Positions 1 to 64,000 of a stretch of DNA of 64,000 bases are shown piece by piece. The translations under genes were made by a program, and so were the position numbers. How positions within the stretch are numbered: the stretch's first letter is position 1; each line of letters starts with the position of its first letter. The notes beneath the pieces were generated by a model. The model saw only the letters and a list, made by a program, of their open reading frames with translations, did no database searches and was not told where the DNA came from. Source of the DNA: Bacillus sp. (in: firmicutes) (GTDB lineage Bacteria; Bacillota; Bacilli; Bacillales; Bacillaceae); NCBI GenBank assembly GCA_031180805.1, contig JAPSLL010000003.1, positions 117,574 to 181,573 of the forward strand, in the 5' to 3' direction.

Positions 1-69
1 AATAGAATGAAATATTCCCTTAAAACCCTGATTATTCTTAGGACGAAATACTTATCTTAGCTTCATTTT

Positions 70-84
70 AGCAATCGCTTTCAA
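70..84 (-). promoter_or_regulatory. cre site (CcpA) near the left edge
   Basis: Read on the minus strand, TTGAAAGCGATTGCT fits the cre consensus WTGNAANCGNWNNCW at every position. A second, inverted near-match, ATGAAAGCGATTAAT, lies at 101-115. The position suggests control of a leftward gene that starts beyond the window edge. That gene is not visible, so the target is inferred. No coding region was found in 1-282. Confidence 0.6.
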
Positions 85-282
85 TTCAAGGAATACCAAA
101 ATGAAAGCGATTAATTGCTTGAATCAAAGATTCCTTTTTTAAAACTGATTGATAATAGTGATAGGTGAAAATAAATGTGACCAAAAAATCCCAATCTTAC
201 CTAAAAACACACAACAATAGCTTAGTAAGCTGGAGAGACCATATGCTTATTCACCGTTTCAGAATGTTATAATCTCCTTAAC

Positions 283-319
283 AAAAAAATGCTACCTCAT
301 TTGTTGAAATAGCATTTTT
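283..319 (-). terminator. Terminator of the GH78 gene
   Basis: AAAAATGCTA pairs perfectly with TAGCATTTTT across a 15-nt loop. On the minus strand the stem is followed by a T run, 37 bp past the GH78 stop. The symmetric A/T flanks could also stop transcription from the other side. Confidence 0.8.
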
Positions 320-355
320 CTTACTAACTATCTATTTTTCTGACAAAGAATATTT

Positions 356-3190
356 TCAACTCAAGATTTGACTGAATTTCATTTCAATCTTTTCTAATCT
401 TACTTTAGTGACTTCCGATTCTTCTTCTTTAGTCAATATTTCTTCTAATGTCTTTAATTCATATTCATTCATTAAATATGGTGGTATTACCTTAATTTCA
501 TGGATTTCGTTCAAAACATAATTTTTTATTGGAGGTATACTTAGTAGTTCCTTTAGCTTAGATTTTCTATTAAAAACCTTAATATATGATGTATCAGGTA
601 AATAGGTAAAGCTCCAGCTTCCACTATTTAAGGAAACGACCACTTCTGATCCATTCTGCTCCATATTCACTAAATCACCTTCAACACTAATAAGCCTACT
701 ATTGGCATCAGGAAGAATTAGTGTTGCTGTTGAGTTAAAAGGAATTTCAACCTTAACATCCAATAATCCATCTTCTTGAATATGCCATGAAACAAAATAA
801 GCACCAGACGCTGTATTCAATTTTCCCTTTGCCCACTTCATTCTCCAATGAGGTTTTGGAGCAATAATAGCATGCTTAAATCCAGGTACAGTTTCATTTG
901 GCTTAATTCCTACCATATATCGATACATCCACTCAACAATCGAACCATAAGCATAATGATTAAGTGAATTCATGCCTTCAGGATTCATCTTGCCATCTGG
1001 TAAAACAGAATTCCATCTTTCCCAAACGGTAGTTGCACCTAGCTTTACTGCATACAACCAACTAGGATAATCATCATTCAACAGTAGCGTATATGCCAAA
1101 TCATTATGTCCATACTCTGATAATACCTGACAGAGATAAGGTGTACCGACAAACCCTGTTTTTAAATGTTTATTATCTTTTATAATCCGATTTGCTAAAT
1201 CATCTGCTACACGCTGTTTCTGTTCATTAGGTACAAGGTTCATAAATAAGGCTAATACATAGGCTGTTTGCGTATCAATCGTCATTCGTCCATTTGGAGA
1301 GATATATTCGTTTTGGATCGCCTGCCGAATCTCCTGTGCTAATTGGTGATATTCACGCTCAATCTCTTGTTTCCCTAATACCCCTGCTGCCTTTGAAACA
1401 ATGTCTGCTGAATAATAATAAAAAGCAGATGCGATAAAAAAATTATCTGTCTTTCCCATCGGCAGCTTTGGATTTTCCCCATCTAAAGCTAACCAATCTC
1501 CAAAATGAAATCCATTTTTCCATAAGCGATGCCCATCTGATGTATCATCAAGCTTTTTAATATAATCAACCCAAGCTTTCATACTTTCAAACTGTTGCTT
1601 TAAGATTGAGTCATCACCATAGAATAGGTACATATTCCAAGGAATGATCGTCGCTGCATCCCCCCAAGCACTTGAACTACTTTCAGGGTTAAAAGGCGAG
1701 GGAATATCCGGCACTGTCATTGGAACTGCTCCATCTCTTTCTTTCTGCTCTAACCATAAATCATAGCCATACTTCGTAAAGAAAGAATAAACGTCCATAT
1801 TAAAGGCAGCAGTTCCAGAAAATACCTGTGCATCCCCAGTCCACCCCATGCGTTCATCTCTTTGTGGACAGTCTGTAGGAATATCAAGGAAGTTACCCTT
1901 TTGGCTCCACATGACATTATAAAATAATTTATTTACTAATGAGTTACTTGTCTTTATAAAACCAGTTTGTTCAAGATCAGAGTAAATGACACAGCCAGTA
2001 AAATCATGCAAATCTAATTCACTTTGCCAGCCACATACTTTAACATAACGGAATCCATAGAAGGTAAAATGAGGCCGTACCGTTTTTTCTTGTCCATCTG
2101 AAATGTATGTAAATTCTGCTTTTGCTTCACGAAGATTATCTCGATAGAAGTTTCCATCTTGAAGAATTTCCCCGAATTGTAAGGTTACCTTTTTCCCCTT
2201 AGAAAGACGGTTTTTAAACTGTATCCACCCAACCATATTTTGCCCCATATCAATAACTGATTCTCCTGCAGGTGTTTTTATTAATTGAAGTGGTTTTATT
2301 TTTTCCTTTATAACAACAGGTAAGCTGAGTCGAGCAGTTAATCGTTCATAACCTAAATATATTTCACTTACACCATACTCTACAGAATCTATGAATGTGT
2401 CATCATACACTTCACCATCATAAATTTCACTTTCTATTACCTTACTTTTCCAAACCTTCCATGACGTATCTGTTGCAATAATCTCTTTTGTACCATCCTT
2501 ATAAGAAAGATGAATCTCTGCTAATATAGCAAATTTGTCACCATAAATGTTTACATGTCCACCCTCGAATCCAAATCTACCTTTATACCAGCCATTTCCC
2601 AACAGAATATTCACTTTATTTTCACCGTTAATAAAGTTATCTGTAATATCATATGTTTGGTACTGCAACCAATTATCATAGTCGTTATTAAATGGTGTTA
2701 AATACTCATTACCAACCTTTTTTTCATTAATATACATCTCATATAGTCCCAAACCACAGATGTATACTCGTGCATTTTCTACCTCCTTTGATATCTGGAC
2801 TTTTTTCTCAAAAACAGGATGTATGTCAGGTGCGAGGTTGGGAGTAATCCACTTGCCAATCCATTTTTCATCTATTTTTGCTGTTTCAAAATAGGAAACA
2901 TCACTTGTTGCAACGTCTCCATAATCCCCCCAAACCTTTACACGCCAAAAATATCTTGTACGTGGAGAGAGAGAAAGCTTACATCGATGAGATAGGCTAT
3001 TAAGGTTCTCCTCTCTCTTGGTATCATAAATAATCTCTTCAAAAGTTGGTGATAAGGCAACTTGAATTTGTGCTGCTACTTGTTGCTTACTACTCGTATC
3101 AGTTACTTTATAAGAAAATGTAAGATTGTTATCTAAATGAAATCCAATTGGATTAGTAATATGATTAGTTTTTAAGTCTATGATTTTCAA
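356..3190 (-). CDS. Alpha-L-rhamnosidase, GH78, probably intracellular
   Basis: Releases terminal alpha-L-rhamnose from rhamnogalacturonan oligosaccharides or rhamnosides. The domain order is typical of bacterial GH78: an N-terminal fibronectin-like domain (GDVATSDVSYF region), a rhamnosidase beta-domain with a NGWYKGRFG motif, an (alpha/alpha)6 barrel, and a C-terminal jelly roll. The acid motif DERMGWTGDAQ lies near residue 445. No signal peptide is visible, so it should act on imported sugars. The ORF track starts at an ATG at 3223 with a poor ribosome site. AAGGAGG sits 8 nt before an in-frame TTG at 3190, which I take as the start. About 75 extra helical residues follow the jelly roll. 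It has its own terminator and a cre 52 bp upstream, so it is probably a single-gene, glucose-repressed unit. Family is certain; the exact substrate is not. Confidence 0.93.
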   Translation of the reverse strand: MKIIDLKTNHITNPIGFHLDNNLTFSYKVTDTSSKQQVAAQIQVALSPTFEEIIYDTKREENLNSLSHRCKLSLSPRTRYFWRVKVWGDYGDVATSDVSYFETAKIDEKWIGKWITPNLAPDIHPVFEKKVQISKEVENARVYICGLGLYEMYINEKKVGNEYLTPFNNDYDNWLQYQTYDITDNFINGENKVNILLGNGWYKGRFGFEGGHVNIYGDKFAILAEIHLSYKDGTKEIIATDTSWKVWKSKVIESEIYDGEVYDDTFIDSVEYGVSEIYLGYERLTARLSLPVVIKEKIKPLQLIKTPAGESVIDMGQNMVGWIQFKNRLSKGKKVTLQFGEILQDGNFYRDNLREAKAEFTYISDGQEKTVRPHFTFYGFRYVKVCGWQSELDLHDFTGCVIYSDLEQTGFIKTSNSLVNKLFYNVMWSQKGNFLDIPTDCPQRDERMGWTGDAQVFSGTAAFNMDVYSFFTKYGYDLWLEQKERDGAVPMTVPDIPSPFNPESSSSAWGDAATIIPWNMYLFYGDDSILKQQFESMKAWVDYIKKLDDTSDGHRLWKNGFHFGDWLALDGENPKLPMGKTDNFFIASAFYYYSADIVSKAAGVLGKQEIEREYHQLAQEIRQAIQNEYISPNGRMTIDTQTAYVLALFMNLVPNEQKQRVADDLANRIIKDNKHLKTGFVGTPYLCQVLSEYGHNDLAYTLLLNDDYPSWLYAVKLGATTVWERWNSVLPDGKMNPEGMNSLNHYAYGSIVEWMYRYMVGIKPNETVPGFKHAIIAPKPHWRMKWAKGKLNTASGAYFVSWHIQEDGLLDVKVEIPFNSTATLILPDANSRLISVEGDLVNMEQNGSEVVVSLNSGSWSFTYLPDTSYIKVFNRKSKLKELLSIPPIKNYVLNEIHEIKVIPPYLMNEYELKTLEEILTKEEESEVTKVRLEKIEMKFSQILS

Positions 3191-3241
3191 TGATTCTTCC
3201 TCCTTAATCTCGTTAAAAAGCATTCCCTATTATATTATTTT

Positions 3242-3256
3242 AGCAATCGTTTACAA
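3242..3256 (-). promoter_or_regulatory. cre site upstream of the GH78 gene
   Basis: On the minus strand, TTGTAAACGATTGCT matches WTGNAANCGNWNNCW at all positions. It lies 52 bp before the proposed TTG start, consistent with CcpA repression at or just past the promoter. The rest of 3257-3520 holds no gene that I can see. Confidence 0.75.
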
Positions 3257-3528
3257 TAGCTGATATAACAAAAACGAGTATATGTTTGCTCGAATCAAAC
3301 ATTCAATTCTAGAGAATAGATAGAACTCCTTGATGTTGCTAGGAATTTTGAATAACTTCTTTTAAAAAGATTGATCCTTTCCTATATTCAATCATTTAAA
3401 AATCACTTCAATATATTGAGCATATCCTAATTTGTTTTCACTTCAAATTTTATAAAAATTACTTATTATCAGGTTATTTCGCTTTGACAAAATGCCTTAC
3501 AAGTTTTTGCTGAGTTTACATATAAAAA

Positions 3529-3560
3529 GGAAGCACTAAATATAACTATTTAGTGCTTCC
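3529..3560 (-). terminator. Terminator of the pspA operon
   Basis: A perfect 14-bp stem (GGAAGCACTAAATA and its complement) with loop TAAC, followed on the minus strand by TTTTTATA. It begins 12 bp after the pspA stop. Confidence 0.9.
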
Positions 3561-3571
3561 AATCATTCCCC

Positions 3572-4252
3572 TTAATCTTGCTTAACCTGACTCTCCTTTT
3601 CACCTTTTAGCTTTGCTATCTCCTGATTTAATTCTTCTTCATTCACATAATTGTGATAGAAAGCCTCCTGCTGTGCTAAAGGATTCATAAATTGATTCCC
3701 CGCCTGCACCTCTGCCTCCATTAATGAAATTCGCTCTTCGGCGCGTGCAACTCCTTTCGTAATCGCATCCATTTGGAAGGAGGCAGTAGCATTCTGAATT
3801 TGTTTAATTGATTGTGCCACATTAGCGCGTGACGCTAATAACACCTTTTTATGCTGTAACTCTCTGTAAATATCCTGAAGCTCTTGTAGCTTTTCTTTAA
3901 GAATTTGCGTTTGTCCCTGAATCGCTTCATATTGTTGCTGATAGACAGCAAGTTGTTTCTCGTGAATTAATTTTTCTTGCACAGCTAATCTTGCCATATC
4001 ATCCTCTTTATGAATAATTGCAAGCTTAGCCTGTCTCGTTCTTTTGTCGACTAAGCTTTTCGTTTCCAAAATAAGTGTAGCTTGTTTATTTTCTACAAAA
4101 ATTTGCCGAGACAGTGCTTTTTGAGCCTTCAACATTTCCTGTTCCATTTCTCGAGAATATTCATTTAACAACGCTATCGGATCTTCAATATTATCTAAAA
4201 GACGATTTATATCAGCCTTCGCAATTGTTTTTATTCTTTTAAAAATCCCCAT
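3572..4252 (-). CDS. pspA: PspA/IM30 family phage-shock (envelope stress) protein
   Basis: PspA-family proteins form oligomers on the inner face of the membrane and stabilise it under envelope stress; LiaH is the best-known Bacillus member. The 226-residue length and the start MGIFKRIKTIAKADINRLLD fit the family, and the rest is almost entirely long alpha-helical coiled coil. The ORF track begins three codons earlier at an ATG touching the ribosome site. AAAGGAG is about 10 nt from the second ATG at 4252, which matches family N-termini. The gene overlaps or abuts the preceding membrane-protein gene, so the two are co-transcribed. This resembles liaI-liaH, where a small membrane protein recruits the PspA protein, although the partner here is not a recognisable LiaI. 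Confidence 0.92.
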   Translation of the reverse strand: MGIFKRIKTIAKADINRLLDNIEDPIALLNEYSREMEQEMLKAQKALSRQIFVENKQATLILETKSLVDKRTRQAKLAIIHKEDDMARLAVQEKLIHEKQLAVYQQQYEAIQGQTQILKEKLQELQDIYRELQHKKVLLASRANVAQSIKQIQNATASFQMDAITKGVARAEERISLMEAEVQAGNQFMNPLAQQEAFYHNYVNEEELNQEIAKLKGEKESQVKQD

Positions 4253-4253
4253 T

Positions 4254-4643
4254 TTAGTCATTCTCCTTTTTAGTTGTTAGATTTCTTTCCCATTGATCTA
4301 AAATTGTTTCATCTTGATTCATCGGTTTGTGAGAGCTCATTAATGATGTATCGATTAGCTGTTGCATTGAGGACGTCTGTGATTTCTTTCTTAACCATTT
4401 CATTAAGAACATAACAATCACAATTCCAATAATTAGGAATATGAAAAAACCTATCAAAGAAATCCCTCCTCCATGATGAGGACCCTCGATCATCCTACCT
4501 CCACCAAAGCCTCCTCTTGGCCCCATGCTATCAGGTCCATGTCCGTGCGGTCCCATTGCTAGAGCATTATAGCCTCCAAACAAAAAGTAGATTCCCAAAA
4601 CAAATATAGTAATTATCGAACCCCAAGCTATCGTTTTTTTCAT
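4254..4643 (-). CDS. Small two-helix membrane protein with Gly/His/Pro-rich linker
   Basis: No named family recognised. The product has an N-terminal hydrophobic helix (about residues 3-25), an unusual linker rich in Gly, His, Pro and Met (MGPHGHGPDSMGPRGG), a second membrane helix (IGFFIFLIIGIVIVMFLM), and a charged cytoplasmic tail of about 45 residues. The ORF track starts at 4661, but that stretch contains the ribosome site itself (AAAGGAG), so I place the start at the MKKTIAW methionine (4643), 8 nt after it. First gene of a two-gene unit with pspA, and its likely membrane anchor or sensor. The His-rich linker could bind metal, but that is only inference from composition. Confidence 0.75.
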   Translation of the reverse strand: MKKTIAWGSIITIFVLGIYFLFGGYNALAMGPHGHGPDSMGPRGGFGGGRMIEGPHHGGGISLIGFFIFLIIGIVIVMFLMKWLRKKSQTSSMQQLIDTSLMSSHKPMNQDETILDQWERNLTTKKEND

Positions 4644-4689
4644 TTTCATTTCTCCTTTCATTGTTGATGGGTATAGTTTAGTAGGCTTT

Positions 4690-4708
4690 GGTGAAAAATT
4701 GGTGAAAG
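4690..4708 (-). promoter_or_regulatory. Direct repeat upstream of the pspA operon, possible response-regulator box
   Basis: On the minus strand, CTTTCACC-AAT-TTTTCACC is a direct repeat with an 11-bp period, 47 bp before the start of the membrane-protein gene. OmpR-type regulators bind such repeats, and it resembles the TTTTCACA-type repeats I recall for CssR. No regulator gene is nearby, so the identity is speculative. Confidence 0.4.
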
Positions 4709-4763
4709 TGCCTGTCTAATATAAAAAATTATGGGGAACATTAATCGTTTTGTAGATTTCAAG

Positions 4764-4806
4764 AAAAAAAAGAGTCAATACATAGAAATGTATAAACTCT
4801 CTTTTT
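4764..4806 (-). terminator. Terminator of the cnt-like operon
   Basis: AGAGT pairs with ACTCT around an inner TACAT/ATGTA hairpin, flanked by A and T runs. It lies 38 bp after the stop of the MFS gene and looks active in both directions. Confidence 0.7.
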
Positions 4807-4843
4807 AAAACAATATTTTTACTATTACCTTGTATTTAATATT

Positions 4844-6019
4844 CTAAACTACTATTTTATTTCGATTAAAAGCAAAGATGACCATTATGAAACTTAAAAT
4901 AGCACATATCATATACATAAATGAATATGAGGAAAAGTCAACTACTGGACCCATGATAATTCCACCTAAAGAGACCCCTAAATCTGCCATTGCAATAAAT
5001 AAGCCAAGTAGCACATTACGATTCATCTCTGGCAAAACGAACGTTAAAAACGTTGTTAATGTTGGATAAAGGATTGCTTGAGCTATCCCAATTAATATTG
5101 CCCCTAAATAAAAGAAGAATATCCCTCCTATTATTGAGAAACTTACACATTGTGCAGCGATCGCTAAAAGAAGCATTGTTCCCATAATAAAATATGAATG
5201 CCATTTGCCATCTGAAGGAATGTTTTTTCTTAGCGTAAAGCGAGTAATGACAACAGTTCCTCCCTGTAGCATAAGGAAAATTCCTGCATTACCGTATTTC
5301 AACTGTGCAGCATAAAGTGGGATAAATGCAGTAATAGCCCCAAATACAATCGAAGCCACTAACATCAATATACTGCATTTAAATAAAAATGGGTTTTTCA
5401 CTAACTGGCTAAATGACTTTAATGTGCTTACATCATAATCTTCTTGTGATGAAACAATATCCTCCTTGCCATTTCTTATTTTGGCACTATAGCCAAACAC
5501 TCCTGTAAAAATAGCAATGGCGATCATCACCACTGTAAAATAGTTCATTCCTCCCTGCCAAATACCTAAAGCCAACAATGGACCGAATATACCTGGTAGA
5601 TAAGAAAATAAGGAATATAAGGATATCCCCTGTGATCGTTCCTTTTCTGGAAGGGCATCAATAATCCCTATTTGTAGTGCCATTGAAAAAAAAGCAGTCG
5701 ACACCCCTTGTAACATACGAGCAATTAAATAGCCCCCTAATCCAGTAAATGTATATAGAATTAAGGCAAAGCCGTTAATAATTAAAATAATTCGCAACAC
5801 TTTTATTGGTCCATGCTTTTGAATAATTTGACCTGCCCATGGTCGAAAGAACATGGTTGTTAACAAATATGCCCCCATAATCAAGCCGATTTTAGTATTG
5901 CTTGCTCCTAACACTTCTCCTTGTAAAGGAATAAGGACGTTTAGTATAGAGTTGCCACTAAAATAAAGGAGGACTAGCAAATACAATCGTAAAAAAGGCC
6001 AAGACAAAGCTCCACTCAC
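4844..6019 (-). CDS. cntE: CntE-like MFS exporter (metallophore export)
   Basis: Twelve-helix major facilitator protein, 391 residues. The N-terminal stretch, with SWPFLRLYLLVLLYFSGNSI and MGAYLLTTMFFRPWAGQII, closely resembles what I remember of Staphylococcus CntE, the staphylopine exporter. Position supports this: it is last in an order (SBP, two permeases, two ATPases, MFS) that matches cntABCDF-E. The start is GTG at 6019, 5 nt after AAGGAGG; no ATG fits. A 64-bp gap separates it from the ATPase gene, so it may also have some independent expression. A drug or sugar efflux role is the alternative. Family is certain; the substrate is inferred from similarity and context. Confidence 0.75.
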   Translation of the reverse strand: MSGALSWPFLRLYLLVLLYFSGNSILNVLIPLQGEVLGASNTKIGLIMGAYLLTTMFFRPWAGQIIQKHGPIKVLRIILIINGFALILYTFTGLGGYLIARMLQGVSTAFFSMALQIGIIDALPEKERSQGISLYSLFSYLPGIFGPLLALGIWQGGMNYFTVVMIAIAIFTGVFGYSAKIRNGKEDIVSSQEDYDVSTLKSFSQLVKNPFLFKCSILMLVASIVFGAITAFIPLYAAQLKYGNAGIFLMLQGGTVVITRFTLRKNIPSDGKWHSYFIMGTMLLLAIAAQCVSFSIIGGIFFFYLGAILIGIAQAILYPTLTTFLTFVLPEMNRNVLLGLFIAMADLGVSLGGIIMGPVVDFSSYSFMYMICAILSFIMVIFAFNRNKIVV

Positions 6020-6061
6020 ATTTTCCTCCTTCTAAAAATCATGTAACTAGATTTTTACAAT

Positions 6062-6081
6062 ATTTTATTACATAATAAAAT
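6062..6081. repeat. Inverted repeat between cntF and cntE
   Basis: ATTTTATTA and TAATAAAAT face each other across 2 nt, immediately after the cntF stop. It is too A/T-rich and lacks the T tract of a good terminator. It could trim the message or bind a regulator. Confidence 0.4.
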
Positions 6082-6083
6082 CT

Positions 6084-6830
6084 TTAGAGCGTTAGTAACG
6101 TCTGTAATAATGTTCTTGCGTATTCTGAATGCACATTGTTTAACTGTTCGATTTCAGAAATTTCCTCAATCTGACCATTTTTAAAGAAAATAACTCTATC
6201 ACAAATATAAGCAGCTGCCTGTATGTCATGAGTAATAAAAATATAGCCCATTTTATAAATTCTTTTTAAATTTAGTAATAACTCTAAAACCTGTGTTTGA
6301 ACAGATACATCTAAAGAACTGATTGCTTCATCTAATAGAATACATCTAGGCTCTGTTGAAATAGCTCTTGCAATGCATACCCTTTGCACCTCACCACCGG
6401 ATAACTCATGAGGATACCTGTTTTTGTAGGAAGGATCCAAGCCAACCTGAGTTAATAACAAATCAATTTTTCTTTTATTGTCTTCAACGCCTTTATTTTG
6501 AGTCTTTAATGGCTCCATTATGGCCTCTTCTACTGTAAAAAAGGGATTAATAGAAGACTTATAATCTTGAAAAACTGCGCTTAAGTTACCTAATCTTACC
6601 TTTCTATCTTCTACACTTTTTCCATCAAATAAAATTGTTCCACGATCAGGCTTTTCAATACCTAGTATTAAACGACCAAGTGTTGATTTTCCACTTCCAC
6701 TTTCTCCAATAATACCGAGACATTCACCATCCTTACATTCAAAGCTAATATTTTTCAAGACATCTTGTTTGTTTAACGAAAATACTCCCCCTTTTTTATA
6801 GGATTTTTCCACCCGTTCAACCTTCAGCAA
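6084..6830 (-). CDS. cntF: ABC transporter ATPase, NikE/CntF/OppF type
   Basis: Second ATPase of the metal or metal-chelate importer. Walker A GESGSGKSTLGR (about residue 43), signature LSGGEVQRVCIARAI, Walker B RCILLDEAISSLD and the switch histidine in FITHD are all intact. The start is TTG at 6830, 9 nt after GAGGAG and overlapping the preceding ATPase gene by 14 bp, which implies translational coupling. At 248 residues it is short for an OppF and typical of NikE. It pairs with CntD below the two permeases. Confidence 0.88.
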   Translation of the reverse strand: MLKVERVEKSYKKGGVFSLNKQDVLKNISFECKDGECLGIIGESGSGKSTLGRLILGIEKPDRGTILFDGKSVEDRKVRLGNLSAVFQDYKSSINPFFTVEEAIMEPLKTQNKGVEDNKRKIDLLLTQVGLDPSYKNRYPHELSGGEVQRVCIARAISTEPRCILLDEAISSLDVSVQTQVLELLLNLKRIYKMGYIFITHDIQAAAYICDRVIFFKNGQIEEISEIEQLNNVHSEYARTLLQTLLTL

Positions 6831-7644
6831 CTTTAGATTCTCCTCTCATGATTCTTTCAAAGTTATGGCTCAGTGCTAGTCTGGTAGATACTAAATATTT
6901 TGTATATTCATGCTTAGCCTCTGAAAAAATAGCGTTAGTATGACCTCTCTCTATAATATTGCCATCCTTCATAACTAAAACATCGTCAGCTATTTTCTTA
7001 ACAACACCTAAATCGTGTGAAATAAAAATCATTGAGGTGCCCATTTTTTCCCGTAGCTTCATAAATTGATCAACAACCTCAAATTGCGATACTGAATCAA
7101 GTGCTGTAGTTGGCTCATCAGCAATAATAAGGTCAGGTTCTAAAACAATTGCCAACGCAATCATAATCCGTTGCAGCATTCCTCCGGATAGTTGATGAGG
7201 ATATTTATTCATAATTTCTATAGGATTTTTTAGCATAACACTTTCCATAGCCGCTTTCATTTTTTCTTCAATTTCATGTTTCCCCCAGACAAAATGCTCA
7301 TATAGTGTTTCTTTTAAATGAACCCCAATGACACATGTAGGGTCAAATGCCTTCATCCCATTTTGAACAATCATACATACGTTTTTTCCTCTTATCTTTC
7401 TGATCGCTTTTTTGGAAAGATTACTTACATTTTCCCCTTTGAAAAAAATCTCGCCAGATTGAAGAAGCGGGAATTGATTTAACTGCAAAATAGCTCTGCA
7501 TGTGACAGATTTTCCACTTCCACTTTCCCCCACAATTGCTAAGCAGCTACCCTTTTCTAAATTAAATGAACTATTATTAACAATTACTTTATTGGTGTTA
7601 ACATCCGATATTGTTAGATTTTTCACCATTAATATATTTTCCAT
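6817..7644 (-). CDS. cntD: ABC transporter ATPase, NikD/CntD/OppD type
   Basis: First ATPase of the importer. Walker A GESGSGKSVTCR (about residue 38), signature LSGGMLQRIMIALAI, Walker B DLIIADEPTTALD and FISHD are present. The C-terminal region (YTKYLVSTRL) is that of the oligopeptide/nickel subfamily, though it lacks the long cysteine-rich tail common in OppD. The start codon overlaps the permease stop (TAATG), with GAGGTGG as ribosome site. Nickel, zinc chelate or peptide import cannot be separated from this subunit alone. Confidence 0.88.
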   Translation of the reverse strand: MENILMVKNLTISDVNTNKVIVNNSSFNLEKGSCLAIVGESGSGKSVTCRAILQLNQFPLLQSGEIFFKGENVSNLSKKAIRKIRGKNVCMIVQNGMKAFDPTCVIGVHLKETLYEHFVWGKHEIEEKMKAAMESVMLKNPIEIMNKYPHQLSGGMLQRIMIALAIVLEPDLIIADEPTTALDSVSQFEVVDQFMKLREKMGTSMIFISHDLGVVKKIADDVLVMKDGNIIERGHTNAIFSEAKHEYTKYLVSTRLALSHNFERIMRGESKVAEG

Positions 7645-8528
7645 TAATTAGCCACCTCTTTTTCTTGCAGCTTAATGGCAGTCATCTTATGATTTTTTTT
7701 AGAATTCACTAGTCTAGGGTCTAAAGCTATTTGAAGTGAATCTGACAAAAAATTAAATGCTACTACGACAATAATAATCGCTAAACCAGGAGCTAACATT
7801 AACTCTGGTCTTGTAAACATAACTTCCCTCGCTTCATTTAACATCATTCCCCATTCAGCATTTGGTGCTTGAATTCCTAAACCAAGAAAGGAAAACCCTG
7901 AAATTTGTAATATCATTGAGCCGATGGAGCTGCTAGAAAGAACAACTATATCTGAAAACGTAACAGATATAATATGCTTATAGATTATTTTAAAATCAGT
8001 AATACCAACTGCTTTAGAAAATTTCACATAGTCTAATTCGGCATACTGCATAACTGACGTTCGAATAACCCTCGCAAACCAGGCCCACTTAATTAGAACA
8101 AATGCAATTAAAATATTTTCAAGACCTACGCCTAAAATTCCGATAATTGCCAATGCCATTACGTACCCTGGAAAGGAAAGCATGACATCACAAATTCTCA
8201 TGATAATGGCATCTACATATCCTCTAAAATACCCTGCTAAAAACCCCAAAATTGTTCCAACTAAAACAGATATTATTAATGCAGCCAAAACAGCTAAAAC
8301 GCTAGGTCGTATTCCATAAGTTATTCTCGATAAAATGCATCTACCTAAATGATCGTTACCTAACAGATATTCCCATGAGGGGCTTTCATAACGAAGGCTC
8401 ATATTTACTTCATTTGGTTCATGTGGGGCAATGAACGGCGCCAATATCCCTACTAAAATTACTACCCCAATGACAAATATCGACATAACTGCTAATTTAT
8501 CATTCCATATATTCTTTAATCGTTTCAT
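7644..8528 (-). CDS. cntC: ABC transporter permease, NikC/CntC/DppC type
   Basis: Inner-membrane channel subunit with about six helices. The N-terminus (MKRLKNIWNDKLAVMSI) is the short cytoplasmic lead and first helix of the DppC family, followed by the AP..P.E.N...R....S....LGNDHLGRC motif (here GNDHLGRCILSRITYG). The EAA coupling loop is ...YVKFSKAVGITDFKIIYKHI. Length 294 residues is usual. It is adjacent to the other permease (no gap) and overlaps the ATPase start by one base, so the operon is tightly coupled. Confidence 0.87.
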   Translation of the reverse strand: MKRLKNIWNDKLAVMSIFVIGVVILVGILAPFIAPHEPNEVNMSLRYESPSWEYLLGNDHLGRCILSRITYGIRPSVLAVLAALIISVLVGTILGFLAGYFRGYVDAIIMRICDVMLSFPGYVMALAIIGILGVGLENILIAFVLIKWAWFARVIRTSVMQYAELDYVKFSKAVGITDFKIIYKHIISVTFSDIVVLSSSSIGSMILQISGFSFLGLGIQAPNAEWGMMLNEAREVMFTRPELMLAPGLAIIIVVVAFNFLSDSLQIALDPRLVNSKKNHKMTAIKLQEKEVAN

Positions 8529-9461
8529 TTAGATTTCATTCCTTAATTTAGGATTCATACCAGCATTCACAATATCTGAAATTGTATTAAACAAGACAAA
8601 AGCAACTGCTAATATAAGAACATACGCTTGAATAACAGGTAAATCTCTGCTAAGTATGGATTTGATACTTAAACTTCCTAATCCAGGCCAGGCAAAAACG
8701 TTTTCAATAACGACCGTACTTCCTAATATTATCGGAATAGCCATACAAAAAATCGAAATGGCTACTTGCAAAGAATTTCTTAATATATGTTTGATGATAA
8801 TCCTCTCTTTTAAACCACATGCTCTCCCATATAGCACATAGTCTTCATATAAATTGCTTAACATTGAACTTCTAACCATCCTAAAATAGATACCTGCGTA
8901 GCTTATCGTAATGACAACAACTGGTAAAATATAGCTCTTATATGATTCCATCCCACTTGTCGGCAAGAGATCCAATTTAACGGAAAAATACCAAATAACA
9001 AGCGATGCTAGCCAGTATGATGGCATCGCAGTTAGGAAAAATGAGAATCCCCTTACTGACTTATCAAGTAATCTTCCTTCATTCATTGCACAGATTACAC
9101 CTAAAAAGATTGACATCATAATAATCGCTACCGACGAAACAAACGTTAGCTTGAACGTATTTAGAAACGCAGGACCTATTATTGACCAAACTGATTTACC
9201 TGTCACATAGGAATTCCCAAAATCCAACTGTAAGCAGGATAAAATCCAATCAAAGTAACGAATGATAAATGGTTTATCCATTCCCAACTCCACTTTTGTT
9301 TGTGCAATTAATTCATCTGATATGTTTGGAACACCTTGAGCTTGTAATACGACTTCAGCTTGATCTAATGGAGATAGATTCATTAACAGAAATGTAAAAA
9401 AAGAAATAACTAACAGTAGTGGGATTGTTATGAATAACCTTTTCATTATGAAACTGCCCAT
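8529..9461 (-). CDS. cntB: ABC transporter permease, NikB/CntB/DppB type
   Basis: The other channel subunit. It begins with the DppB-family pattern (MGSFIMKRLFITIPLLLVIS, then FLLMNLSP). The coupling loop is ...YVLYGRACGLKERIIIKHIL and the C-terminal part has VIENVFAWPGLGSLS, typical of the nickel/peptide family. Length 310 residues; AAGGAG lies before the first ATG. A 150-bp gap separates it from the binding-protein gene, without a convincing terminator, so it is probably in the same transcript with lower output than the lipoprotein gene. Confidence 0.87.
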   Translation of the reverse strand: MGSFIMKRLFITIPLLLVISFFTFLLMNLSPLDQAEVVLQAQGVPNISDELIAQTKVELGMDKPFIIRYFDWILSCLQLDFGNSYVTGKSVWSIIGPAFLNTFKLTFVSSVAIIMMSIFLGVICAMNEGRLLDKSVRGFSFFLTAMPSYWLASLVIWYFSVKLDLLPTSGMESYKSYILPVVVITISYAGIYFRMVRSSMLSNLYEDYVLYGRACGLKERIIIKHILRNSLQVAISIFCMAIPIILGSTVVIENVFAWPGLGSLSIKSILSRDLPVIQAYVLILAVAFVLFNTISDIVNAGMNPKLRNEI

Positions 9462-9612
9462 ATATAATCTCCTTCTTATCCAAAAATCACTTAGAAAACA
9501 GAAGTGGTATCCATTCTGATATTAATCAACTACTTAATTCATACACGAATATCCCCCATTTATAAAGGATGCATGGTATAAACAAATCTATAGTTAGAAC
9601 ATCTCTTTTATT

Positions 9613-11232
9613 TTATTTAAAATTCATTCTTTCAAACGGCAATTCAAATTGGGTTTGTTTAAATGAAATGTCTTGTAAATTCTCTGGTGCAATAACAGTT
9701 ACACTTCCATTTGAAATTGGAATAAAAACTGCTTCATCATGCACAATTGTTAATATATCAGCATATAAAGCTTTTCTTGTCCCCTCTTCCGTTGACTTCA
9801 TAACGCTTTCAATTTTCTCGTAAAATTCATCTGCTTTTGAAATCCCCTTTGTTGTATGTAAATAAGAAGCTTCAGATGTAAAGGCTGCAATTGTACTCTG
9901 TGGGTCATAGGCTAGTCCCCATGTTTGATTGAATAATAAATCATAGTCACCAGTTGCTCTTCTATTTGCAATTGAAGTTGATTCCTCACCAATGATTTCT
10001 ATCTGTATCCCTACTTCATGTAATGAGCTTTGAATAAATTCAGACTGTGCTTTTTGGGATGTAGAGTTTACATCATAATAAAGTCTCATTGCTAATTTAT
10101 TCCCTTTTTTAGTTCTTACATCTGAACCACTCTCAAATACCCACCCTGCAGCTTCTAAGATTTCTTCGGCTTTTTCTATATCATATCCTCGTTTCTTCAA
10201 ATCAATGTCTGCATAATTAACGTTTTTAGAAAACAGTGTATGAGCAACTGTTTCTGTACTATTTAAAATATCCTTACTTATTGTTTCCCTATCAATTGAA
10301 TACCAAATGGCTTCTCGAACTGCCTTTTCACTCACAGGATTATTGGATTTACTGCTATTTGCTACAATCATTTTAGTATTCATCGGATCACTTCTAATAA
10401 GTTGATAGTTTCCTGAATCAACTAATTGATTCATTGCTTCCACATCTAATCCATCCGTGCCACGATCATCAGTAAAAACAAAGTTTACCTCCCCTTTCCG
10501 TAATGCTAAAAATGTTGTTTCTCCTGCTGGTAAAACTTTAGATGTAATTTTCTTCATTTTCGGTGAACCGCCCCAATAATCTTCATTTGCTTCAAAGGTA
10601 GCATACTCATCTGTCTTATGTTCTGTAAGAATATACGGTCCTGTCCCATTGAATCCACTTACACCCTCTTTCGTTTCCCCGTTAATAAAATCTTTTGGTG
10701 AGATGAAAACATATGGTCTCGTCATTGATAATTCTACTAAAGTTGGATAATATGCTTCTGTTAAAACTAATTCAACCGTATACTCATCAACTACTCTGCA
10801 ACTCTCTATTTTGGTTGATAGCTTAATCCAAGAATGCTTTTCTGCATTCCTTTGCACAGCATCAATATTTTGCTTTACTGCTTTTGCATTAAATGGTTCG
10901 CCGTCATGGAATTTTATATCTTTTCTTAGATGAAACGTATAAACCTTTCCATCTTGAGAAACCTCCCATGATTCAGCAAGTAAGGGCTTAATTCCTTCTT
11001 TCGTATTTTCAACTAAGGATTCATATACCATCCCTTGTGCAGACATTGAACCAGTGTACAAGTGGGGGTTCATATCGTTAATATCTTTAGAGGTTGCATA
11101 TATTATTTCATTGTCTAAAATCGCTCCGTTATTTTCTTTTTTATCGTTTCCTGTAGTTGCTGAGCATCCTGCTAGAATAGCTACGGCCATAAAAGCAATC
11201 GTAATAGCTTTATATAATCTAATATTTAACAA
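9613..11232 (-). CDS. cntA: Metal-chelate binding lipoprotein, NikA/CntA-like (SBP family 5)
   Basis: Extracellular binding component. A signal peptide ends in the lipobox LAGC (about residue 22). The mature protein follows NikA/CntA closely: NPHLYTGSMSAQGMVYESLV, then YYPTLVELSMTRPYVFISP and GTGPY. In E. coli NikA, as I recall it, the corresponding loop reads HRTWGAPYDP and His416 binds nickel; here it is NQTWGLAYDP, so the His is absent and direct nickel-histidine binding is unlikely. That favours a metallophore complex such as staphylopine-metal. The start is TTG at 11232 behind GAGGAGAGGT. Zur-like boxes upstream point to zinc limitation as the signal. A nickel or peptide role is not excluded. 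Confidence 0.82.
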   Translation of the reverse strand: MLNIRLYKAITIAFMAVAILAGCSATTGNDKKENNGAILDNEIIYATSKDINDMNPHLYTGSMSAQGMVYESLVENTKEGIKPLLAESWEVSQDGKVYTFHLRKDIKFHDGEPFNAKAVKQNIDAVQRNAEKHSWIKLSTKIESCRVVDEYTVELVLTEAYYPTLVELSMTRPYVFISPKDFINGETKEGVSGFNGTGPYILTEHKTDEYATFEANEDYWGGSPKMKKITSKVLPAGETTFLALRKGEVNFVFTDDRGTDGLDVEAMNQLVDSGNYQLIRSDPMNTKMIVANSSKSNNPVSEKAVREAIWYSIDRETISKDILNSTETVAHTLFSKNVNYADIDLKKRGYDIEKAEEILEAAGWVFESGSDVRTKKGNKLAMRLYYDVNSTSQKAQSEFIQSSLHEVGIQIEIIGEESTSIANRRATGDYDLLFNQTWGLAYDPQSTIAAFTSEASYLHTTKGISKADEFYEKIESVMKSTEEGTRKALYADILTIVHDEAVFIPISNGSVTVIAPENLQDISFKQTQFELPFERMNFK

Positions 11233-11287
11233 GATTTACCTCTCCTCTGAAATCATCTTTAACTAAATGATTAAATAAAATAATTAA

Positions 11288-11302
11288 ACGTAATTATTAC
11301 GA
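11288..11302 (-). promoter_or_regulatory. Zur-like box upstream of cntA
   Basis: ACGTAATTATTACGA matches the Bacillus Zur 7-1-7 consensus TCGTAATNATTACGA at 14 of 15 positions, with the usual flanking A and T bases. It is about 55 bp before the cntA start, near where a promoter or transcription start should be. Confidence 0.75.
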
Positions 11303-11550
11303 TTTATTAAATAAAAAAATACTATTTAATATAAAACAAATGATATATCTCTTCCATTTCTTATCTAATTCGTTGCAAATGGAAATTCCTTAAATAAACT
11401 TTCAAAAACAATCTTTTTAAATATATTTCCTTAAATGCTTTTTAACCATAATCAGAGTAGCCAAATTTTATGTCAGTTTATTATGTAATTCAATTAAGAT
11501 TTCATCACAACTCACACCTTTACAATTTTTTATATAATTACCAAAACAAA

Positions 11551-11565
11551 TCGTAATTATTTCGA
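11551..11565 (-). promoter_or_regulatory. Second Zur-like box, about 320 bp upstream of cntA
   Basis: TCGTAATTATTTCGA matches TCGTAATNATTACGA at 14 of 15 positions, with AAA and TTT flanks. The 250 bp between the boxes hold no open reading frame of note. A distal site could act by looping or mark a second promoter with a long leader. A further half-site (TCGTAAT) lies near 11768. Confidence 0.68.
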
Positions 11566-11606
11566 TTTAAACTGAATTATATCACGTTGTAAGATACTGT
11601 CAATAA

Positions 11607-11840
11607 CTATGTAAACTCAAATCGAATACTATTAGAAGCAATTAATTCGACATTTCTTCCTTTGTATAATACTACTGAGATTTCTACTCTTAAGCCTAAA
11701 TAAAAATCCTTCATAAAAAAAGAAGTTTTCGGAAAAAAATCGAGATGACCTTTTAAATGTAAATCGTAATAAGCTTTACTATGAAATACTATAATATTAT
11801 TTTGATTATCTACGAAACCTATAAAACAAAAAACCGACAA
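11607..11840 (-). CDS. Doubtful 77-codon reading frame
   Basis: Open from a TTG at 11840. It is not a shadow of another gene, but the start lies inside the SDR terminator stem and no ribosome site precedes it. The product (including DFFPKTSFFMKDFYLGLRV) matches no family I know. It may be a remnant of a longer gene or chance. Kept at low confidence because it fills most of an otherwise empty stretch. Confidence 0.15.
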   Translation of the reverse strand: MSVFCFIGFVDNQNNIIVFHSKAYYDLHLKGHLDFFPKTSFFMKDFYLGLRVEISVVLYKGRNVELIASNSIRFEFT

Positions 11841-11854
11841 GATTAACCTGTCGG
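11828..11854 (-). terminator. Terminator of the SDR gene
   Basis: CCGACA pairs with TGTCGG around a short loop, with TTTTTT following on the minus strand, about 25 bp after the SDR stop. Confidence 0.85.
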
Positions 11855-11877
11855 CAAAATATAGCTAGTTCATTTAA

Positions 11878-12636
11878 TTAAAATGCTGTCCAACCAGCAT
11901 CTCCTGTTATGACTGTTCCGTTTACAAAGCTTGATTCATCAGAAGCTAAAAATAGAGCAATATTCGCAATATCCTCAGGCTTTCCTACACGTGGATTTAT
12001 AGCTAATCCAGGTTGAATTCGTTCCATTCCAAATTGGTTAACACCAGTCATAGAAGAACTGATATTTGTTTCTACTCCACCAGGGGCAATTGCGTTGCAA
12101 CGAATCCCTTTTGTCGCATACATGTATCCAGTATTTTTAGTGAAACCAACAACAGCATGCTTAGAAGCAGTATAAGCGGCACCTGCTCTTGCCCCTTGTA
12201 GTCCACCTGCAGAGGCAACATTAATAATGACACCAGATTGTTTTTCTAAGAAAATTGATAATGCTTTACGTGTCGCTCTCATAACACTTGTCGTATTGAT
12301 AGCAAAAATTCTTTCCCATTTTTCATCTTCAATATCACTAGCAGGTTCAAAGTTATCCATAATACCGGCATTATTCACTAGAATATCTAAAGTACCGTAT
12401 TGATTCACGGCAGTATCGATTAAATTTTGAATATCTTCCTCTTTAGCAACATTGGCTAATACCGCAATTGCATCTCCGCCATTTGTTTTTATTTCCTCTA
12501 CTGTTTGATTTGCAGCCTCTAAATTGATATCAGAAACGACTACTTTTGCCCCTTCTTTTGCATATAGAATTGCAATTGCTTTCCCCATACCTGATGCTGC
12601 CCCTGTCACGACCGCTACCTTATTTTGAAGTCTCAT
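11878..12636 (-). CDS. Short-chain dehydrogenase/reductase, FabG-like
   Basis: Classical SDR of about 252 residues. The cofactor motif TGAASGMG lies near residue 11, NNAG near 89, the catalytic Ser in INVASAGG near 140, and YTASK near 155. The Asp after the second strand (VVSDIN) suggests NAD preference. The ORF track begins at a TTG; GGAGG lies 8 nt before the ATG of MRLQNKVAVV (12636), the better start. The substrate cannot be told from sequence. It is divergent from a TetR-family gene and two palindromic operators lie between them, so it is probably induced by a ligand of that repressor, perhaps a toxic carbonyl compound. Confidence 0.88.
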   Translation of the reverse strand: MRLQNKVAVVTGAASGMGKAIAILYAKEGAKVVVSDINLEAANQTVEEIKTNGGDAIAVLANVAKEEDIQNLIDTAVNQYGTLDILVNNAGIMDNFEPASDIEDEKWERIFAINTTSVMRATRKALSIFLEKQSGVIINVASAGGLQGARAGAAYTASKHAVVGFTKNTGYMYATKGIRCNAIAPGGVETNISSSMTGVNQFGMERIQPGLAINPRVGKPEDIANIALFLASDESSFVNGTVITGDAGWTAF

Positions 12637-12670
12637 AATCCATTCCTCCAAATTCTATAAAAAGTTTGTT

Positions 12671-12686
12671 CGTTTTTTAATAAACA
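12671..12686. promoter_or_regulatory. Palindromic operator 1 between SDR and tetR
   Basis: CGTTTTTTAATAAACA fits an inferred 16-bp palindrome TGTTTATTAATAAACA with two mismatches. It lies 35 bp before the SDR start, where it would cover the leader or promoter. Confidence 0.5.
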
Positions 12687-12763
12687 GTTGTTGATTAGAT
12701 AACTACTAACTATAGTATAATTACCTTTAAAGAGAAAAAACAATCAGCAAAAAATGGGGAAAT

Positions 12764-12779
12764 TGTCTATTAATAAACA
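12764..12779. promoter_or_regulatory. Palindromic operator 2 between SDR and tetR
   Basis: TGTCTATTAATAAACA is a near-perfect palindrome (one mismatch) sharing TTAATAAACAG with operator 1, 93 bp away. It is 53 bp before the tetR start, so the regulator probably represses itself as well as the SDR. Confidence 0.6.
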
Positions 12780-12832
12780 GATTCACATACTAATGTACAA
12801 TAAAAAATTATAATGAATATCGGAGCAGAAAA

Positions 12833-13444
12833 ATGTCTAACAAAAATGACTACATTGACAGAAGAATTGTGAAATCTAAGAAGGCCATGAAAGATGCAAT
12901 TTTATCATTAATGAAAGAGAAGGATTTTAAAGAAATATCCATAACTGATATTGTCCGTTTCGCAGATTTAAACAGAGGAACATTTTACAAGCATTATCAA
13001 TATAAAGAAGACTTATTAAATGAAATCATAGATGAAGTGCTCACAAGCCTAGTTGATTCATATCGTGAACCATACAGAGGCATTCATATACTAGAAGTAA
13101 ATAAACTTACTACGTCAGCAGTCAAAGTGTTTGACCATGTTCAGGAATATTCAAATTTTTACTCACTTATTGTTCAACCAAATGTGTTAACAGGATTTCA
13201 ACAAAAATTTTGCGCTGTCTTAAAAGACATAACCTTGAATGACTTAAACGACTCCTTACCAAATCCGAAAGTAAACAGAGAGCTACATGCTAGTTATCAA
13301 GCATATGCTATTTTAGGTTTAATTATAGAATGGATAAACGGAGGCTTTATTTATAGTTCAACTTATATGGCCGAACAATTGTTAGAAATTTTAAAGCATA
13401 GTATTGTCTCTTCAGTTGTAAAAGCAAATTTTGAAACTAATTAA
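12833..13444 (+). CDS. TetR/AcrR family repressor
   Basis: The N-terminal 60 residues form a TetR helix-turn-helix (ISITDIVRFADLNRGTFYKHY). The C-terminal part resembles the TetR_C domain found in Bacillus and Lactobacillus regulators of this size (203 residues). RBS GGAG lies 7-8 nt before the ATG. Divergent from the SDR gene with two matching palindromes in between, so it is likely a local repressor of both genes. The ligand is unknown. Confidence 0.88.
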   Translation: MSNKNDYIDRRIVKSKKAMKDAILSLMKEKDFKEISITDIVRFADLNRGTFYKHYQYKEDLLNEIIDEVLTSLVDSYREPYRGIHILEVNKLTTSAVKVFDHVQEYSNFYSLIVQPNVLTGFQQKFCAVLKDITLNDLNDSLPNPKVNRELHASYQAYAILGLIIEWINGGFIYSSTYMAEQLLEILKHSIVSSVVKANFETN

Positions 13445-13472
13445 TCGAGAGAAGTATCATTTTATAACAAAA

Positions 13473-13507
13473 AATCTGAAGCTCTTAATTAGCAAGAGTT
13501 TCAGATT
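13473..13507 (+). terminator. Terminator of the tetR gene
   Basis: AATCTGAAGCTCTT pairs with AAGAGTTTCAGATT with a single mismatch, 29 bp after the stop. The T tract is poor, so termination may be partial. The remaining 270 bp to the LCP stop show nothing convincing. Confidence 0.55.
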
Positions 13508-13782
13508 ACAAATTACCTACCTATTAAAGGATATGATTTGAACTACATGTTCGGCATTTACCTTACAAATTCAGAACAATTATTTTTATTACTCAAGAAG
13601 AGAATTTTTAAAATAGTCATTTTTCTAAGCGCTTATAGCTAACTAGAACTCTAAGCTTGTTTTAATCAAAAATCCCATTCATATTAAACAAAATCCTTTA
13701 TTCCCTTTTCAACTTTTTTCTTTTCCACTAAGTCATCATTAATGACATATCACATTTAATTATCTTTTATGCTTTTTTCATT

Positions 13783-14718
13783 TCAATTCGAATGTAAAAA
13801 ATCTTGTAATGCTTGTTTGTTTTTGTCCAAGTCAATTTTTAGCACTGCTCCAACGTCTACCGTTTCGTCTTCGTAGGAATCTTTAACTGGTATGCGAATC
13901 GTTTCTGTTGATTTTGATTTGCCAGTAATTAATCCCTTTCCTATTGATATTAGAGTTGAAGCATCTACATTTGTATCAATATAAGGGTCAGCCATTCCAA
14001 GTATCTTTGGAAGGTTTACTATATTATGAATACTTATCGCCTGATCTTTAATCTTTGAAACTACTTCTTGCTGTCTTTGTACTCTACCAAAATCACTCAA
14101 TCGATCGTGACGAAAACGAACATATCCTAACAATTCATCTCCTCGTAGCACTTGAGTACCTGGGTGAAGTGTCATTCCTATCCCATAACTCATTTCATAA
14201 GGTATATCAACTTCAATCCCATCTGGTGCAATAAGATCTACAATTTTGGTAAATCCCTCAAAATCAACAATTGCATAGTAGTTAATATCTATATCAAAAT
14301 TATTTTTAATTGTCTTCCTAACTAGCTCTGGTCCACCAAAGGCAAATGCAGCATTGATTTTTTGCATTCCATGATCTGGAATCTCTACATATGTATCTCT
14401 CATAATCGAAGCTATCTTCATTTTATGAGTGTTTTGATTATAGTGGGCAATCATTAATGTATCAGAACGAGCTTGTTTCTCTCCTCTTGAGTCACTTCCA
14501 ATTAATAATATGTTTATTTCTCCAAATTGAGGCTCAGCTCCTTGGAAGTCACCAAATAGATTTCCATCATCTTTATATAAGCCATTCCTAGCTTCAGATA
14601 AACCACTCTTATATTGATAGATGCAATAGCCAGTTATCGCTACACAAACTATAAGAAGTATTGTCACTATCCTTTTTATCCGCTTCCTCTTTTTCCTTAT
14701 AGGTTTTTCTTTCACCAT
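13783..14718 (-). CDS. LytR-CpsA-Psr (LCP) family wall-polymer ligase
   Basis: LCP enzymes transfer teichoic acid or other polymers from lipid carriers onto peptidoglycan outside the membrane. A basic N-terminus is followed by one membrane helix (about residues 14-32). The catalytic domain shows LLIGSDSRGE, SDTLMI, SIMRDTYVEIP, KINAAFAFGG and YVRFRHDRLSDFGRVQRQQ, including the arginines that bind the lipid pyrophosphate. Length 311 residues fits TagT/U/V. It is 18 bp downstream of the XRE-DUF1232 gene, so they share the palindromic promoter. Which polymer it attaches is not visible. Confidence 0.93.
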   Translation of the reverse strand: MVKEKPIRKKRKRIKRIVTILLIVCVAITGYCIYQYKSGLSEARNGLYKDDGNLFGDFQGAEPQFGEINILLIGSDSRGEKQARSDTLMIAHYNQNTHKMKIASIMRDTYVEIPDHGMQKINAAFAFGGPELVRKTIKNNFDIDINYYAIVDFEGFTKIVDLIAPDGIEVDIPYEMSYGIGMTLHPGTQVLRGDELLGYVRFRHDRLSDFGRVQRQQEVVSKIKDQAISIHNIVNLPKILGMADPYIDTNVDASTLISIGKGLITGKSKSTETIRIPVKDSYEDETVDVGAVLKIDLDKNKQALQDFLHSN

Positions 14719-14736
14719 AATGCATACATCTCCTAG

Positions 14737-15393
14737 TTATATGTTGAATATATCATTTTTCCCATTTAATAGGTTTAACGATAGTTTCACTGCTACTGCA
14801 TCGTCCAAATATCCAAGTGGAAAGAGATAATCAGGCATGACATCTACTGCAGTAATAAAATAAATGAGTGCACTTCCCATTATTACTAATTCTAATGTTG
14901 TGCCTTTTCTCATTCGAAACCTCTCAAACATTCCCTTTAGTTGATTAATAAACGGACCAATACTTCCTGTTTTTTGTACCTTCGTCTCAAAATTACTAAG
15001 AATATTCTCTTTTCCTTCATCTGTTTGCGAATACTGCTGATAATTTTGCAGCTTTTCTTTAATTCGCTCAATTGAAAATGAGTCATTATATGCTCCTGAA
15101 GCTTGAAGAGTACTTTGAATAATTTCAAGAGATGCATAGATATCCGTGTTCTCTTGTTGCTGATTTAATTCATAACCAGCAGCAACAAATAATTCATACA
15201 CTGGTAACTCCAGACACCTTGCAAATTCTTGTAAATGCTCTGGTTTTGCCTTTCTTTTACCATTAATAATTCTTGATATAGACGCAGCATCAATTGATGT
15301 CATTTCACTAAATTTCCTTATGGAAATTGAACGTTCTTTTAATAAATCCTTTAGCAACGTACCGAGTTTATTCTCTAAAGTTTGTTCTGACAC
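14737..15393 (-). CDS. XRE-type DNA-binding protein with C-terminal DUF1232 (YkvA-like) domain
   Basis: Residues 8-70 form a lambda-repressor-like helix-turn-helix (ISIRKFSEMTSIDAASISRI then NGKRKAKPEHLQ). A helical linker follows, then a hydrophobic segment and DUF1232 near residues 155-210, recognisable by LIYFITAVDVMPDYLFPLGY and LDDAVAV. DUF1232 has no known activity and is often membrane-associated, so this may be a membrane-bound regulator. It is divergent from a secreted nuclease and upstream of an LCP gene. The TTGAC-N5-GTCAA repeats at its promoter are candidate autoregulatory sites. Confidence 0.85.
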   Translation of the reverse strand: MSEQTLENKLGTLLKDLLKERSISIRKFSEMTSIDAASISRIINGKRKAKPEHLQEFARCLELPVYELFVAAGYELNQQQENTDIYASLEIIQSTLQASGAYNDSFSIERIKEKLQNYQQYSQTDEGKENILSNFETKVQKTGSIGPFINQLKGMFERFRMRKGTTLELVIMGSALIYFITAVDVMPDYLFPLGYLDDAVAVKLSLNLLNGKNDIFNI

Positions 15394-15480
15394 TTTAGCT
15401 CATCACCTTTCTTAATAATTCCTCTTGAGCATTTTATTTTAAAGACACATTTTCTGGATTAGAGTTTTAAAATCTTTATG

Positions 15481-15525
15481 AAATATAACCGAACGTTGAC
15501 ACTTTGTCAACGTTCGGTTATATTT
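15481..15525. promoter_or_regulatory. Perfect 45-bp palindrome forming a symmetric divergent promoter pair
   Basis: Two perfect 21-bp arms flank a 3-nt centre (CTT). Because of the symmetry each strand carries TTGACA, 17 bp, then TATATT: on plus, 15496-15501 and 15519-15524; on minus, 15505-15510 and 15482-15487. The two -35 boxes sit either side of the centre, and TTGAC-N5-GTCAA spans both, so one bound dimer would block both promoters. It drives the XRE-LCP genes leftward and the nuclease rightward. Confidence 0.8.
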
Positions 15526-15561
15526 ACAACATCTAAAAAAATAACTACTATTACATGAATT

Positions 15562-15576
15562 TTGACGTATTGTCAA
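15562..15576. promoter_or_regulatory. Second TTGAC-N5-GTCAA operator before the nuclease gene
   Basis: TTGACGTATTGTCAA repeats the core of the promoter palindrome (TTGACACTTTGTCAA) with the same arm spacing. It lies between the rightward -10 box and the nuclease start, where a bound protein would block elongation. The neighbouring XRE protein is the obvious candidate. Confidence 0.55.
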
Positions 15577-15606
15577 TGAATTACAAATAGATAAGGTGTG
15601 TAAAGC

Positions 15607-16167
15607 TTGAAAAATTCTATTCTATATATCTTGTTATTATTGTCATTTATAATAAACATCTTTTTTACTATTACATCAGCTTTAGATGGCGAGTCGGACG
15701 TAAACGACACAAAATTATCCTTTTCACTAAGTGATATTAAAGGGAATCCAGAGAAAGAACTATTAAAAGTCATTCATAATACGAAAAAGGAGCTTAACAT
15801 TGCCATTTACAACTTTGATAATGAACAAATTTTAGATGCAATACTGAATGCTAAGAAAAGAGGGGTATCTATTAGAATTATTACTGATGCAAAAAAGGCA
15901 GAAAACAACGATAGTAGGGCTATCTTTCAAAATCTCAAAGAGCACAACATACCTATTAAGATTAATAAAGAACAGAAGATGCATATGAAATTATCAATCT
16001 CTGATAAAAAAACTGTTGTAACAGGCTCTTTTAACTATACAAAAAAATCAGCGGAAGAGAATCAAGAAATACTTCTATCTATAAATGACATCAAGATGGC
16101 AAAATCAATGAATAAAGTATTTATGGAATTGTGGGAAAGTGATTCATTAGAGGAATTGGATTTGTAA
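15607..16167 (+). CDS. Secreted or membrane-anchored phospholipase D-like nuclease (Nuc type)
   Basis: An N-terminal hydrophobic segment (residues 4-25) serves as signal peptide or anchor. The body carries one HKD motif, HMKLSISDKKTVVTGSFNYT near residue 122, with the Ser-Asn pair in GSFN. A single HKD copy and about 160 mature residues match the small Nuc endonucleases, which work as dimers on DNA outside or in the periplasm. The start is TTG, with AAGGTG 8-9 nt upstream. The gene is alone on its strand and driven by the symmetric palindrome, so it is co-regulated with XRE-LCP. Possible roles are DNA scavenging, competence, or defence against incoming DNA; nothing here decides between them. 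Confidence 0.82.
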   Translation: MKNSILYILLLLSFIINIFFTITSALDGESDVNDTKLSFSLSDIKGNPEKELLKVIHNTKKELNIAIYNFDNEQILDAILNAKKRGVSIRIITDAKKAENNDSRAIFQNLKEHNIPIKINKEQKMHMKLSISDKKTVVTGSFNYTKKSAEENQEILLSINDIKMAKSMNKVFMELWESDSLEELDL

Positions 16168-16358
16168 CTGAAAGATTTATACTACTATAAACGACTTATT
16201 TATTATAATTTATCGTCAGTTTTAACATATTGTTGATAGTATCAATAATTTGTATAACTGCCTACTTTTGTACAGGATTTTTTCAGTTACTTATCTTCTC
16301 CTTACATCTGCTGTAAGCCTATTGCACACTATACTAAGGTGTAATCTGAGAATAAGAA

Positions 16359-16409
16359 AAAGCTACTTTAGAATAGAACGTATCATTACCTTCTTTCCAA
16401 AGTAGCTTT
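16359..16409 (-). terminator. Terminator of the PL11 gene
   Basis: AAAGCTACTTT pairs with AAAGTAGCTTT over a long loop, followed on the minus strand by TTTTTCTTATT, 32 bp after the PL11 stop. Bases 16168-16358 hold nothing else that I can identify. Confidence 0.7.
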
Positions 16410-16440
16410 ATAAAATGTTCATTGCCAATTCGTTTACAAA

Positions 16441-19020
16441 CTATGAGCCCATATTTTCTAAATTTAAAATTAATTGGTCAGCTTTAGCTATTAAGATAGA
16501 TTTCGCCTTCTCCGTTACCTCATCCTTTTTATTCTTTTGCTCTAGCTGTCTAATGAATTTTTCTAAAAACGAATTCCCTTTAGAATAAGAACCTTTATTA
16601 ATATGATGCTGAGCTTGCTTTAACGAGTTCTCAAGCTGAGACGCTAGCGAGCCTTTAATATCACCTTTTTCTACATACGAAGCTACTAAACTATTTAATG
16701 CTCCAAGTTCACTTGGCATCCAAATAGTAGGTGTCGGTACTTTTCCCCAATCCGTGTCTGAAGCGAAATAATAACTAGGATAGGACGGCTGATTGTATCC
16801 GACATTTTGCCAAGCAATACCTGTTCGATATTGGGCATCATGCATTAACGTATATAATTTTCGATCCGTTACTTCCGTACTCAAGTAAATCCGAATTGCC
16901 TGACTATCTTCCGTTCGAACAAGCAGCTCTTCTCGCCAATCTCCAAATATATCTGCTACTAAGGATGGATTTCCCTTTGTGTAGTTATTGGTTCTCGTAT
17001 TTGATGCTGTTAGAACTGTTCCTTTTTTCCAATCCTGGATAGTTGGAGTCTGGTCAATAGAGCCATTGACAATTTGTGTTGTCATATCTGCAGACCATTT
17101 AATATTCATATTTGTTCCTGGAGCATTAGTACTAAGCCTTTTTCCATCTGCTGTCCATAGACCTACCGCCCATGTCTCCAATCCTTCCTGTTCTGGAATA
17201 ACATCTCCAATCATCCCTCTACCTGTATCCTTCCCTGTATACCCACCATAAATGACCTCACCGGTTGCAGCATCTCTTAGAGAATATCCATATGGAGCAT
17301 AGCTACCACCTTCATGTACCATAAAAATCTCTAATCCTGCTCTATTCGGATCGATATCAGCTACGTGTAATGCATCACCATGACCTAATCCTGCTGTTAC
17401 ACCTGGTGTCGCACTTTCCGGTGGCATGACATCACTTGAGCTATATAACAAGGAGCCATCATGATCAATTGTTGCCGATCCGTAAATAATTTCCTGCTTC
17501 CCATCACCATCAACGTCTGCAGTGCTTAGTGAATGAGCACCTTGAGTTGTAAGGGATCCATATTCCTCGCTTGTTCCCAAGCGACCGTGCGGACCATCAT
17601 TAAACGGATTTGTCATAGGAGTCCAGCCACTATCAACATCCCATTCTTCTTTAAGATGCTTTCCATCCCAGCTATAAGAAACCATTGTTGTTCTAGTATA
17701 GTACCCTCTAGAAAAGACTGCATAGGGCTTCTTCCCATCTAAATAAGCGACACCAGCTAGGAACCGGTCAACTCGATTACCAGGCTCAATTCGGGACATT
17801 GCATAATCTCCCCACATAAGCCCGTCATCATGACGTTCATATTTATAACGAATTGTCTCCATTTCGGCTCCTGTTTCTCCATTAAAAACCGTTAAGTACT
17901 CTGGGCCATTAAGGATAAAGCCCTCAAAATCTCTTAAATCATTGCGCGCACTTCTACTTGGAGCATATACATCAATAAAATAGTCTGCTAATTTTTTCGC
18001 ATCTTCAGTAGACAATGGATAATTATATTGCTTCTCAATACCAAAGCATTCCTCAAGTGTTGCCGGCCAATTTCCATTAACAACCTCTTTTTGGGTATGC
18101 CAATTTTTGAACATGTCCACCAGATGATAATAGTAATCTTCACTGTTCATACGATAATCATCTTCATGGCTGTACCCAGCTTGTTTATCCTCCTTGAGCA
18201 TCGTAATAAATTGTTCAGACACTACCTCACCTTTTTTGTTGTACTTAATGACTTTTGTTCCTGGTGCTGTTTTAAACATAAGTTCTGATTTTCCGTCACC
18301 ATCAAAATCATATACGAGAAATTGTGTATAATGAGCGCCTGCTCGGATATTGACTCCTAGGTCTATACGATAAAGCAATGTACCGTCCATTTTGTAGCAA
18401 TCAATATACGTTTTACCTGTATATCCTTTTTGAGAGACGTCCTTTGAATTTGTCGGATCCCACTTAACAAAAAATTCGTATTGTCCGTCACCATCGACAT
18501 CTCCGACACTCATGTCATTTGCTGTGTATGAATAAGCCTCCCCACTTGGCGTAACACCATCTGCAGGTTTTTTCAGCTTTAAATCAAAGTATGTATCGTC
18601 CCAAGGTGCAGTTTCAGCGCTTTGATCAATTTCTTTGCCATTTTTAACAGCCGCTACATAATACTTTGATGTAGCAGACACACTGTCATCTATAAAGTTT
18701 GTACTATCCTTTACTGTGGCAATTTTTTTACCATCTCGATAAACATTGAAATCAACACCTGTTAAACCTGATTCTGAATGACCTGATACTTCATTAGCTA
18801 AAAGCCTCCAGCTTAAAAATATACCTTCAGAACTAGTCGCAGCAACTAGCCCTCTATCAAGATATTCTAGTTGGATCAAACTGCGTTGTTTAGAACGTTC
18901 AGTTTCAGAAGCTTTGACTAAAGGTGCTGAAAACGGTGCAATTCCAGATAATGTGGAAGTTAACATAACCGTACTCATTAATACAGATATTCTTTTTACT
19001 ATTCCTTTACCCACTTTCAT
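16441..19020 (-). CDS. Secreted rhamnogalacturonan lyase, PL11, with C-terminal FIMAH-like domain
   Basis: Cleaves the Rha-GalA backbone of rhamnogalacturonan I by beta-elimination outside the cell. A signal peptide of about 38 residues (cleavage near VKASET) is followed by a fibronectin-like start (LEYLDRGLVA) and an eight-bladed propeller with several calcium-binding DxDGDG loops (GDVDGDGQYEFF, YDFDGDGKSEL, ADVDGDGKQEI). This matches YesW/YesX, which are about 610-620 residues; here about 80 extra residues form a helical FIMAH-type tail (LVASYVEKGDIKGSLASQLE onward). Endo or exo mode cannot be told. A cre-like site is 82 bp upstream. Its products should feed the GH105, GH78 and GH106-like enzymes encoded here. 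Confidence 0.95.
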   Translation of the reverse strand: MKVGKGIVKRISVLMSTVMLTSTLSGIAPFSAPLVKASETERSKQRSLIQLEYLDRGLVAATSSEGIFLSWRLLANEVSGHSESGLTGVDFNVYRDGKKIATVKDSTNFIDDSVSATSKYYVAAVKNGKEIDQSAETAPWDDTYFDLKLKKPADGVTPSGEAYSYTANDMSVGDVDGDGQYEFFVKWDPTNSKDVSQKGYTGKTYIDCYKMDGTLLYRIDLGVNIRAGAHYTQFLVYDFDGDGKSELMFKTAPGTKVIKYNKKGEVVSEQFITMLKEDKQAGYSHEDDYRMNSEDYYYHLVDMFKNWHTQKEVVNGNWPATLEECFGIEKQYNYPLSTEDAKKLADYFIDVYAPSRSARNDLRDFEGFILNGPEYLTVFNGETGAEMETIRYKYERHDDGLMWGDYAMSRIEPGNRVDRFLAGVAYLDGKKPYAVFSRGYYTRTTMVSYSWDGKHLKEEWDVDSGWTPMTNPFNDGPHGRLGTSEEYGSLTTQGAHSLSTADVDGDGKQEIIYGSATIDHDGSLLYSSSDVMPPESATPGVTAGLGHGDALHVADIDPNRAGLEIFMVHEGGSYAPYGYSLRDAATGEVIYGGYTGKDTGRGMIGDVIPEQEGLETWAVGLWTADGKRLSTNAPGTNMNIKWSADMTTQIVNGSIDQTPTIQDWKKGTVLTASNTRTNNYTKGNPSLVADIFGDWREELLVRTEDSQAIRIYLSTEVTDRKLYTLMHDAQYRTGIAWQNVGYNQPSYPSYYFASDTDWGKVPTPTIWMPSELGALNSLVASYVEKGDIKGSLASQLENSLKQAQHHINKGSYSKGNSFLEKFIRQLEQKNKKDEVTEKAKSILIAKADQLILNLENMGS

Positions 19021-19101
19021 TTACCTCCCCATTTTTCATCCCCAAATGCCGTATTTTCTAATATTGACTATTTTACTTGAGAGTCACCACCTCCAAACAA
19101 T

Positions 19102-19116
19102 ATGAAAACCCTTACA
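19102..19116. promoter_or_regulatory. cre-like site upstream of the PL11 gene
   Basis: ATGAAAACCCTTACA fits WTGNAANCGNWNNCW except at the central G (CC in place of CG). It may be a weak cre, or a site for another LacI-family regulator, since GGGTTT cores recur upstream of other sugar genes here. The stretch 19117-19261 shows nothing else. Confidence 0.4.
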
Positions 19117-19261
19117 TTTTGTTGTTTACTCAAAGATGAAATCTTGGTTATTTTAATAGAATTGACTAGAGAAAAACAGATAGATATCAGAGTTTAATGT
19201 TTAAAAAACAGTGAAGTTTGATTTACTATAGAGTATGTAAAGATTTAGGTTGCAAGTAAAA

Positions 19262-19294
19262 GGGGATAAAGCTCTCAAAATTAGCTTTATCCCC
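19262..19294 (-). terminator. Terminator of the sugar-binding protein gene
   Basis: GGGGATAAAGCT and its exact complement form a 12-bp stem over a 9-nt loop, with T tracts on both sides. It is about 75 bp after the stop. Confidence 0.85.
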
Positions 19295-19369
19295 TTTTGC
19301 TTGAACCAATTGAACCTACTAAAGGATTTGTCAGACACTTTTGGATCAGTAGCATCTTTATTAAAATTG

Positions 19370-20668
19370 TTATTGTGCTAAAATACTTTCAGCTTGCTGT
19401 CTAAATTGTTTTGCAGCATCTTCTGGTTTCATAACTCCATAAGCCATTTGATCAGCGAAGTTCTTTAGAAGATTTATCACTTCGCCTGCTTCAGTCGGAT
19501 CTGGTCCATTATAAGGTGAACTATGTTCCCCAGCCCAAGCGACATAGTTGAATACTTGTTTTTGTGACGGAGTCAATAACGGCAATAATGCTTCTTGGAC
19601 TTTCGGAGAGCCAGGAACACCGCGATCACCAAGCATTAATTTATTCGCCTCAATATCGTTCGTTAAGAAGTCAATAAATTTAGCAGCTTCAGCTTTATGC
19701 TTGGAGCTTTCAGCAACAGACCAAAACAAACTCGGCTTTAGGAATAGGCCTTTATCTGCATTTGGTCCTGGCAAATTAGTCATTTCAAGTGGACGATTTG
19801 ATGCTTCTTGGATCCCGACAAACTGATTAGACCACTGAATAAGACCAATAGATTGTTGTTTAACAACAGGATCATCCTCTAGTCCTTTAACTTGTGCGCT
19901 TGCATCAGGTGGTTGAATCGCCTTTTCTTTCACTAAGTCAGAATACATCTTAAAGAAATCCACAAATAACTTGTCATCATCATAGCCCAATGCTGTACCC
20001 TCTTCACTATAAAGTCTTTTTCCATTCGTTCTTAAATAATAATTAAAAGATACATCTGGTGCCGTTCCTGGTCCATTTTCAAAATAAAGTCCTTCTTTAG
20101 CTGCCTTTTTAGCCATGTCGATATAATCATCCCATGTCCAATTATCAGGAATTTTGTCTTCGCCAATTTTTTTTAGCAATGCAGGATCATATTGATAACT
20201 AAGAGCATTTACCCCACCGTTAAGTCCATAATATTTATCACCAATTTTTCCACCATCGAGAAAGTCCTGGCTGAGATCTTCGGTATTAATTTCTTTACCT
20301 AAGAATGGTTTTAAATCAGCTAGTTGATTGTTATTTGCATACTGTGTAATATAAGAAAGGTCCATTTGAATAATATCAGGAAGCTTATTCGCTGTTGCTT
20401 GAGGAGCCATCTTCTTCCAATAATCATCCCAGCTTGCATATTCAGGTTGGATTTTCACGTTAGGATGCTGTTTTTCATACATTTCAATAATTTTTAGTGT
20501 ATAATCATGTCTTGGATCTGATCCCCACCATGCCATACGAAGTGTAATTTTTTCATCTTTACTAGCCCCTGAATCCGAATTTGACTCACTAGACGTACTA
20601 TTACTATTACAAGCTGCTAACGAAAACACTATGATTGCAGATAAAACTAACAGTAACCACTTTTTTAT
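19370..20668 (-). CDS. Sugar-binding lipoprotein of an ABC importer (SBP family 1), apparent ATA start
   Basis: Binds oligosaccharides outside the cell for import. The mature protein (ITLRMAWWGSDPRHDYTLKI, NWTWDDYIDMAKKAAK, AEAAKFIDFLTND) is a typical family 1 binding protein. The ORF track starts at a GTG (20629) that would remove most of the signal peptide and has no ribosome site. Reading upstream in frame gives KKWLLLVLSAIIVFSLAAC, a complete lipoprotein signal, preceded at the right distance by GGGGGAG; the codon in the start position is ATA. No ATG, GTG or TTG is available there. Either ATA is used, or the start has been lost by mutation. No permease or ATPase genes adjoin, so it must work with a transporter encoded elsewhere. 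Confidence 0.85.
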   Translation of the reverse strand: MKKWLLLVLSAIIVFSLAACNSNSTSSESNSDSGASKDEKITLRMAWWGSDPRHDYTLKIIEMYEKQHPNVKIQPEYASWDDYWKKMAPQATANKLPDIIQMDLSYITQYANNNQLADLKPFLGKEINTEDLSQDFLDGGKIGDKYYGLNGGVNALSYQYDPALLKKIGEDKIPDNWTWDDYIDMAKKAAKEGLYFENGPGTAPDVSFNYYLRTNGKRLYSEEGTALGYDDDKLFVDFFKMYSDLVKEKAIQPPDASAQVKGLEDDPVVKQQSIGLIQWSNQFVGIQEASNRPLEMTNLPGPNADKGLFLKPSLFWSVAESSKHKAEAAKFIDFLTNDIEANKLMLGDRGVPGSPKVQEALLPLLTPSQKQVFNYVAWAGEHSSPYNGPDPTEAGEVINLLKNFADQMAYGVMKPEDAAKQFRQQAESILAQ

Positions 20669-21249
20669 TTCTAACTCCCCCTTGTTCTTTTTTAATCCCC
20701 TTACATTTAATTTAGATTTATCACCTCCTCTAAAAAGCTTTAAAACCTATTGATTTTCTTTATGTTCATAATCCCTTATATTTACCTCTACTATTTTAAG
20801 CGCTTTCATAATATTTTTTATAAAATGAGACACAACTTTCTCTTATTGAATAATTCAGCACATCATTTTCCTTGTCTTTCTTATAGTTAATTTAATTTAT
20901 TCAAGAGTTGAAAATATCATGCGTAACACCAAATTTCTTAACTATGTTTGCAAAATAAAAATCCCAAGTAGTAACCCAGCTTTATAGCTTGATTGTTGAT
21001 TTTTGATATGACTTTTAAACTATTGATGTATATGAAATATTGTAAATGTAATGTTTATTTGAATTATAAATTATTGAAGGTTCGATGCTCAGAGACAGGG
21101 AACATATAGTGTAGGTTAATGTAGATGATTTTTTATCTTAAGTAGATGTGAAAATTAATGAAAATGCGCAAATTTATATGCTATACTGCAGCAACAATGA
21201 GAAAAGAATATATTAAATTGGAAATGCACCACTTTGATTCTAACAAAGA
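20669..21249. other. Gene-free stretch with one cre-like site
   Basis: Apart from the leader of the binding-protein gene and the site at 20795-20809, I see no coding region, RNA gene or repeat in these 580 bp. It is very AT-rich with scattered stops in all frames. Confidence 0.5.
20795..20809 (-). promoter_or_regulatory. cre-like site upstream of the sugar-binding protein gene
   Basis: On the minus strand ATGAAAGCGCTTAAA has the strong cre core TGAAAGCGCTT and misses the consensus at one position only. It lies about 130 bp before the start, consistent with CcpA repression. Confidence 0.6.
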
Positions 21250-21253
21250 AAAA

Positions 21254-21277
21254 GAGGCTAATATCAATATATGCCTC
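21254..21277 (-). terminator. Terminator of the esterase gene
   Basis: GAGGC and GCCTC pair around an A/T-rich loop, and TTTTTCTTTG follows on the minus strand, 43 bp after the esterase stop. Confidence 0.65.
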
Positions 21278-21319
21278 CTATTACATCCTCATCTTTAAAT
21301 CATATATTTCAACTCTTTT

Positions 21320-22117
21320 CTAATTAAAACCAAATCCTTGTTTACTTAGCCATGCTTGACATAAATCTGTCCATTTATTAACGATTGGATCTTCCTCAGC
21401 AAGACCTAAGCCATGACGTCCGCTCGGGAAAATATGCATTTCAAATGATACCTTTTGTTTACTTAATGCTTGTGCGAACATAAGGCTGTTCTCAACAGGA
21501 ACTGCTGCATCATCAGCTGTATGCCAAAGAAAAATTGGCGGTGTAGCTTCAGAAACATTTCTTTCACTTGATAATAAAAGTCGCTGATCTGTACTAGCAT
21601 TTTCTCCTAATAAGTTAATGATTGACCCTTCATGATACGATTCCATAAAAGAAATAACCGGATAGCAAAGAACCGCAAAATCCGGCTTGCTGCTTTCCTT
21701 TTCAATCAAATCACTTGCACTTTTGTTACCGCTATCAAATTGAGTAGCTGCTGTTGAGACAAGGTGACCCCCTGCAGAAAAGCCAAGTAATCCAATTTTT
21801 TGTTTATCAAGATTCCATTTCTCTGCATGATAGCGCACATATCTGATTGCGCGCTGCAGGTCATGTAGTGGAACAGGATGTTTATAAGGCGCAACTCGAT
21901 AATTTAGAACAAACGCAGATATACCGAGACGATTCAACCATTTTGCAACAGGCTCTCCTTCATGATCAGCCCGTCTCGCATATCCTCCTCCTGGACAAAC
22001 AATAATTGCGCCATGTTTTCCTTGCTTCTCCAATAAATAAGCTGTAATAATTGGTTCCTCTTCCCCATTTTCCCCTTGATTATAAGGCACGTTATCCTGC
22101 CATAATTTATGGATCAA
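21320..22117 (-). CDS. Alpha/beta hydrolase, acetyl-esterase type (BD-FAE/xylan-esterase-like)
   Basis: Probably removes acetyl or feruloyl groups from plant oligosaccharides in the cytoplasm. An HGG-equivalent motif (CPGGGYARRADHEGEP) is followed by the nucleophile elbow GFSAGGH near residue 114, a DD pair (WHTADDAAVP) supplying the acid, and the catalytic His in SGRHGLGLA. No signal peptide. Length 265 residues is usual for this family. The start is TTG at 22117, 6-7 nt after GGGGGG. Its place beside pectin genes supports a role in deacetylating rhamnogalacturonan fragments, but that is inference. Confidence 0.85.
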   Translation of the reverse strand: MIHKLWQDNVPYNQGENGEEEPIITAYLLEKQGKHGAIIVCPGGGYARRADHEGEPVAKWLNRLGISAFVLNYRVAPYKHPVPLHDLQRAIRYVRYHAEKWNLDKQKIGLLGFSAGGHLVSTAATQFDSGNKSASDLIEKESSKPDFAVLCYPVISFMESYHEGSIINLLGENASTDQRLLLSSERNVSEATPPIFLWHTADDAAVPVENSLMFAQALSKQKVSFEMHIFPSGRHGLGLAEEDPIVNKWTDLCQAWLSKQGFGFN

Positions 22118-22269
22118 ATGAAGCCCCCCTTAACAAGTTTACTTTTCATAGAAAAATCCTTTTACTCTATAATTCTATTTATTTCAGATTTCCCCTCTTT
22201 CTTTTCGTTATCTGCCTTAACAATTAATCCGAGTTACCTTCAGTACAACAGAATTTGTCTTCAAAGCAG

Positions 22270-22680
22270 CTATTTACTAATGACAATTGACAGTTTATAG
22301 TTTACATATTTATTTAGCCCTTTTAAAAATTCATCCAATTGTTCATTTGAAGGAAATTTACACTCAAGAAGGTAACAGCTATCTCCGCCAATTTTATAAT
22401 TATTTATTACATACTTCTGATGCTCTTTTAAATATGTATAATATGGATCATGGACTGCACTTTTTGTATAAATATGAATAAATGCATGAATATTAAGGCC
22501 AAGTTTTATATGATTGACCTTAATTGTATACCCCTCAATGATTCCGTTATCTTCTAATTTTGCTACACGAGCTGAAGTCGCTTGTCCTGTTAAATGGACT
22601 TTTTCACCCAATTCTTTCATTTTAATACGACTGTTCTTTGATAGCTCTTCGATAATTCGTAAATCAGTGTGATCTAACAT
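22270..22680 (-). CDS. Lrp/AsnC family regulator
   Basis: Winged helix-turn-helix in residues 1-60 (LDHTDLRIIEELSKNSRIKM, LTGQATSARVAKLEDNG) and a RAM ligand-binding domain in the rest (YKIGGDSCYLLECKF). The 136-residue length is slightly short but complete. It is divergent from a metallo-beta-lactamase-fold hydrolase with an ATCAAGT/ACTTGAT inverted repeat between them, so local control is likely. AAAGGAG precedes the ATG. The effector is unknown. Confidence 0.88.
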   Translation of the reverse strand: MLDHTDLRIIEELSKNSRIKMKELGEKVHLTGQATSARVAKLEDNGIIEGYTIKVNHIKLGLNIHAFIHIYTKSAVHDPYYTYLKEHQKYVINNYKIGGDSCYLLECKFPSNEQLDEFLKGLNKYVNYKLSIVISK

Positions 22681-22698
22681 GATAAACTCCTTTCATTA

Positions 22699-22726
22699 AT
22701 CAAGTTAAATGCCAAAAAGACTTGAT
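22699..22726. promoter_or_regulatory. Inverted repeat between the lrp-like gene and the hydrolase gene
   Basis: ATCAAGT and ACTTGAT face each other across 14 bp, 19 bp upstream of the lrp-like start. A plausible Lrp-type operator by position only. Confidence 0.35.
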
Positions 22727-22796
22727 TTGATCTATGTATCTCGTAATTGGTCCTAGTATAAACTATACGTAGTTCAAAGAAAAGGAGTACATGAAA

Positions 22797-23558
22797 ATGA
22801 AAATACAACTTATTCGAAATGCAACACTTGTTGTCCAATATGCAAATAAAAAGTTTTTAATTGATCCATTTTTAGCTGACAAGGGGGCATATCCGGCGTT
22901 TCCTAATTCAATAAGACAGGGGCAGAGGAATCCTTTGGTTCAATTACCAATACCAATTAACAAGATTATTCATCAGGTAGATGCTGTCATTGTTACTCAT
23001 CTGCATTTAGATCACTGGGATGAAGTTGCTAAGGAGGTGCTTCCAAAGGATATCAAAATGTTCATCCAAAATGATGATGATGCTAAAGAAGTACAGAACG
23101 CTGGTTTTCAGAATGTAGAGGTTCTAGAAGAAAATACTGTTTTCGAAGGAATTCATTTAACGAAAACAAAGGGTGAGCATGGTAGAGGAGACATCTTAAA
23201 ATTAGCTGGTCTCGTGTGTGGTATTGTCTTTCGTCATCAAAGCGAAAAAACGCTATACGTTGCTGGAGATACTGTTTGGTATGATGGCGTTCAGGATGTG
23301 ATTGAAACACATCATCCAGATATAATTGTAGTTAATGGTGGAGATAATCAATTCCTCGAAGGAGGATCACTAGTAATGGACAAAGATGATATTTATGAAG
23401 TGTGTAAAGCTGCACCTCATGCAAAAATTATTTCTGTTCATATGGAAGCTGTTAATCATTGGACATTATCAAGAAATGAATTAAAAAACTTTATAAAAGA
23501 AAAAGGGATCTCTTCAAATGTGTTAGTGCCTGATGACGGAGACTCTTATATTTTTTAA
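22797..23558 (+). CDS. Metallo-beta-lactamase-fold metal-dependent hydrolase
   Basis: Has the zinc motif THLHLDHWD near residue 66, a further His in EHGRGD, the Asp in AGDTVWYDG, and the late His in SVHMEAVNHW. This is the UPF0173/YtkL-like branch that acts on small metabolites or lactones; the reaction is unknown. AAAGGAG is 9 nt from the second ATG (22797) and only 3 nt from the first (22791), so I prefer the second. Divergent from the Lrp-type regulator. Confidence 0.85.
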   Translation: MKIQLIRNATLVVQYANKKFLIDPFLADKGAYPAFPNSIRQGQRNPLVQLPIPINKIIHQVDAVIVTHLHLDHWDEVAKEVLPKDIKMFIQNDDDAKEVQNAGFQNVEVLEENTVFEGIHLTKTKGEHGRGDILKLAGLVCGIVFRHQSEKTLYVAGDTVWYDGVQDVIETHHPDIIVVNGGDNQFLEGGSLVMDKDDIYEVCKAAPHAKIISVHMEAVNHWTLSRNELKNFIKEKGISSNVLVPDDGDSYIF

Positions 23559-23613
23559 TGAAGAAATCGATAGAAAGTTAGCTTCCTAACTTAGCTAGCT
23601 TCTTATTTTATCT

Positions 23614-23660
23614 AACTAGAAGTGCCTCACAAAATATAGTATGGCACTTCTAGTTTTATT
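23614..23660. terminator. Bidirectional terminator between hydrolase and GH1 genes
   Basis: AACTAGAAGTGCC and its exact complement form a 13-bp stem, with TTTTATTTTA on the plus side. It separates two convergent genes and can serve both. Confidence 0.85.
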
Positions 23661-23672
23661 TTACCTTTTCAC

Positions 23673-25142
<1,470 letters not shown>

Positions 25143-25273
25143 TCAAAAAGTTTGGCTATTTTTGTATACTTTGAACTTTTTCAATATCCCACTCATAAAC
25201 AGTGTTGAATATCATTGCAAATGCGAAAGCGGACGAGTTCATTAGCCTCTTTATTCTTTACTGTGCTCGCTAT

Positions 25274-25295
25274 AAAGGTACATTCAGGTACCTTT
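25274..25295. promoter_or_regulatory. Inverted repeat upstream of the GH1 gene
   Basis: AAAGGTAC and GTACCTTT face each other across 6 bp, about 150 bp before the GH1 start and after the RpiR terminator. It is a candidate operator for the RpiR protein or a leader hairpin. The rest of 25128-25400 shows nothing clear. Confidence 0.35.
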
Positions 25296-25404
25296 GACGC
25301 TTGTTTCCCTCACAAGAGTCTCTTTGCTTGCACCCCAATCAACCTCTGCTTAAATTAAGGGAAAAGCTTTAATATAAGTTCATCATACTACTGGAAAACA
25401 ATAA

Positions 25405-25429
25405 AAACTGGTCTCTTTTAGACCAGTTT
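25405..25429 (-). terminator. Terminator of the rpiR-like gene
   Basis: AAACTGGTCT and AGACCAGTTT form a perfect 10-bp stem over CTTTT, starting 6 bp after the stop. Confidence 0.8.
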
Positions 25430-25434
25430 GACGG

Positions 25435-26196
25435 CTAGTTAGGACTATGTTCATGCTGAAAACGATATGTCAATACATCAAATATCCGTAAAAGCGTATA
25501 GCTGCTAACACTGCTATTTTCAACTTTTCCGCATTGTAATATTTCATCAAATATTCCCAATTCTCGAGGTTTATGTGAAAAAGTTATTAGCAATTTATGT
25601 CCTTTAGCTTTTTTTATTTTTTCCACGATTGGAGAATTTTTCGAAACGAGGTTTCCTTGAATCGAAATGGTGATAATCATATCTTCATCAGAAATTTTAG
25701 CTAACGTATCAATTTGTTTAAATAAATTTGTTCCACATTCACAAAGCTTTCCTAAAAGAAATAACTTCTTTTGCAGCTCCACCGCCTGAACCTGATGTTT
25801 TTCAAAGCCTAATATAACGATTCTTCTCGATTGCTTTAGTTGATTGACAATCCTATCAATTTGTTCTATAGGTATTTTCTCAATTAGCTCAATATTTTCA
25901 TTTAATTGTTTCAAAAAAGTATTTGTATGTAACTCTGAATCATGACTTTCATGTATGGCCATTTCATTTGAAAAGGCAATGCTGTTTCGCAAGGAGGAAA
26001 AATTTTTAAACCCGATTCTCTTGCAAAAGCGGTTAATCGTAGATGGAGATACATGACATGCCTCAGCAACGCTATCTAATGAAAAACTCTCTAACTTATC
26101 GATATGTTTTAAAAAGCTTTTAGCTAAATCATAATTAATATCCTTATTTAGGGAATTATTTAAATATGCTAAAAGTGTATATATCAGTTGATCCAA
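25435..26196 (-). CDS. RpiR/MurR family regulator with SIS domain
   Basis: N-terminal HTH (FSLDSVAEACHVSPSTINRF, CKRIGF) in about residues 40-70 and a C-terminal SIS sugar-phosphate-binding domain (RRIVILGFEKHQVQAVELQ, DMIITISIQGN). Such proteins sense phosphosugars. The ORF track starts at 26229 without a ribosome site. GAGGTGGGG sits before an in-frame TTG at 26196, giving MDQLIYTLLAYLNN, which fits family N-termini better. It is upstream of the GH1 gene on the same strand, separated by its own terminator, so it probably senses a beta-glucoside phosphate and controls that gene. Confidence 0.85.
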   Translation of the reverse strand: MDQLIYTLLAYLNNSLNKDINYDLAKSFLKHIDKLESFSLDSVAEACHVSPSTINRFCKRIGFKNFSSLRNSIAFSNEMAIHESHDSELHTNTFLKQLNENIELIEKIPIEQIDRIVNQLKQSRRIVILGFEKHQVQAVELQKKLFLLGKLCECGTNLFKQIDTLAKISDEDMIITISIQGNLVSKNSPIVEKIKKAKGHKLLITFSHKPRELGIFDEILQCGKVENSSVSSYTLLRIFDVLTYRFQHEHSPN

Positions 26197-26338
26197 TTTC
26201 CCCACCTCTAATGAATGATTAATCATCACTGAATACCAAAATTTATACTATTATTTACTAGCATTACTGTATTGAATATATAAAATCTTATAAAAAATTG
26301 TAGACAATAACTCTTTGTTTGATTTGTTAAACTTTGTT

Positions 26339-26460
26339 GTTGATTTCAGCACGAGGCATTCGTTTTCCGCGGGAGCTTCGGGAGCCTCCTTGTAGCTGCT
26401 TTGACATTTGGGTCCCCTTTTACAAGCTACTCAAAGCAGGAGTCTCATGGTTCACTTTAC
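26339..26460 (+). repeat. Decayed copy of a Bacillus intergenic repeat
   Basis: The stretch retains GTTGATTTC, TTTCCGCGGG, GAGCCTCCT and GCAGGAGTCT in order, as in the ~120-bp repeats scattered in Bacillus genomes. It is much more GC-rich than its surroundings. A second degraded copy, inverted, lies at 28930-29042 on the far side of ahpCF. Confidence 0.6.
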
Positions 26461-26624
26461 TCAACAATAATCTTTAATATAGCCTTTATTTAAAAGCTAA
26501 ATCCAAAAAATAAAGATAATTCTAGGTTTCATTCACTATCTACCTATAAAAATTATCATACATATAAAGTAACTACTAGGTTTAATTTGAAGATAATAAC
26601 TCATAATAAATATGAGCATTACCC

Positions 26625-26651
26625 TTGACAAAATATTAATGTTCATATAAT
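26625..26651 (+). promoter_or_regulatory. SigA promoter of ahpCF
   Basis: TTGACA at 26625 and TATAAT at 26646, 15 bp apart; an alternative -10, TAATAA at 26648, gives 17 bp. Confidence 0.65.
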
Positions 26652-26664
26652 AATAAATATTGAA

Positions 26665-26679
26665 TTAGAATTATTATTA
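26665..26679 (+). promoter_or_regulatory. PerR-like box of ahpCF
   Basis: TTAGAATTATTATTA matches the PerR consensus TTATAATNATTATAA at 13 of 15 positions. It lies at the expected transcription start, 39 bp before ahpC. A weaker match (TCATAATAAATATGA) is at 26601-26615, upstream of the -35. Confidence 0.65.
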
Positions 26680-26717
26680 TCAAATACTAAAATTTATTAT
26701 ATCAGGAGGAAGATATT

Positions 26718-27281
26718 ATGTCTTTAATTGGAAAAGAAGTATTACCATTCACAGCACAAGCATTTCACAACGGTGAGTTCATCGAGGTAACTGAGGAAAA
26801 CTTCAAAGGTAAATGGAGCGTTGTTTGCTTCTACCCAGCTGACTTTACATTTGTTTGCCCTACTGAACTTGAAGATTTACAAAACGAATATGCAACTTTG
26901 AAAGAACTTGGAGTTGAAGTATATTCAGTATCAACCGATACACACTTTACACATAAAGCATGGCATGACCATTCAGAAGCAATTGGCAAAATCGAGTACA
27001 TAATGATCGGTGACCCTTCTCAAAGAATTTCTCGTAACTTTGATGTTCTTAACGAAGAAGAAGGATTAGCAGACCGTGGTACTTTCATCATCGACCCAGA
27101 TGGTATCATTCAAACTGTTGAAATTAATGCAGGTGGAATCGGCCGTGACGCAAGCACACTTGTAAACAAAATTAAAGCAGCACAATATGTTCGTAACAAT
27201 CCAGGTGAAGTTTGCCCAGCTAAATGGCAAGAAGGTTCTGAAACACTTAAGCCAAGCCTTGATTTAGTAGGTAAAATTTAA
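26718..27281 (+). CDS. ahpC: Alkyl hydroperoxide reductase subunit C (peroxiredoxin)
   Basis: Reduces hydrogen peroxide and organic peroxides in the cytoplasm. Peroxidatic Cys in [15 protein letters not shown] (about residue 47), resolving Cys in [10 protein letters not shown] (about 166). 187 residues, standard for AhpC. The ribosome site is a strong AGGAGGAAGATATT. ahpF follows 12 bp later and should share its transcript. The PerR-like box at the promoter implies peroxide induction. Confidence 0.98.
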
Positions 27282-27293
27282 GGAGTGCAATCA

Positions 27294-28823
27294 ATGATTT
27301 TAGAAGCAGATATAAAAGCACAATTAGCCCAATATCTCCAAATGATGGAAGGCGATGTGTTACTTAAAGTTAGCGCGGGAGACGATAATGTATCACGTGA
27401 CATGCTTGCTTTAGTTGATGAATTAGCTACTATGTCACAAAGAATTAAAGTTGAACACGCACAATTACAGAAAACACCTAGCTTTAGTGTAAACCGTATC
27501 GGAGAAGATACTGGTGTAACTTTTGCAGGTATTCCACTTGGTCATGAATTCACTTCATTAGTACTTGCTTTACTGCAAGTAAGTGGAAGAGCACCAAAGG
27601 TTGATCAAAAACTTATTGACCAAATTAAGAACATTAAGGGCGAATATCATTTTGAGACATATGTTAGCTTAACTTGTCACAACTGTCCTGATGTCGTTCA
27701 AGCTCTTAACGTTATGAGCGTTCTTAACCCTGGTATCACACATACAATGATTGATGGTGCAGCGTTTAAGGAAGAAGTAGAAAGCAAAAATATCATGGCT
27801 GTACCTACTGTATTCCTAAACGGCGAGACGTTCGGCAGTGGTCGTATGTCATTAGAGGAAATCCTTTCTAAGTTAGGTAGCACACCAGATGCATCCGAGT
27901 TTGCTAATAAGGATCCTTATGATGTACTTGTTGTTGGTGGCGGACCAGCTGGTGCTAGTGCAGCGATTTATGCAGCACGTAAAGGTATTCGTACTGGTAT
28001 CGTTGCTGAACGCTTCGGTGGTCAAGTTATGGATACGATGGGCATTGAGAATTTTATCAGTAACAAATATACTGAAGGTCCTAAACTCGTAGCAAGTCTT
28101 GAGGAACATGTCAAAGACTATGATATCGATGTCATGAACTTGCAACGTGCTAAAGGCTTAGAAAAGAAAGACCTCATTGAAGTAGAGCTTGAAAATGGTG
28201 CAGTTCTCAAGAGTAAAACTGTTATCATTTCAACTGGTGCACGCTGGCGTAATATCGGCGTTCCTGGTGAAGCTGAGTTCAAGAATAAAGGTGTGGCATA
28301 CTGTCCTCACTGTGATGGTCCATTATTTGAAGGTAAGCATGTTGCCGTTATCGGCGGAGGTAATTCCGGTATTGAAGCAGCGATTGACCTTGCTGGAATA
28401 GTCAAGCATGTTACAGTACTAGAATTTATGCCAGAATTGAAGGCTGACTCTGTATTACAAGATCGTCTAAATAGCTTACCAAATGTAACTGTCCTTAAGA
28501 ACGTTCAAACGAAAGAAATTACAGGTACTGATAAAGTGAACGGTATTTCTTACGTTGATCGCGAAACAGGAGAAGAACATCATATTGAACTTCAAGGTGT
28601 ATTTGTTCAAATCGGTCTTGTCCCTAATACTGACTGGTTAGGTGACACAGTTGAACGTACGCGCTTCGGTGAAATTATTGTTGATAAGCATGGTGCTACA
28701 AACATTCCTGGAGTATTTGCTGCAGGTGACTGTACAGATAGTGCTTATAAACAGATTATTATTTCGATGGGATCAGGTGCTACAGCTTCCTTAGGAGCTT
28801 TCGATTACCTAATCCGCAATTAA
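27294..28823 (+). CDS. ahpF: Alkyl hydroperoxide reductase subunit F
   Basis: NADH-dependent flavoprotein that reduces AhpC. An N-terminal tandem thioredoxin-fold domain carries CHNCPD near residue 125; a thioredoxin-reductase-like domain carries [10 protein letters not shown] (FAD), YCPHCDGP (redox Cys pair), [10 protein letters not shown] (NADH) and AAGDCTDS. The ORF track's GTG at 27285 falls inside the ribosome site; [11 protein letters not shown] at 27294, 8 nt after AAGGAG, matches known AhpF N-termini. Confidence 0.98.
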
Positions 28824-28857
28824 TAATCTTTCAATAATAATAAATAAATATAATCAT

Positions 28858-28894
28858 AAAGTCACTTTACTGTAAAAAGTAAAGTGACTTTTTT
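28858..28894 (+). terminator. Terminator of ahpCF
   Basis: AAAGTCACTTTACT and its complement form a 14-bp stem over 6 nt, followed by T residues, 35 bp after ahpF. Confidence 0.9.
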
Positions 28895-28929
28895 ATTAGG
28901 TGCTGCTTTTAAGCTAAACTTTGTAAAGA

Positions 28930-29042
28930 TTGATTGAAGCGAAAGTGCAAGACTCTTGCTTAAAAAGCGATTCAAGGGTAGACATGCGGAGGAAGGCTCC
29001 TGGACCACCCACGGAAGTACTCCTGTAGCAGAATAAACAACT
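28930..29042 (-). repeat. Second decayed Bacillus intergenic repeat, inverted
   Basis: Read on the minus strand it keeps CTTCCGTGGG, GGAGCCTTCCTCC, GCAAGAGTCTTGCAC and GCTTCAATCAA, the same landmarks as the copy at 26339-26460. The remaining 29043-29265 is the AT-rich leader of the MFS gene with no other feature seen. Confidence 0.55.
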
Positions 29043-29273
29043 AAGCTTAACAGCACCTTTAATGGAAACAAACTTCACTTTTCAAAACAAAGTGCTCCAA
29101 TTAGTGTTATAATCACAAAATAGCTTCAATAGTAAACGATGAAACAATGAAATTTACTAATTCAATACTATATCCTTGAACTAATGACGCTATTGTTATA
29201 TATTGGGCTTCGTCATCTTATATAACTTATGACAATTAAATAATTGAACGAACAATAGAAAGGTGTATGTATA

Positions 29274-30485
29274 ATGCAAGAGAATCCAACATTAAAACAA
29301 CGGCTGGGATTAGCGTTTTTGCTAAGTATGCTTGGCGCTTTAGGCCCGCTAAACATTGATATGTACTTACCATCCTTCCCTGATATTGCAAATGACTTGG
29401 AGGCTCATGCTTCGCTCGTTCAAATGAGTCTAACAGCATGCTTAATTGGACTTGCGACAGGACAACTAGTAGTAGGACCAGTCAGTGATGCTTATGGTCG
29501 TAGGAGACCATTGTTAATTTCAATTACATTATTTGTACTTGCTACATTACTATGTGCCTTTGCACCTTCAATTGAAATTTTGATTGCTGGTCGCTTCTTA
29601 CAAGGACTGACTGCTTCTGCTGGTGTTGTCATTTCACGTGCAGTCGTTCGGGATAGTTTCAGTGGTAGAGAATTAACAAAGTTTTTCTCTCTCTTAATGG
29701 TTATTAATGCTGTTGCACCATTAGCCGCACCAATTGCTGGGGGCGGGATTTTATGGTTCCCAAATGCTACTTGGAATACAATTTTCTTTGTACTATCAAT
29801 CATCGGATTGATTATCGTAATCACTATTTATTTCAAATTGAAAGAAACACTCCCCGTCGAAAAACGCATGCCAAGCTCTTTCGGACATACAATTCGTACG
29901 ATGGGATCCTTAATGAAGGATCGGTCGTTTATCGGCTATGCCCTTACACTAGGCTTTGTACATGGTGGTAGCTTTGCTTATGTATCAGGTACACCATTTG
30001 TGTATCAAGGTATATACGGTGTTTCACCACAAATGTTTAGTATACTATTTGGTATTAATGGAATTGCGATTATAACGGGTAGCTTTCTTGTTGGTCGCTT
30101 AGCAGGAATTATTGAGGAAAAGCAATTACTAAAAATTGGTGTAGTTACGGCAACGTGTGCAGCTGCATTTTTATTTGCCATGACTATCATTAAAGGACCC
30201 CTTGCACTTATTGTTATTCCAATTTTTATTTATATGACTTGTATGGGAATCGTACTGACAAGCTCCTTTACCGTTGCCATAGCCAAACAAGGGCATCGCG
30301 CAGGCAGTGCGAGTGCATTACTCGGAATGCTCCCTTTATTTATTGGCTCAATCGTTTCACCGCTCGCTGGAATAAATGAAGCTTCCGCTGTGCCAATGGG
30401 AACAATTATCTTTACTACAACACTTCTCGGCTCAGCCGCTTTATTTCTATTAGGGGAAAAGTCACCTTCTCTGAGTAAAGAGTAG
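29274..30485 (+). CDS. Bcr/CflA family multidrug MFS exporter
   Basis: Twelve-helix, proton-driven efflux pump. The N-terminus GALGPLNIDMYLPSFP is diagnostic of Bcr/CflA, and the family motif GPVSDAYGRRRPLL follows. 403 residues, usual length. AAGGTG lies 9 nt before the ATG. No regulator adjoins it, and the substrate (bicyclomycin, chloramphenicol or another compound) cannot be deduced. Confidence 0.92.
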   Translation: MQENPTLKQRLGLAFLLSMLGALGPLNIDMYLPSFPDIANDLEAHASLVQMSLTACLIGLATGQLVVGPVSDAYGRRRPLLISITLFVLATLLCAFAPSIEILIAGRFLQGLTASAGVVISRAVVRDSFSGRELTKFFSLLMVINAVAPLAAPIAGGGILWFPNATWNTIFFVLSIIGLIIVITIYFKLKETLPVEKRMPSSFGHTIRTMGSLMKDRSFIGYALTLGFVHGGSFAYVSGTPFVYQGIYGVSPQMFSILFGINGIAIITGSFLVGRLAGIIEEKQLLKIGVVTATCAAAFLFAMTIIKGPLALIVIPIFIYMTCMGIVLTSSFTVAIAKQGHRAGSASALLGMLPLFIGSIVSPLAGINEASAVPMGTIIFTTTLLGSAALFLLGEKSPSLSKE

Positions 30486-30648
30486 AATACACATACTATT
30501 TTTATAGATAAGCATATACGACAAGTGCTAAAATCAATTACATTTATAGACTGGTTTGATATTCTCAAGTGTTTTTCAACCCAAAAAACTTAATCCTGGA
30601 CAAAACAAATTTGGCCATGGTTAGAGCCGAATAATATGTAGCAAAAAG

Positions 30649-30704
30649 CCCCGAGCTAACACACAATTCTAATTTAGAATTACACATGAAAGCTCGGGTT
30701 TTTT
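30649..30704 (+). terminator. Terminator of the MFS gene, with inner hairpin
   Basis: CCCGAGCT pairs with AGCTCGGG followed by TTTTTT. The loop contains a second hairpin, AATTCTA/TAGAATT. It is about 160 bp after the stop, so the transcript has a long 3' tail. Confidence 0.8.
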
Positions 30705-30817
30705 CGGCTGAATACTTTTATCCCAGGCACTTTGTTTATTAAACTATAATTGTTTTTTTAATAAGTACTTTTAAATGAAAAAGCATAAAAATATATTTAT
30801 TAAAAAGATTTCCTTAT

Positions 30818-31228
30818 TTATTTTTTAAATTTATTCAATGATTCTGCTAATTTTTTGTTTTGGGATTTTGAATAAAAATAAAATGCAATTATATGTCCTA
30901 CCAAGGTCAATAAAATAAATAATACTACATATTCTTTTATTAAGTGAAACATGTCGGTTGAAAAAAGATACACTACTAATAAACTACCAAATGAATTGAT
31001 AAGTGTACTGATAATGATATTTATTGATGCCTTAAACGTTGAATACCCCCATAAATAGGGATAAATAATACCGAATATAATCCCAGAAATCACGCCAATC
31101 CCTATTAAATTCCAAACATAATTAAATGGTATATTCAGCCCATTGTATACTAAAGTAGCTAATAAAAAAACCCATATAATACTCCCGAATGCTGCTTGGG
31201 TAAAACTTTGTCTTAAATGATTAATCAT
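30818..31228 (-). CDS. DUF3021 four-helix membrane protein, partner of LytTR regulator
   Basis: 136 residues with four predicted membrane helices (around residues 14-32, 38-58, 70-92 and 102-122). DUF3021 proteins are found next to LytTR DNA-binding proteins and are thought to restrain them at the membrane. The ATG overlaps the LytTR stop (ATGA) and AAGGAG lies inside that gene, so translation is coupled. No bacteriocin or ABC target genes lie next to the pair. Confidence 0.85.
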   Translation of the reverse strand: MINHLRQSFTQAAFGSIIWVFLLATLVYNGLNIPFNYVWNLIGIGVISGIIFGIIYPYLWGYSTFKASINIIISTLINSFGSLLVVYLFSTDMFHLIKEYVVLFILLTLVGHIIAFYFYSKSQNKKLAESLNKFKK

Positions 31229-31665
31229 GATAATCTCTCCTTTATCATTTTTGCATAATGTCTACTAACTAAATATTTTTTATTATTTTTTGTAAATACC
31301 TCTAATCGTGCATGCTTACCAGACTTAAAAGATGTAACTTGAGATAGGTTTAAAATGGTTGAATTGTTTATTCTATATAGTCCATTCGCTTCCAAATCCT
31401 GCAACTCTTTTAGTCGTTTCTCATGTAGATATTCTTCGTTATTTGCTAATACTATTTTAGTTAGATGCCCTAAAGATTCAATAACTTCAACTTGTTGAAT
31501 ATCTATGCGAAGTTTTCTATTGTTCTTAGGATTTTGAACATTTAATGTTTTGTCTGAAAATAACCTATCTTTAAGTGAAGCTAACTTTTCTTTATGAACT
31601 GGATTTGATATGATTTCTATTTCATCAATTGTCCGTTCTCTATCCCAATTAAAGATTAATTTCAT
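31225..31665 (-). CDS. LytTR-domain DNA-binding regulator
   Basis: About 147 residues. A C-terminal LytTR domain (LYRINNSTILNLSQVTSFKS, GKHARLEVFTKNNKKYLVSR) with no receiver domain, typical of the stand-alone LytTR proteins paired with DUF3021. The ORF track start at 31701 is out of line with the ribosome site; AAAGGAGG lies before the ATG of MKLIFNWD at 31665. Its targets are unknown and could include its own promoter. Confidence 0.87.
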   Translation of the reverse strand: MKLIFNWDRERTIDEIEIISNPVHKEKLASLKDRLFSDKTLNVQNPKNNRKLRIDIQQVEVIESLGHLTKIVLANNEEYLHEKRLKELQDLEANGLYRINNSTILNLSQVTSFKSGKHARLEVFTKNNKKYLVSRHYAKMIKERLS

Positions 31666-31866
31666 TATGGCCTCCTTTCTTATTTCAAGAATAACAATCA
31701 CATTAAGGAATGGATATATTTAATTGTTTTGTTACAAAAAAACTACCTCTTCTTGCATTAAGCTGATTTATGAAAAATACTGATACAGTATAATTCTCAT
31801 GTTCATCCCTTGTAAATGATAACGCAAGCCATATCCTTAAGGTATTCCGAACTGCAATAGGGATAT

Positions 31867-32001
31867 GTAAAAGTGAAGCGCACAAAAGAGAAAACAAATG
31901 CCATTTATAAAAACGCAAAAATTGATGTGGAACCATTATTGGATTCTCAATTTTCTGTAAAAGGGAAAATCAGTAGAGATATGAAATGTACCCCGCGTTA
32001 A
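31867..32001 (+). pseudogene. Remnant of an IS transposase C-terminus
   Basis: Reading from 31867 gives VKRTKEKTNAIYKNAKIDVE, then a run ending in FSVKGKISRDMK before a stop. The YKNAKIDVEP and FSVRGK blocks are hallmarks of the C-terminus of IS1182-type DDE transposases, here fused by an internal deletion and cut short. There are no start codon, terminal repeats or rest of the element. The neighbouring minus-strand ORF at 31703-31936 is an artefact of this stretch. Confidence 0.55.
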
Positions 32002-32070
32002 TAGTAGTGAATGTAAGAAAATTTACCGCCATTAAACTAGGGATTTTGAAGAAATTCACAAACAAAATAG

Positions 32071-32108
32071 AGAAAGGTGAATTTGAGTACCCTCAAATTC
32101 ACCTTTCT
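32071..32108 (-). terminator. Terminator of the GH43-GH2-ABC group
   Basis: A perfect 17-bp stem (AGAAAGGTGAATTTGAG and its complement) over TACC, 41 bp after the GH43 stop. One of the strongest hairpins in the window. Confidence 0.85.
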
Positions 32109-32149
32109 CTCTATTCGAAGCTAGTTATTTCCCAGCCTCTAACTTATTT

Positions 32150-33142
32150 TTAGCCATGTAAATCAGCTCTAGGTTTTATTACCTTAAAGCTGTTCTCCGT
32201 TTCTTCTACTTCATAAATCTTAGCTCGAGACTCTGGTGTACTAAATGGTTGATGTAGAATAAGCATCCAATCATCATAAAATGTTTTGAAAAGCATTCCA
32301 TGTCCACTATCACCTTCAACTAATGGTTCAAGCTGTTCCCAAGGTCCCATTAGCCTCCCTGACTTTGATCTAGCGATTGTCTGGACATAGCTATCATTTT
32401 TATAGCTCGACCATAGCATTACAAGATGTCCGCCTTTTGTACGGTACAATTGACAGCCATCAGAAACATAAACAGTAGGCTTTACATCTGGCTTTCGTTC
32501 AGCATTTATCCACGGTGCATCTGACGCTTTAAATAGATGAAGAGGTTCACCATCTGCGCAAGACAAATCAGCCTTAAGCGGAACCGCCTCAAATGTCCCA
32601 TCGATTACTTGAATCCATTCATGACAATATATCATCCATGGATTTCCATCCTCATCTACATACAAAGTGCCATCTAATGTCATGAAATTGCTAGGAGGAA
32701 CTGGGCCATCCGTTTTTAGTAATTCAAACGGACCGTCCGGTGAATTAGATACGGCAATACTAGTACCTCGAAGATGATTGGTTTTCCAAACCTCTGGTGG
32801 CTCTGCAAGTATCTTATCTCTATTATGAAGTGTGACGAATAAATAATATTTCCCATCGTACTGATGAACCTCAGGTGCCCATGTCCCATGCTGTGGATGT
32901 GCCCACGTTCCATCCGGTACTTCAAAAATGACATAAGGACCCTCCCAGTTTAGTAGGTCTTTGCTTTTATAAACTAGTACACTACTTTTCTCTAAATCTG
33001 TTAATTCTGGAATTCCTGTCGTATAAAGATAGTAAGTATTTGTTTCTTTATGTGATAAAACAAATGGGTCATGAGCAGGAATATTTTTCAGCCTATGTCC
33101 CTTTCTAGGATATGTTGTATCTGACGCTTTGTTATACGGCAT
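32150..33142 (-). CDS. Glycoside hydrolase family 43, intracellular
   Basis: Five-bladed propeller enzyme. The catalytic base Asp is in IPAHDPFVL near residue 24, and the pKa-tuning Asp in MTLDGTLYVDEDGNPW near 150; GTWAPEV is also typical. No signal peptide. Likely removes arabinose, xylose or galactose from imported oligosaccharides; the subfamily cannot be fixed by eye. The ORF track begins at a TTG inside the ribosome site; I place the start at MPYNKAS (33142), 9 nt after TTTGGAG. Last gene of the group with GH2 and the ABC importer. Confidence 0.88.
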   Translation of the reverse strand: MPYNKASDTTYPRKGHRLKNIPAHDPFVLSHKETNTYYLYTTGIPELTDLEKSSVLVYKSKDLLNWEGPYVIFEVPDGTWAHPQHGTWAPEVHQYDGKYYLFVTLHNRDKILAEPPEVWKTNHLRGTSIAVSNSPDGPFELLKTDGPVPPSNFMTLDGTLYVDEDGNPWMIYCHEWIQVIDGTFEAVPLKADLSCADGEPLHLFKASDAPWINAERKPDVKPTVYVSDGCQLYRTKGGHLVMLWSSYKNDSYVQTIARSKSGRLMGPWEQLEPLVEGDSGHGMLFKTFYDDWMLILHQPFSTPESRAKIYEVEETENSFKVIKPRADLHG

Positions 33143-33296
33143 TTTAAGCATCTCCAAACAATTATTTTTATTCTTTTAGCTTCTCACCTATGTCGAAGGT
33201 TCTGTTTCCAAGTACTATTGCTTAAATGAGAGTTCTTTAAGCTCCTCTGTCCTTTCGTGTGATCACACTTCTAAAGATTTAAAGAAAGTAACAATA

Positions 33297-35666
33297 TTAT
33301 CCAACATTAATTTCAACAGATGAGCTTTCCAAGCCAACAGATGATGTTTTTAATGTAATGGTTCCTGCTTTGTCAGTAGACTTCACATATATTAATAATT
33401 TCCCATTGTAGGCTTTTCTCTTTGCTTCTTTATAATTCTGATGACTTATAGGGTTACTGCACTCAATTCCGATAATTTCACCAGGTCCCTCAATCTCACA
33501 TTCAATTTGATTATCTGCATCATAGACAAGGGTATTGTTCTTATCAAGGATTTGAACTTCTACATGTGCTACATCTTGTTTGTTAGCTTTTAGTGTAATC
33601 GTATCTGAAAGTAACTCTAACTTAAAAGGCTCATCAGCTGTCTTTAATTCATATGAACAGCAAATGCTACCGTTCCTTTTACCTATAGCCTTAATTGTCC
33701 CTTTAGCGTATGGAATGTCCCAATAGATCGTTCCATCTGGAAAATCTTTACGCTTTTTTATACCTAACGATTCACCATTTAAAAGTAAGTCCACTTCAGG
33801 ACAATTAGTACAACAAGCGACTCTTACACTCTCTCCTTCATTTCCCTTCCAAGCACCGACAACTTCATGGTCCCAATAAATTTGCCCTGGATTCTCTTCC
33901 TTGATAGGTGTCAAGCCGATATAGACCATGTCGTGATTAGACCATTCGCTTTGTTTAAAATAGTATAGCGGCTTTTTGAAGCCAGCAAGATCGAGCATTC
34001 CAGATGTTGCGTGGCGTACTGGCCATCCACGTGCTTCTCCCAAATAATCAATCCCTGTCCAGATAAACTGACCTGATATAAAATCATTTTGTTCGACAGC
34101 CATCCATACATCGTGATTTCTTCCATTTTCGCTTCCGTAAATCACTCTATTAGGGTATTTTTTATGGTCTTCAATATAACGAAATTCTTGATAGTTATAA
34201 CCAACTACATCAAGAGCATCTGGAAACTCAGTTTCATTTGACATTATGACACTTGCTAAAGCTGCTGTTACAGGTCGGGTTGGATCATAATGCTTTACAA
34301 CACTCGCCAGCCTTTTGGCGATTTCCCCCATTCTCTTTGCATCAGGTTTTTCAGCATTATAACGCTCTTCAAGTACTGGGTGTGAATAAGGATCATTCGG
34401 GTAATCAATTTCATTCCCAATACTCCAAAAAATAATCGACGGATGGTTTCGGTCTCTTAACACCATGTCCTTCAAATCCGTTTCTGCCCATTCAGCAAAT
34501 TCAGAAGCATAGCCATCTAAAGCTGGTTCGCCTCTATTCCATCCCTCTACCCACTTATTTTTAGGAAATTCCCACTCATCAAATGCTTCATCCTGAACTA
34601 AAAATCCATATGAATCACACATATCTAACAATTCTGGTGCAGGGGGATTATGACTCATTCTAATCGCATTCACACCAGCCTCTTTTAAGAGCCGCAAACG
34701 ACGATGCCAAACCTTTTCAGGAACAGCCGCTCCTAGACAGCCCGCATCATGATGGATACATACACCTTTTAACTTCATGCTTTTACCATTAAGATAAAAG
34801 CCTGAATCCACATCGAAATGAAATGACCGAACACCAAGCGGCGTGGTCACCACATCTATCACTTCACCATTTTTTATCATTTTCGTTTCAACACTATATA
34901 AATACGGATGATCAGGTGACCAAAGATTTGGTTGTTCAAGGAAGACAGAATGCTCCAAGTCAAGTTCGTCATTTGCTGGAATCTTCTCGATAGATGAACA
35001 GGAGAGCATTTCTTTTCCTTTAGCATCTTTAATATGATGTTCTATTTGAATTGTAGCTTCGTTTTGATATTCATTTTTCACACTTGTTTGAATATGGATT
35101 TCAGCCTCTTGTGTTGATATGTTCGGTGTCGTAACAAATATTCCATATGGCTTGATATACACATTATCCGTTATATTGATGAATACATTTCGGTAAATAC
35201 CAGAGCCTGGATACCAACGAGAATCAGCAAAATCAGAGTGATCTACTTTTATAGCAAGTACATTTTCCTTTGTTTCAAAATTCACATATGGAGTCAGGTC
35301 ATAATGAAATGAGCTGTAACCATATGGTCGTTTACCAAGAAAGTGTTCATTGATCCAGACTTCACTATTTTTATAAATTCCATCAAACTGAATAAATAGC
35401 TTCTTTCCCTTAATACTATTAGGTATAGTGAATTTCTTTCGATACCAACCGATCCCACCTGGTAAATACCCTGTTGAGCTTGCATATTCCTTCTTAAACG
35501 GACCTTCAATACTCCAATCATGTGGCAAATCTAATGTACGCCAAGCTGAATCATCAAACTGAATTTTATACGCATCAGAATTGTTTCCTTTTAAGAATTT
35601 CCAATCAAAGTTAAACATTCTACTTTTTACAGACAGATTCCAGTCTTGAGTTAGTACATTTGACAT
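33297..35666 (-). CDS. Glycoside hydrolase family 2, probable beta-galactosidase
   Basis: About 789 residues, intracellular (no signal peptide). A sugar-binding jelly roll (residues 15-180, with DLPHDWSIEGPF and GGIGWYRK), an Ig-like domain, a TIM barrel (GVCIHHDAGCLGA), then two C-terminal Ig-like domains. Acid/base SIGNEIDYPND near 414 and nucleophile YGSENGRN near 512. This is the short BgaB/BoGH2-like form rather than LacZ. The start ATG at 35666 follows AAGGGGTG by 8-9 nt. Lies between GH43 and the importer genes on the same strand, so it probably acts on galactan side chains brought in by that importer. Beta-glucuronidase activity is a less likely alternative. Confidence 0.88.
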   Translation of the reverse strand: MSNVLTQDWNLSVKSRMFNFDWKFLKGNNSDAYKIQFDDSAWRTLDLPHDWSIEGPFKKEYASSTGYLPGGIGWYRKKFTIPNSIKGKKLFIQFDGIYKNSEVWINEHFLGKRPYGYSSFHYDLTPYVNFETKENVLAIKVDHSDFADSRWYPGSGIYRNVFINITDNVYIKPYGIFVTTPNISTQEAEIHIQTSVKNEYQNEATIQIEHHIKDAKGKEMLSCSSIEKIPANDELDLEHSVFLEQPNLWSPDHPYLYSVETKMIKNGEVIDVVTTPLGVRSFHFDVDSGFYLNGKSMKLKGVCIHHDAGCLGAAVPEKVWHRRLRLLKEAGVNAIRMSHNPPAPELLDMCDSYGFLVQDEAFDEWEFPKNKWVEGWNRGEPALDGYASEFAEWAETDLKDMVLRDRNHPSIIFWSIGNEIDYPNDPYSHPVLEERYNAEKPDAKRMGEIAKRLASVVKHYDPTRPVTAALASVIMSNETEFPDALDVVGYNYQEFRYIEDHKKYPNRVIYGSENGRNHDVWMAVEQNDFISGQFIWTGIDYLGEARGWPVRHATSGMLDLAGFKKPLYYFKQSEWSNHDMVYIGLTPIKEENPGQIYWDHEVVGAWKGNEGESVRVACCTNCPEVDLLLNGESLGIKKRKDFPDGTIYWDIPYAKGTIKAIGKRNGSICCSYELKTADEPFKLELLSDTITLKANKQDVAHVEVQILDKNNTLVYDADNQIECEIEGPGEIIGIECSNPISHQNYKEAKRKAYNGKLLIYVKSTDKAGTITLKTSSVGLESSSVEINVG

Positions 35667-35732
35667 AATCGCTGCACCCCTTAACAAGTGATTGTAAGTG
35701 TTTATTTAAAGCGTATTTAGACTGATAGAATA

Positions 35733-35760
35733 AGGGCTATCAAGCAAGTATGATAGCCCT
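35733..35760 (-). terminator. Hairpin between importer and GH2 genes
   Basis: AGGGCTATCA and TGATAGCCCT form a perfect 10-bp stem. There is no good T run on the minus strand, so it may only reduce read-through or protect the upstream message. Confidence 0.6.
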
Positions 35761-35786
35761 CTTTTCACTTAACTTTCATCGTTAGA

Positions 35787-37367
35787 TTAATTGCCCTCTA
35801 CAAGCTTTTTATATTCATCCATTTGCTTTTGGATTTCATTTAATACCTTCTCATACCCTGCTGCTTCTAATCTCTTACGCAAATCTTCAACAGCTTTTTC
35901 TGGGTCTCCTGCTTTACCGAAGGCAATTGCGGGTACCATTTGAGCAGTTACTTGTGATAATGCGGCAAGCTCTGCTTCTACAGGAGTACTATCGAAAACA
36001 AATTGTCCATATGGATATGGCTTCTTAATTTTATCGTACTCCGCGTAAATCTCAGACATTCCTTCCCACTTATCAGCACTTGGGATTTCAAACTTGTCAA
36101 CACGTCCACCCCAGAAGTTAGAAGCGAAGGAATGCTTTGTTTCATCATAGCCTTCAGGACGAACACGTTTGCCGTCTTTTATTTCATATTGTACGCCTTC
36201 AATACCATAGTTAAATAGCTTGTAAATTTCCTCATCATTGCGAAGTAAGTCGTATACCATTAACGCCCGTTCTGGGTTTTTACTATGCGATCCAACAGCA
36301 GTAGCTCCGTGAGTAATCGACATTGAAATTAAATTGTCTCGTGTATCAGACCATGCAAACATATCGATTTCTGATCCTGGTTGTTTTATGTCCATTTGTG
36401 GACGTAATCCTGAAAATGTTTCAGTATGATGCTGGTCAGCTCCTGTCTTGCCAGCCTGGAATAATGCACGAGTATCTCCTTTGTAGTTTAATACATCTGC
36501 ACGCCAGTAACCTTTATCTGCCCAATCTTTCATCAGTTTTGCATAATCTACAAAAATATCTTCGAACACCGGACTCATAATTGTATATGGATCATCATAC
36601 GATTTAGCCCAATAAATCGGGAATACTCCTGTAGCGATTGGAATTTCAATCGCATCTGAATAAGAAGTTGTATACCCCCATGCAGTTGTAACATTTGTTC
36701 CTGGTGTATCCCATGGAATGACACCTGGTTTATTATCGATAATACCCTGGAAGTACTTACCTAATGTTTCAAAATCCTTAATAGGTTCTGTTATTCCAAA
36801 TTCCTTTGCCCAATCTGTACGGTAGAAAAAGCCATGGTTTACCCATTGTGTAAAGGAGTCCTCAGGAATCATCACAATTTTGTCTTTATATTTTGTTTGC
36901 TCCCAATTTTCTTCAGATACTTCCTCCCATGTTTTAGGGGCATATGTTGGAAGAAGCTCAGTAATATCCATGAATGCACCTTTTTGTGCATTTCCCCAAG
37001 CATCTAACCAGTCAGTTGCTGTAATAATTAAATCAATAGGTTCTCCAGAAGCAAGAGTTAGATTATACTTTGTCATATAATCCGCCCATTCAATCCACTT
37101 TATTTCAAGATGAGCGTTTACTTTTTCTTTTAATTTAGCATTTACTTGTTCCATTACTTTTTCTAATTGACCGTTTGTCGGTTTATCTCCCAATGTCATC
37201 ATCGTAATCGTAACAAATTCAGAAGTATCAATTTTCCCATCTTCATTTACCTTTGTGCTTGGATTTGAGTTTTCTGAATTCGTTTGACTAGATCCATTGC
37301 AGGCCACAAGGCTAAAGGTCAACAGCATTGCCATGAACAGTACTAACAACTCTTTCATCTTTAACAT
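35787..37367 (-). CDS. Oligosaccharide-binding lipoprotein, LplA/YtcQ type
   Basis: Captures pectin-derived oligosaccharides outside the cell. A lipoprotein signal ends in SLVACNG (about residue 23). At 526 residues it belongs to the large family 1 binding proteins of carbohydrate importers (VTITMMTLGDKPTNGQLEKV and a conserved C-terminal helical region). The start ATG follows GGGAGG. It is followed downstream by GH2 and GH43 and preceded by two permeases, the arrangement of LplABC and YtcQ-YteP-YtcP. No ATPase is encoded nearby, as usual for this family, which borrows MsmX. Confidence 0.9.
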   Translation of the reverse strand: MLKMKELLVLFMAMLLTFSLVACNGSSQTNSENSNPSTKVNEDGKIDTSEFVTITMMTLGDKPTNGQLEKVMEQVNAKLKEKVNAHLEIKWIEWADYMTKYNLTLASGEPIDLIITATDWLDAWGNAQKGAFMDITELLPTYAPKTWEEVSEENWEQTKYKDKIVMIPEDSFTQWVNHGFFYRTDWAKEFGITEPIKDFETLGKYFQGIIDNKPGVIPWDTPGTNVTTAWGYTTSYSDAIEIPIATGVFPIYWAKSYDDPYTIMSPVFEDIFVDYAKLMKDWADKGYWRADVLNYKGDTRALFQAGKTGADQHHTETFSGLRPQMDIKQPGSEIDMFAWSDTRDNLISMSITHGATAVGSHSKNPERALMVYDLLRNDEEIYKLFNYGIEGVQYEIKDGKRVRPEGYDETKHSFASNFWGGRVDKFEIPSADKWEGMSEIYAEYDKIKKPYPYGQFVFDSTPVEAELAALSQVTAQMVPAIAFGKAGDPEKAVEDLRKRLEAAGYEKVLNEIQKQMDEYKKLVEGN

Positions 37368-37435
37368 ATAATTGCCTCCCTTTACTTAATTGTTAAATTC
37401 TATGAAATGAGGATGTTCCCTCAGGCCATAACCAA

Positions 37436-38338
37436 TTATCCTTTTACTGCTCCAACCGTAATCCCTTTAATAAAGAATCGTTGTACAAAAGGATAGAAGA
37501 GAATAACCGGACCAGTTGCAATCACTGCTGTTGCCATTTTCATCGTTTCCAAAGGTATTTCCTGTGGTGCTACATTTGAAGCTGCTGCAGAATTCCTTAT
37601 GAAATCAGCACTTGTAATAACGTTATAAAGGAATAACTGTAACGGTCGATATTCCATGTTCGGTGATAGGAATAGCATTGAGTTGTACCATTCATTCCAA
37701 TAGCCTAACGCAATAAAGAGACCAATAGTAGCCAGAGCTGGTGTTGACATTGGAAGAATTAATCTGAGAAAAATCGTAAAATCACCTGCACCATCCATTT
37801 TCGCTGATTCTGTAATTTCATGTGGTATCGACTTAGTAAACGCTTTCATCATAATGATTAAAAACGGACTTAATAATCCAGGAAGAAGTACTGCAAGATA
37901 ATTATCTTTAAGATGCAAATACTGTGAGATTAACAGATAAAACGGCACTAACCCACCAGAAAAAAGTGTTGTGAAGTAAATATAAAATGAAATCTTATTT
38001 CGATAGTGGAAGTCCACTCGTTGTAGTGCATAGCCTGTCATAGCGACAATAAACAAACCTAATGCTGTACCAACAATCGTAATTCCAAACGTTACAGCAT
38101 ATGAACCTATAATAAGTCTAGGATTTCTAAAAACAATTTCGTATGCAAACGTTGTGAAATCTAGCGGCCATAAGGAAAATCCATTTTCCATAATCGCTTG
38201 CTCTGATGAGAAGGAAGAAGAAACGATTAACACAAAGGGTAAAAGACAACATAAGGAAAAAATCCCGATAAACCCATAACCGATTATACGAACCATTATG
38301 GTCGATAAGTCTATATTCCGTCTACTCGTACTTTGCAT
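37436..38338 (-). CDS. Oligosaccharide ABC permease, LplC/YtcP type
   Basis: Six-helix channel subunit. The EAA-type loop is AKMDGAGDFTIFLRLILPMS and the C-terminus reads FFIKGITVGAVKG, typical of LplC/YtcP. About 300 residues. AAGGAGGG precedes two ATGs; the second (38338) has the better 9-nt spacing. Second permease of the importer, 10-17 bp after the first. Confidence 0.92.
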   Translation of the reverse strand: MQSTSRRNIDLSTIMVRIIGYGFIGIFSLCCLLPFVLIVSSSFSSEQAIMENGFSLWPLDFTTFAYEIVFRNPRLIIGSYAVTFGITIVGTALGLFIVAMTGYALQRVDFHYRNKISFYIYFTTLFSGGLVPFYLLISQYLHLKDNYLAVLLPGLLSPFLIIMMKAFTKSIPHEITESAKMDGAGDFTIFLRLILPMSTPALATIGLFIALGYWNEWYNSMLFLSPNMEYRPLQLFLYNVITSADFIRNSAAASNVAPQEIPLETMKMATAVIATGPVILFYPFVQRFFIKGITVGAVKG

Positions 38339-38354
38339 AAACATTTCCCTCCTT

Positions 38355-39323
38355 CTAAAACAATGAGTTTTCTGGCGAGAATTTTTTAACTAGCCAGTTT
38401 GCAGTAATGACGATAATAAATCCAAATACGGATTGATATAAACTAACAGCACTTCCAAGAGAGAAGTTGAAATTTGTCATTAATGTACGAAACACATACG
38501 TCTCAATAATGTCCGTCGACTCATAAAGCATTGTATTATTTGCCCCAACTAAATTGTAGAACAAGCCGAAGTTCCCTCGTAATACTCCACCTAAAGAGAA
38601 TAGGAGTAAAATGATGAAGGTCGGTTTTAGCCAAGGAATAATAATATATCGAATTCGTTGAAATGCATTTGCTCCATCAATTTCTGCCGCTTCTAAAATC
38701 GATTTGTCCAGACCCATAATGGCAGCAAAATAGACAATTGAGCCATAGCCTGTAGATTGCCAAAGGAAGGTTACAACGATGATATATGGCCATATTGCAG
38801 GATTAGAATATGTTTGAACTGGATCCATTCCGATTGATTTCAAAAATGAATTTAGCGTACCATAATCGTAGCTAAGAATGTTATATGCTAGTAAACCAAT
38901 CAGAACTGCGGATATAAAATGCGGGAGAAACATAATTGTTTGTGATACTTTTTTGAACCATTTACTTCGAAGTTCGTTTAACATAATTGCGACACCGATT
39001 TGTAGGAAGTTACCGAGAATAATAAATGCTAGGTTATAAGCAACTGTATTAAAGGTTAGCTTCCATAAATCTCCTGTCATAATTAAAAAGCGAAAATTCT
39101 CTAAGCCAACAAAAGCGCTTTCAAATATCCCGAGTGAATAATCATAATTTACGAATGCAAGATATAATCCTGGCATTGGTAGATAAGCAAATATAGCAAA
39201 GAAAATAATTGCAGGTAAACACATTAGCAATAGGGTTCGGTTCTTCCACATTCTTTTAAATACAGACTCTTTCTTCTGTTTTTCAACAATTGTTGTCTGT
39301 GACTGCACAGTTACGGTTTTCAT
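38355..39323 (-). CDS. Oligosaccharide ABC permease, LplB/YteP type
   Basis: Partner channel subunit with six helices; the EAA-type loop is AAEIDGANAFQRIRYIIIPW and the start of the membrane part is MCLPAIIFFAIFAYLPMPGL. About 322 residues. The ORF track start at 39392 lies in the leader; GGGGGG precedes the ATG of MKTVTVQSQ at 39323. First gene of the group. Its upstream region carries three LacI-type operators and a perfect cre. Confidence 0.92.
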   Translation of the reverse strand: MKTVTVQSQTTIVEKQKKESVFKRMWKNRTLLLMCLPAIIFFAIFAYLPMPGLYLAFVNYDYSLGIFESAFVGLENFRFLIMTGDLWKLTFNTVAYNLAFIILGNFLQIGVAIMLNELRSKWFKKVSQTIMFLPHFISAVLIGLLAYNILSYDYGTLNSFLKSIGMDPVQTYSNPAIWPYIIVVTFLWQSTGYGSIVYFAAIMGLDKSILEAAEIDGANAFQRIRYIIIPWLKPTFIILLLFSLGGVLRGNFGLFYNLVGANNTMLYESTDIIETYVFRTLMTNFNFSLGSAVSLYQSVFGFIIVITANWLVKKFSPENSLF

Positions 39324-39509
39324 ATAAATCCCCCCTAACAACATAATCTTAAATAATGTAGCAGCAACCAACTTAACAAAATAAAGCGACAATGTTATCT
39401 AGTTGATTACTAATCTCTTACCATACGCAATATTTAAAAAGACTTTCTTATATAATAGAAAGGCTTGTTATATGTATATGGAGAAGAAAAATGTAATATA
39501 AACTAGAAA

Positions 39510-39523
39510 TGAAATGGGTTTCA
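39510..39523. promoter_or_regulatory. LacI-type operator A
   Basis: TGAAATGGGTTTCA, about 187 bp before the permease start. Same sequence as site B and, reversed, as sites D and F beside lacZ and the lacI gene. Confidence 0.75.
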
Positions 39524-39591
39524 AAAATCGACAATAAAAATATGGATGACTAATTGATTAACACTTTTTTGCATGATTTCTAGGAAGGATA

Positions 39592-39605
39592 TGAAATGGG
39601 TTTCA
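39592..39605. promoter_or_regulatory. LacI-type operator B
   Basis: TGAAATGGGTTTCA, identical to site A and 82 bp from it. Spacing near eight helical turns would allow looping between two bound dimers. Confidence 0.75.
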
Positions 39606-39656
39606 AAAATTAATTACAGTGTTTCTTATACATCATTTTGATTTGTAATACCAACT

Positions 39657-39671
39657 TTGTAAGCGGTTACT
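39657..39671. promoter_or_regulatory. cre site between operators B and C
   Basis: TTGTAAGCGGTTACT fits WTGNAANCGNWNNCW at every position. In the importer promoter region, so CcpA control on top of the LacI regulator is likely. Confidence 0.7.
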
Positions 39672-39771
39672 ACAATTCCCATTATATTCATACGACAAAT
39701 AAAAGTAAATACAATTATTTTGACAAATTTCTATGAAATTTTTAGACTCTCCTCCTGGAAGGCGTGAATAT

Positions 39772-39785
39772 TGAAACGGGTTTCT
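39772..39785. promoter_or_regulatory. LacI-type operator C (variant)
   Basis: TGAAACGGGTTTCT differs from TGAAATGGGTTTCA at two positions. It lies between lacZ and the importer leader. Confidence 0.6.
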
Positions 39786-39902
39786 AAATGCACTCATTAG
39801 CTGTTCCCTCGCCCTACATGAACTAATCCAAGGGAACAGCTAAACTTCTTAGTATGAATGATTAAATACTCATTTGCTCATATGTGAAATCTTTACGAGA
39901 AG

Positions 39903-43097
<3,195 letters not shown>

Positions 43098-43100
43098 TTA

Positions 43101-43114
43101 TGAAACCCATTTCA
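43101..43114. promoter_or_regulatory. LacI-type operator D upstream of lacZ
   Basis: TGAAACCCATTTCA is the exact complement of sites A and B. It is 55 bp before the lacZ start. Confidence 0.78.
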
Positions 43115-43191
43115 TCAATACTCAAATCAAAGGAATAGAGAATTTTATCATAGTAATATTCATTTCTATTACATTATATTCCTTTTAACAA

Positions 43192-43204
43192 GAAACCCTT
43201 TTCA
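43192..43204. promoter_or_regulatory. Shortened operator-like site between lacI and lacZ
   Basis: AGAAACCCTTTCA resembles site D but is one base shorter; on the other strand it reads TGAAAGGGTTTCT. A similar GGGTTT core lies at 61936. Possibly a weak cre or a site for another regulator. Confidence 0.35.
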
Positions 43205-43251
43205 TGATTATCGTACCTTACTCTTAGGTAATAAGCAATATTTTCCACATA

Positions 43252-44286
43252 TTATTCAGAAAATAATTTACAAGAATCTCTTAATATGAGTGAAGTTGGA
43301 ACAACCGTTTCTCTCTCTGCATCCCTTTCATTAATTAAATCCACTAGAACATTGATAGCAGTTTCCCCTAACAAATCATAATTTTGACTTACAGTCGTAA
43401 TCCCAGGAGGGAAATGCTCTGCCAAATAAATATCGTCAAACCCAACAACAGAAACATCATCCGGAACCTTTAGACCAAACTTTGTTAGGACTTTTATTAC
43501 TCCAATCGCTACAAAATCATTTGCACAGATTACAGCAGTTGGTCTTTCTTTTAAATAGAGCAGCTGTGCAGCAACCTCTTCACCAGATTCAATGCTAAAC
43601 CCATTGCAAAAAACCCAATCTTTATTGACATCTAATCCTTTATTATTCATCATTTTAACAAACGTGTTCTTTTTTACATCTGTTGAACTTATTCCTTCTA
43701 TTCCACCGAGGAACCCAATCTTTTTATGATTTAGATTAACTAATAATTCAACAAGCTTTTCCATTCCCGATTCTTCATCCGTTCTTACAATATGTGCATC
43801 GACTCCTGTCATCTGCCCATTCACAAAAACGACAGGTATTCTATCCATCACTTTCTTCATTTCATCTGCGTACTTTTGTTCGGTGTCAGTGTCATTAATT
43901 CTTCCACCTAAATAAATGATCCCATCCACCTGTTTTTCTATCAAGCTTTGCAAATATTTTGATTCATTTTCCGAGCTGTTCATCGTATTGCACAAAAATG
44001 ACGTATACCCTAATTCCAAAGCATGTGCTTCACTTTTTTGCACTAATGTTGAAAAAAATGGGTGATTGATATCCGGTAGAATAAAACCAATCGTCTTCGA
44101 TTGCTTGTGTAATAAGCTCCTTGCTAAACTATTAGGCCGAAAATTATATTTTTCAATTACATCAACGATTTTTCGCATTGTCTGTGGACGAACCTTCGCA
44201 TTTCCCGTAAGTACTCTCGAAACTGTAGCAGGAGATACATTCGCTTCTTTCGCAATATCATAGATTGTTATGTTTTCTTTTTTCAT
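43252..44286 (-). CDS. LacI/GalR family repressor, proposed regulator of the galactoside genes
   Basis: N-terminal helix-turn-helix with hinge (ITIYDIAKEANVSPATVSRV, then NSLARSLLHKQS) and a periplasmic-binding-like sensor domain (IGFILPDINHPFFSTL, VSVVGFDDIYLAEHFPPGIT). 344 residues. GGAGG precedes the ATG. The operator TGAAACCCATTTCA lies 48 bp before its start, in front of lacZ, and twice before the importer genes, so it probably represses all three and itself. The effector may be galactose, a galactobiose or another oligosaccharide. Confidence 0.93.
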   Translation of the reverse strand: MKKENITIYDIAKEANVSPATVSRVLTGNAKVRPQTMRKIVDVIEKYNFRPNSLARSLLHKQSKTIGFILPDINHPFFSTLVQKSEAHALELGYTSFLCNTMNSSENESKYLQSLIEKQVDGIIYLGGRINDTDTEQKYADEMKKVMDRIPVVFVNGQMTGVDAHIVRTDEESGMEKLVELLVNLNHKKIGFLGGIEGISSTDVKKNTFVKMMNNKGLDVNKDWVFCNGFSIESGEEVAAQLLYLKERPTAVICANDFVAIGVIKVLTKFGLKVPDDVSVVGFDDIYLAEHFPPGITTVSQNYDLLGETAINVLVDLINERDAERETVVPTSLILRDSCKLFSE

Positions 44287-44333
44287 AGCTTTCCTCCATC
44301 GCGTATAATTTCATTGCAATCTTGAAGGTATTT

Positions 44334-44347
44334 TGAAACCCATTTCA
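44334..44347. promoter_or_regulatory. LacI-type operator F upstream of the lacI gene
   Basis: TGAAACCCATTTCA, identical to site D, 48 bp before the regulator start. It implies autoregulation. Bases 44348-44600 are the leader of the TetR gene and show nothing else I can name. Confidence 0.75.
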
Positions 44348-44632
44348 TTTAATTTAAATGCAATATTATCCATAAGTCAATAAGTATCTTGATTCAACTA
44401 CCTTTTAAACTATTTATCGTTTCTTTTTAACGCTCTCTTTTTTCAAATGAATGGTCATAGTCCTTGTTTCATAAATTGCCTACCTCTTGTCTATACACTA
44501 CTATTATTCCTTCGATCAAGTATGTGCCATAAACTTTATACATCGGGATTACTTTTTACACCTAAAAATCTCCTACATCTAGACTTTCAATAAAGTTTTC
44601 TCTATATTAGTTTTTAAATAGGGGGTTGTTTA

Positions 44633-45208
44633 ATGAAAAATAAAATTGATTCACGTGAAAAAATACTTCAAACTGCCTCACGTCTCTTTCAATTACAGGG
44701 TTACCACGCAACTGGATTAAATCAGATTATAAAAGAAAGTGGTGCACCTAAAGGCTCGCTTTATCACTACTTTCCAAATGGAAAAGAGGAATTAGCTATT
44801 GAAGCAGTTAAATATACAGCATTATTTATTGAAAATAAAATGAAACAAACGTTGGATAGCTGTTCTGATCCAATTGAAGCGATTCAGCTTTTTATTCGAG
44901 AAACTGCCAGTCAGTTTGATAATCCAGAAACGATAGAGGGAATTCCCGTAGGACTCGTTGCAAGTGAAACTGCACTATTAAGCGAGAATTTACGTGAAGT
45001 ATGTATGAATGCGTTTAAAAGCTGGGAATCAATCTTCACTGAAAAATTAGTTCGAAATGGTTATGAGTTAGAAGAAGCCCAAAAGGCAAGCATGCTAATA
45101 AATACGATGATTGAAGGAGGGATTATGCTCTCAATTACCCATAAAAACAAATCGTATCTCTTACTAATTGAGGAGCAAATCCCACACTTAATTAGGAAAA
45201 AAGGATAA
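44633..45208 (+). CDS. qdoR: TetR family repressor, QdoR/LmrA type
   Basis: 191 residues with a TetR helix-turn-helix (YHATGLNQIIKESGAPKGSL, then YHYFPNGKEEL), the version found in LmrA and QdoR (YxaF). In B. subtilis these repress yxaG (qdoI) and flavonoid-efflux genes and release DNA when flavonoids bind. The quercetin dioxygenase gene follows on the same strand and a matching operator is in between, so the assignment is strong. GGGGG lies 7-8 nt before the ATG. The stop codon lies inside the following terminator stem. Confidence 0.88.
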   Translation: MKNKIDSREKILQTASRLFQLQGYHATGLNQIIKESGAPKGSLYHYFPNGKEELAIEAVKYTALFIENKMKQTLDSCSDPIEAIQLFIRETASQFDNPETIEGIPVGLVASETALLSENLREVCMNAFKSWESIFTEKLVRNGYELEEAQKASMLINTMIEGGIMLSITHKNKSYLLLIEEQIPHLIRKKG

Positions 45209-45226
45209 TATTCATTTATCCTTTTT
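45198..45226 (+). terminator. Terminator of qdoR
   Basis: AAAAAGGATAA and TTATCCTTTTT form an 11-bp stem that includes the qdoR stop codon. It makes qdoI largely dependent on its own promoter. Confidence 0.75.
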
Positions 45227-45232
45227 GATGGT

Positions 45233-45252
45233 ATTATATAGACTGGTCTAAT
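45233..45252 (+). promoter_or_regulatory. QdoR/LmrA operator before qdoI
   Basis: ATTATATAGACTGGTCTAAT matches the B. subtilis LmrA/QdoR consensus as I recall it (AWTATAtagaNYGgTCTATA) at 18 of 20 positions. A partial second copy (AACTAGTCTATAG) follows about 22 bp on. Confidence 0.75.
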
Positions 45253-45287
45253 TAGTATGATTCCCAACTAGTCTATAGGAGGTCTTT

Positions 45288-46307
45288 ATGACAACATTAT
45301 TTAAGCACTCCCTTCAGGAAGAAAAGGTTCCTTATTTACTAAGAAGTGGTGAAGGTAAACGATATTTATTTGGCAGACAGGTTGCAACAGTTATGGCTGA
45401 TGAAAAGAGTACTGGTCAGCTTTTTGAACAGGTATTAATTGCAGGAGGGAAAGGTGATCAGTTTCCTTTACATCTTCATAAATCGACTCATGAAGCAATT
45501 CTAGTTCTTGATGGGAAGCTTAGGTTGACGCTAGATGGTGAAAATCACCTTCTATTGCCTGGTGATTTTGCCAATATTCCCGCTGGTACTATTCATTGCT
45601 ATCAAATGGAAAGTCATCGGACGAGATTTGTTTCATACACAATGGGAGGAAATCTTACTGCGATTTATTCAACTATCGGTATACCTTATGAAAGGATAGA
45701 ATACCCTCCACACGTGAATCAAGAAATTTCAAACTCACTGTTAGAAAAGACTGAATCAATTGCAGATGTTAAACTATTTCTCAATGAGCAGCCACCATCT
45801 AAAACAGCAGTGCTTGTTGAAAATGCCACTCTACCAAGAGAAGTTGTTCCATATGTATTAGAATCTGGAGAAGGTGATCGGCTTCTAACAGGTGATCAGC
45901 TCCACCGGATTGTTGCAACACAAGAGAATACAAATGGGCAATTTATCGTCGTTGTGTCAGAGGGTCCAATAGGAGAAAAAATTCCTGAGCATTACCATGA
46001 AAAACATACTGAAACCTTTTTTTGCCTAGAGGGTCAAATGACAATGTGGGCAAATGGAGAGGAAATCAGGTTAAATCCAGGGGATTTTCTTCACGTTCCT
46101 GCTAATACCGTTCATTCTTATCGTCTTGATTCACATTATACAAAGGTTGTTGGTCTACTTGTTTCTGGTTTATTTGAACCATTTTTCCGAACATTAGGTG
46201 ATCCATACGAGCATTATATTTTCCCAAGTGAGCCTCAACCATTACGATTTGATCGAGTCATTCAAAATATTGAGCAATTAGACTTAAAGGTAATCGGCAA
46301 AAAATAA
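45288..46307 (+). CDS. qdoI: Quercetin 2,3-dioxygenase (bicupin)
   Basis: Opens the flavonol ring of quercetin with release of CO. Two cupin domains, each with a metal site: PLHLHKSTHEAIL and HYHEKHTETFFCLEGQM, with later His in AGTIHCYQM and ANTVHSYRL. Alignment by eye to B. subtilis QdoI is close along the whole 339 residues (LFGRQVATVMAD, YVLESGEGDRLLTGDQLHRI). AGGAGG precedes the ATG. The substrate fits a plant-associated soil organism; released rhamnose from rutin could also feed GH78, which is inference. Confidence 0.96.
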   Translation: MTTLFKHSLQEEKVPYLLRSGEGKRYLFGRQVATVMADEKSTGQLFEQVLIAGGKGDQFPLHLHKSTHEAILVLDGKLRLTLDGENHLLLPGDFANIPAGTIHCYQMESHRTRFVSYTMGGNLTAIYSTIGIPYERIEYPPHVNQEISNSLLEKTESIADVKLFLNEQPPSKTAVLVENATLPREVVPYVLESGEGDRLLTGDQLHRIVATQENTNGQFIVVVSEGPIGEKIPEHYHEKHTETFFCLEGQMTMWANGEEIRLNPGDFLHVPANTVHSYRLDSHYTKVVGLLVSGLFEPFFRTLGDPYEHYIFPSEPQPLRFDRVIQNIEQLDLKVIGKK

Positions 46308-46522
46308 TTAAGTAGATTTAAGTGTAAACAAGAGACGTTTAGTAGAAACCTAATCTTTTTATGCATGTTTGAGTAAAGCTACCAATGTCTTAGTACCACT
46401 TATGTGTAAAACCAAAAAAACACTTAGATAGCTCTACAATGACCAACGTTTGCTGTTAGGAAGAGAGAGTATTTAGGCTCTCTTTAGGTCAAACATGAAT
46501 TCTCTTGCAATCTATGTGAAAA

Positions 46523-46549
46523 AGCCTACATGTATTCTACATGTAGGCT
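46523..46549 (-). terminator. Terminator of the sorbitol operon
   Basis: AGCCTACATGTA and its exact complement form a 12-bp stem over TTC, followed by TTTTTC on the minus strand, 36 bp after the last gene. The stretch 46308-46522 after qdoI shows nothing else. Confidence 0.85.
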
Positions 46550-46584
46550 TATCCTTATTAATCAACGAACAAGTCAATTGAACA

Positions 46585-47247
46585 TTAAACATACAAAGAA
46601 TCAATAATTTCAATTACCTTTGAAAGCTCTTTTTCCTTCATGCTATTTAACCTCATGTGAAAGGTTTCAAATTGTAGATTTTCAGTTATTTTATTAGGAA
46701 CAATTACACATTTCAATCCTGCAGCAATGGCAGCCTTTGATCCGTTGACGGAATCTTCAAAGGCAATTGCCTCATATGGTTCTATTCCAAAATAATTAAT
46801 GACATTTTGATAAAGCGCAGGATCTGGTTTCACTTTTTCTACGTCATCTCGAGTTTGGATGACATCAAAATAGTCAAGAAGATTTAACTTTTTTAAAAAA
46901 TACGTTACCCACTCTCTATTTGAGCTTGAAGCTAACCCTATTTTCAGCCCTCTAGCCTTTGCTTCCTTTAAATAATCTTCAACACCATCTCGCGCAATAG
47001 GAGACTCAAGCCTTTTCTTATGTAGTGTATGTGATTTTTCAACGACCTCCTCCTGTGTCATTTCACCGTTTGTTGTATTCACTATATATTGATAAAGCTC
47101 TGTGGAATCAGTCCCTATATATTTAGCATATTCATTAATTGGTAAATCTCCAGAATTTATGTTTAGCAAATCACAAAATGATTCGTATAGTGCGAATTCG
47201 GTATCAATAATTAACCCATCAAAATCACAAACAATCGCCTTAATCAT
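46585..47247 (-). CDS. HAD-superfamily phosphatase/phosphomutase (beta-PGM-like)
   Basis: Motif I is CDFDGLIIDTE (nucleophile Asp), motif II LASSSN, motif III lysine in KVKPDPALY, motif IV FEDSVNGSKAA. About 220 residues with a helical cap, as in beta-phosphoglucomutase and sugar-phosphate phosphatases. The ORF track's GTG is inside the ribosome region; the ATG at 47247 is 6 nt after AAGGTG. Last gene of the sorbitol PTS group; probable role is to clear a phosphosugar such as sorbitol-6-phosphate. Confidence 0.85.
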   Translation of the reverse strand: MIKAIVCDFDGLIIDTEFALYESFCDLLNINSGDLPINEYAKYIGTDSTELYQYIVNTTNGEMTQEEVVEKSHTLHKKRLESPIARDGVEDYLKEAKARGLKIGLASSSNREWVTYFLKKLNLLDYFDVIQTRDDVEKVKPDPALYQNVINYFGIEPYEAIAFEDSVNGSKAAIAAGLKCVIVPNKITENLQFETFHMRLNSMKEKELSKVIEIIDSLYV

Positions 47248-47288
47248 GTTTCTCACCTTCAGCTTTCTTCAATAGATTTACCACCGGA

Positions 47289-47969
47289 TTATTTTGTTAC
47301 TTTTATGAAGCTATCTTCACCGTATTGGTCGAGCCAGTCTTTTCTAAATTTATCAACATTCTCCTCAATTGAAGGGTGTGCAATAAGTGCCTCTATTAAT
47401 TCAGGTGCTGCAGTAATTCCGTGGGCGCCTGCTAAACAAACGTTATGAATTTGTTGAACATTTTTAAAGCTTGCTGCTAATACTTTACAAGATAAATGAT
47501 GGCGAGAGTATAATTCTGTAATTTCACTAACTACCTTTACACCATTTCCTGTCAAATTATCAATTCGATTCACATAAGGGGCAACATATTCGGCACCTGC
47601 TTTAGCAGCTAAATAAGCATTCATCGGAGTATATACTGTTGTTGCTAATGTACGAATTCCTTCTTGTTTAAGTAGTTTAATCGTTTTAATGCCTTCCTTA
47701 GTTACGGGAACCTTTATAATTATATTTCCAGATAACGTTTCGCAAATATATTTTGCTTCTTCTACCATATCTGTCGCATTTTTAGAAATTACTTGAACAA
47801 AAAGCTCTTTTTTATTACCAATTACAGTTCTTATTTCTTTTAATAAGGGTAAGTACGGCTTTTTCTCATTTACAATAATACTTGGATTTGTTGTAACTCC
47901 ATCGATCGGAAAAAATTCAATTAACTTATTAATCTTTTCAATATTCGCTGAATCAATTACTAATTGCAT
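47289..47969 (-). CDS. Fructose-6-phosphate aldolase/transaldolase-like (FSA/TalC)
   Basis: 226-residue TIM barrel of the small FSA family: GVTTNPSII, the Schiff-base lysine in IIIKVPVTKEG, and YVAPYVNRIDNL. These enzymes split fructose-6-phosphate to dihydroxyacetone and glyceraldehyde-3-phosphate or act as transaldolases; sorbitol operons of Firmicutes carry such a gene. GGGAG precedes the ATG. It is 100 bp after the PTS IIA gene, same strand. Fructose-6-phosphate is the product of the dehydrogenase encoded in this operon. Confidence 0.88.
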   Translation of the reverse strand: MQLVIDSANIEKINKLIEFFPIDGVTTNPSIIVNEKKPYLPLLKEIRTVIGNKKELFVQVISKNATDMVEEAKYICETLSGNIIIKVPVTKEGIKTIKLLKQEGIRTLATTVYTPMNAYLAAKAGAEYVAPYVNRIDNLTGNGVKVVSEITELYSRHHLSCKVLAASFKNVQQIHNVCLAGAHGITAAPELIEALIAHPSIEENVDKFRKDWLDQYGEDSFIKVTK

Positions 47970-48069
47970 ACATACTACTCCCTTTCTAAGATAGAATAAT
48001 AGCTTAACTCTTGCTATTCATTTTCTTTTAAAGACGCTACAAAAGTTAAGCTAGTATTCATTCATCGTT

Positions 48070-48432
48070 TTATGAGAAAATTTGAATTTTATCTCCTATT
48101 TTTACTTCTTTAATCTCAGTCTCTTCTAAATATAATGTTCCAGGTAATTCAGGAGTCTGCGAACCATCAAATTTTAAAGTAATATGACCTAGTGAGGATA
48201 AATTCTTTTTAACCGCGTCACCTACAGCGGTAATTCTATATTCATTGTTACCTAATTGAAGCGTGTCACCAATTTTAATGTCATCTTCAACAGCATTCAC
48301 ATCAATTAAAAGGCAATATTCAGCTAGTTCTGCTGGTGCATTTTCACCAAATAAAATTAACATTTTTTCACCAAGGAAATCTGATACCGATGGACCGATT
48401 TTATTAATTTGTGTTTCAAATTTAGTTTGCAT
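48070..48432 (-). CDS. srlB: Sorbitol PTS component IIA
   Basis: Phosphoryl carrier of the glucitol/sorbitol PTS, cytoplasmic. The pattern ENAPAELAEYCLLI and LGHITLKFDG matches E. coli SrlB, including the conserved His region. 120 residues after correcting the start to the MQTKFETQ ATG (48432), since AAAAGGAG lies inside the ORF-track extension. Separated from the IIB gene by a strong hairpin, so it may be made in a different amount. Confidence 0.88.
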   Translation of the reverse strand: MQTKFETQINKIGPSVSDFLGEKMLILFGENAPAELAEYCLLIDVNAVEDDIKIGDTLQLGNNEYRITAVGDAVKKNLSSLGHITLKFDGSQTPELPGTLYLEETEIKEVKIGDKIQIFS

Positions 48433-48486
48433 TGAAAAAACACTCCTTTTCATTCATAATTTTCTTATAGGAATCGATTTCATCTT

Positions 48487-48519
48487 GACAGGCTCCTCCA
48501 AAAGTGGAGGAATCCTGTC
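48487..48519 (-). other. Strong hairpin inside the sorbitol operon
   Basis: GACAGG and TCCTCCA pair with TGGAGGA and CCTGTC with one mismatch, over AAAG, between IIB and IIA genes. Only a short, weak T stretch (TCAAGATG) follows on the minus strand, so it is more likely an RNA-processing or stabilising hairpin than a full terminator. Confidence 0.65.
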
Positions 48520-48567
48520 CTTATTTATATTTTAGCTGCTTTAAAACTTAAGAATAAAGTGAAAATA

Positions 48568-49581
48568 TTAACTATCGTATAAACCAAAGCTTGCTAGCCA
48601 CGCTATAAAGACTGTTGGTGCACCAGTTAGGAACCTTGAATAGAGAACCGACGGAACTCCTACCTCTACTGTTTCAACATCCGCTTCTGCCAATCCAAGA
48701 CCTACTGGCACGAAGTCAGCTGCTGCTTGTGCATTAATGGCAAATAGAGCAGGTAATGCTAAATGAGCTGGAATATTCCCCTTTCCAATCTCAACCCCAA
48801 TAAGGGTACCAACTACCTGAGCAATAACAGCACCAGGTCCTAAAAATGGAGATAGTAGTGGGAACGAACATACTAGAGCTATGACAATTAATCCCCATAT
48901 CGAACCTGCAAACGGTGATAAGAATTTCGCAAAAAGATCACCGATACCAGACTCAAGAATAACACCGATAAGCATTGCAACAAACGCCATAAACGGAAGA
49001 ATTGTTTTGATTACTGTATCAATTGCTTCACGGCCAGCTTGATAAAAAACACTAGTAATCGAGCCCATTGCCATACCAACTCGTGCCATAATACCTTTTG
49101 GCTTTTGTTGTTCACTTATTTTCTTGCTCGCATCATATTTAGGCTCTTTTACTGAGCTATCATTGCCCTCTTGAACAGCAGCTACTGTTGTTTCTACTGC
49201 ACTGCCACCGTCTGCCAATTGAATATTTTCAGACTTAACACCTGAAACATAGATATCCTCAGTAATATGCTTAGCTAATGGACCACTTTGTCCTGTAGGC
49301 ATAATATTAATTGTTGGAATTCGTTTTTGAGGATATAGTCCACAACGTAACGTACCCCCACAGTCTATAATTACACATGCCATTTCGCTTTCAGGAACAG
49401 ATGTTTTAAACCCATCGACAAGCTCGCAACCAGTTAGTTCTGCAATTCTCTCTGCGATATCTGGTCTTTGTCCCCCTGTAATATAAACAACCTTATTTTT
49501 TTCTGCTGTCGGAGTAATGACTAATGGTCCGCCGAAGCCACCTGCACCTTTTGTTATTTTAATTGATTGAAAATTTGTCAT
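48568..49581 (-). CDS. srlE: Sorbitol PTS component IIB-C2 (SrlE type)
   Basis: An N-terminal IIB domain with the phosphocysteine in [11 protein letters not shown] (about residue 75-85), a linker rich in charged residues (residues 120-165), and a C-terminal membrane domain (about residues 180-337) with [17 protein letters not shown] and [14 protein letters not shown]. The fused IIB and second IIC half are standard for the glucitol family. Start at the ATG (49581) after AGGTGGTGG; it follows the IIC stop directly, so translation is coupled. Confidence 0.93.
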
Positions 49582-49593
49582 TTTTCCCACCAC

Positions 49594-50139
49594 CTATAAT
49601 TGAACTGTATCTTTTAATTTCACATTTTGCTGTTTAGCAACATACGCTGTTGTTAAATCTGTTACCCAACCCCTTAAAAAGTTTGTTACAATCCCTACTA
49701 AGAAGTAACGAAGTGCTAATTCTGTCACATCATGTCCTAATGTCGTAATCCCTGCTGAAATCCCAAGGAAAACAAATAACTCACCTGGATTTACGTGTGG
49801 AAACAATCCATTATGCGTATGACATGAGTAAGATGCTGCAGCATAGTAACTCGGTTTATATTTTTCCGGCAAAAATCTTCCAAGTGATAGTGTCATCGGA
49901 TTCGCTAAGACAAACGTTCCAATGACAGGAAGAATAAAATATCTTGTAAATGGGTTTTTTCCCGATTTTCTAGCAAGTTTTTCGACCCGCTCTTCACCAA
50001 CTAAACGAACAAGTGCATTCATCGCAACTAATAACATGATCAATAACGGTACAATATCTGTAACTAGACCAACAAATGTTTCTCCACCTTTACGGAATAA
50101 ATCCATAAAGCCTTCTGCTAAATTAATAATAATATCCAT
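49594..50139 (-). CDS. srlA: Sorbitol PTS component IIC (SrlA type)
   Basis: First half of the membrane channel, 181 residues, about four helices. Family landmarks are [40 protein letters not shown] and [23 protein letters not shown] lies about 8 nt before the ATG. Together with the SrlE-type protein it forms the sorbitol permease; it follows gutM by 4 bp. Confidence 0.93.
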
Positions 50140-50143
50140 AATT

Positions 50144-50584
50144 TCAACCCCTTCTCATTTCTTTCTTTTTAGGAATTAAAAAGTCTATCCAACCTTTTTT
50201 CACTTGCAGCTCTCCACCTTTAGAAATAATGTCATAACTTCTAAGAGCGTCTGCAATCGCTAGTCTTGTTAATTTATCAACACCTTGAAAATCTTCTTCA
50301 GAAATTTTCAATAAGTATTTGCCTTCAAACCCCTTTAACTCTTTAACTCGAGAAAATACGGTCACACCTTGCATTTTTGCTGCCCTTAAGATTTTATTTC
50401 TTTTATCAATGGCAAGCATAACAACTGTCCCGGCACGAAATGCCCCTGTTTTCTTTCCAATTGCTACTCTTCCCAAAGCTCGCATTTCAGCATATTTTTT
50501 GTTAAAATGTCTAATTTGCATAAATCCTAGAATACTTTGTACAAGCCATGCAGCTCCAATTAAAATAATTAAATATAAAATCAT
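50144..50584 (-). CDS. gutM: GutM-like glucitol operon activator
   Basis: 146 residues with an N-terminal membrane helix ([20 protein letters not shown]) and a basic soluble part ([20 protein letters not shown]). GutM/SrlM proteins are linked to activation of sorbitol genes, although their mechanism is poorly known. It lies between the regulator gene and IIC in the usual order. GGGG precedes the ATG. Confidence 0.88.
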
Positions 50585-50616
50585 CTACTCTTTTTCCCCT
50601 TTCATGATGTTCCTTA

Positions 50617-52539
50617 TTAGTTGCTCGACTGTTCAATCACCTGCGTAAATTGTTCATAAGTGCTTACATTCGTTAATTGATTAATAATTTCTTGGTTATT
50701 AGCAATACGTATAATTTCGTCGTAAATCTTAACAATTAAATTTTCATTATGATCATTTTGTCGTTCTGGCAGGCCAAGCAAGAAAACAAGCTTTACTTCC
50801 TTCCCATCTGCAACAACCTTTTCAGGAAATACTCCAATTGCAAGCTCAATTGATTCTGAACGATTGTTAAAAGTATGCGGAAAGGCAATATAGCGATCAA
50901 ACACCATGGATCCTTGCTCTTCTCTTTCTTTCAAACGCTCTTTAAACCCAGCATCGAGATGACCATCCTCTACTAAATGTTCAATCATTTCTAGAACATT
51001 TTCTTGATAGCCTTTAGTCGAGTCTAATAAGAAAAATTTCTCCTTTGTAACAAGATGCGTAATCATGGATTGATAGTCATTAGCATTATGAATTTTCAAT
51101 TTTTTCATATATGTTACTTTTTCGATTTCTCTAGAGACATTACTTTCATCAAAAATCTCATTAATCATAATAAAAGGAGCACTCGTTTCAAAGGACAGCT
51201 TCACTGTTGAAAAAACAAGATCGTATTTATCCAATATTACTTTTGTTGCTTCTTTTTCTGAGAACAGATCTATTTCTGTACTTTGATTGAGTACGCGTTG
51301 TAATTGGATCGCTACTAATTTTGCTGTTCCTCTACCAGTTCCACATACAACAGCTGCTCTTCGAAATCTTTTTACTTTTAAATCACTTTGGCCAATAAAC
51401 ACTCCAAAATAGAAAGCTAAATAACCTAATTCATCTTCCGGTACTTTAAGCCCATATCTATTCTCAACAACTTGACCAGCAATCTCTGCCATCTTGTAAG
51501 CAACGAAGTATTTTTCCTTCACATCAGCTAGTAAGGGATTCTTCAAACGTAATCCAAAAATTAAGCGGTTTAACATGAAAGTTAGATGATATTGGAGATC
51601 TTTAAAAAAAGACTCATTTTCATAAATAATTTCTTTCTTAAAGCCAACATGCTCAATGATTTGCTCTAATAATCTTTGCACATCCTGTGTAATTGTGATG
51701 TCTGCTAATGTCCGATTGTTTGTAGGTGTTCTTCTCCCGGCAATCGGTAGAGTGATAAACAAAATTTCAGCCTGTGGAATCTTAACGGGAAGCTGATTTT
51801 CTATTTTCTGTACAATCTCTAATGAAATTTGATAATCCATTGTACCCAATAATTTCTTATGTTTTTCATCTACTTCTGAAATTGGATGATCCTTCAAGAT
51901 TCGATCCAGCATAATAATAATAAATTCCATTAATCTAGCTTGAGTTGTCGATTCTAGGTTATGCTTATTCGATATCATCTCAATTGCTTCAATAATGTCT
52001 GTATCTAGTGGGTAATCTCCATACAAAACATCATAAATATTATCAAGAATGTAGAATCGGAGATCCAATTCCTTCCCCTTCAGCTCCATACCTCTGTTTG
52101 GCTTTCCTTGAATGGTAAGACTATAAGTTTCCAAGGAAACAGCTGCCTTTTTAATCTCATTGACCAATGTTGTTCTACCAATATGCATTTCAGAGGCTAG
52201 ATCATCAAGTGTATACGTCTCTTCATTATTAATTAAACGGTCGATAATAAAGGCAATTCTCCCCTTTTGAGAGTTTAGTGTATCGTCCTTTATTCTGTTT
52301 TTTGCTAGTAAAGATTCGAACACTTGTTTATCAACGATATCTAAACGGTATCCTCTACCTCTTTCATTTATAATTGAAGCTATTCCTACTAAATCAGCAT
52401 TTAATTGCTTAATATAATTTCGAACAGACCTTGTACTTACGTCCAACGCATCAGCAAATTCTTCAAGAGAATGGTATTTGCTTGTTCGAGCAATTTCAAG
52501 AATTTGAGCTATTCTTTCATCAATCATTATGTCTGACAT
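50617..52539 (-). CDS. gutR: PRD-containing PTS-controlled activator (GutR/MtlR type)
   Basis: About 640 residues. Two helix-turn-helix units (residues 8-60, SLEEFADALDVSTRSVRNYI, and about 95-150), two PRD domains (about 190-290 and 300-410, with conserved His in EQIIEHVGF and YHLTFML), a IIB-like domain with the Cys in VVCGTGRGTAKL, and a IIA-like domain with the His of IAFPHTFNN. Phosphorylation at these sites couples transcription to sorbitol uptake. The ATG at 52539 is 6 nt after AGAGGTG. Activator of the downstream PTS genes; 32 bp before gutM. Confidence 0.92.
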   Translation of the reverse strand: MSDIMIDERIAQILEIARTSKYHSLEEFADALDVSTRSVRNYIKQLNADLVGIASIINERGRGYRLDIVDKQVFESLLAKNRIKDDTLNSQKGRIAFIIDRLINNEETYTLDDLASEMHIGRTTLVNEIKKAAVSLETYSLTIQGKPNRGMELKGKELDLRFYILDNIYDVLYGDYPLDTDIIEAIEMISNKHNLESTTQARLMEFIIIMLDRILKDHPISEVDEKHKKLLGTMDYQISLEIVQKIENQLPVKIPQAEILFITLPIAGRRTPTNNRTLADITITQDVQRLLEQIIEHVGFKKEIIYENESFFKDLQYHLTFMLNRLIFGLRLKNPLLADVKEKYFVAYKMAEIAGQVVENRYGLKVPEDELGYLAFYFGVFIGQSDLKVKRFRRAAVVCGTGRGTAKLVAIQLQRVLNQSTEIDLFSEKEATKVILDKYDLVFSTVKLSFETSAPFIMINEIFDESNVSREIEKVTYMKKLKIHNANDYQSMITHLVTKEKFFLLDSTKGYQENVLEMIEHLVEDGHLDAGFKERLKEREEQGSMVFDRYIAFPHTFNNRSESIELAIGVFPEKVVADGKEVKLVFLLGLPERQNDHNENLIVKIYDEIIRIANNQEIINQLTNVSTYEQFTQVIEQSSN

Positions 52540-52629
52540 TGTTAGCACCTCTTTCTAAAATGGATGCCATTATATAGTTTTCCCCTTACGAATTGGCATC
52601 CATAGAGGCTTGATTCGACCCTTATGCCA

Positions 52630-53430
52630 TCAACCGCGGGATTTACCGCCTGAGATATTAAATGTTGTACCTGTTATATAACTTGCACGATCAGAGGACA
52701 AGTAAGAAACGAGATCAGCAATTTCGGTAAGTTTCCCCTCACGCCCTAAAGGAATAGATTTACTATAATCTGTCGATAAACCATCTACGGTTACACCGCG
52801 AGTATATGCCAATGCTTCATTATAAGCATCTGTTCTCAATCCAGTAGTTTCAATAATTCCAGGCGCAATTGCAACAACACGAATATTATGTTTTCCTAAT
52901 TCCTTTGCCCAAGCACGTGTAAATGCAATTACAGCTCCTTTTGTAGCAGAGTAACAACTTTGTCCTGCAGACCCTTCCTGACCAGCTTCAGAAGAAACAT
53001 TTATAATGACACCATTACCTTTCTTTAACATCTCTTTAGCAGATGCTTGCGCGAAAAGATATGGACCTTTTTGATTAACCGCAACCATAAAATCAAAATC
53101 TTTTTCACTTAATTCATATTCAGGTTTTTCACCCTTATCGTCAACTAAAAGTCTTGGAAGATTGACACCTGCATTATTTACTAGGATATCCAATGAACCA
53201 AATAACTCTACCGTTTTTGAAACTGTTTTATCAACACTTACCTTATTTGTTACATCACATTTAATAAAGTAAGAGCCATTAGATTGTTGTCCCTCTTCTC
53301 CATTCAGATCCGCAACAACTACTTTCACACCATTGTTTAAAAGCTCATTCGTTATATTTAAGCCGATGCCAGAAGCACCACCAGTAACGATAGCAACTTT
53401 CCCTTCTAATCCAAGCCAAGAACTACTCAT
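52630..53430 (-). CDS. srlD: Sorbitol-6-phosphate 2-dehydrogenase (SDR)
   Basis: Oxidises sorbitol-6-phosphate to fructose-6-phosphate with NAD. TGGASGIG near residue 17, NNAG near 85, INVSSEAGQEGSAGQ with catalytic Ser, YSATK, and the distinct family tail (YLSSDRASYITGTTFNISGG). VVADLN supplies the Asp for NAD. It looks close to the streptococcal and lactobacillus enzymes. AAGGAGG lies 8 nt before the ATG at 53430. First gene of the sorbitol operon. Confidence 0.92.
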   Translation of the reverse strand: MSSSWLGLEGKVAIVTGGASGIGLNITNELLNNGVKVVVADLNGEEGQQSNGSYFIKCDVTNKVSVDKTVSKTVELFGSLDILVNNAGVNLPRLLVDDKGEKPEYELSEKDFDFMVAVNQKGPYLFAQASAKEMLKKGNGVIINVSSEAGQEGSAGQSCYSATKGAVIAFTRAWAKELGKHNIRVVAIAPGIIETTGLRTDAYNEALAYTRGVTVDGLSTDYSKSIPLGREGKLTEIADLVSYLSSDRASYITGTTFNISGGKSRG

Positions 53431-53459
53431 TTGTAATTCCTCCTTCTTTATACTTTTTA

Positions 53460-53473
53460 TGAAAGCCATTTCA
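53460..53473. promoter_or_regulatory. TGAAA-N4-TTTCA site upstream of srlD
   Basis: TGAAAGCCATTTCA differs from the LacI operator TGAAACCCATTTCA by one base, 30 bp before the srlD start. It could be a chance match, but may link sorbitol genes to the LacI regulator. Confidence 0.35.
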
Positions 53474-53614
53474 ATTACAAACTCAGTATAATCATAGAGC
53501 TATGAATATTTAATACAGTCTTTTTCACACTTAAGTGAAAACGGCTGTATTATTAAGCTTGTCAATTACTAGATTAAAAAAGATTGGAATGTAATGCTGC
53601 TTTTTTCTAATATA

Positions 53615-53653
53615 AAAATACCGGGTTGCAAAATGATTGCACCCCGGTATTTT
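53615..53653 (-). terminator. Terminator after the second GH43 gene
   Basis: AAAATACCGGG and CCCGGTATTTT form an 11-bp stem. On the minus strand it follows the GH43 stop by about 195 bp. Bases 53654-53848 contain no other feature I can see. Confidence 0.75.
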
Positions 53654-53848
53654 AAATATTAGAAGTATTCATTTACAAATCTGTTTTCTTACGTTTTCGG
53701 GCTAATGGTTTTATCAAAGCTGTGCAAAATTACTTGATTTCAGTAGTTACTAGTCTAATAGAAAGGACATAAAAATTATTACTAAGGATTTTTAGTAAAC
53801 CTATTAAAGGGAGAATACTCGTTTTTTAGAATTTTACAAAACAGCTTT

Positions 53849-54769
53849 TTATATATTACTTCCCCCATATGCTTTCACCAAAGCGTTGTACTCATCTATT
53901 GTTATTGGCATCACACCACCATGCTTAGAATTTACAGGAATATCTAAATCCTCTTTACTTCTTGTAAACTGTGCTGATTGTAAATCTGTCGTGTAATAAG
54001 GGATATATTTCTTCTCAATCGCATAATGGTCAAGTAATAAACACCACTTATCGCCTTCTTTTAATTTGAAACAAGCGGGGCCCTCAACTCCGATAATTTC
54101 GTTTAGATTGGTCTCGAGAGTTGTGAACTCGCCTAGTAAAGAATCAGAAACTTCTAAAGTGATGCTTTTAACAGTTTCATCCTTTGAAAAACGATAATAT
54201 ATACCGTCCTCTTCAATAATCGTTGTATCAATAACATGATTGCTTCTTTCAATATAAATTTTTGGCTCAGTAAAGCTTTTAAAATCCTTTGTTTTTGAAA
54301 AATATATTTTTTGTTTATCAGCACCAAAGTTTTCTCTTGATGCCCAAAACACTAGAAAATCATCAGTCTCTTTATCATATATTGCTTCAGGAGCCCAAAC
54401 ACACCCTGCAGTTTCAGGTCCAACCTTAACTAAGCGTTGTTCCGACCAATTAATCAAATCAGTAGACTCCCACACAACAATATTCTGACTGCCCGATCTT
54501 TGTACCTCATCCCAATCCTTTCGAAAATGCATAGATAAATCTGTACCTATTATGTAAAATTTATGATCGATTGGAGAACGGACAATAAATGGATCTCTTA
54601 CACCTAGTTCACCTAGCTTTGAGGTTAAAATAGGCTTCCTATCATTTAAAGTCTCCCATCTTATTCCATCCTGACTAATCGAAAAATACACCTGCTCCAG
54701 GTCTTCCCTGCTTTCATTCTCATGAATAAAATGGACAAATAAATATGCATGATTTTCAACATTTATCAC
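53849..54769 (-). CDS. Glycoside hydrolase family 43 (second)
   Basis: 306 residues, intracellular. Propeller motifs: base Asp in GVRDPFIVRS (near residue 57), VWAPEAIYD, the middle Asp in VIDTTIIEEDG, and acid Glu in GVEGPACFK. It belongs to the GH43 branch often called 1,4-beta-xylosidase or arabinofuranosidase; activity not determinable. The start is GTG at 54769, 8 nt after GGGGAG. A cre lies 87 bp upstream. It is a single-gene unit. Confidence 0.85.
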   Translation of the reverse strand: MINVENHAYLFVHFIHENESREDLEQVYFSISQDGIRWETLNDRKPILTSKLGELGVRDPFIVRSPIDHKFYIIGTDLSMHFRKDWDEVQRSGSQNIVVWESTDLINWSEQRLVKVGPETAGCVWAPEAIYDKETDDFLVFWASRENFGADKQKIYFSKTKDFKSFTEPKIYIERSNHVIDTTIIEEDGIYYRFSKDETVKSITLEVSDSLLGEFTTLETNLNEIIGVEGPACFKLKEGDKWCLLLDHYAIEKKYIPYYTTDLQSAQFTRSKEDLDIPVNSKHGGVMPITIDEYNALVKAYGGSNI

Positions 54770-54855
54770 TATGTTTTCTCCCCTCTGATTAACCAGTAGA
54801 ATCTTAAATTCTAGGTTTCTTAAAAAGTAACAAATTTCCCACCATTCACCTCAGT

Positions 54856-54870
54856 GTGTAATCGTTTACA
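54856..54870. promoter_or_regulatory. cre site upstream of the second GH43 gene
   Basis: GTGTAATCGTTTACA; read on the minus strand TGTAAACGATTACAC contains the cre core, with 14 of 15 positions fitting when taken from the plus strand. Confidence 0.55.
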
Positions 54871-54976
54871 GCCTAAGTTATTATCCATTATAAGAATACA
54901 TTCACATGATATCAATAATAATCGTTTATGAAAGGGAGATTCTGTACATGAATTAAACTTTTTTGTGTCGCAATTC

Positions 54977-55007
54977 TGAATAAAATTGTTCGTATTCATG
55001 CAATCTA
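54977..55007 (+). promoter_or_regulatory. Possible SigG promoter of glcU-gdh
   Basis: TGAATA, 18 bp, CAATCTA resembles the forespore SigG pattern (TGAATA, about 18, CATACTA). B. subtilis glcU-gdh is SigG-dependent, which supports the call. Confidence 0.4.
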
Positions 55008-55053
55008 AAAAAAGCATTCATCGTTTCAATAAATGAGAATGGGGTACTCACAT

Positions 55054-55908
55054 ATGACAGGAATTCTTTTAGCCATCCTTGCAGCCGTTACATGGGGCAG
55101 CATAGTATTTGTCAGTAATAAGCTTGGTGGAGATGAAGACAGCCAGACACTTGGTACAACAGTTGGTGCCTTAATATTTGCGATTGGTGTGTATTTTTAT
55201 AAAATGCCTCATTTATCATCTGTCACCTGGGCAATAGGCTTTATTTCAGGGTTATTTTGGTGCATAGGACAAAAAAATCAATTCGGAGCAGTTCGATACT
55301 TAGGTGTTGCAAAAACAGCTCCAATGTCAACTGGGCTACAGCTTATTGGAACAACCTTTTTCGGTGTTTTTATTTTTAAGGAATGGGGAACAACAAAGAG
55401 TATTGTGATCGGGCTTGCTGCGCTTGCTTGTATTATTACAGGTGCGATTCTTACATCTATCAAGCAAGGGAATGATAAAGGACAAGCTAAAAGTAGAAAA
55501 AAGGGATTTCTTCTCTTGCTTATATCTACAGTAGGATATGTTACATATGTCGTATTAATTCGCTGGTTTAATATTGATGGCTGGGCAGCTATACTACCAC
55601 AAGCGATCGGAATGGTAGCAGGAGCTTTCTTTATCACTTTACGGGATAAGCCATACAATAAGTATGCTGTTCGAAATATTTTAACAGGCCTTCTTTGGAG
55701 CACAGGAAACCTTGGACTATTACTTGCTTTACCGAAGATCGGCGTGGCGACAAGCTTTTCCCTTTCGCAAACAGGCATTGTTATTTCAACAATCGGCGGT
55801 CTTTTCTTTTTAAACGAGCGCAAAAGCAAAAAGCAGGTATGGCTTGTTTTACTTGGATGCTTGTTTATTATCATTGGCGGAGTTTTATTAGGCTTTACAA
55901 AAACATAA
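55054..55908 (+). CDS. glcU: Glucose uptake protein GlcU (GRP/DMT family)
   Basis: About 284 residues with ten membrane helices. The sequence follows B. subtilis GlcU along its length: AAVTWGSIVF, SQTLGTTVGALIF, PMSTGLQLIGTTFFGV and GVATSFSLSQTGIVIST. It imports glucose by proton symport. The ORF track starts seven codons early; the ATG at 55054 (MTGILLAILAA) fits better, though its ribosome site is weak. gdh follows 12 bp later, so they form one unit. Confidence 0.92.
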   Translation: MTGILLAILAAVTWGSIVFVSNKLGGDEDSQTLGTTVGALIFAIGVYFYKMPHLSSVTWAIGFISGLFWCIGQKNQFGAVRYLGVAKTAPMSTGLQLIGTTFFGVFIFKEWGTTKSIVIGLAALACIITGAILTSIKQGNDKGQAKSRKKGFLLLLISTVGYVTYVVLIRWFNIDGWAAILPQAIGMVAGAFFITLRDKPYNKYAVRNILTGLLWSTGNLGLLLALPKIGVATSFSLSQTGIVISTIGGLFFLNERKSKKQVWLVLLGCLFIIIGGVLLGFTKT

Positions 55909-56706
<798 letters not shown>

Positions 56707-56712
56707 AGATGA

Positions 56713-56746
56713 AAAGCAGCCAAAAAAGGGAGTCTTTGGCTGCTTT
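56713..56746. terminator. Bidirectional terminator after gdh and GH105
   Basis: AAAGCAGCCAAA and TTTGGCTGCTTT form a perfect 12-bp stem over 10 nt, with A and T flanks, between two convergent genes. Confidence 0.85.
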
Positions 56747-56789
56747 AAAATATAATTTTTATTAAAGTCTAATGATTGTTTTTTTCATT

Positions 56790-57893
56790 TCAAAGAAAGC
56801 TCTCGTGTAAAAACTCTGATAAGCAAAGAATAGCAAGTGATTGTCCATATGGCATATTCGTAACTTTAATCTTTTTATAAAAATCTAAACTATCACCCAT
56901 CCCTGTACCAACTGACACCTTTTGTAAAGCACCTTCATCATTGATTTCATTCACAATCCCTTTAATTGCTTTTAAGGCTACACCCTTGTATTCTTCACTA
57001 ATATATTGTTTATGAACTGACTTTAAAATCCCATAAGCAAAACCAGCAGTTGCAGAAGCTTCTAAGTAAGAGGATCTATCATTAATTAATGTATGCCATA
57101 AGCCGCTCTCATCCTGATAATTAGCAAGTGCCTCAATTTGTCTAGTTAAGGTATTGATTAGAAACTCTCTTAAAAAGTCCCCTACCTTTAAATCCAATAT
57201 TTCGATAATCTCTGGGATTGCGATTGTAATCCAACAATTCCCTCTTCCCCATAAAGCTTCAGCGTAATTATGATTCTCTTCAAATGTCCAACCATGATAC
57301 CATAATCCTGTTTTTCGGTCTGTTAAGTATTTAATATGGATTAAAAATTGTTGCTTAGCTTCTTCAATATATTTATCTTTATTGAAAAGCCTTCCAATTT
57401 TTGCGAGAGGCAGCACAGTCATCATTAATGTGTCATCCCAAAGCTGGTTTTTATTTTCTGGTCCGTATGTCATATGCTGCAGTCCATTTTCCTTCGTACG
57501 TGGCATATCGTTCATGACCCACTCAGCCCATTCTTCTAAATAAGGAATAAGTGTAGGGTCCTTTGTTTCTTCATATAAAAATGCTAATGTTAATAGCGGT
57601 GCCATTGTGTTTACATTTTTCGGAGGAACCCCTTCCTCAAATCTAGCTTCAAACCAGTCATTAATAATTTTTAAAGCCCTTTGGTTATTTGTTAACTTCC
57701 AATATTTAAATATTCCATACAGCCCAACACCTTGCGGCCAATTCCATACATTCCAACTTTTATCATCAACTACAAGTCCATCGAAGTTTAATAAGTATTC
57801 TCCTGTACTGTCCTTAATTTGTGAAAGATTATCCATTAGCAGTTCAATATAAGTATTAACTTCACTTTTATTAATATGCTCGGTTTGATTCAT
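56790..57893 (-). CDS. Unsaturated rhamnogalacturonyl hydrolase, GH105 (YteR-like)
   Basis: Removes the unsaturated galacturonate left by PL11 lyase. (alpha/alpha)6 barrel of 367 residues. The catalytic Asp is in NQLWDDTLMM (about residue 140), with WGRGNCW and the HGW motif (LWYHGWTFEENHNYAEALW). Intracellular. The ORF track starts 17 codons early; the ATG at 57893 is 5 nt after AAGGGGAAG. Last gene of a three-gene operon with the GH106-like enzyme and the oxidoreductase. Confidence 0.93.
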   Translation of the reverse strand: MNQTEHINKSEVNTYIELLMDNLSQIKDSTGEYLLNFDGLVVDDKSWNVWNWPQGVGLYGIFKYWKLTNNQRALKIINDWFEARFEEGVPPKNVNTMAPLLTLAFLYEETKDPTLIPYLEEWAEWVMNDMPRTKENGLQHMTYGPENKNQLWDDTLMMTVLPLAKIGRLFNKDKYIEEAKQQFLIHIKYLTDRKTGLWYHGWTFEENHNYAEALWGRGNCWITIAIPEIIEILDLKVGDFLREFLINTLTRQIEALANYQDESGLWHTLINDRSSYLEASATAGFAYGILKSVHKQYISEEYKGVALKAIKGIVNEINDEGALQKVSVGTGMGDSLDFYKKIKVTNMPYGQSLAILCLSEFLHESFL

Positions 57894-57951
57894 TTTATCT
57901 TCCCCTTTAAAATGATAATATTTTTCTAGTACTTGCGCTTTCAAATCTTCA

Positions 57952-60477
57952 TCATTCTTGAGATAGATAAGATTTTTTATCGTTCTTATTCGAATCTACC
58001 ATGTAATGATGGCTTTTTTCCTTTTTACATAAATGTGCCTCAAAAGTAATTGGCCCAATTAATCCAGATGGTAAACGAGCATTATCCATTTCATTTGCCC
58101 GATTGTTTGTAACTTCGACTGTTAGTTTATTAACACCTTTTATGACATAAGCCGGATTCACTTCAAAGTGATACGGAGCCCACATTTTCACACCAACCTC
58201 ATAATCATTTAAAACCACCTTTACGATTTCATATACTTCACCTAAATTCAGGAAAATCTTTTTTATAGAATCTATTTCGTCTAATGTAAATAGATTTTCA
58301 TAGACGACTGTCCCAGAAAATGATTCCATTCCCTTCCAAAGATGCCAGGATTCTAAAGCGAATAATTGATGATTATTTACATACCAGTTTTTATCGAGCT
58401 CCAATTTTTCAATGTATAGATCGGCTGGTACCTCTTCCTTGATTAGAGGTTTTTGATTTATTTGAACTGCATAGACAATCGAAGCTCTTCTTTCAAGTAA
58501 CATCGGAACAACTAAATTGCCTTCCTGATTCCTCAGATTCACTTTTTCAATACTACAAGTCCAAGCATCCCATTTTTCAACACTACCTTTTTCCTTTAAG
58601 ACAAAGCTTCCATTGTAGTTTTCTTCTCCTTCATTAACAAAAAAATAAAATAGCTGAGAATCTTTAACGATTTTACTAACTCTTATATCCTTGCATCTTG
58701 GAGAAATCATAACTTCTTCACGATGAACGATAGATAGTGTGTCAATGACTTCTTCAGCCCTATCGATGGTTTTCACTCCTTTAATTGTTGGCGTTTCGTC
58801 TACATTTATGAGAGAAATGACTTCCCCTCCACCTTGAATGAATACTTCAAGCTTCTCTAGTACAGTGTCTTGTAGCTTTGAACTATCCTCTATTATCAAA
58901 GTGTTATATACTTGATTTTCAATCTTAATTTGTCCTTCTGTTAACAGACTTGTTGAGGAAAATAAAGAATCCTCAAGGTAATTAAATTCAATTTGATTTT
59001 CGTACAGTTGTTTTGCAATTTTCCACGGTAAATAATCTTCTCCACAAAGAATAGCGATTCTCGATTGATTTATACTATCAGTCATTAGCCAGCTAAGACG
59101 TTTCATATATTGAGCAAACTGTTTATAATGGGGCCACCATAAGTTATTCGGTCCAACGTCTGGTGGACGTTCGTGACTTCTCTTCTTTCCATCAATTGAA
59201 TAATAAAAGGCATGTGGACAAAGAAGATTAACTCCTCTAACTAAGAGCCAATCGATATACCACTTCATATCACCTGGAGTAAGTGCCCACGGACTTTCTT
59301 TACTACAAACACCCAAAAATTCATTCAGATTCCGTCTTCTTCCTCTATGTCTTGCAGCGTCTGCTGAACATTTTCCGGCTGTCGAGTGTTCGCCTTCTGT
59401 CGCTTTTCCATCCTCAGGTGCAACCCAACGCCACACGACATCCTGACCAGGAATATGAAAATGCTCGAGCAAACCAATGTCACTGCTTCCTGCCGGATGA
59501 CCTGTTAAGGCAATTCCATGACGTTCACACCATTTACTTATTTGCTCGTAATAAGCTTCAGTTAGTCTTGAATTGACAGCCTTTCGATAGTTGTTTCGAT
59601 GTGTTTCTGTCTCTTCTCCAGTATAAAACCACAAGGAGGCTAGATGCTCTTCTTCGTTCCCATGCTGTTTAAAATAGGAGAGAAAATCTCTAGTCCAAGG
59701 CTTTAAACCAGGCTTTGACCCTCTCCCTAAAATATCTGGTTCATCAGTAAACATGGCAATGACAGTATTTCCAAAATAATCTTTCAATCTATCATAGTAT
59801 CTATCATGTGTAATCTGAATAAACTTTGCCACTGCTTCGGGATTTAGTAAATCAGCAGATGCTGGTGCATGCTCTTCTCCATCGTCTTCCCCAAAATGGA
59901 TCCCACGAATGCTTCCTCCAGTATATGCTTCAACAAAAACGAGAATGGACCAGTTCCCGTCATCAGGAGGATAAAATGATATTTTACCGTTATGGACCAT
60001 TAACTTTTTCGAGGATGATAAATCTATTGCTTCGGGTGATAATTTATTGACTGCTTGAGCAGAAACTAATGATTCCTTTTCAAATAAATCAATCCTCATT
60101 TCTTCATTCTTATTACAAGGATACTCAATCATTTTTAATCCTTTACTTGCATATTCCGGATTATCTTTTACAACTAAACCTTTCGCTGAACCAGAAGGAT
60201 ACATTGCTTCATCATATAAAATCACCAGCATCCCAAGTCGTTTTGCTTCTTCAACGGCTGTGTGGACAAATTCAAAATAGGAGTCCGATAAATAAACGAT
60301 TTCCTCTGGAATACCAATCCTTGGATGTAAAACAAATCCCGTTACACCTTTGTCATAGAAATCATTGATTTGTCTAATGATTTCCTCTTTCGTTAAACGA
60401 TCATTCCAAAACCAGAAAGGAATCGGAGTGAATTCCTCTGGAGGGTTTAAAAATTGTTGATGCAACGTGCTCACCAT
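57952..60477 (-). CDS. Large glycoside hydrolase, GH106-like (probable alpha-L-rhamnosidase)
   Basis: About 840 residues, no signal peptide. The N-terminus NPPEEFTPIPFWFWNDRLTK and GVTGFVLHPRIG, then YDEAMYPSG, match the GH106-related group (NPP..YRP.PFW.WND) that contains rhamnosidases. A TIM-barrel core is followed by beta-sandwich domains and a galactose-binding-like end (LGEVYEIVKVVLNDYEVGVK). The ORF track's first 13 codons contain AAAGGAG; the ATG at 60477 is 10 nt after it. Co-transcribed with GH105 and the oxidoreductase, so probably acts on rhamnogalacturonan oligomers. A frameshifted fragment of a relative is at 63161-63630. The family assignment is moderate. Confidence 0.8.
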   Translation of the reverse strand: MVSTLHQQFLNPPEEFTPIPFWFWNDRLTKEEIIRQINDFYDKGVTGFVLHPRIGIPEEIVYLSDSYFEFVHTAVEEAKRLGMLVILYDEAMYPSGSAKGLVVKDNPEYASKGLKMIEYPCNKNEEMRIDLFEKESLVSAQAVNKLSPEAIDLSSSKKLMVHNGKISFYPPDDGNWSILVFVEAYTGGSIRGIHFGEDDGEEHAPASADLLNPEAVAKFIQITHDRYYDRLKDYFGNTVIAMFTDEPDILGRGSKPGLKPWTRDFLSYFKQHGNEEEHLASLWFYTGEETETHRNNYRKAVNSRLTEAYYEQISKWCERHGIALTGHPAGSSDIGLLEHFHIPGQDVVWRWVAPEDGKATEGEHSTAGKCSADAARHRGRRRNLNEFLGVCSKESPWALTPGDMKWYIDWLLVRGVNLLCPHAFYYSIDGKKRSHERPPDVGPNNLWWPHYKQFAQYMKRLSWLMTDSINQSRIAILCGEDYLPWKIAKQLYENQIEFNYLEDSLFSSTSLLTEGQIKIENQVYNTLIIEDSSKLQDTVLEKLEVFIQGGGEVISLINVDETPTIKGVKTIDRAEEVIDTLSIVHREEVMISPRCKDIRVSKIVKDSQLFYFFVNEGEENYNGSFVLKEKGSVEKWDAWTCSIEKVNLRNQEGNLVVPMLLERRASIVYAVQINQKPLIKEEVPADLYIEKLELDKNWYVNNHQLFALESWHLWKGMESFSGTVVYENLFTLDEIDSIKKIFLNLGEVYEIVKVVLNDYEVGVKMWAPYHFEVNPAYVIKGVNKLTVEVTNNRANEMDNARLPSGLIGPITFEAHLCKKEKSHHYMVDSNKNDKKSYLSQE

Positions 60478-60548
60478 TCTATTAACACTCCTTTCTAATG
60501 AAAGAGAAAAGACCATAATCCCCTCACATTTTTATTTACTAAAACATT

Positions 60549-61829
60549 TTAAAACTTAATCAATTCATCTACTTTTACAGCCTGACCTGTATTAAGTGAA
60601 ATATTTCCCGCAATACCTGTTAAAATCGACATCGCTCCATCAACATGAGATGCAGCACGATTGAATTCGTCTTTAACAGGAGTTCCAAAAATATCTTGTA
60701 ACAGAATTGGATCTCCTCCACCGTGTCCGCCTTTTCCTTCTATAACCTCAACCTCATAAGGCTTGCCAAACATTGGCATTACAATGATTGATTTTTCCTT
60801 TACTCTTCCTTCTTCATCCTTACTTCCGCCTGAATTAATGTAAGACTGTTCACGAATGCGAACTTCTATTCTTCCTTTCGTACCGTTAAAGGAAACCATG
60901 TATCCTTCCCACGGTAAATAAGCATTTAACGAATAGTTTAAGATCGCTTTGTTTTTATATGTAACTAAAACACCAAGTGTATCCTCTATGTTAATTCCAT
61001 CTCCAAAAACACTTTGATCACGTTGGTATCCATCTTCTTTTTCCGCATCCAAATACATAGCTTTTAAATGATCATTTCCCTCTAAATGAATCGCAAATGG
61101 ATCATTTTTAGCATACTCACTCCCATATGCACGTTGATAAAACTGTGTAACTCCTCTTGCTTCGGCATTTTCTCTACCATAAAAACGCAGTCCTCCAGTT
61201 GCATAAACCGTCTCTGGCTTTGTATCTAACCAAAAGTTTACTAAGTCAAAATGATGTGTTGATTTATGAACAAGCAATCCTCCACTATTTCGCTTATCTC
61301 GATGCCACCTTCGGAAATAATCAGCTCCATGCTGTGTATCCAACGCCCACTCAAAATGAACAGAATTTACTTGGCCAATGACATCATTCATGATTAGCTC
61401 GCGAATTTTCGTATTATGTGGGGCATAACGATAGTTAAAAGCAACGCGAACCTCTTTTCCGGTTCTTTTCGTAGCATCAATAATCGCTTGGCATTTTTCA
61501 GCGTCCACTGTCATTGGTTTTTCGGTAATGACATGGCAACCTAGCTCCATTGCTTTTATAATGTACGTATGATGTGTTCGGTCAACTGTCGTAACAACAA
61601 CCGTATCAGGCTTTTCAAGCTCTATCATTTTTTCAAAATCAGTATGCACGTATGTGTTTATTTTAGGGTGATTGTATCTCTCTTCTAGTAAACGATTCGC
61701 GTAATCCATTCTTGTTTGATTCAAATCACAAAACGCCACAAGCTTACACGTTTCTCTGAAATCCCTTACAATTGCTCCATAAAAAAATTCGGCTCTTCCT
61801 CCTGTTCCAACTAAAACATATTTTTTCAT
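60549..61829 (-). CDS. Gfo/Idh/MocA family oxidoreductase
   Basis: 426 residues. N-terminal Rossmann fold with GTGGRAEFF near residue 8, then EKPMTVD near 100. The C-terminal sheet domain carries GGLLVHKSTHHFDLVNFW and the unusual GKGGHGGGDP motif. The last motif is typical of a branch found next to glycoside hydrolases that may act on sugar acids or sugars during glycan breakdown. AGGAGGAG precedes the ATG. First gene of the operon; substrate unknown. Confidence 0.88.
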   Translation of the reverse strand: MKKYVLVGTGGRAEFFYGAIVRDFRETCKLVAFCDLNQTRMDYANRLLEERYNHPKINTYVHTDFEKMIELEKPDTVVVTTVDRTHHTYIIKAMELGCHVITEKPMTVDAEKCQAIIDATKRTGKEVRVAFNYRYAPHNTKIRELIMNDVIGQVNSVHFEWALDTQHGADYFRRWHRDKRNSGGLLVHKSTHHFDLVNFWLDTKPETVYATGGLRFYGRENAEARGVTQFYQRAYGSEYAKNDPFAIHLEGNDHLKAMYLDAEKEDGYQRDQSVFGDGINIEDTLGVLVTYKNKAILNYSLNAYLPWEGYMVSFNGTKGRIEVRIREQSYINSGGSKDEEGRVKEKSIIVMPMFGKPYEVEVIEGKGGHGGGDPILLQDIFGTPVKDEFNRAASHVDGAMSILTGIAGNISLNTGQAVKVDELIKF

Positions 61830-61935
61830 TCCTATTCTCCTCCTTTATTACCGAAATAATTTCCTTATAAAATTTGAGTTTCTATAATGACCTTTTTGAA
61901 AAAATATTAGTTAATACAATATTCTCTCCTCATAT

Positions 61936-61950
61936 CGTAAACCCTTTCAA
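61936..61950 (-). promoter_or_regulatory. Degenerate cre/LacI-type site upstream of the oxidoreductase operon
   Basis: On the minus strand TTGAAAGGGTTTACG fits cre at 13 of 15 positions, with GG in place of CG, about 107 bp before the start. Compare 43192 and 19102, which share the GGGTTT core. The rest of 61830-62341 holds nothing else I can identify. Confidence 0.4.
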
Positions 61951-62347
61951 AATGATGAGAGTTTATCTCTAATACTTAGTTTTATATTTCGAAGATATAA
62001 TCCAAAATTTGAAACTTATAAAAAAGAGCTCTTTTCACCTCATTTATTGATTTGGTTCCATCTAATCGTTACCAGAAGAACCATATGGAGTTCATTCTCT
62101 CTTTCTACGTTAGTACCTTAACAAATTTCCGACAATAGTACTTTTTTGAAAAAGAGGGTATATGGGTAATATTTTTTATTATTGTAGATAAAATATAATT
62201 TTTATAGATAAGTAATAGCGGATAATCCCACTCGATTATTATTCAAGCCTTTTCAAAAGAAGCATTTGCTTTTTATATGGGAATATATATCTCCTACTCT
62301 TCATATGTACAAAATGACCCTTTATATTGCTATCTTTTAATAAAAAA

Positions 62348-62379
62348 GCTTCAATCCCTTTCTACAAAGAGATTGAAGC
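62348..62379 (-). terminator. Terminator downstream of the EIIA gene
   Basis: GCTTCAATC pairs with GATTGAAGC, followed on the minus strand by TTTTTTA. It lies 190 bp past the EIIA stop. The intervening DNA reads MNDFNDILPDDNKTVNFGEP in one frame, which may be a gene remnant but is unrecognised. Confidence 0.75.
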
Positions 62380-62570
62380 ATTTAGTCTTGAAGCTGTCCA
62401 AAATAACCGTTCACTATCCAATTATCTTCTAACTTCGATTATTGGCTCCCCAAAATTAACTGTTTTATTATCATCAGGAAGAATATCATTAAAATCATTC
62501 ATATTTGTTAGGATGAATTTGCTGATAATTTTTGGTGTACAGAATTTTATCATTCTAAATAATCACTATT

Positions 62571-63062
62571 TTATTTTAATTTACAAGTAAATAGTAACTC
62601 TTCTCTTCCTATTTCACCCTGAGCATTTTGGTTAATATTATCCACTTTCTCATCAGTATTCGTGATAATGATCGGGGTAACAATTTCTTTATTTTCACTT
62701 TGTAAATATTGAATATCAAAGTTTATTAAAGCATCTCCCACTTTAACACTTTGTCCTTTTTTAACAAATACTTCAAAACCTTCACCATCGAGCTCTACCG
62801 TCTCTAAGCCAATATGAATTAATACTTCTAACCCATTAATAGATTTTATTCCAATCGCATGTTTAGTGTGGAATACTTGAATAATTTCCCCTTCAACCGG
62901 GGATACTAGCACTCCTGATGTAGGAATTATCGCCATACCGTCACCCATCATTTTTTGTGAAAAAACCGGATCAGGTACTTTTTCTAACCGAATCACATCG
63001 CCTTGAAGTGGAGAAAATATCTCTTCTTCTTTCACTTTCTTCTTGAAAAATTTCTCTAGCAT
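62571..63062 (-). CDS. PTS glucose-type IIA domain protein (EIIA-Glc/Crr-like)
   Basis: 163 residues. The phosphorylated His is in VLIHIGLETVEL (near residue 80) and the second His in VFHTKHAIGI. Other landmarks are SPLQGDVIRLEKV and KKGQSVKVGDALI. A stand-alone EIIA that could serve a sucrose, glucoside or glucose PTS lacking its own IIA. The ORF track start overruns the ribosome site; AAGGGAAATTGGTAAA precedes the ATG at 63062. Its neighbours are remnants, so it may be left over from a former sugar operon. Confidence 0.88.
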   Translation of the reverse strand: MLEKFFKKKVKEEEIFSPLQGDVIRLEKVPDPVFSQKMMGDGMAIIPTSGVLVSPVEGEIIQVFHTKHAIGIKSINGLEVLIHIGLETVELDGEGFEVFVKKGQSVKVGDALINFDIQYLQSENKEIVTPIIITNTDEKVDNINQNAQGEIGREELLFTCKLK

Positions 63063-63160
63063 TTTACCAATTTCCCTTCTAAATAATTTTAAAATACGTT
63101 CCAATGCTTGAATATTAGATGAATAAAATGATTTTTTTAATGAGACAAAACCTATATTGA

Positions 63161-63630
63161 TTATTGATATTTTTCTAATATTACTTTTCCAATAAATCCA
63201 CTAGGCTGAAGCACTCGATATTGAGATAAAAAACCTTTTTGCTCTGTACCTAATGTGTTTGTTACTTGAACTTTAAGGTTGTTTTTCCCCTTTTGAACAA
63301 GATTGGTAACATCAAATTTGTATGGTTTTTGCTATTCTCGTTCCAACACTTTCATTATTCACAAAAACCTCTGCAATCTCATAGACCTCACCTAAGTCCA
63401 ATTGATAGCTGCTTAATTCATCATGTTCAAGGTCAAACTCTATCTCATATTGAATTGTACCAGAGAAATTAGGATACAATGAAGGATTTGATATGTTTTC
63501 TAGCTCTTTAATAGTGAAATTATTTGTAAAAACAGGATACTCATTTGCTGTAGCTAATGATACCTTCCATGTTCCTTCGTTTTCTACTTCCTCAATAAGC
63601 TCTTCGATCCAATTAAATTGAATAGGAGTT
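63161..63630 (-). pseudogene. Truncated, frameshifted C-terminal fragment of a GH106-like hydrolase
   Basis: The minus strand gives NFSGTIQYEIEFDLEHDELS, LDLGEVYEIAEVFVNNESVG, then, after an extra A in a run of five, PYKFDVTNLVQKGKNNLKVQ and LQPSGFIGKV before a stop at 63161. It parallels the C-terminus of the gene at 57952 (LGEVYEIVKVVLND, then MWAPYHFEVN, then LPSGLIGP). The N-terminal 700 residues are missing. Confidence 0.78.
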
Positions 63631-63680
63631 TAAACTTATAAAACGTAAGTTTCTTAGGTATTGATTCATAAAACATTTCA

Positions 63681-63721
63681 AAAAATGGCCAGCTTCGAGA
63701 GTGAATACTTGGAAGCTGGCC
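63681..63721 (-). terminator. Terminator of the cell-wall protein gene
   Basis: GGCCAGCTTC and GAAGCTGGCC form a perfect 10-bp stem; TTTTTT-like residues follow on the minus strand, 19 bp after the stop. Confidence 0.85.
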
Positions 63722-63739
63722 TTTAGTAAGGTATGAATA

Positions 63740-64000
63740 TTAATTTTCTTTCATTCTTCTTACACTGAACACAAGTACGATACCTGCAGCAGCTATAATT
63801 ATTCCAAATAATAAAATATTGTATATGCTTGTAGCAGTACTAGGAAGTTCTTCCCCCATATCGATTCTTGTTGGATTCTTACCATTTACCTGATTTGTCG
63901 GGTTCTCTCCTTCACCCGGTTTTGTTGGATTCTCTCCCTCACCTGGCTTTGTCGGGTTCTCTCCCTCACCTGGCTTTGTCGGGTTCTCTCCCTCACCTGG
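63740..64000 (-). CDS. C-terminus of a sortase-anchored surface protein (LPSTA), partial
   Basis: The last 87 codons of a gene that begins beyond the window edge. The protein end has tandem KPGEGENPT repeats, a short spacer, the sorting motif LPSTA, a membrane helix (IYNILLFGIIIAAAGIVLVF), and a basic tail RRMKEN. LPSTA has Ala in place of Gly at the fifth position, as in other Bacillus LPXTA proteins. Sortase would cut after Thr and link the protein to the wall. Its enzymatic or adhesive domain is not visible. The repeats are at least three and a half 27-bp units. Confidence 0.88.
   Translation of the reverse strand, partial: PGEGENPTKPGEGENPTKPGEGENPTKPGEGENPTNQVNGKNPTRIDMGEELPSTATSIYNILLFGIIIAAAGIVLVFSVRRMKEN
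63902..64000 (-). repeat. 27-bp tandem repeat coding for KPGEGENPT
   Basis: The 27-bp unit (TTCTCTCCCTCACCTGGC start) repeats at least three and a half times and continues past the window. The two rightmost full copies are identical, and the leftmost differs at several positions, which suggests recent slippage. Confidence 0.85.

Follow-up and report, generated by a model that had tools for sequence, protein, structure and literature searches.

Is a gene whose start position is occupied by ATA still translated, and if so from which codon? The question is raised by an orphan gene for a predicted YesO-type solute-binding lipoprotein (SBP), which spans positions 19370..20668, minus strand, of the window, the 64,000-nucleotide stretch of DNA analysed here, and comprises 432 codons counted from the ATA. 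The first-pass annotation described, without naming the strand, an ATA-opened frame with a lipoprotein signal and a well-placed GGGGGAG. We find this arrangement on the minus strand: the ATA (20666..20668) follows the Shine-Dalgarno (SD) sequence GGGGGAG (20675..20681) after a 6-nucleotide spacer, ttagaa, and the predicted energy of the duplex between this SD and the 3' end of 16S rRNA is -10.3 kcal/mol. The frame opens with ATA AAA AAG TGG and reads IKKWLLLVLSAIIVFSLAAC..., a normal lipoprotein signal peptide (20609..20668, minus strand) whose lipobox, L-A-A-C, places the cysteine at codon 20. Neither a stop nor a frameshift occurs within the 432 codons. Upstream, the frame stays open from 20746, that is, for 26 more codons between the preceding stop and the ATA, and this extension contains no ATG, GTG or TTG, so that an upstream canonical start was rejected. 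The SBP gene thus combines the absence of a usable canonical start with an SD properly spaced before the ATA. In a scan of all window ORFs of at least 170 amino acids, it was the sole convincing gene to lack a canonical start backed by an SD. Two other ORFs were considered and rejected: the ORF at 8528 has an ATG that abuts the ORF before it, and the ORF at 55916 runs antisense to a genuine gene.

The first canonical codon in the frame is a GTG at codon 14 (20627..20629, minus strand), which automatic annotation would choose and which would yield an unlipidated, cytoplasmic form of the protein. As the first-pass annotation had anticipated, this GTG lies inside the signal peptide: the product would begin MFSLAAC..., having lost the KKW n-region together with the greater part of the hydrophobic core. 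The GTG has no SD (+0.1 kcal/mol), and the best SD energy at any canonical start in the first 90 codons is -1.8 kcal/mol. Metabacillus niabensis, the nearest relative, carries the same GTG sequence and has, upstream of it, an intact ATG with an SD. We therefore regard the GTG as not credible as a start, and translation from it as very improbable.

The product matches the Pfam family SBP_bac_1 (PF01547; 4e-26, 93 bits for a cut-off of 26), and its closest solved structure is YesO (5z6b, 1e-119), with residues 2-423 aligned to residues 2-430. YesO (PDB 5z6b/5z6c), the solute-binding protein of the yesOPQR cluster of B. subtilis, was shown to bind rhamnogalacturonan-I oligosaccharides (PMC7596534). 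This full-length homology identifies the SBP, at the level of sequence, as a YesO-type rhamnogalacturonan-oligosaccharide-binding lipoprotein. As with YesO, the genomic context is one of pectin degradation: the neighbours are a family 11 rhamnogalacturonan lyase (16441..19020, minus strand; PF21348, 4e-174) and a BD-FAE/PaeX-like (pectin-acetylesterase-like) esterase (21320..22117, minus strand), with an alpha-L-rhamnosidase further along. Unlike YesO, however, the SBP has an ATA start, its binding is predicted, and it is an orphan: no permease ORF adjoins 19370-20668, where membership of such a cluster would call for two neighbouring permease genes. A paralog, 64% identical, is found on contig C109, where it is followed by two ORFs that are permease-type by sequence appearance and preceded by apparent two-component genes, these also recognised by appearance rather than by profile search. 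The SBP gene is probably partly redundant with this intact paralogous operon elsewhere in the genome.

What codon did the gene start with before? We searched for orthologs in 21 Metabacillus genomes and in the GTDB genome collection. All SBP orthologs (83-98% identical) and paralogs with a readable start carry ATG or GTG, a comparison that leaves out about 10 reverse-strand paralog loci whose start codons were not read. ATA is present in the SBP gene of one genome only and is thus not conserved among these relatives. Comparison with ATG in close relatives, suggested as a check in the first-pass annotation, gives a direct answer in the nearest of them, M. niabensis Q2603, which has ATG at this position followed by about 60 identical nucleotides. 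Since every readable relative, M. niabensis included, has ATG or GTG, the sequences identify the ATA as derived, recent and, as far as sampled, specific to the source lineage. The nearest relatives also suggest that the genus of the source genome is Metabacillus. A frameshift rescuing the missing start was considered and rejected, the SBP frame being in register with that of M. niabensis after the start.

The first-pass annotation had left three options standing: a true non-canonical start, a mutation and a sequencing error. The ancestral ATG or GTG bears out the mutation, and the first two options are not alternatives, since a mutated start may also be a used one: AUA likely works here at a reduced rate. 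An error, the true codon being ATG, is among the weaker options and appears improbable. The assembly is a draft of 119 contigs and the ATA of this gene is seen in the source genome alone, as an error would be. However, the 20 nucleotides upstream hold further differences from M. niabensis (C to A, T to G and one deletion), a clustering that fits real divergence in an untranslated leader. Moreover, other ATA starts of the same genome are shared with an independently sequenced species, which argues that the ATA pattern is not purely artefactual.

Has the gene lost its function? Excluding the start codon, the SBP gene differs from its M. niabensis ortholog by 35 synonymous and 7 non-synonymous changes. 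The resulting dN/dS, 0.047, is the lowest among the five genes compared, its four neighbours ranging from 0.12 to 0.38, and the gene was therefore under constraint in the past. Three outgroups served to polarise the changes and placed about four non-synonymous ones on the source lineage, three of them assigned by hand from the outgroup codons because the single-base rule left them open. From the one-sided 95% Poisson limit of 9.15, compared with about 58 changes expected under neutrality, the unconstrained share of the branch is at most roughly 16%, an approximate bound. Any loss of function is thus recent. The signs of a pseudogene, relaxed constraint and additional lesions, were not found in the SBP gene, although a loss that happened very recently would leave no such signs.

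In M. niabensis, the ortholog (L044:1594-2885) carries a 1-nucleotide deletion in an A8 tract, which splits the frame into 176 + 248 amino acids and which could be a homopolymer sequencing error. Two independent changes in one gene, the ATA and this deletion, suggest that the gene has become dispensable in the source species and in M. niabensis, and both lineages may be losing it.

The main rival to weak translation from AUA builds on these facts: AUA would not be usefully used, and the SBP gene would be a very young pseudogene, still intact for lack of time to decay. Its orphan state, the intact paralogous operon and the independent M. niabensis deletion are all in keeping with such a null allele, as is its ordinary SD. 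The energy at the ATA is similar to those of ATG-started paralogs, and there is no extended SD at this gene to offset a weak codon, of the kind seen before another ATA of the same genome, that of cobA (-14.9 kcal/mol). On the other hand, the frame shows no second lesion and its dN/dS is far below 1, although a very recent loss would look alike; translation from AUA can be measured in related Firmicutes (PMC13009471, PMC13068326); and the clade has retained ATA as the start of other genes. We consider a null allele unlikely, while giving it more weight than either an error or the GTG start.

Work on other Firmicutes indicates what an AUA start may achieve. In Staphylococcus aureus, non-canonical starts reach about 10% of AUG, and the AUA of ccpN up to 30% in rich medium (PMC13009471). 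There, AUA starts are used by ccpN, infC and a lineage-specific citZ, and the SBP gene likewise has its ATA behind an SD; the citZ AUA is lineage-restricted, as is the ATA of the SBP gene (PMC13009471). The S. aureus starts were mapped by ribosome profiling and several have extended SDs, whereas the SBP SD is ordinary and its use of AUA is a prediction (PMC13009471). Among start mutants of rsbW in Listeria monocytogenes, expression followed the order ATG > ATA > ATT, that from ATA being reduced yet detectable (PMC13068326). The change from ATG to ATA or ATT in rsbW lowers translation and does not abolish it, and the SBP change can be likened to it. However, the rsbW mutations were selected in the laboratory and affect a regulator, whereas the SBP change is natural, affects a transport protein and has no known selection attached to it (PMC13068326).

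These published reporter data, together with the further ATA-started genes of this genome, suggest that AUA works at a reduced rate here too, and we judge it probable that the SBP gene carries a recent hypomorphic start mutation and is weakly translated from AUA. In this reading, the start codon changed recently from ATG (or GTG) to ATA, while the SD, the signal peptide and the rest of the frame stayed intact; the SD energy at the ATA, equal to that of the M. niabensis ortholog, is in line with it. On ribosomes recruited by GGGGGAG, initiator tRNA would probably still start translation at the AUA, though less often than at the original codon; the published Staphylococcus reporters gave about 10-30% of the AUG level. 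The lipoprotein would then be made unchanged but in smaller amounts. The gene may be heading for loss, as the M. niabensis frameshift suggests. Such use of AUA would be a natural new example of a known phenomenon. A start change to AUA is a one-base means of turning a gene down without destroying it. It also misleads gene finders that accept just ATG, GTG and TTG, which assign such genes a wrong start; in the present case the signal peptide is deleted and the location of the protein mispredicted.

Is the SBP gene alone in this? We took a census of 1,263 ORFs of the same genome, covering about 1.65 Mb or roughly one third of its length, for non-canonical codons preceded by a strong SD in ORFs devoid of any SD-backed canonical start. 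Four ATA loci were obtained: the SBP gene, cobA/sumT, a subunit of a ThrE-like exporter and mph. In cobA/sumT, encoding uroporphyrinogen-III C-methyltransferase (L170:14503-15282 (G000:C78), minus strand), the ATA follows GAAAGGGGGAG, a strong SD (the -14.9 kcal/mol given above). ATA is also found at this start in M. niabensis and G009, while other species read ATG and one TTG. This shared codon makes cobA/sumT a clean natural case for asking whether AUA initiation can be kept up over time in Bacillaceae. The ThrE-like subunit (L130:3856-4299 (G000:C101), minus strand) starts at ATA or at the next codon, CTA, which is where its relatives start; the site lies shortly past the stop of an upstream ThrE-type ORF and is identical in M. 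niabensis, from which the ORF differs by six bases and zero amino acids. In mph, a gene for an Mph-family macrolide 2'-phosphotransferase (L204:2106-3002 (G000:C43), plus strand), ATA occupies the start position and M. niabensis has ATG. Besides these, a nucleotidyltransferase-like ORF (L189:9779-10507 (G000:C61), minus strand) has a possible ATT start behind GAGGTG, common to M. niabensis, and an ATT following GGAGGTGG opens what we take to be infC, assigned from its SD and from what is known of Bacillus infC. The ccpN gene, sought as an additional control, could not be found.

When the census was repeated with codons unable to start, each gave 0-3 loci, against four for ATA, so that the ATA count alone is no proof of enrichment. 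These control hits probably come from the loci already counted, adjacent codons having an SD in common. The orthology comparison, with the ATA shared in cobA, is stronger evidence than the locus count. A comparison genome, G007, yielded a single ATA candidate among 616 ORFs; by eye, it resembles orfB of an IS3-type transposase. Tentatively, this Metabacillus clade could tolerate and repeatedly use AUA starts, in which case the SBP allele would be a natural means of tuning expression and not a defect; we hold this to be possible, and well short of probable. Were it true, automatic annotation would miss or truncate the ATA-started genes.

The leader of the SBP gene presents two further elements. 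The first, GAGGAGGTGAT (20720..20730, minus strand), is a near-perfect complement of the anti-SD (predicted -18.0 kcal/mol) that is not followed by a start codon at the usual spacing. It resembles the STAB-SD of cry3A, described as a stabiliser of that mRNA (PMC4113751). Initiation from this strong upstream site was considered and rejected: there is no in-frame start nearby, and the nearest ATG is directly followed by TAA. Each of the five orthologs compared has kept the element in a leader that has otherwise diverged, the M. niabensis copy having one change. Since GGAGGTGAT occurs once in the window for 0.26 occurrences expected by chance, its presence alone is not significant and its conservation is the notable part. 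The second element, TGAAAGCGCTTAAA (20795..20808, minus strand), is a cre-like box of the CcpA type, recognised by eye. As it lies upstream of the SBP gene and is conserved in M. niabensis, it suggests that the gene is under CcpA control. By eye, a sequence similar to the STAB-SD-like element, GGAGGTGGTGA, can also be seen in the leader of the PL11 gene located downstream.
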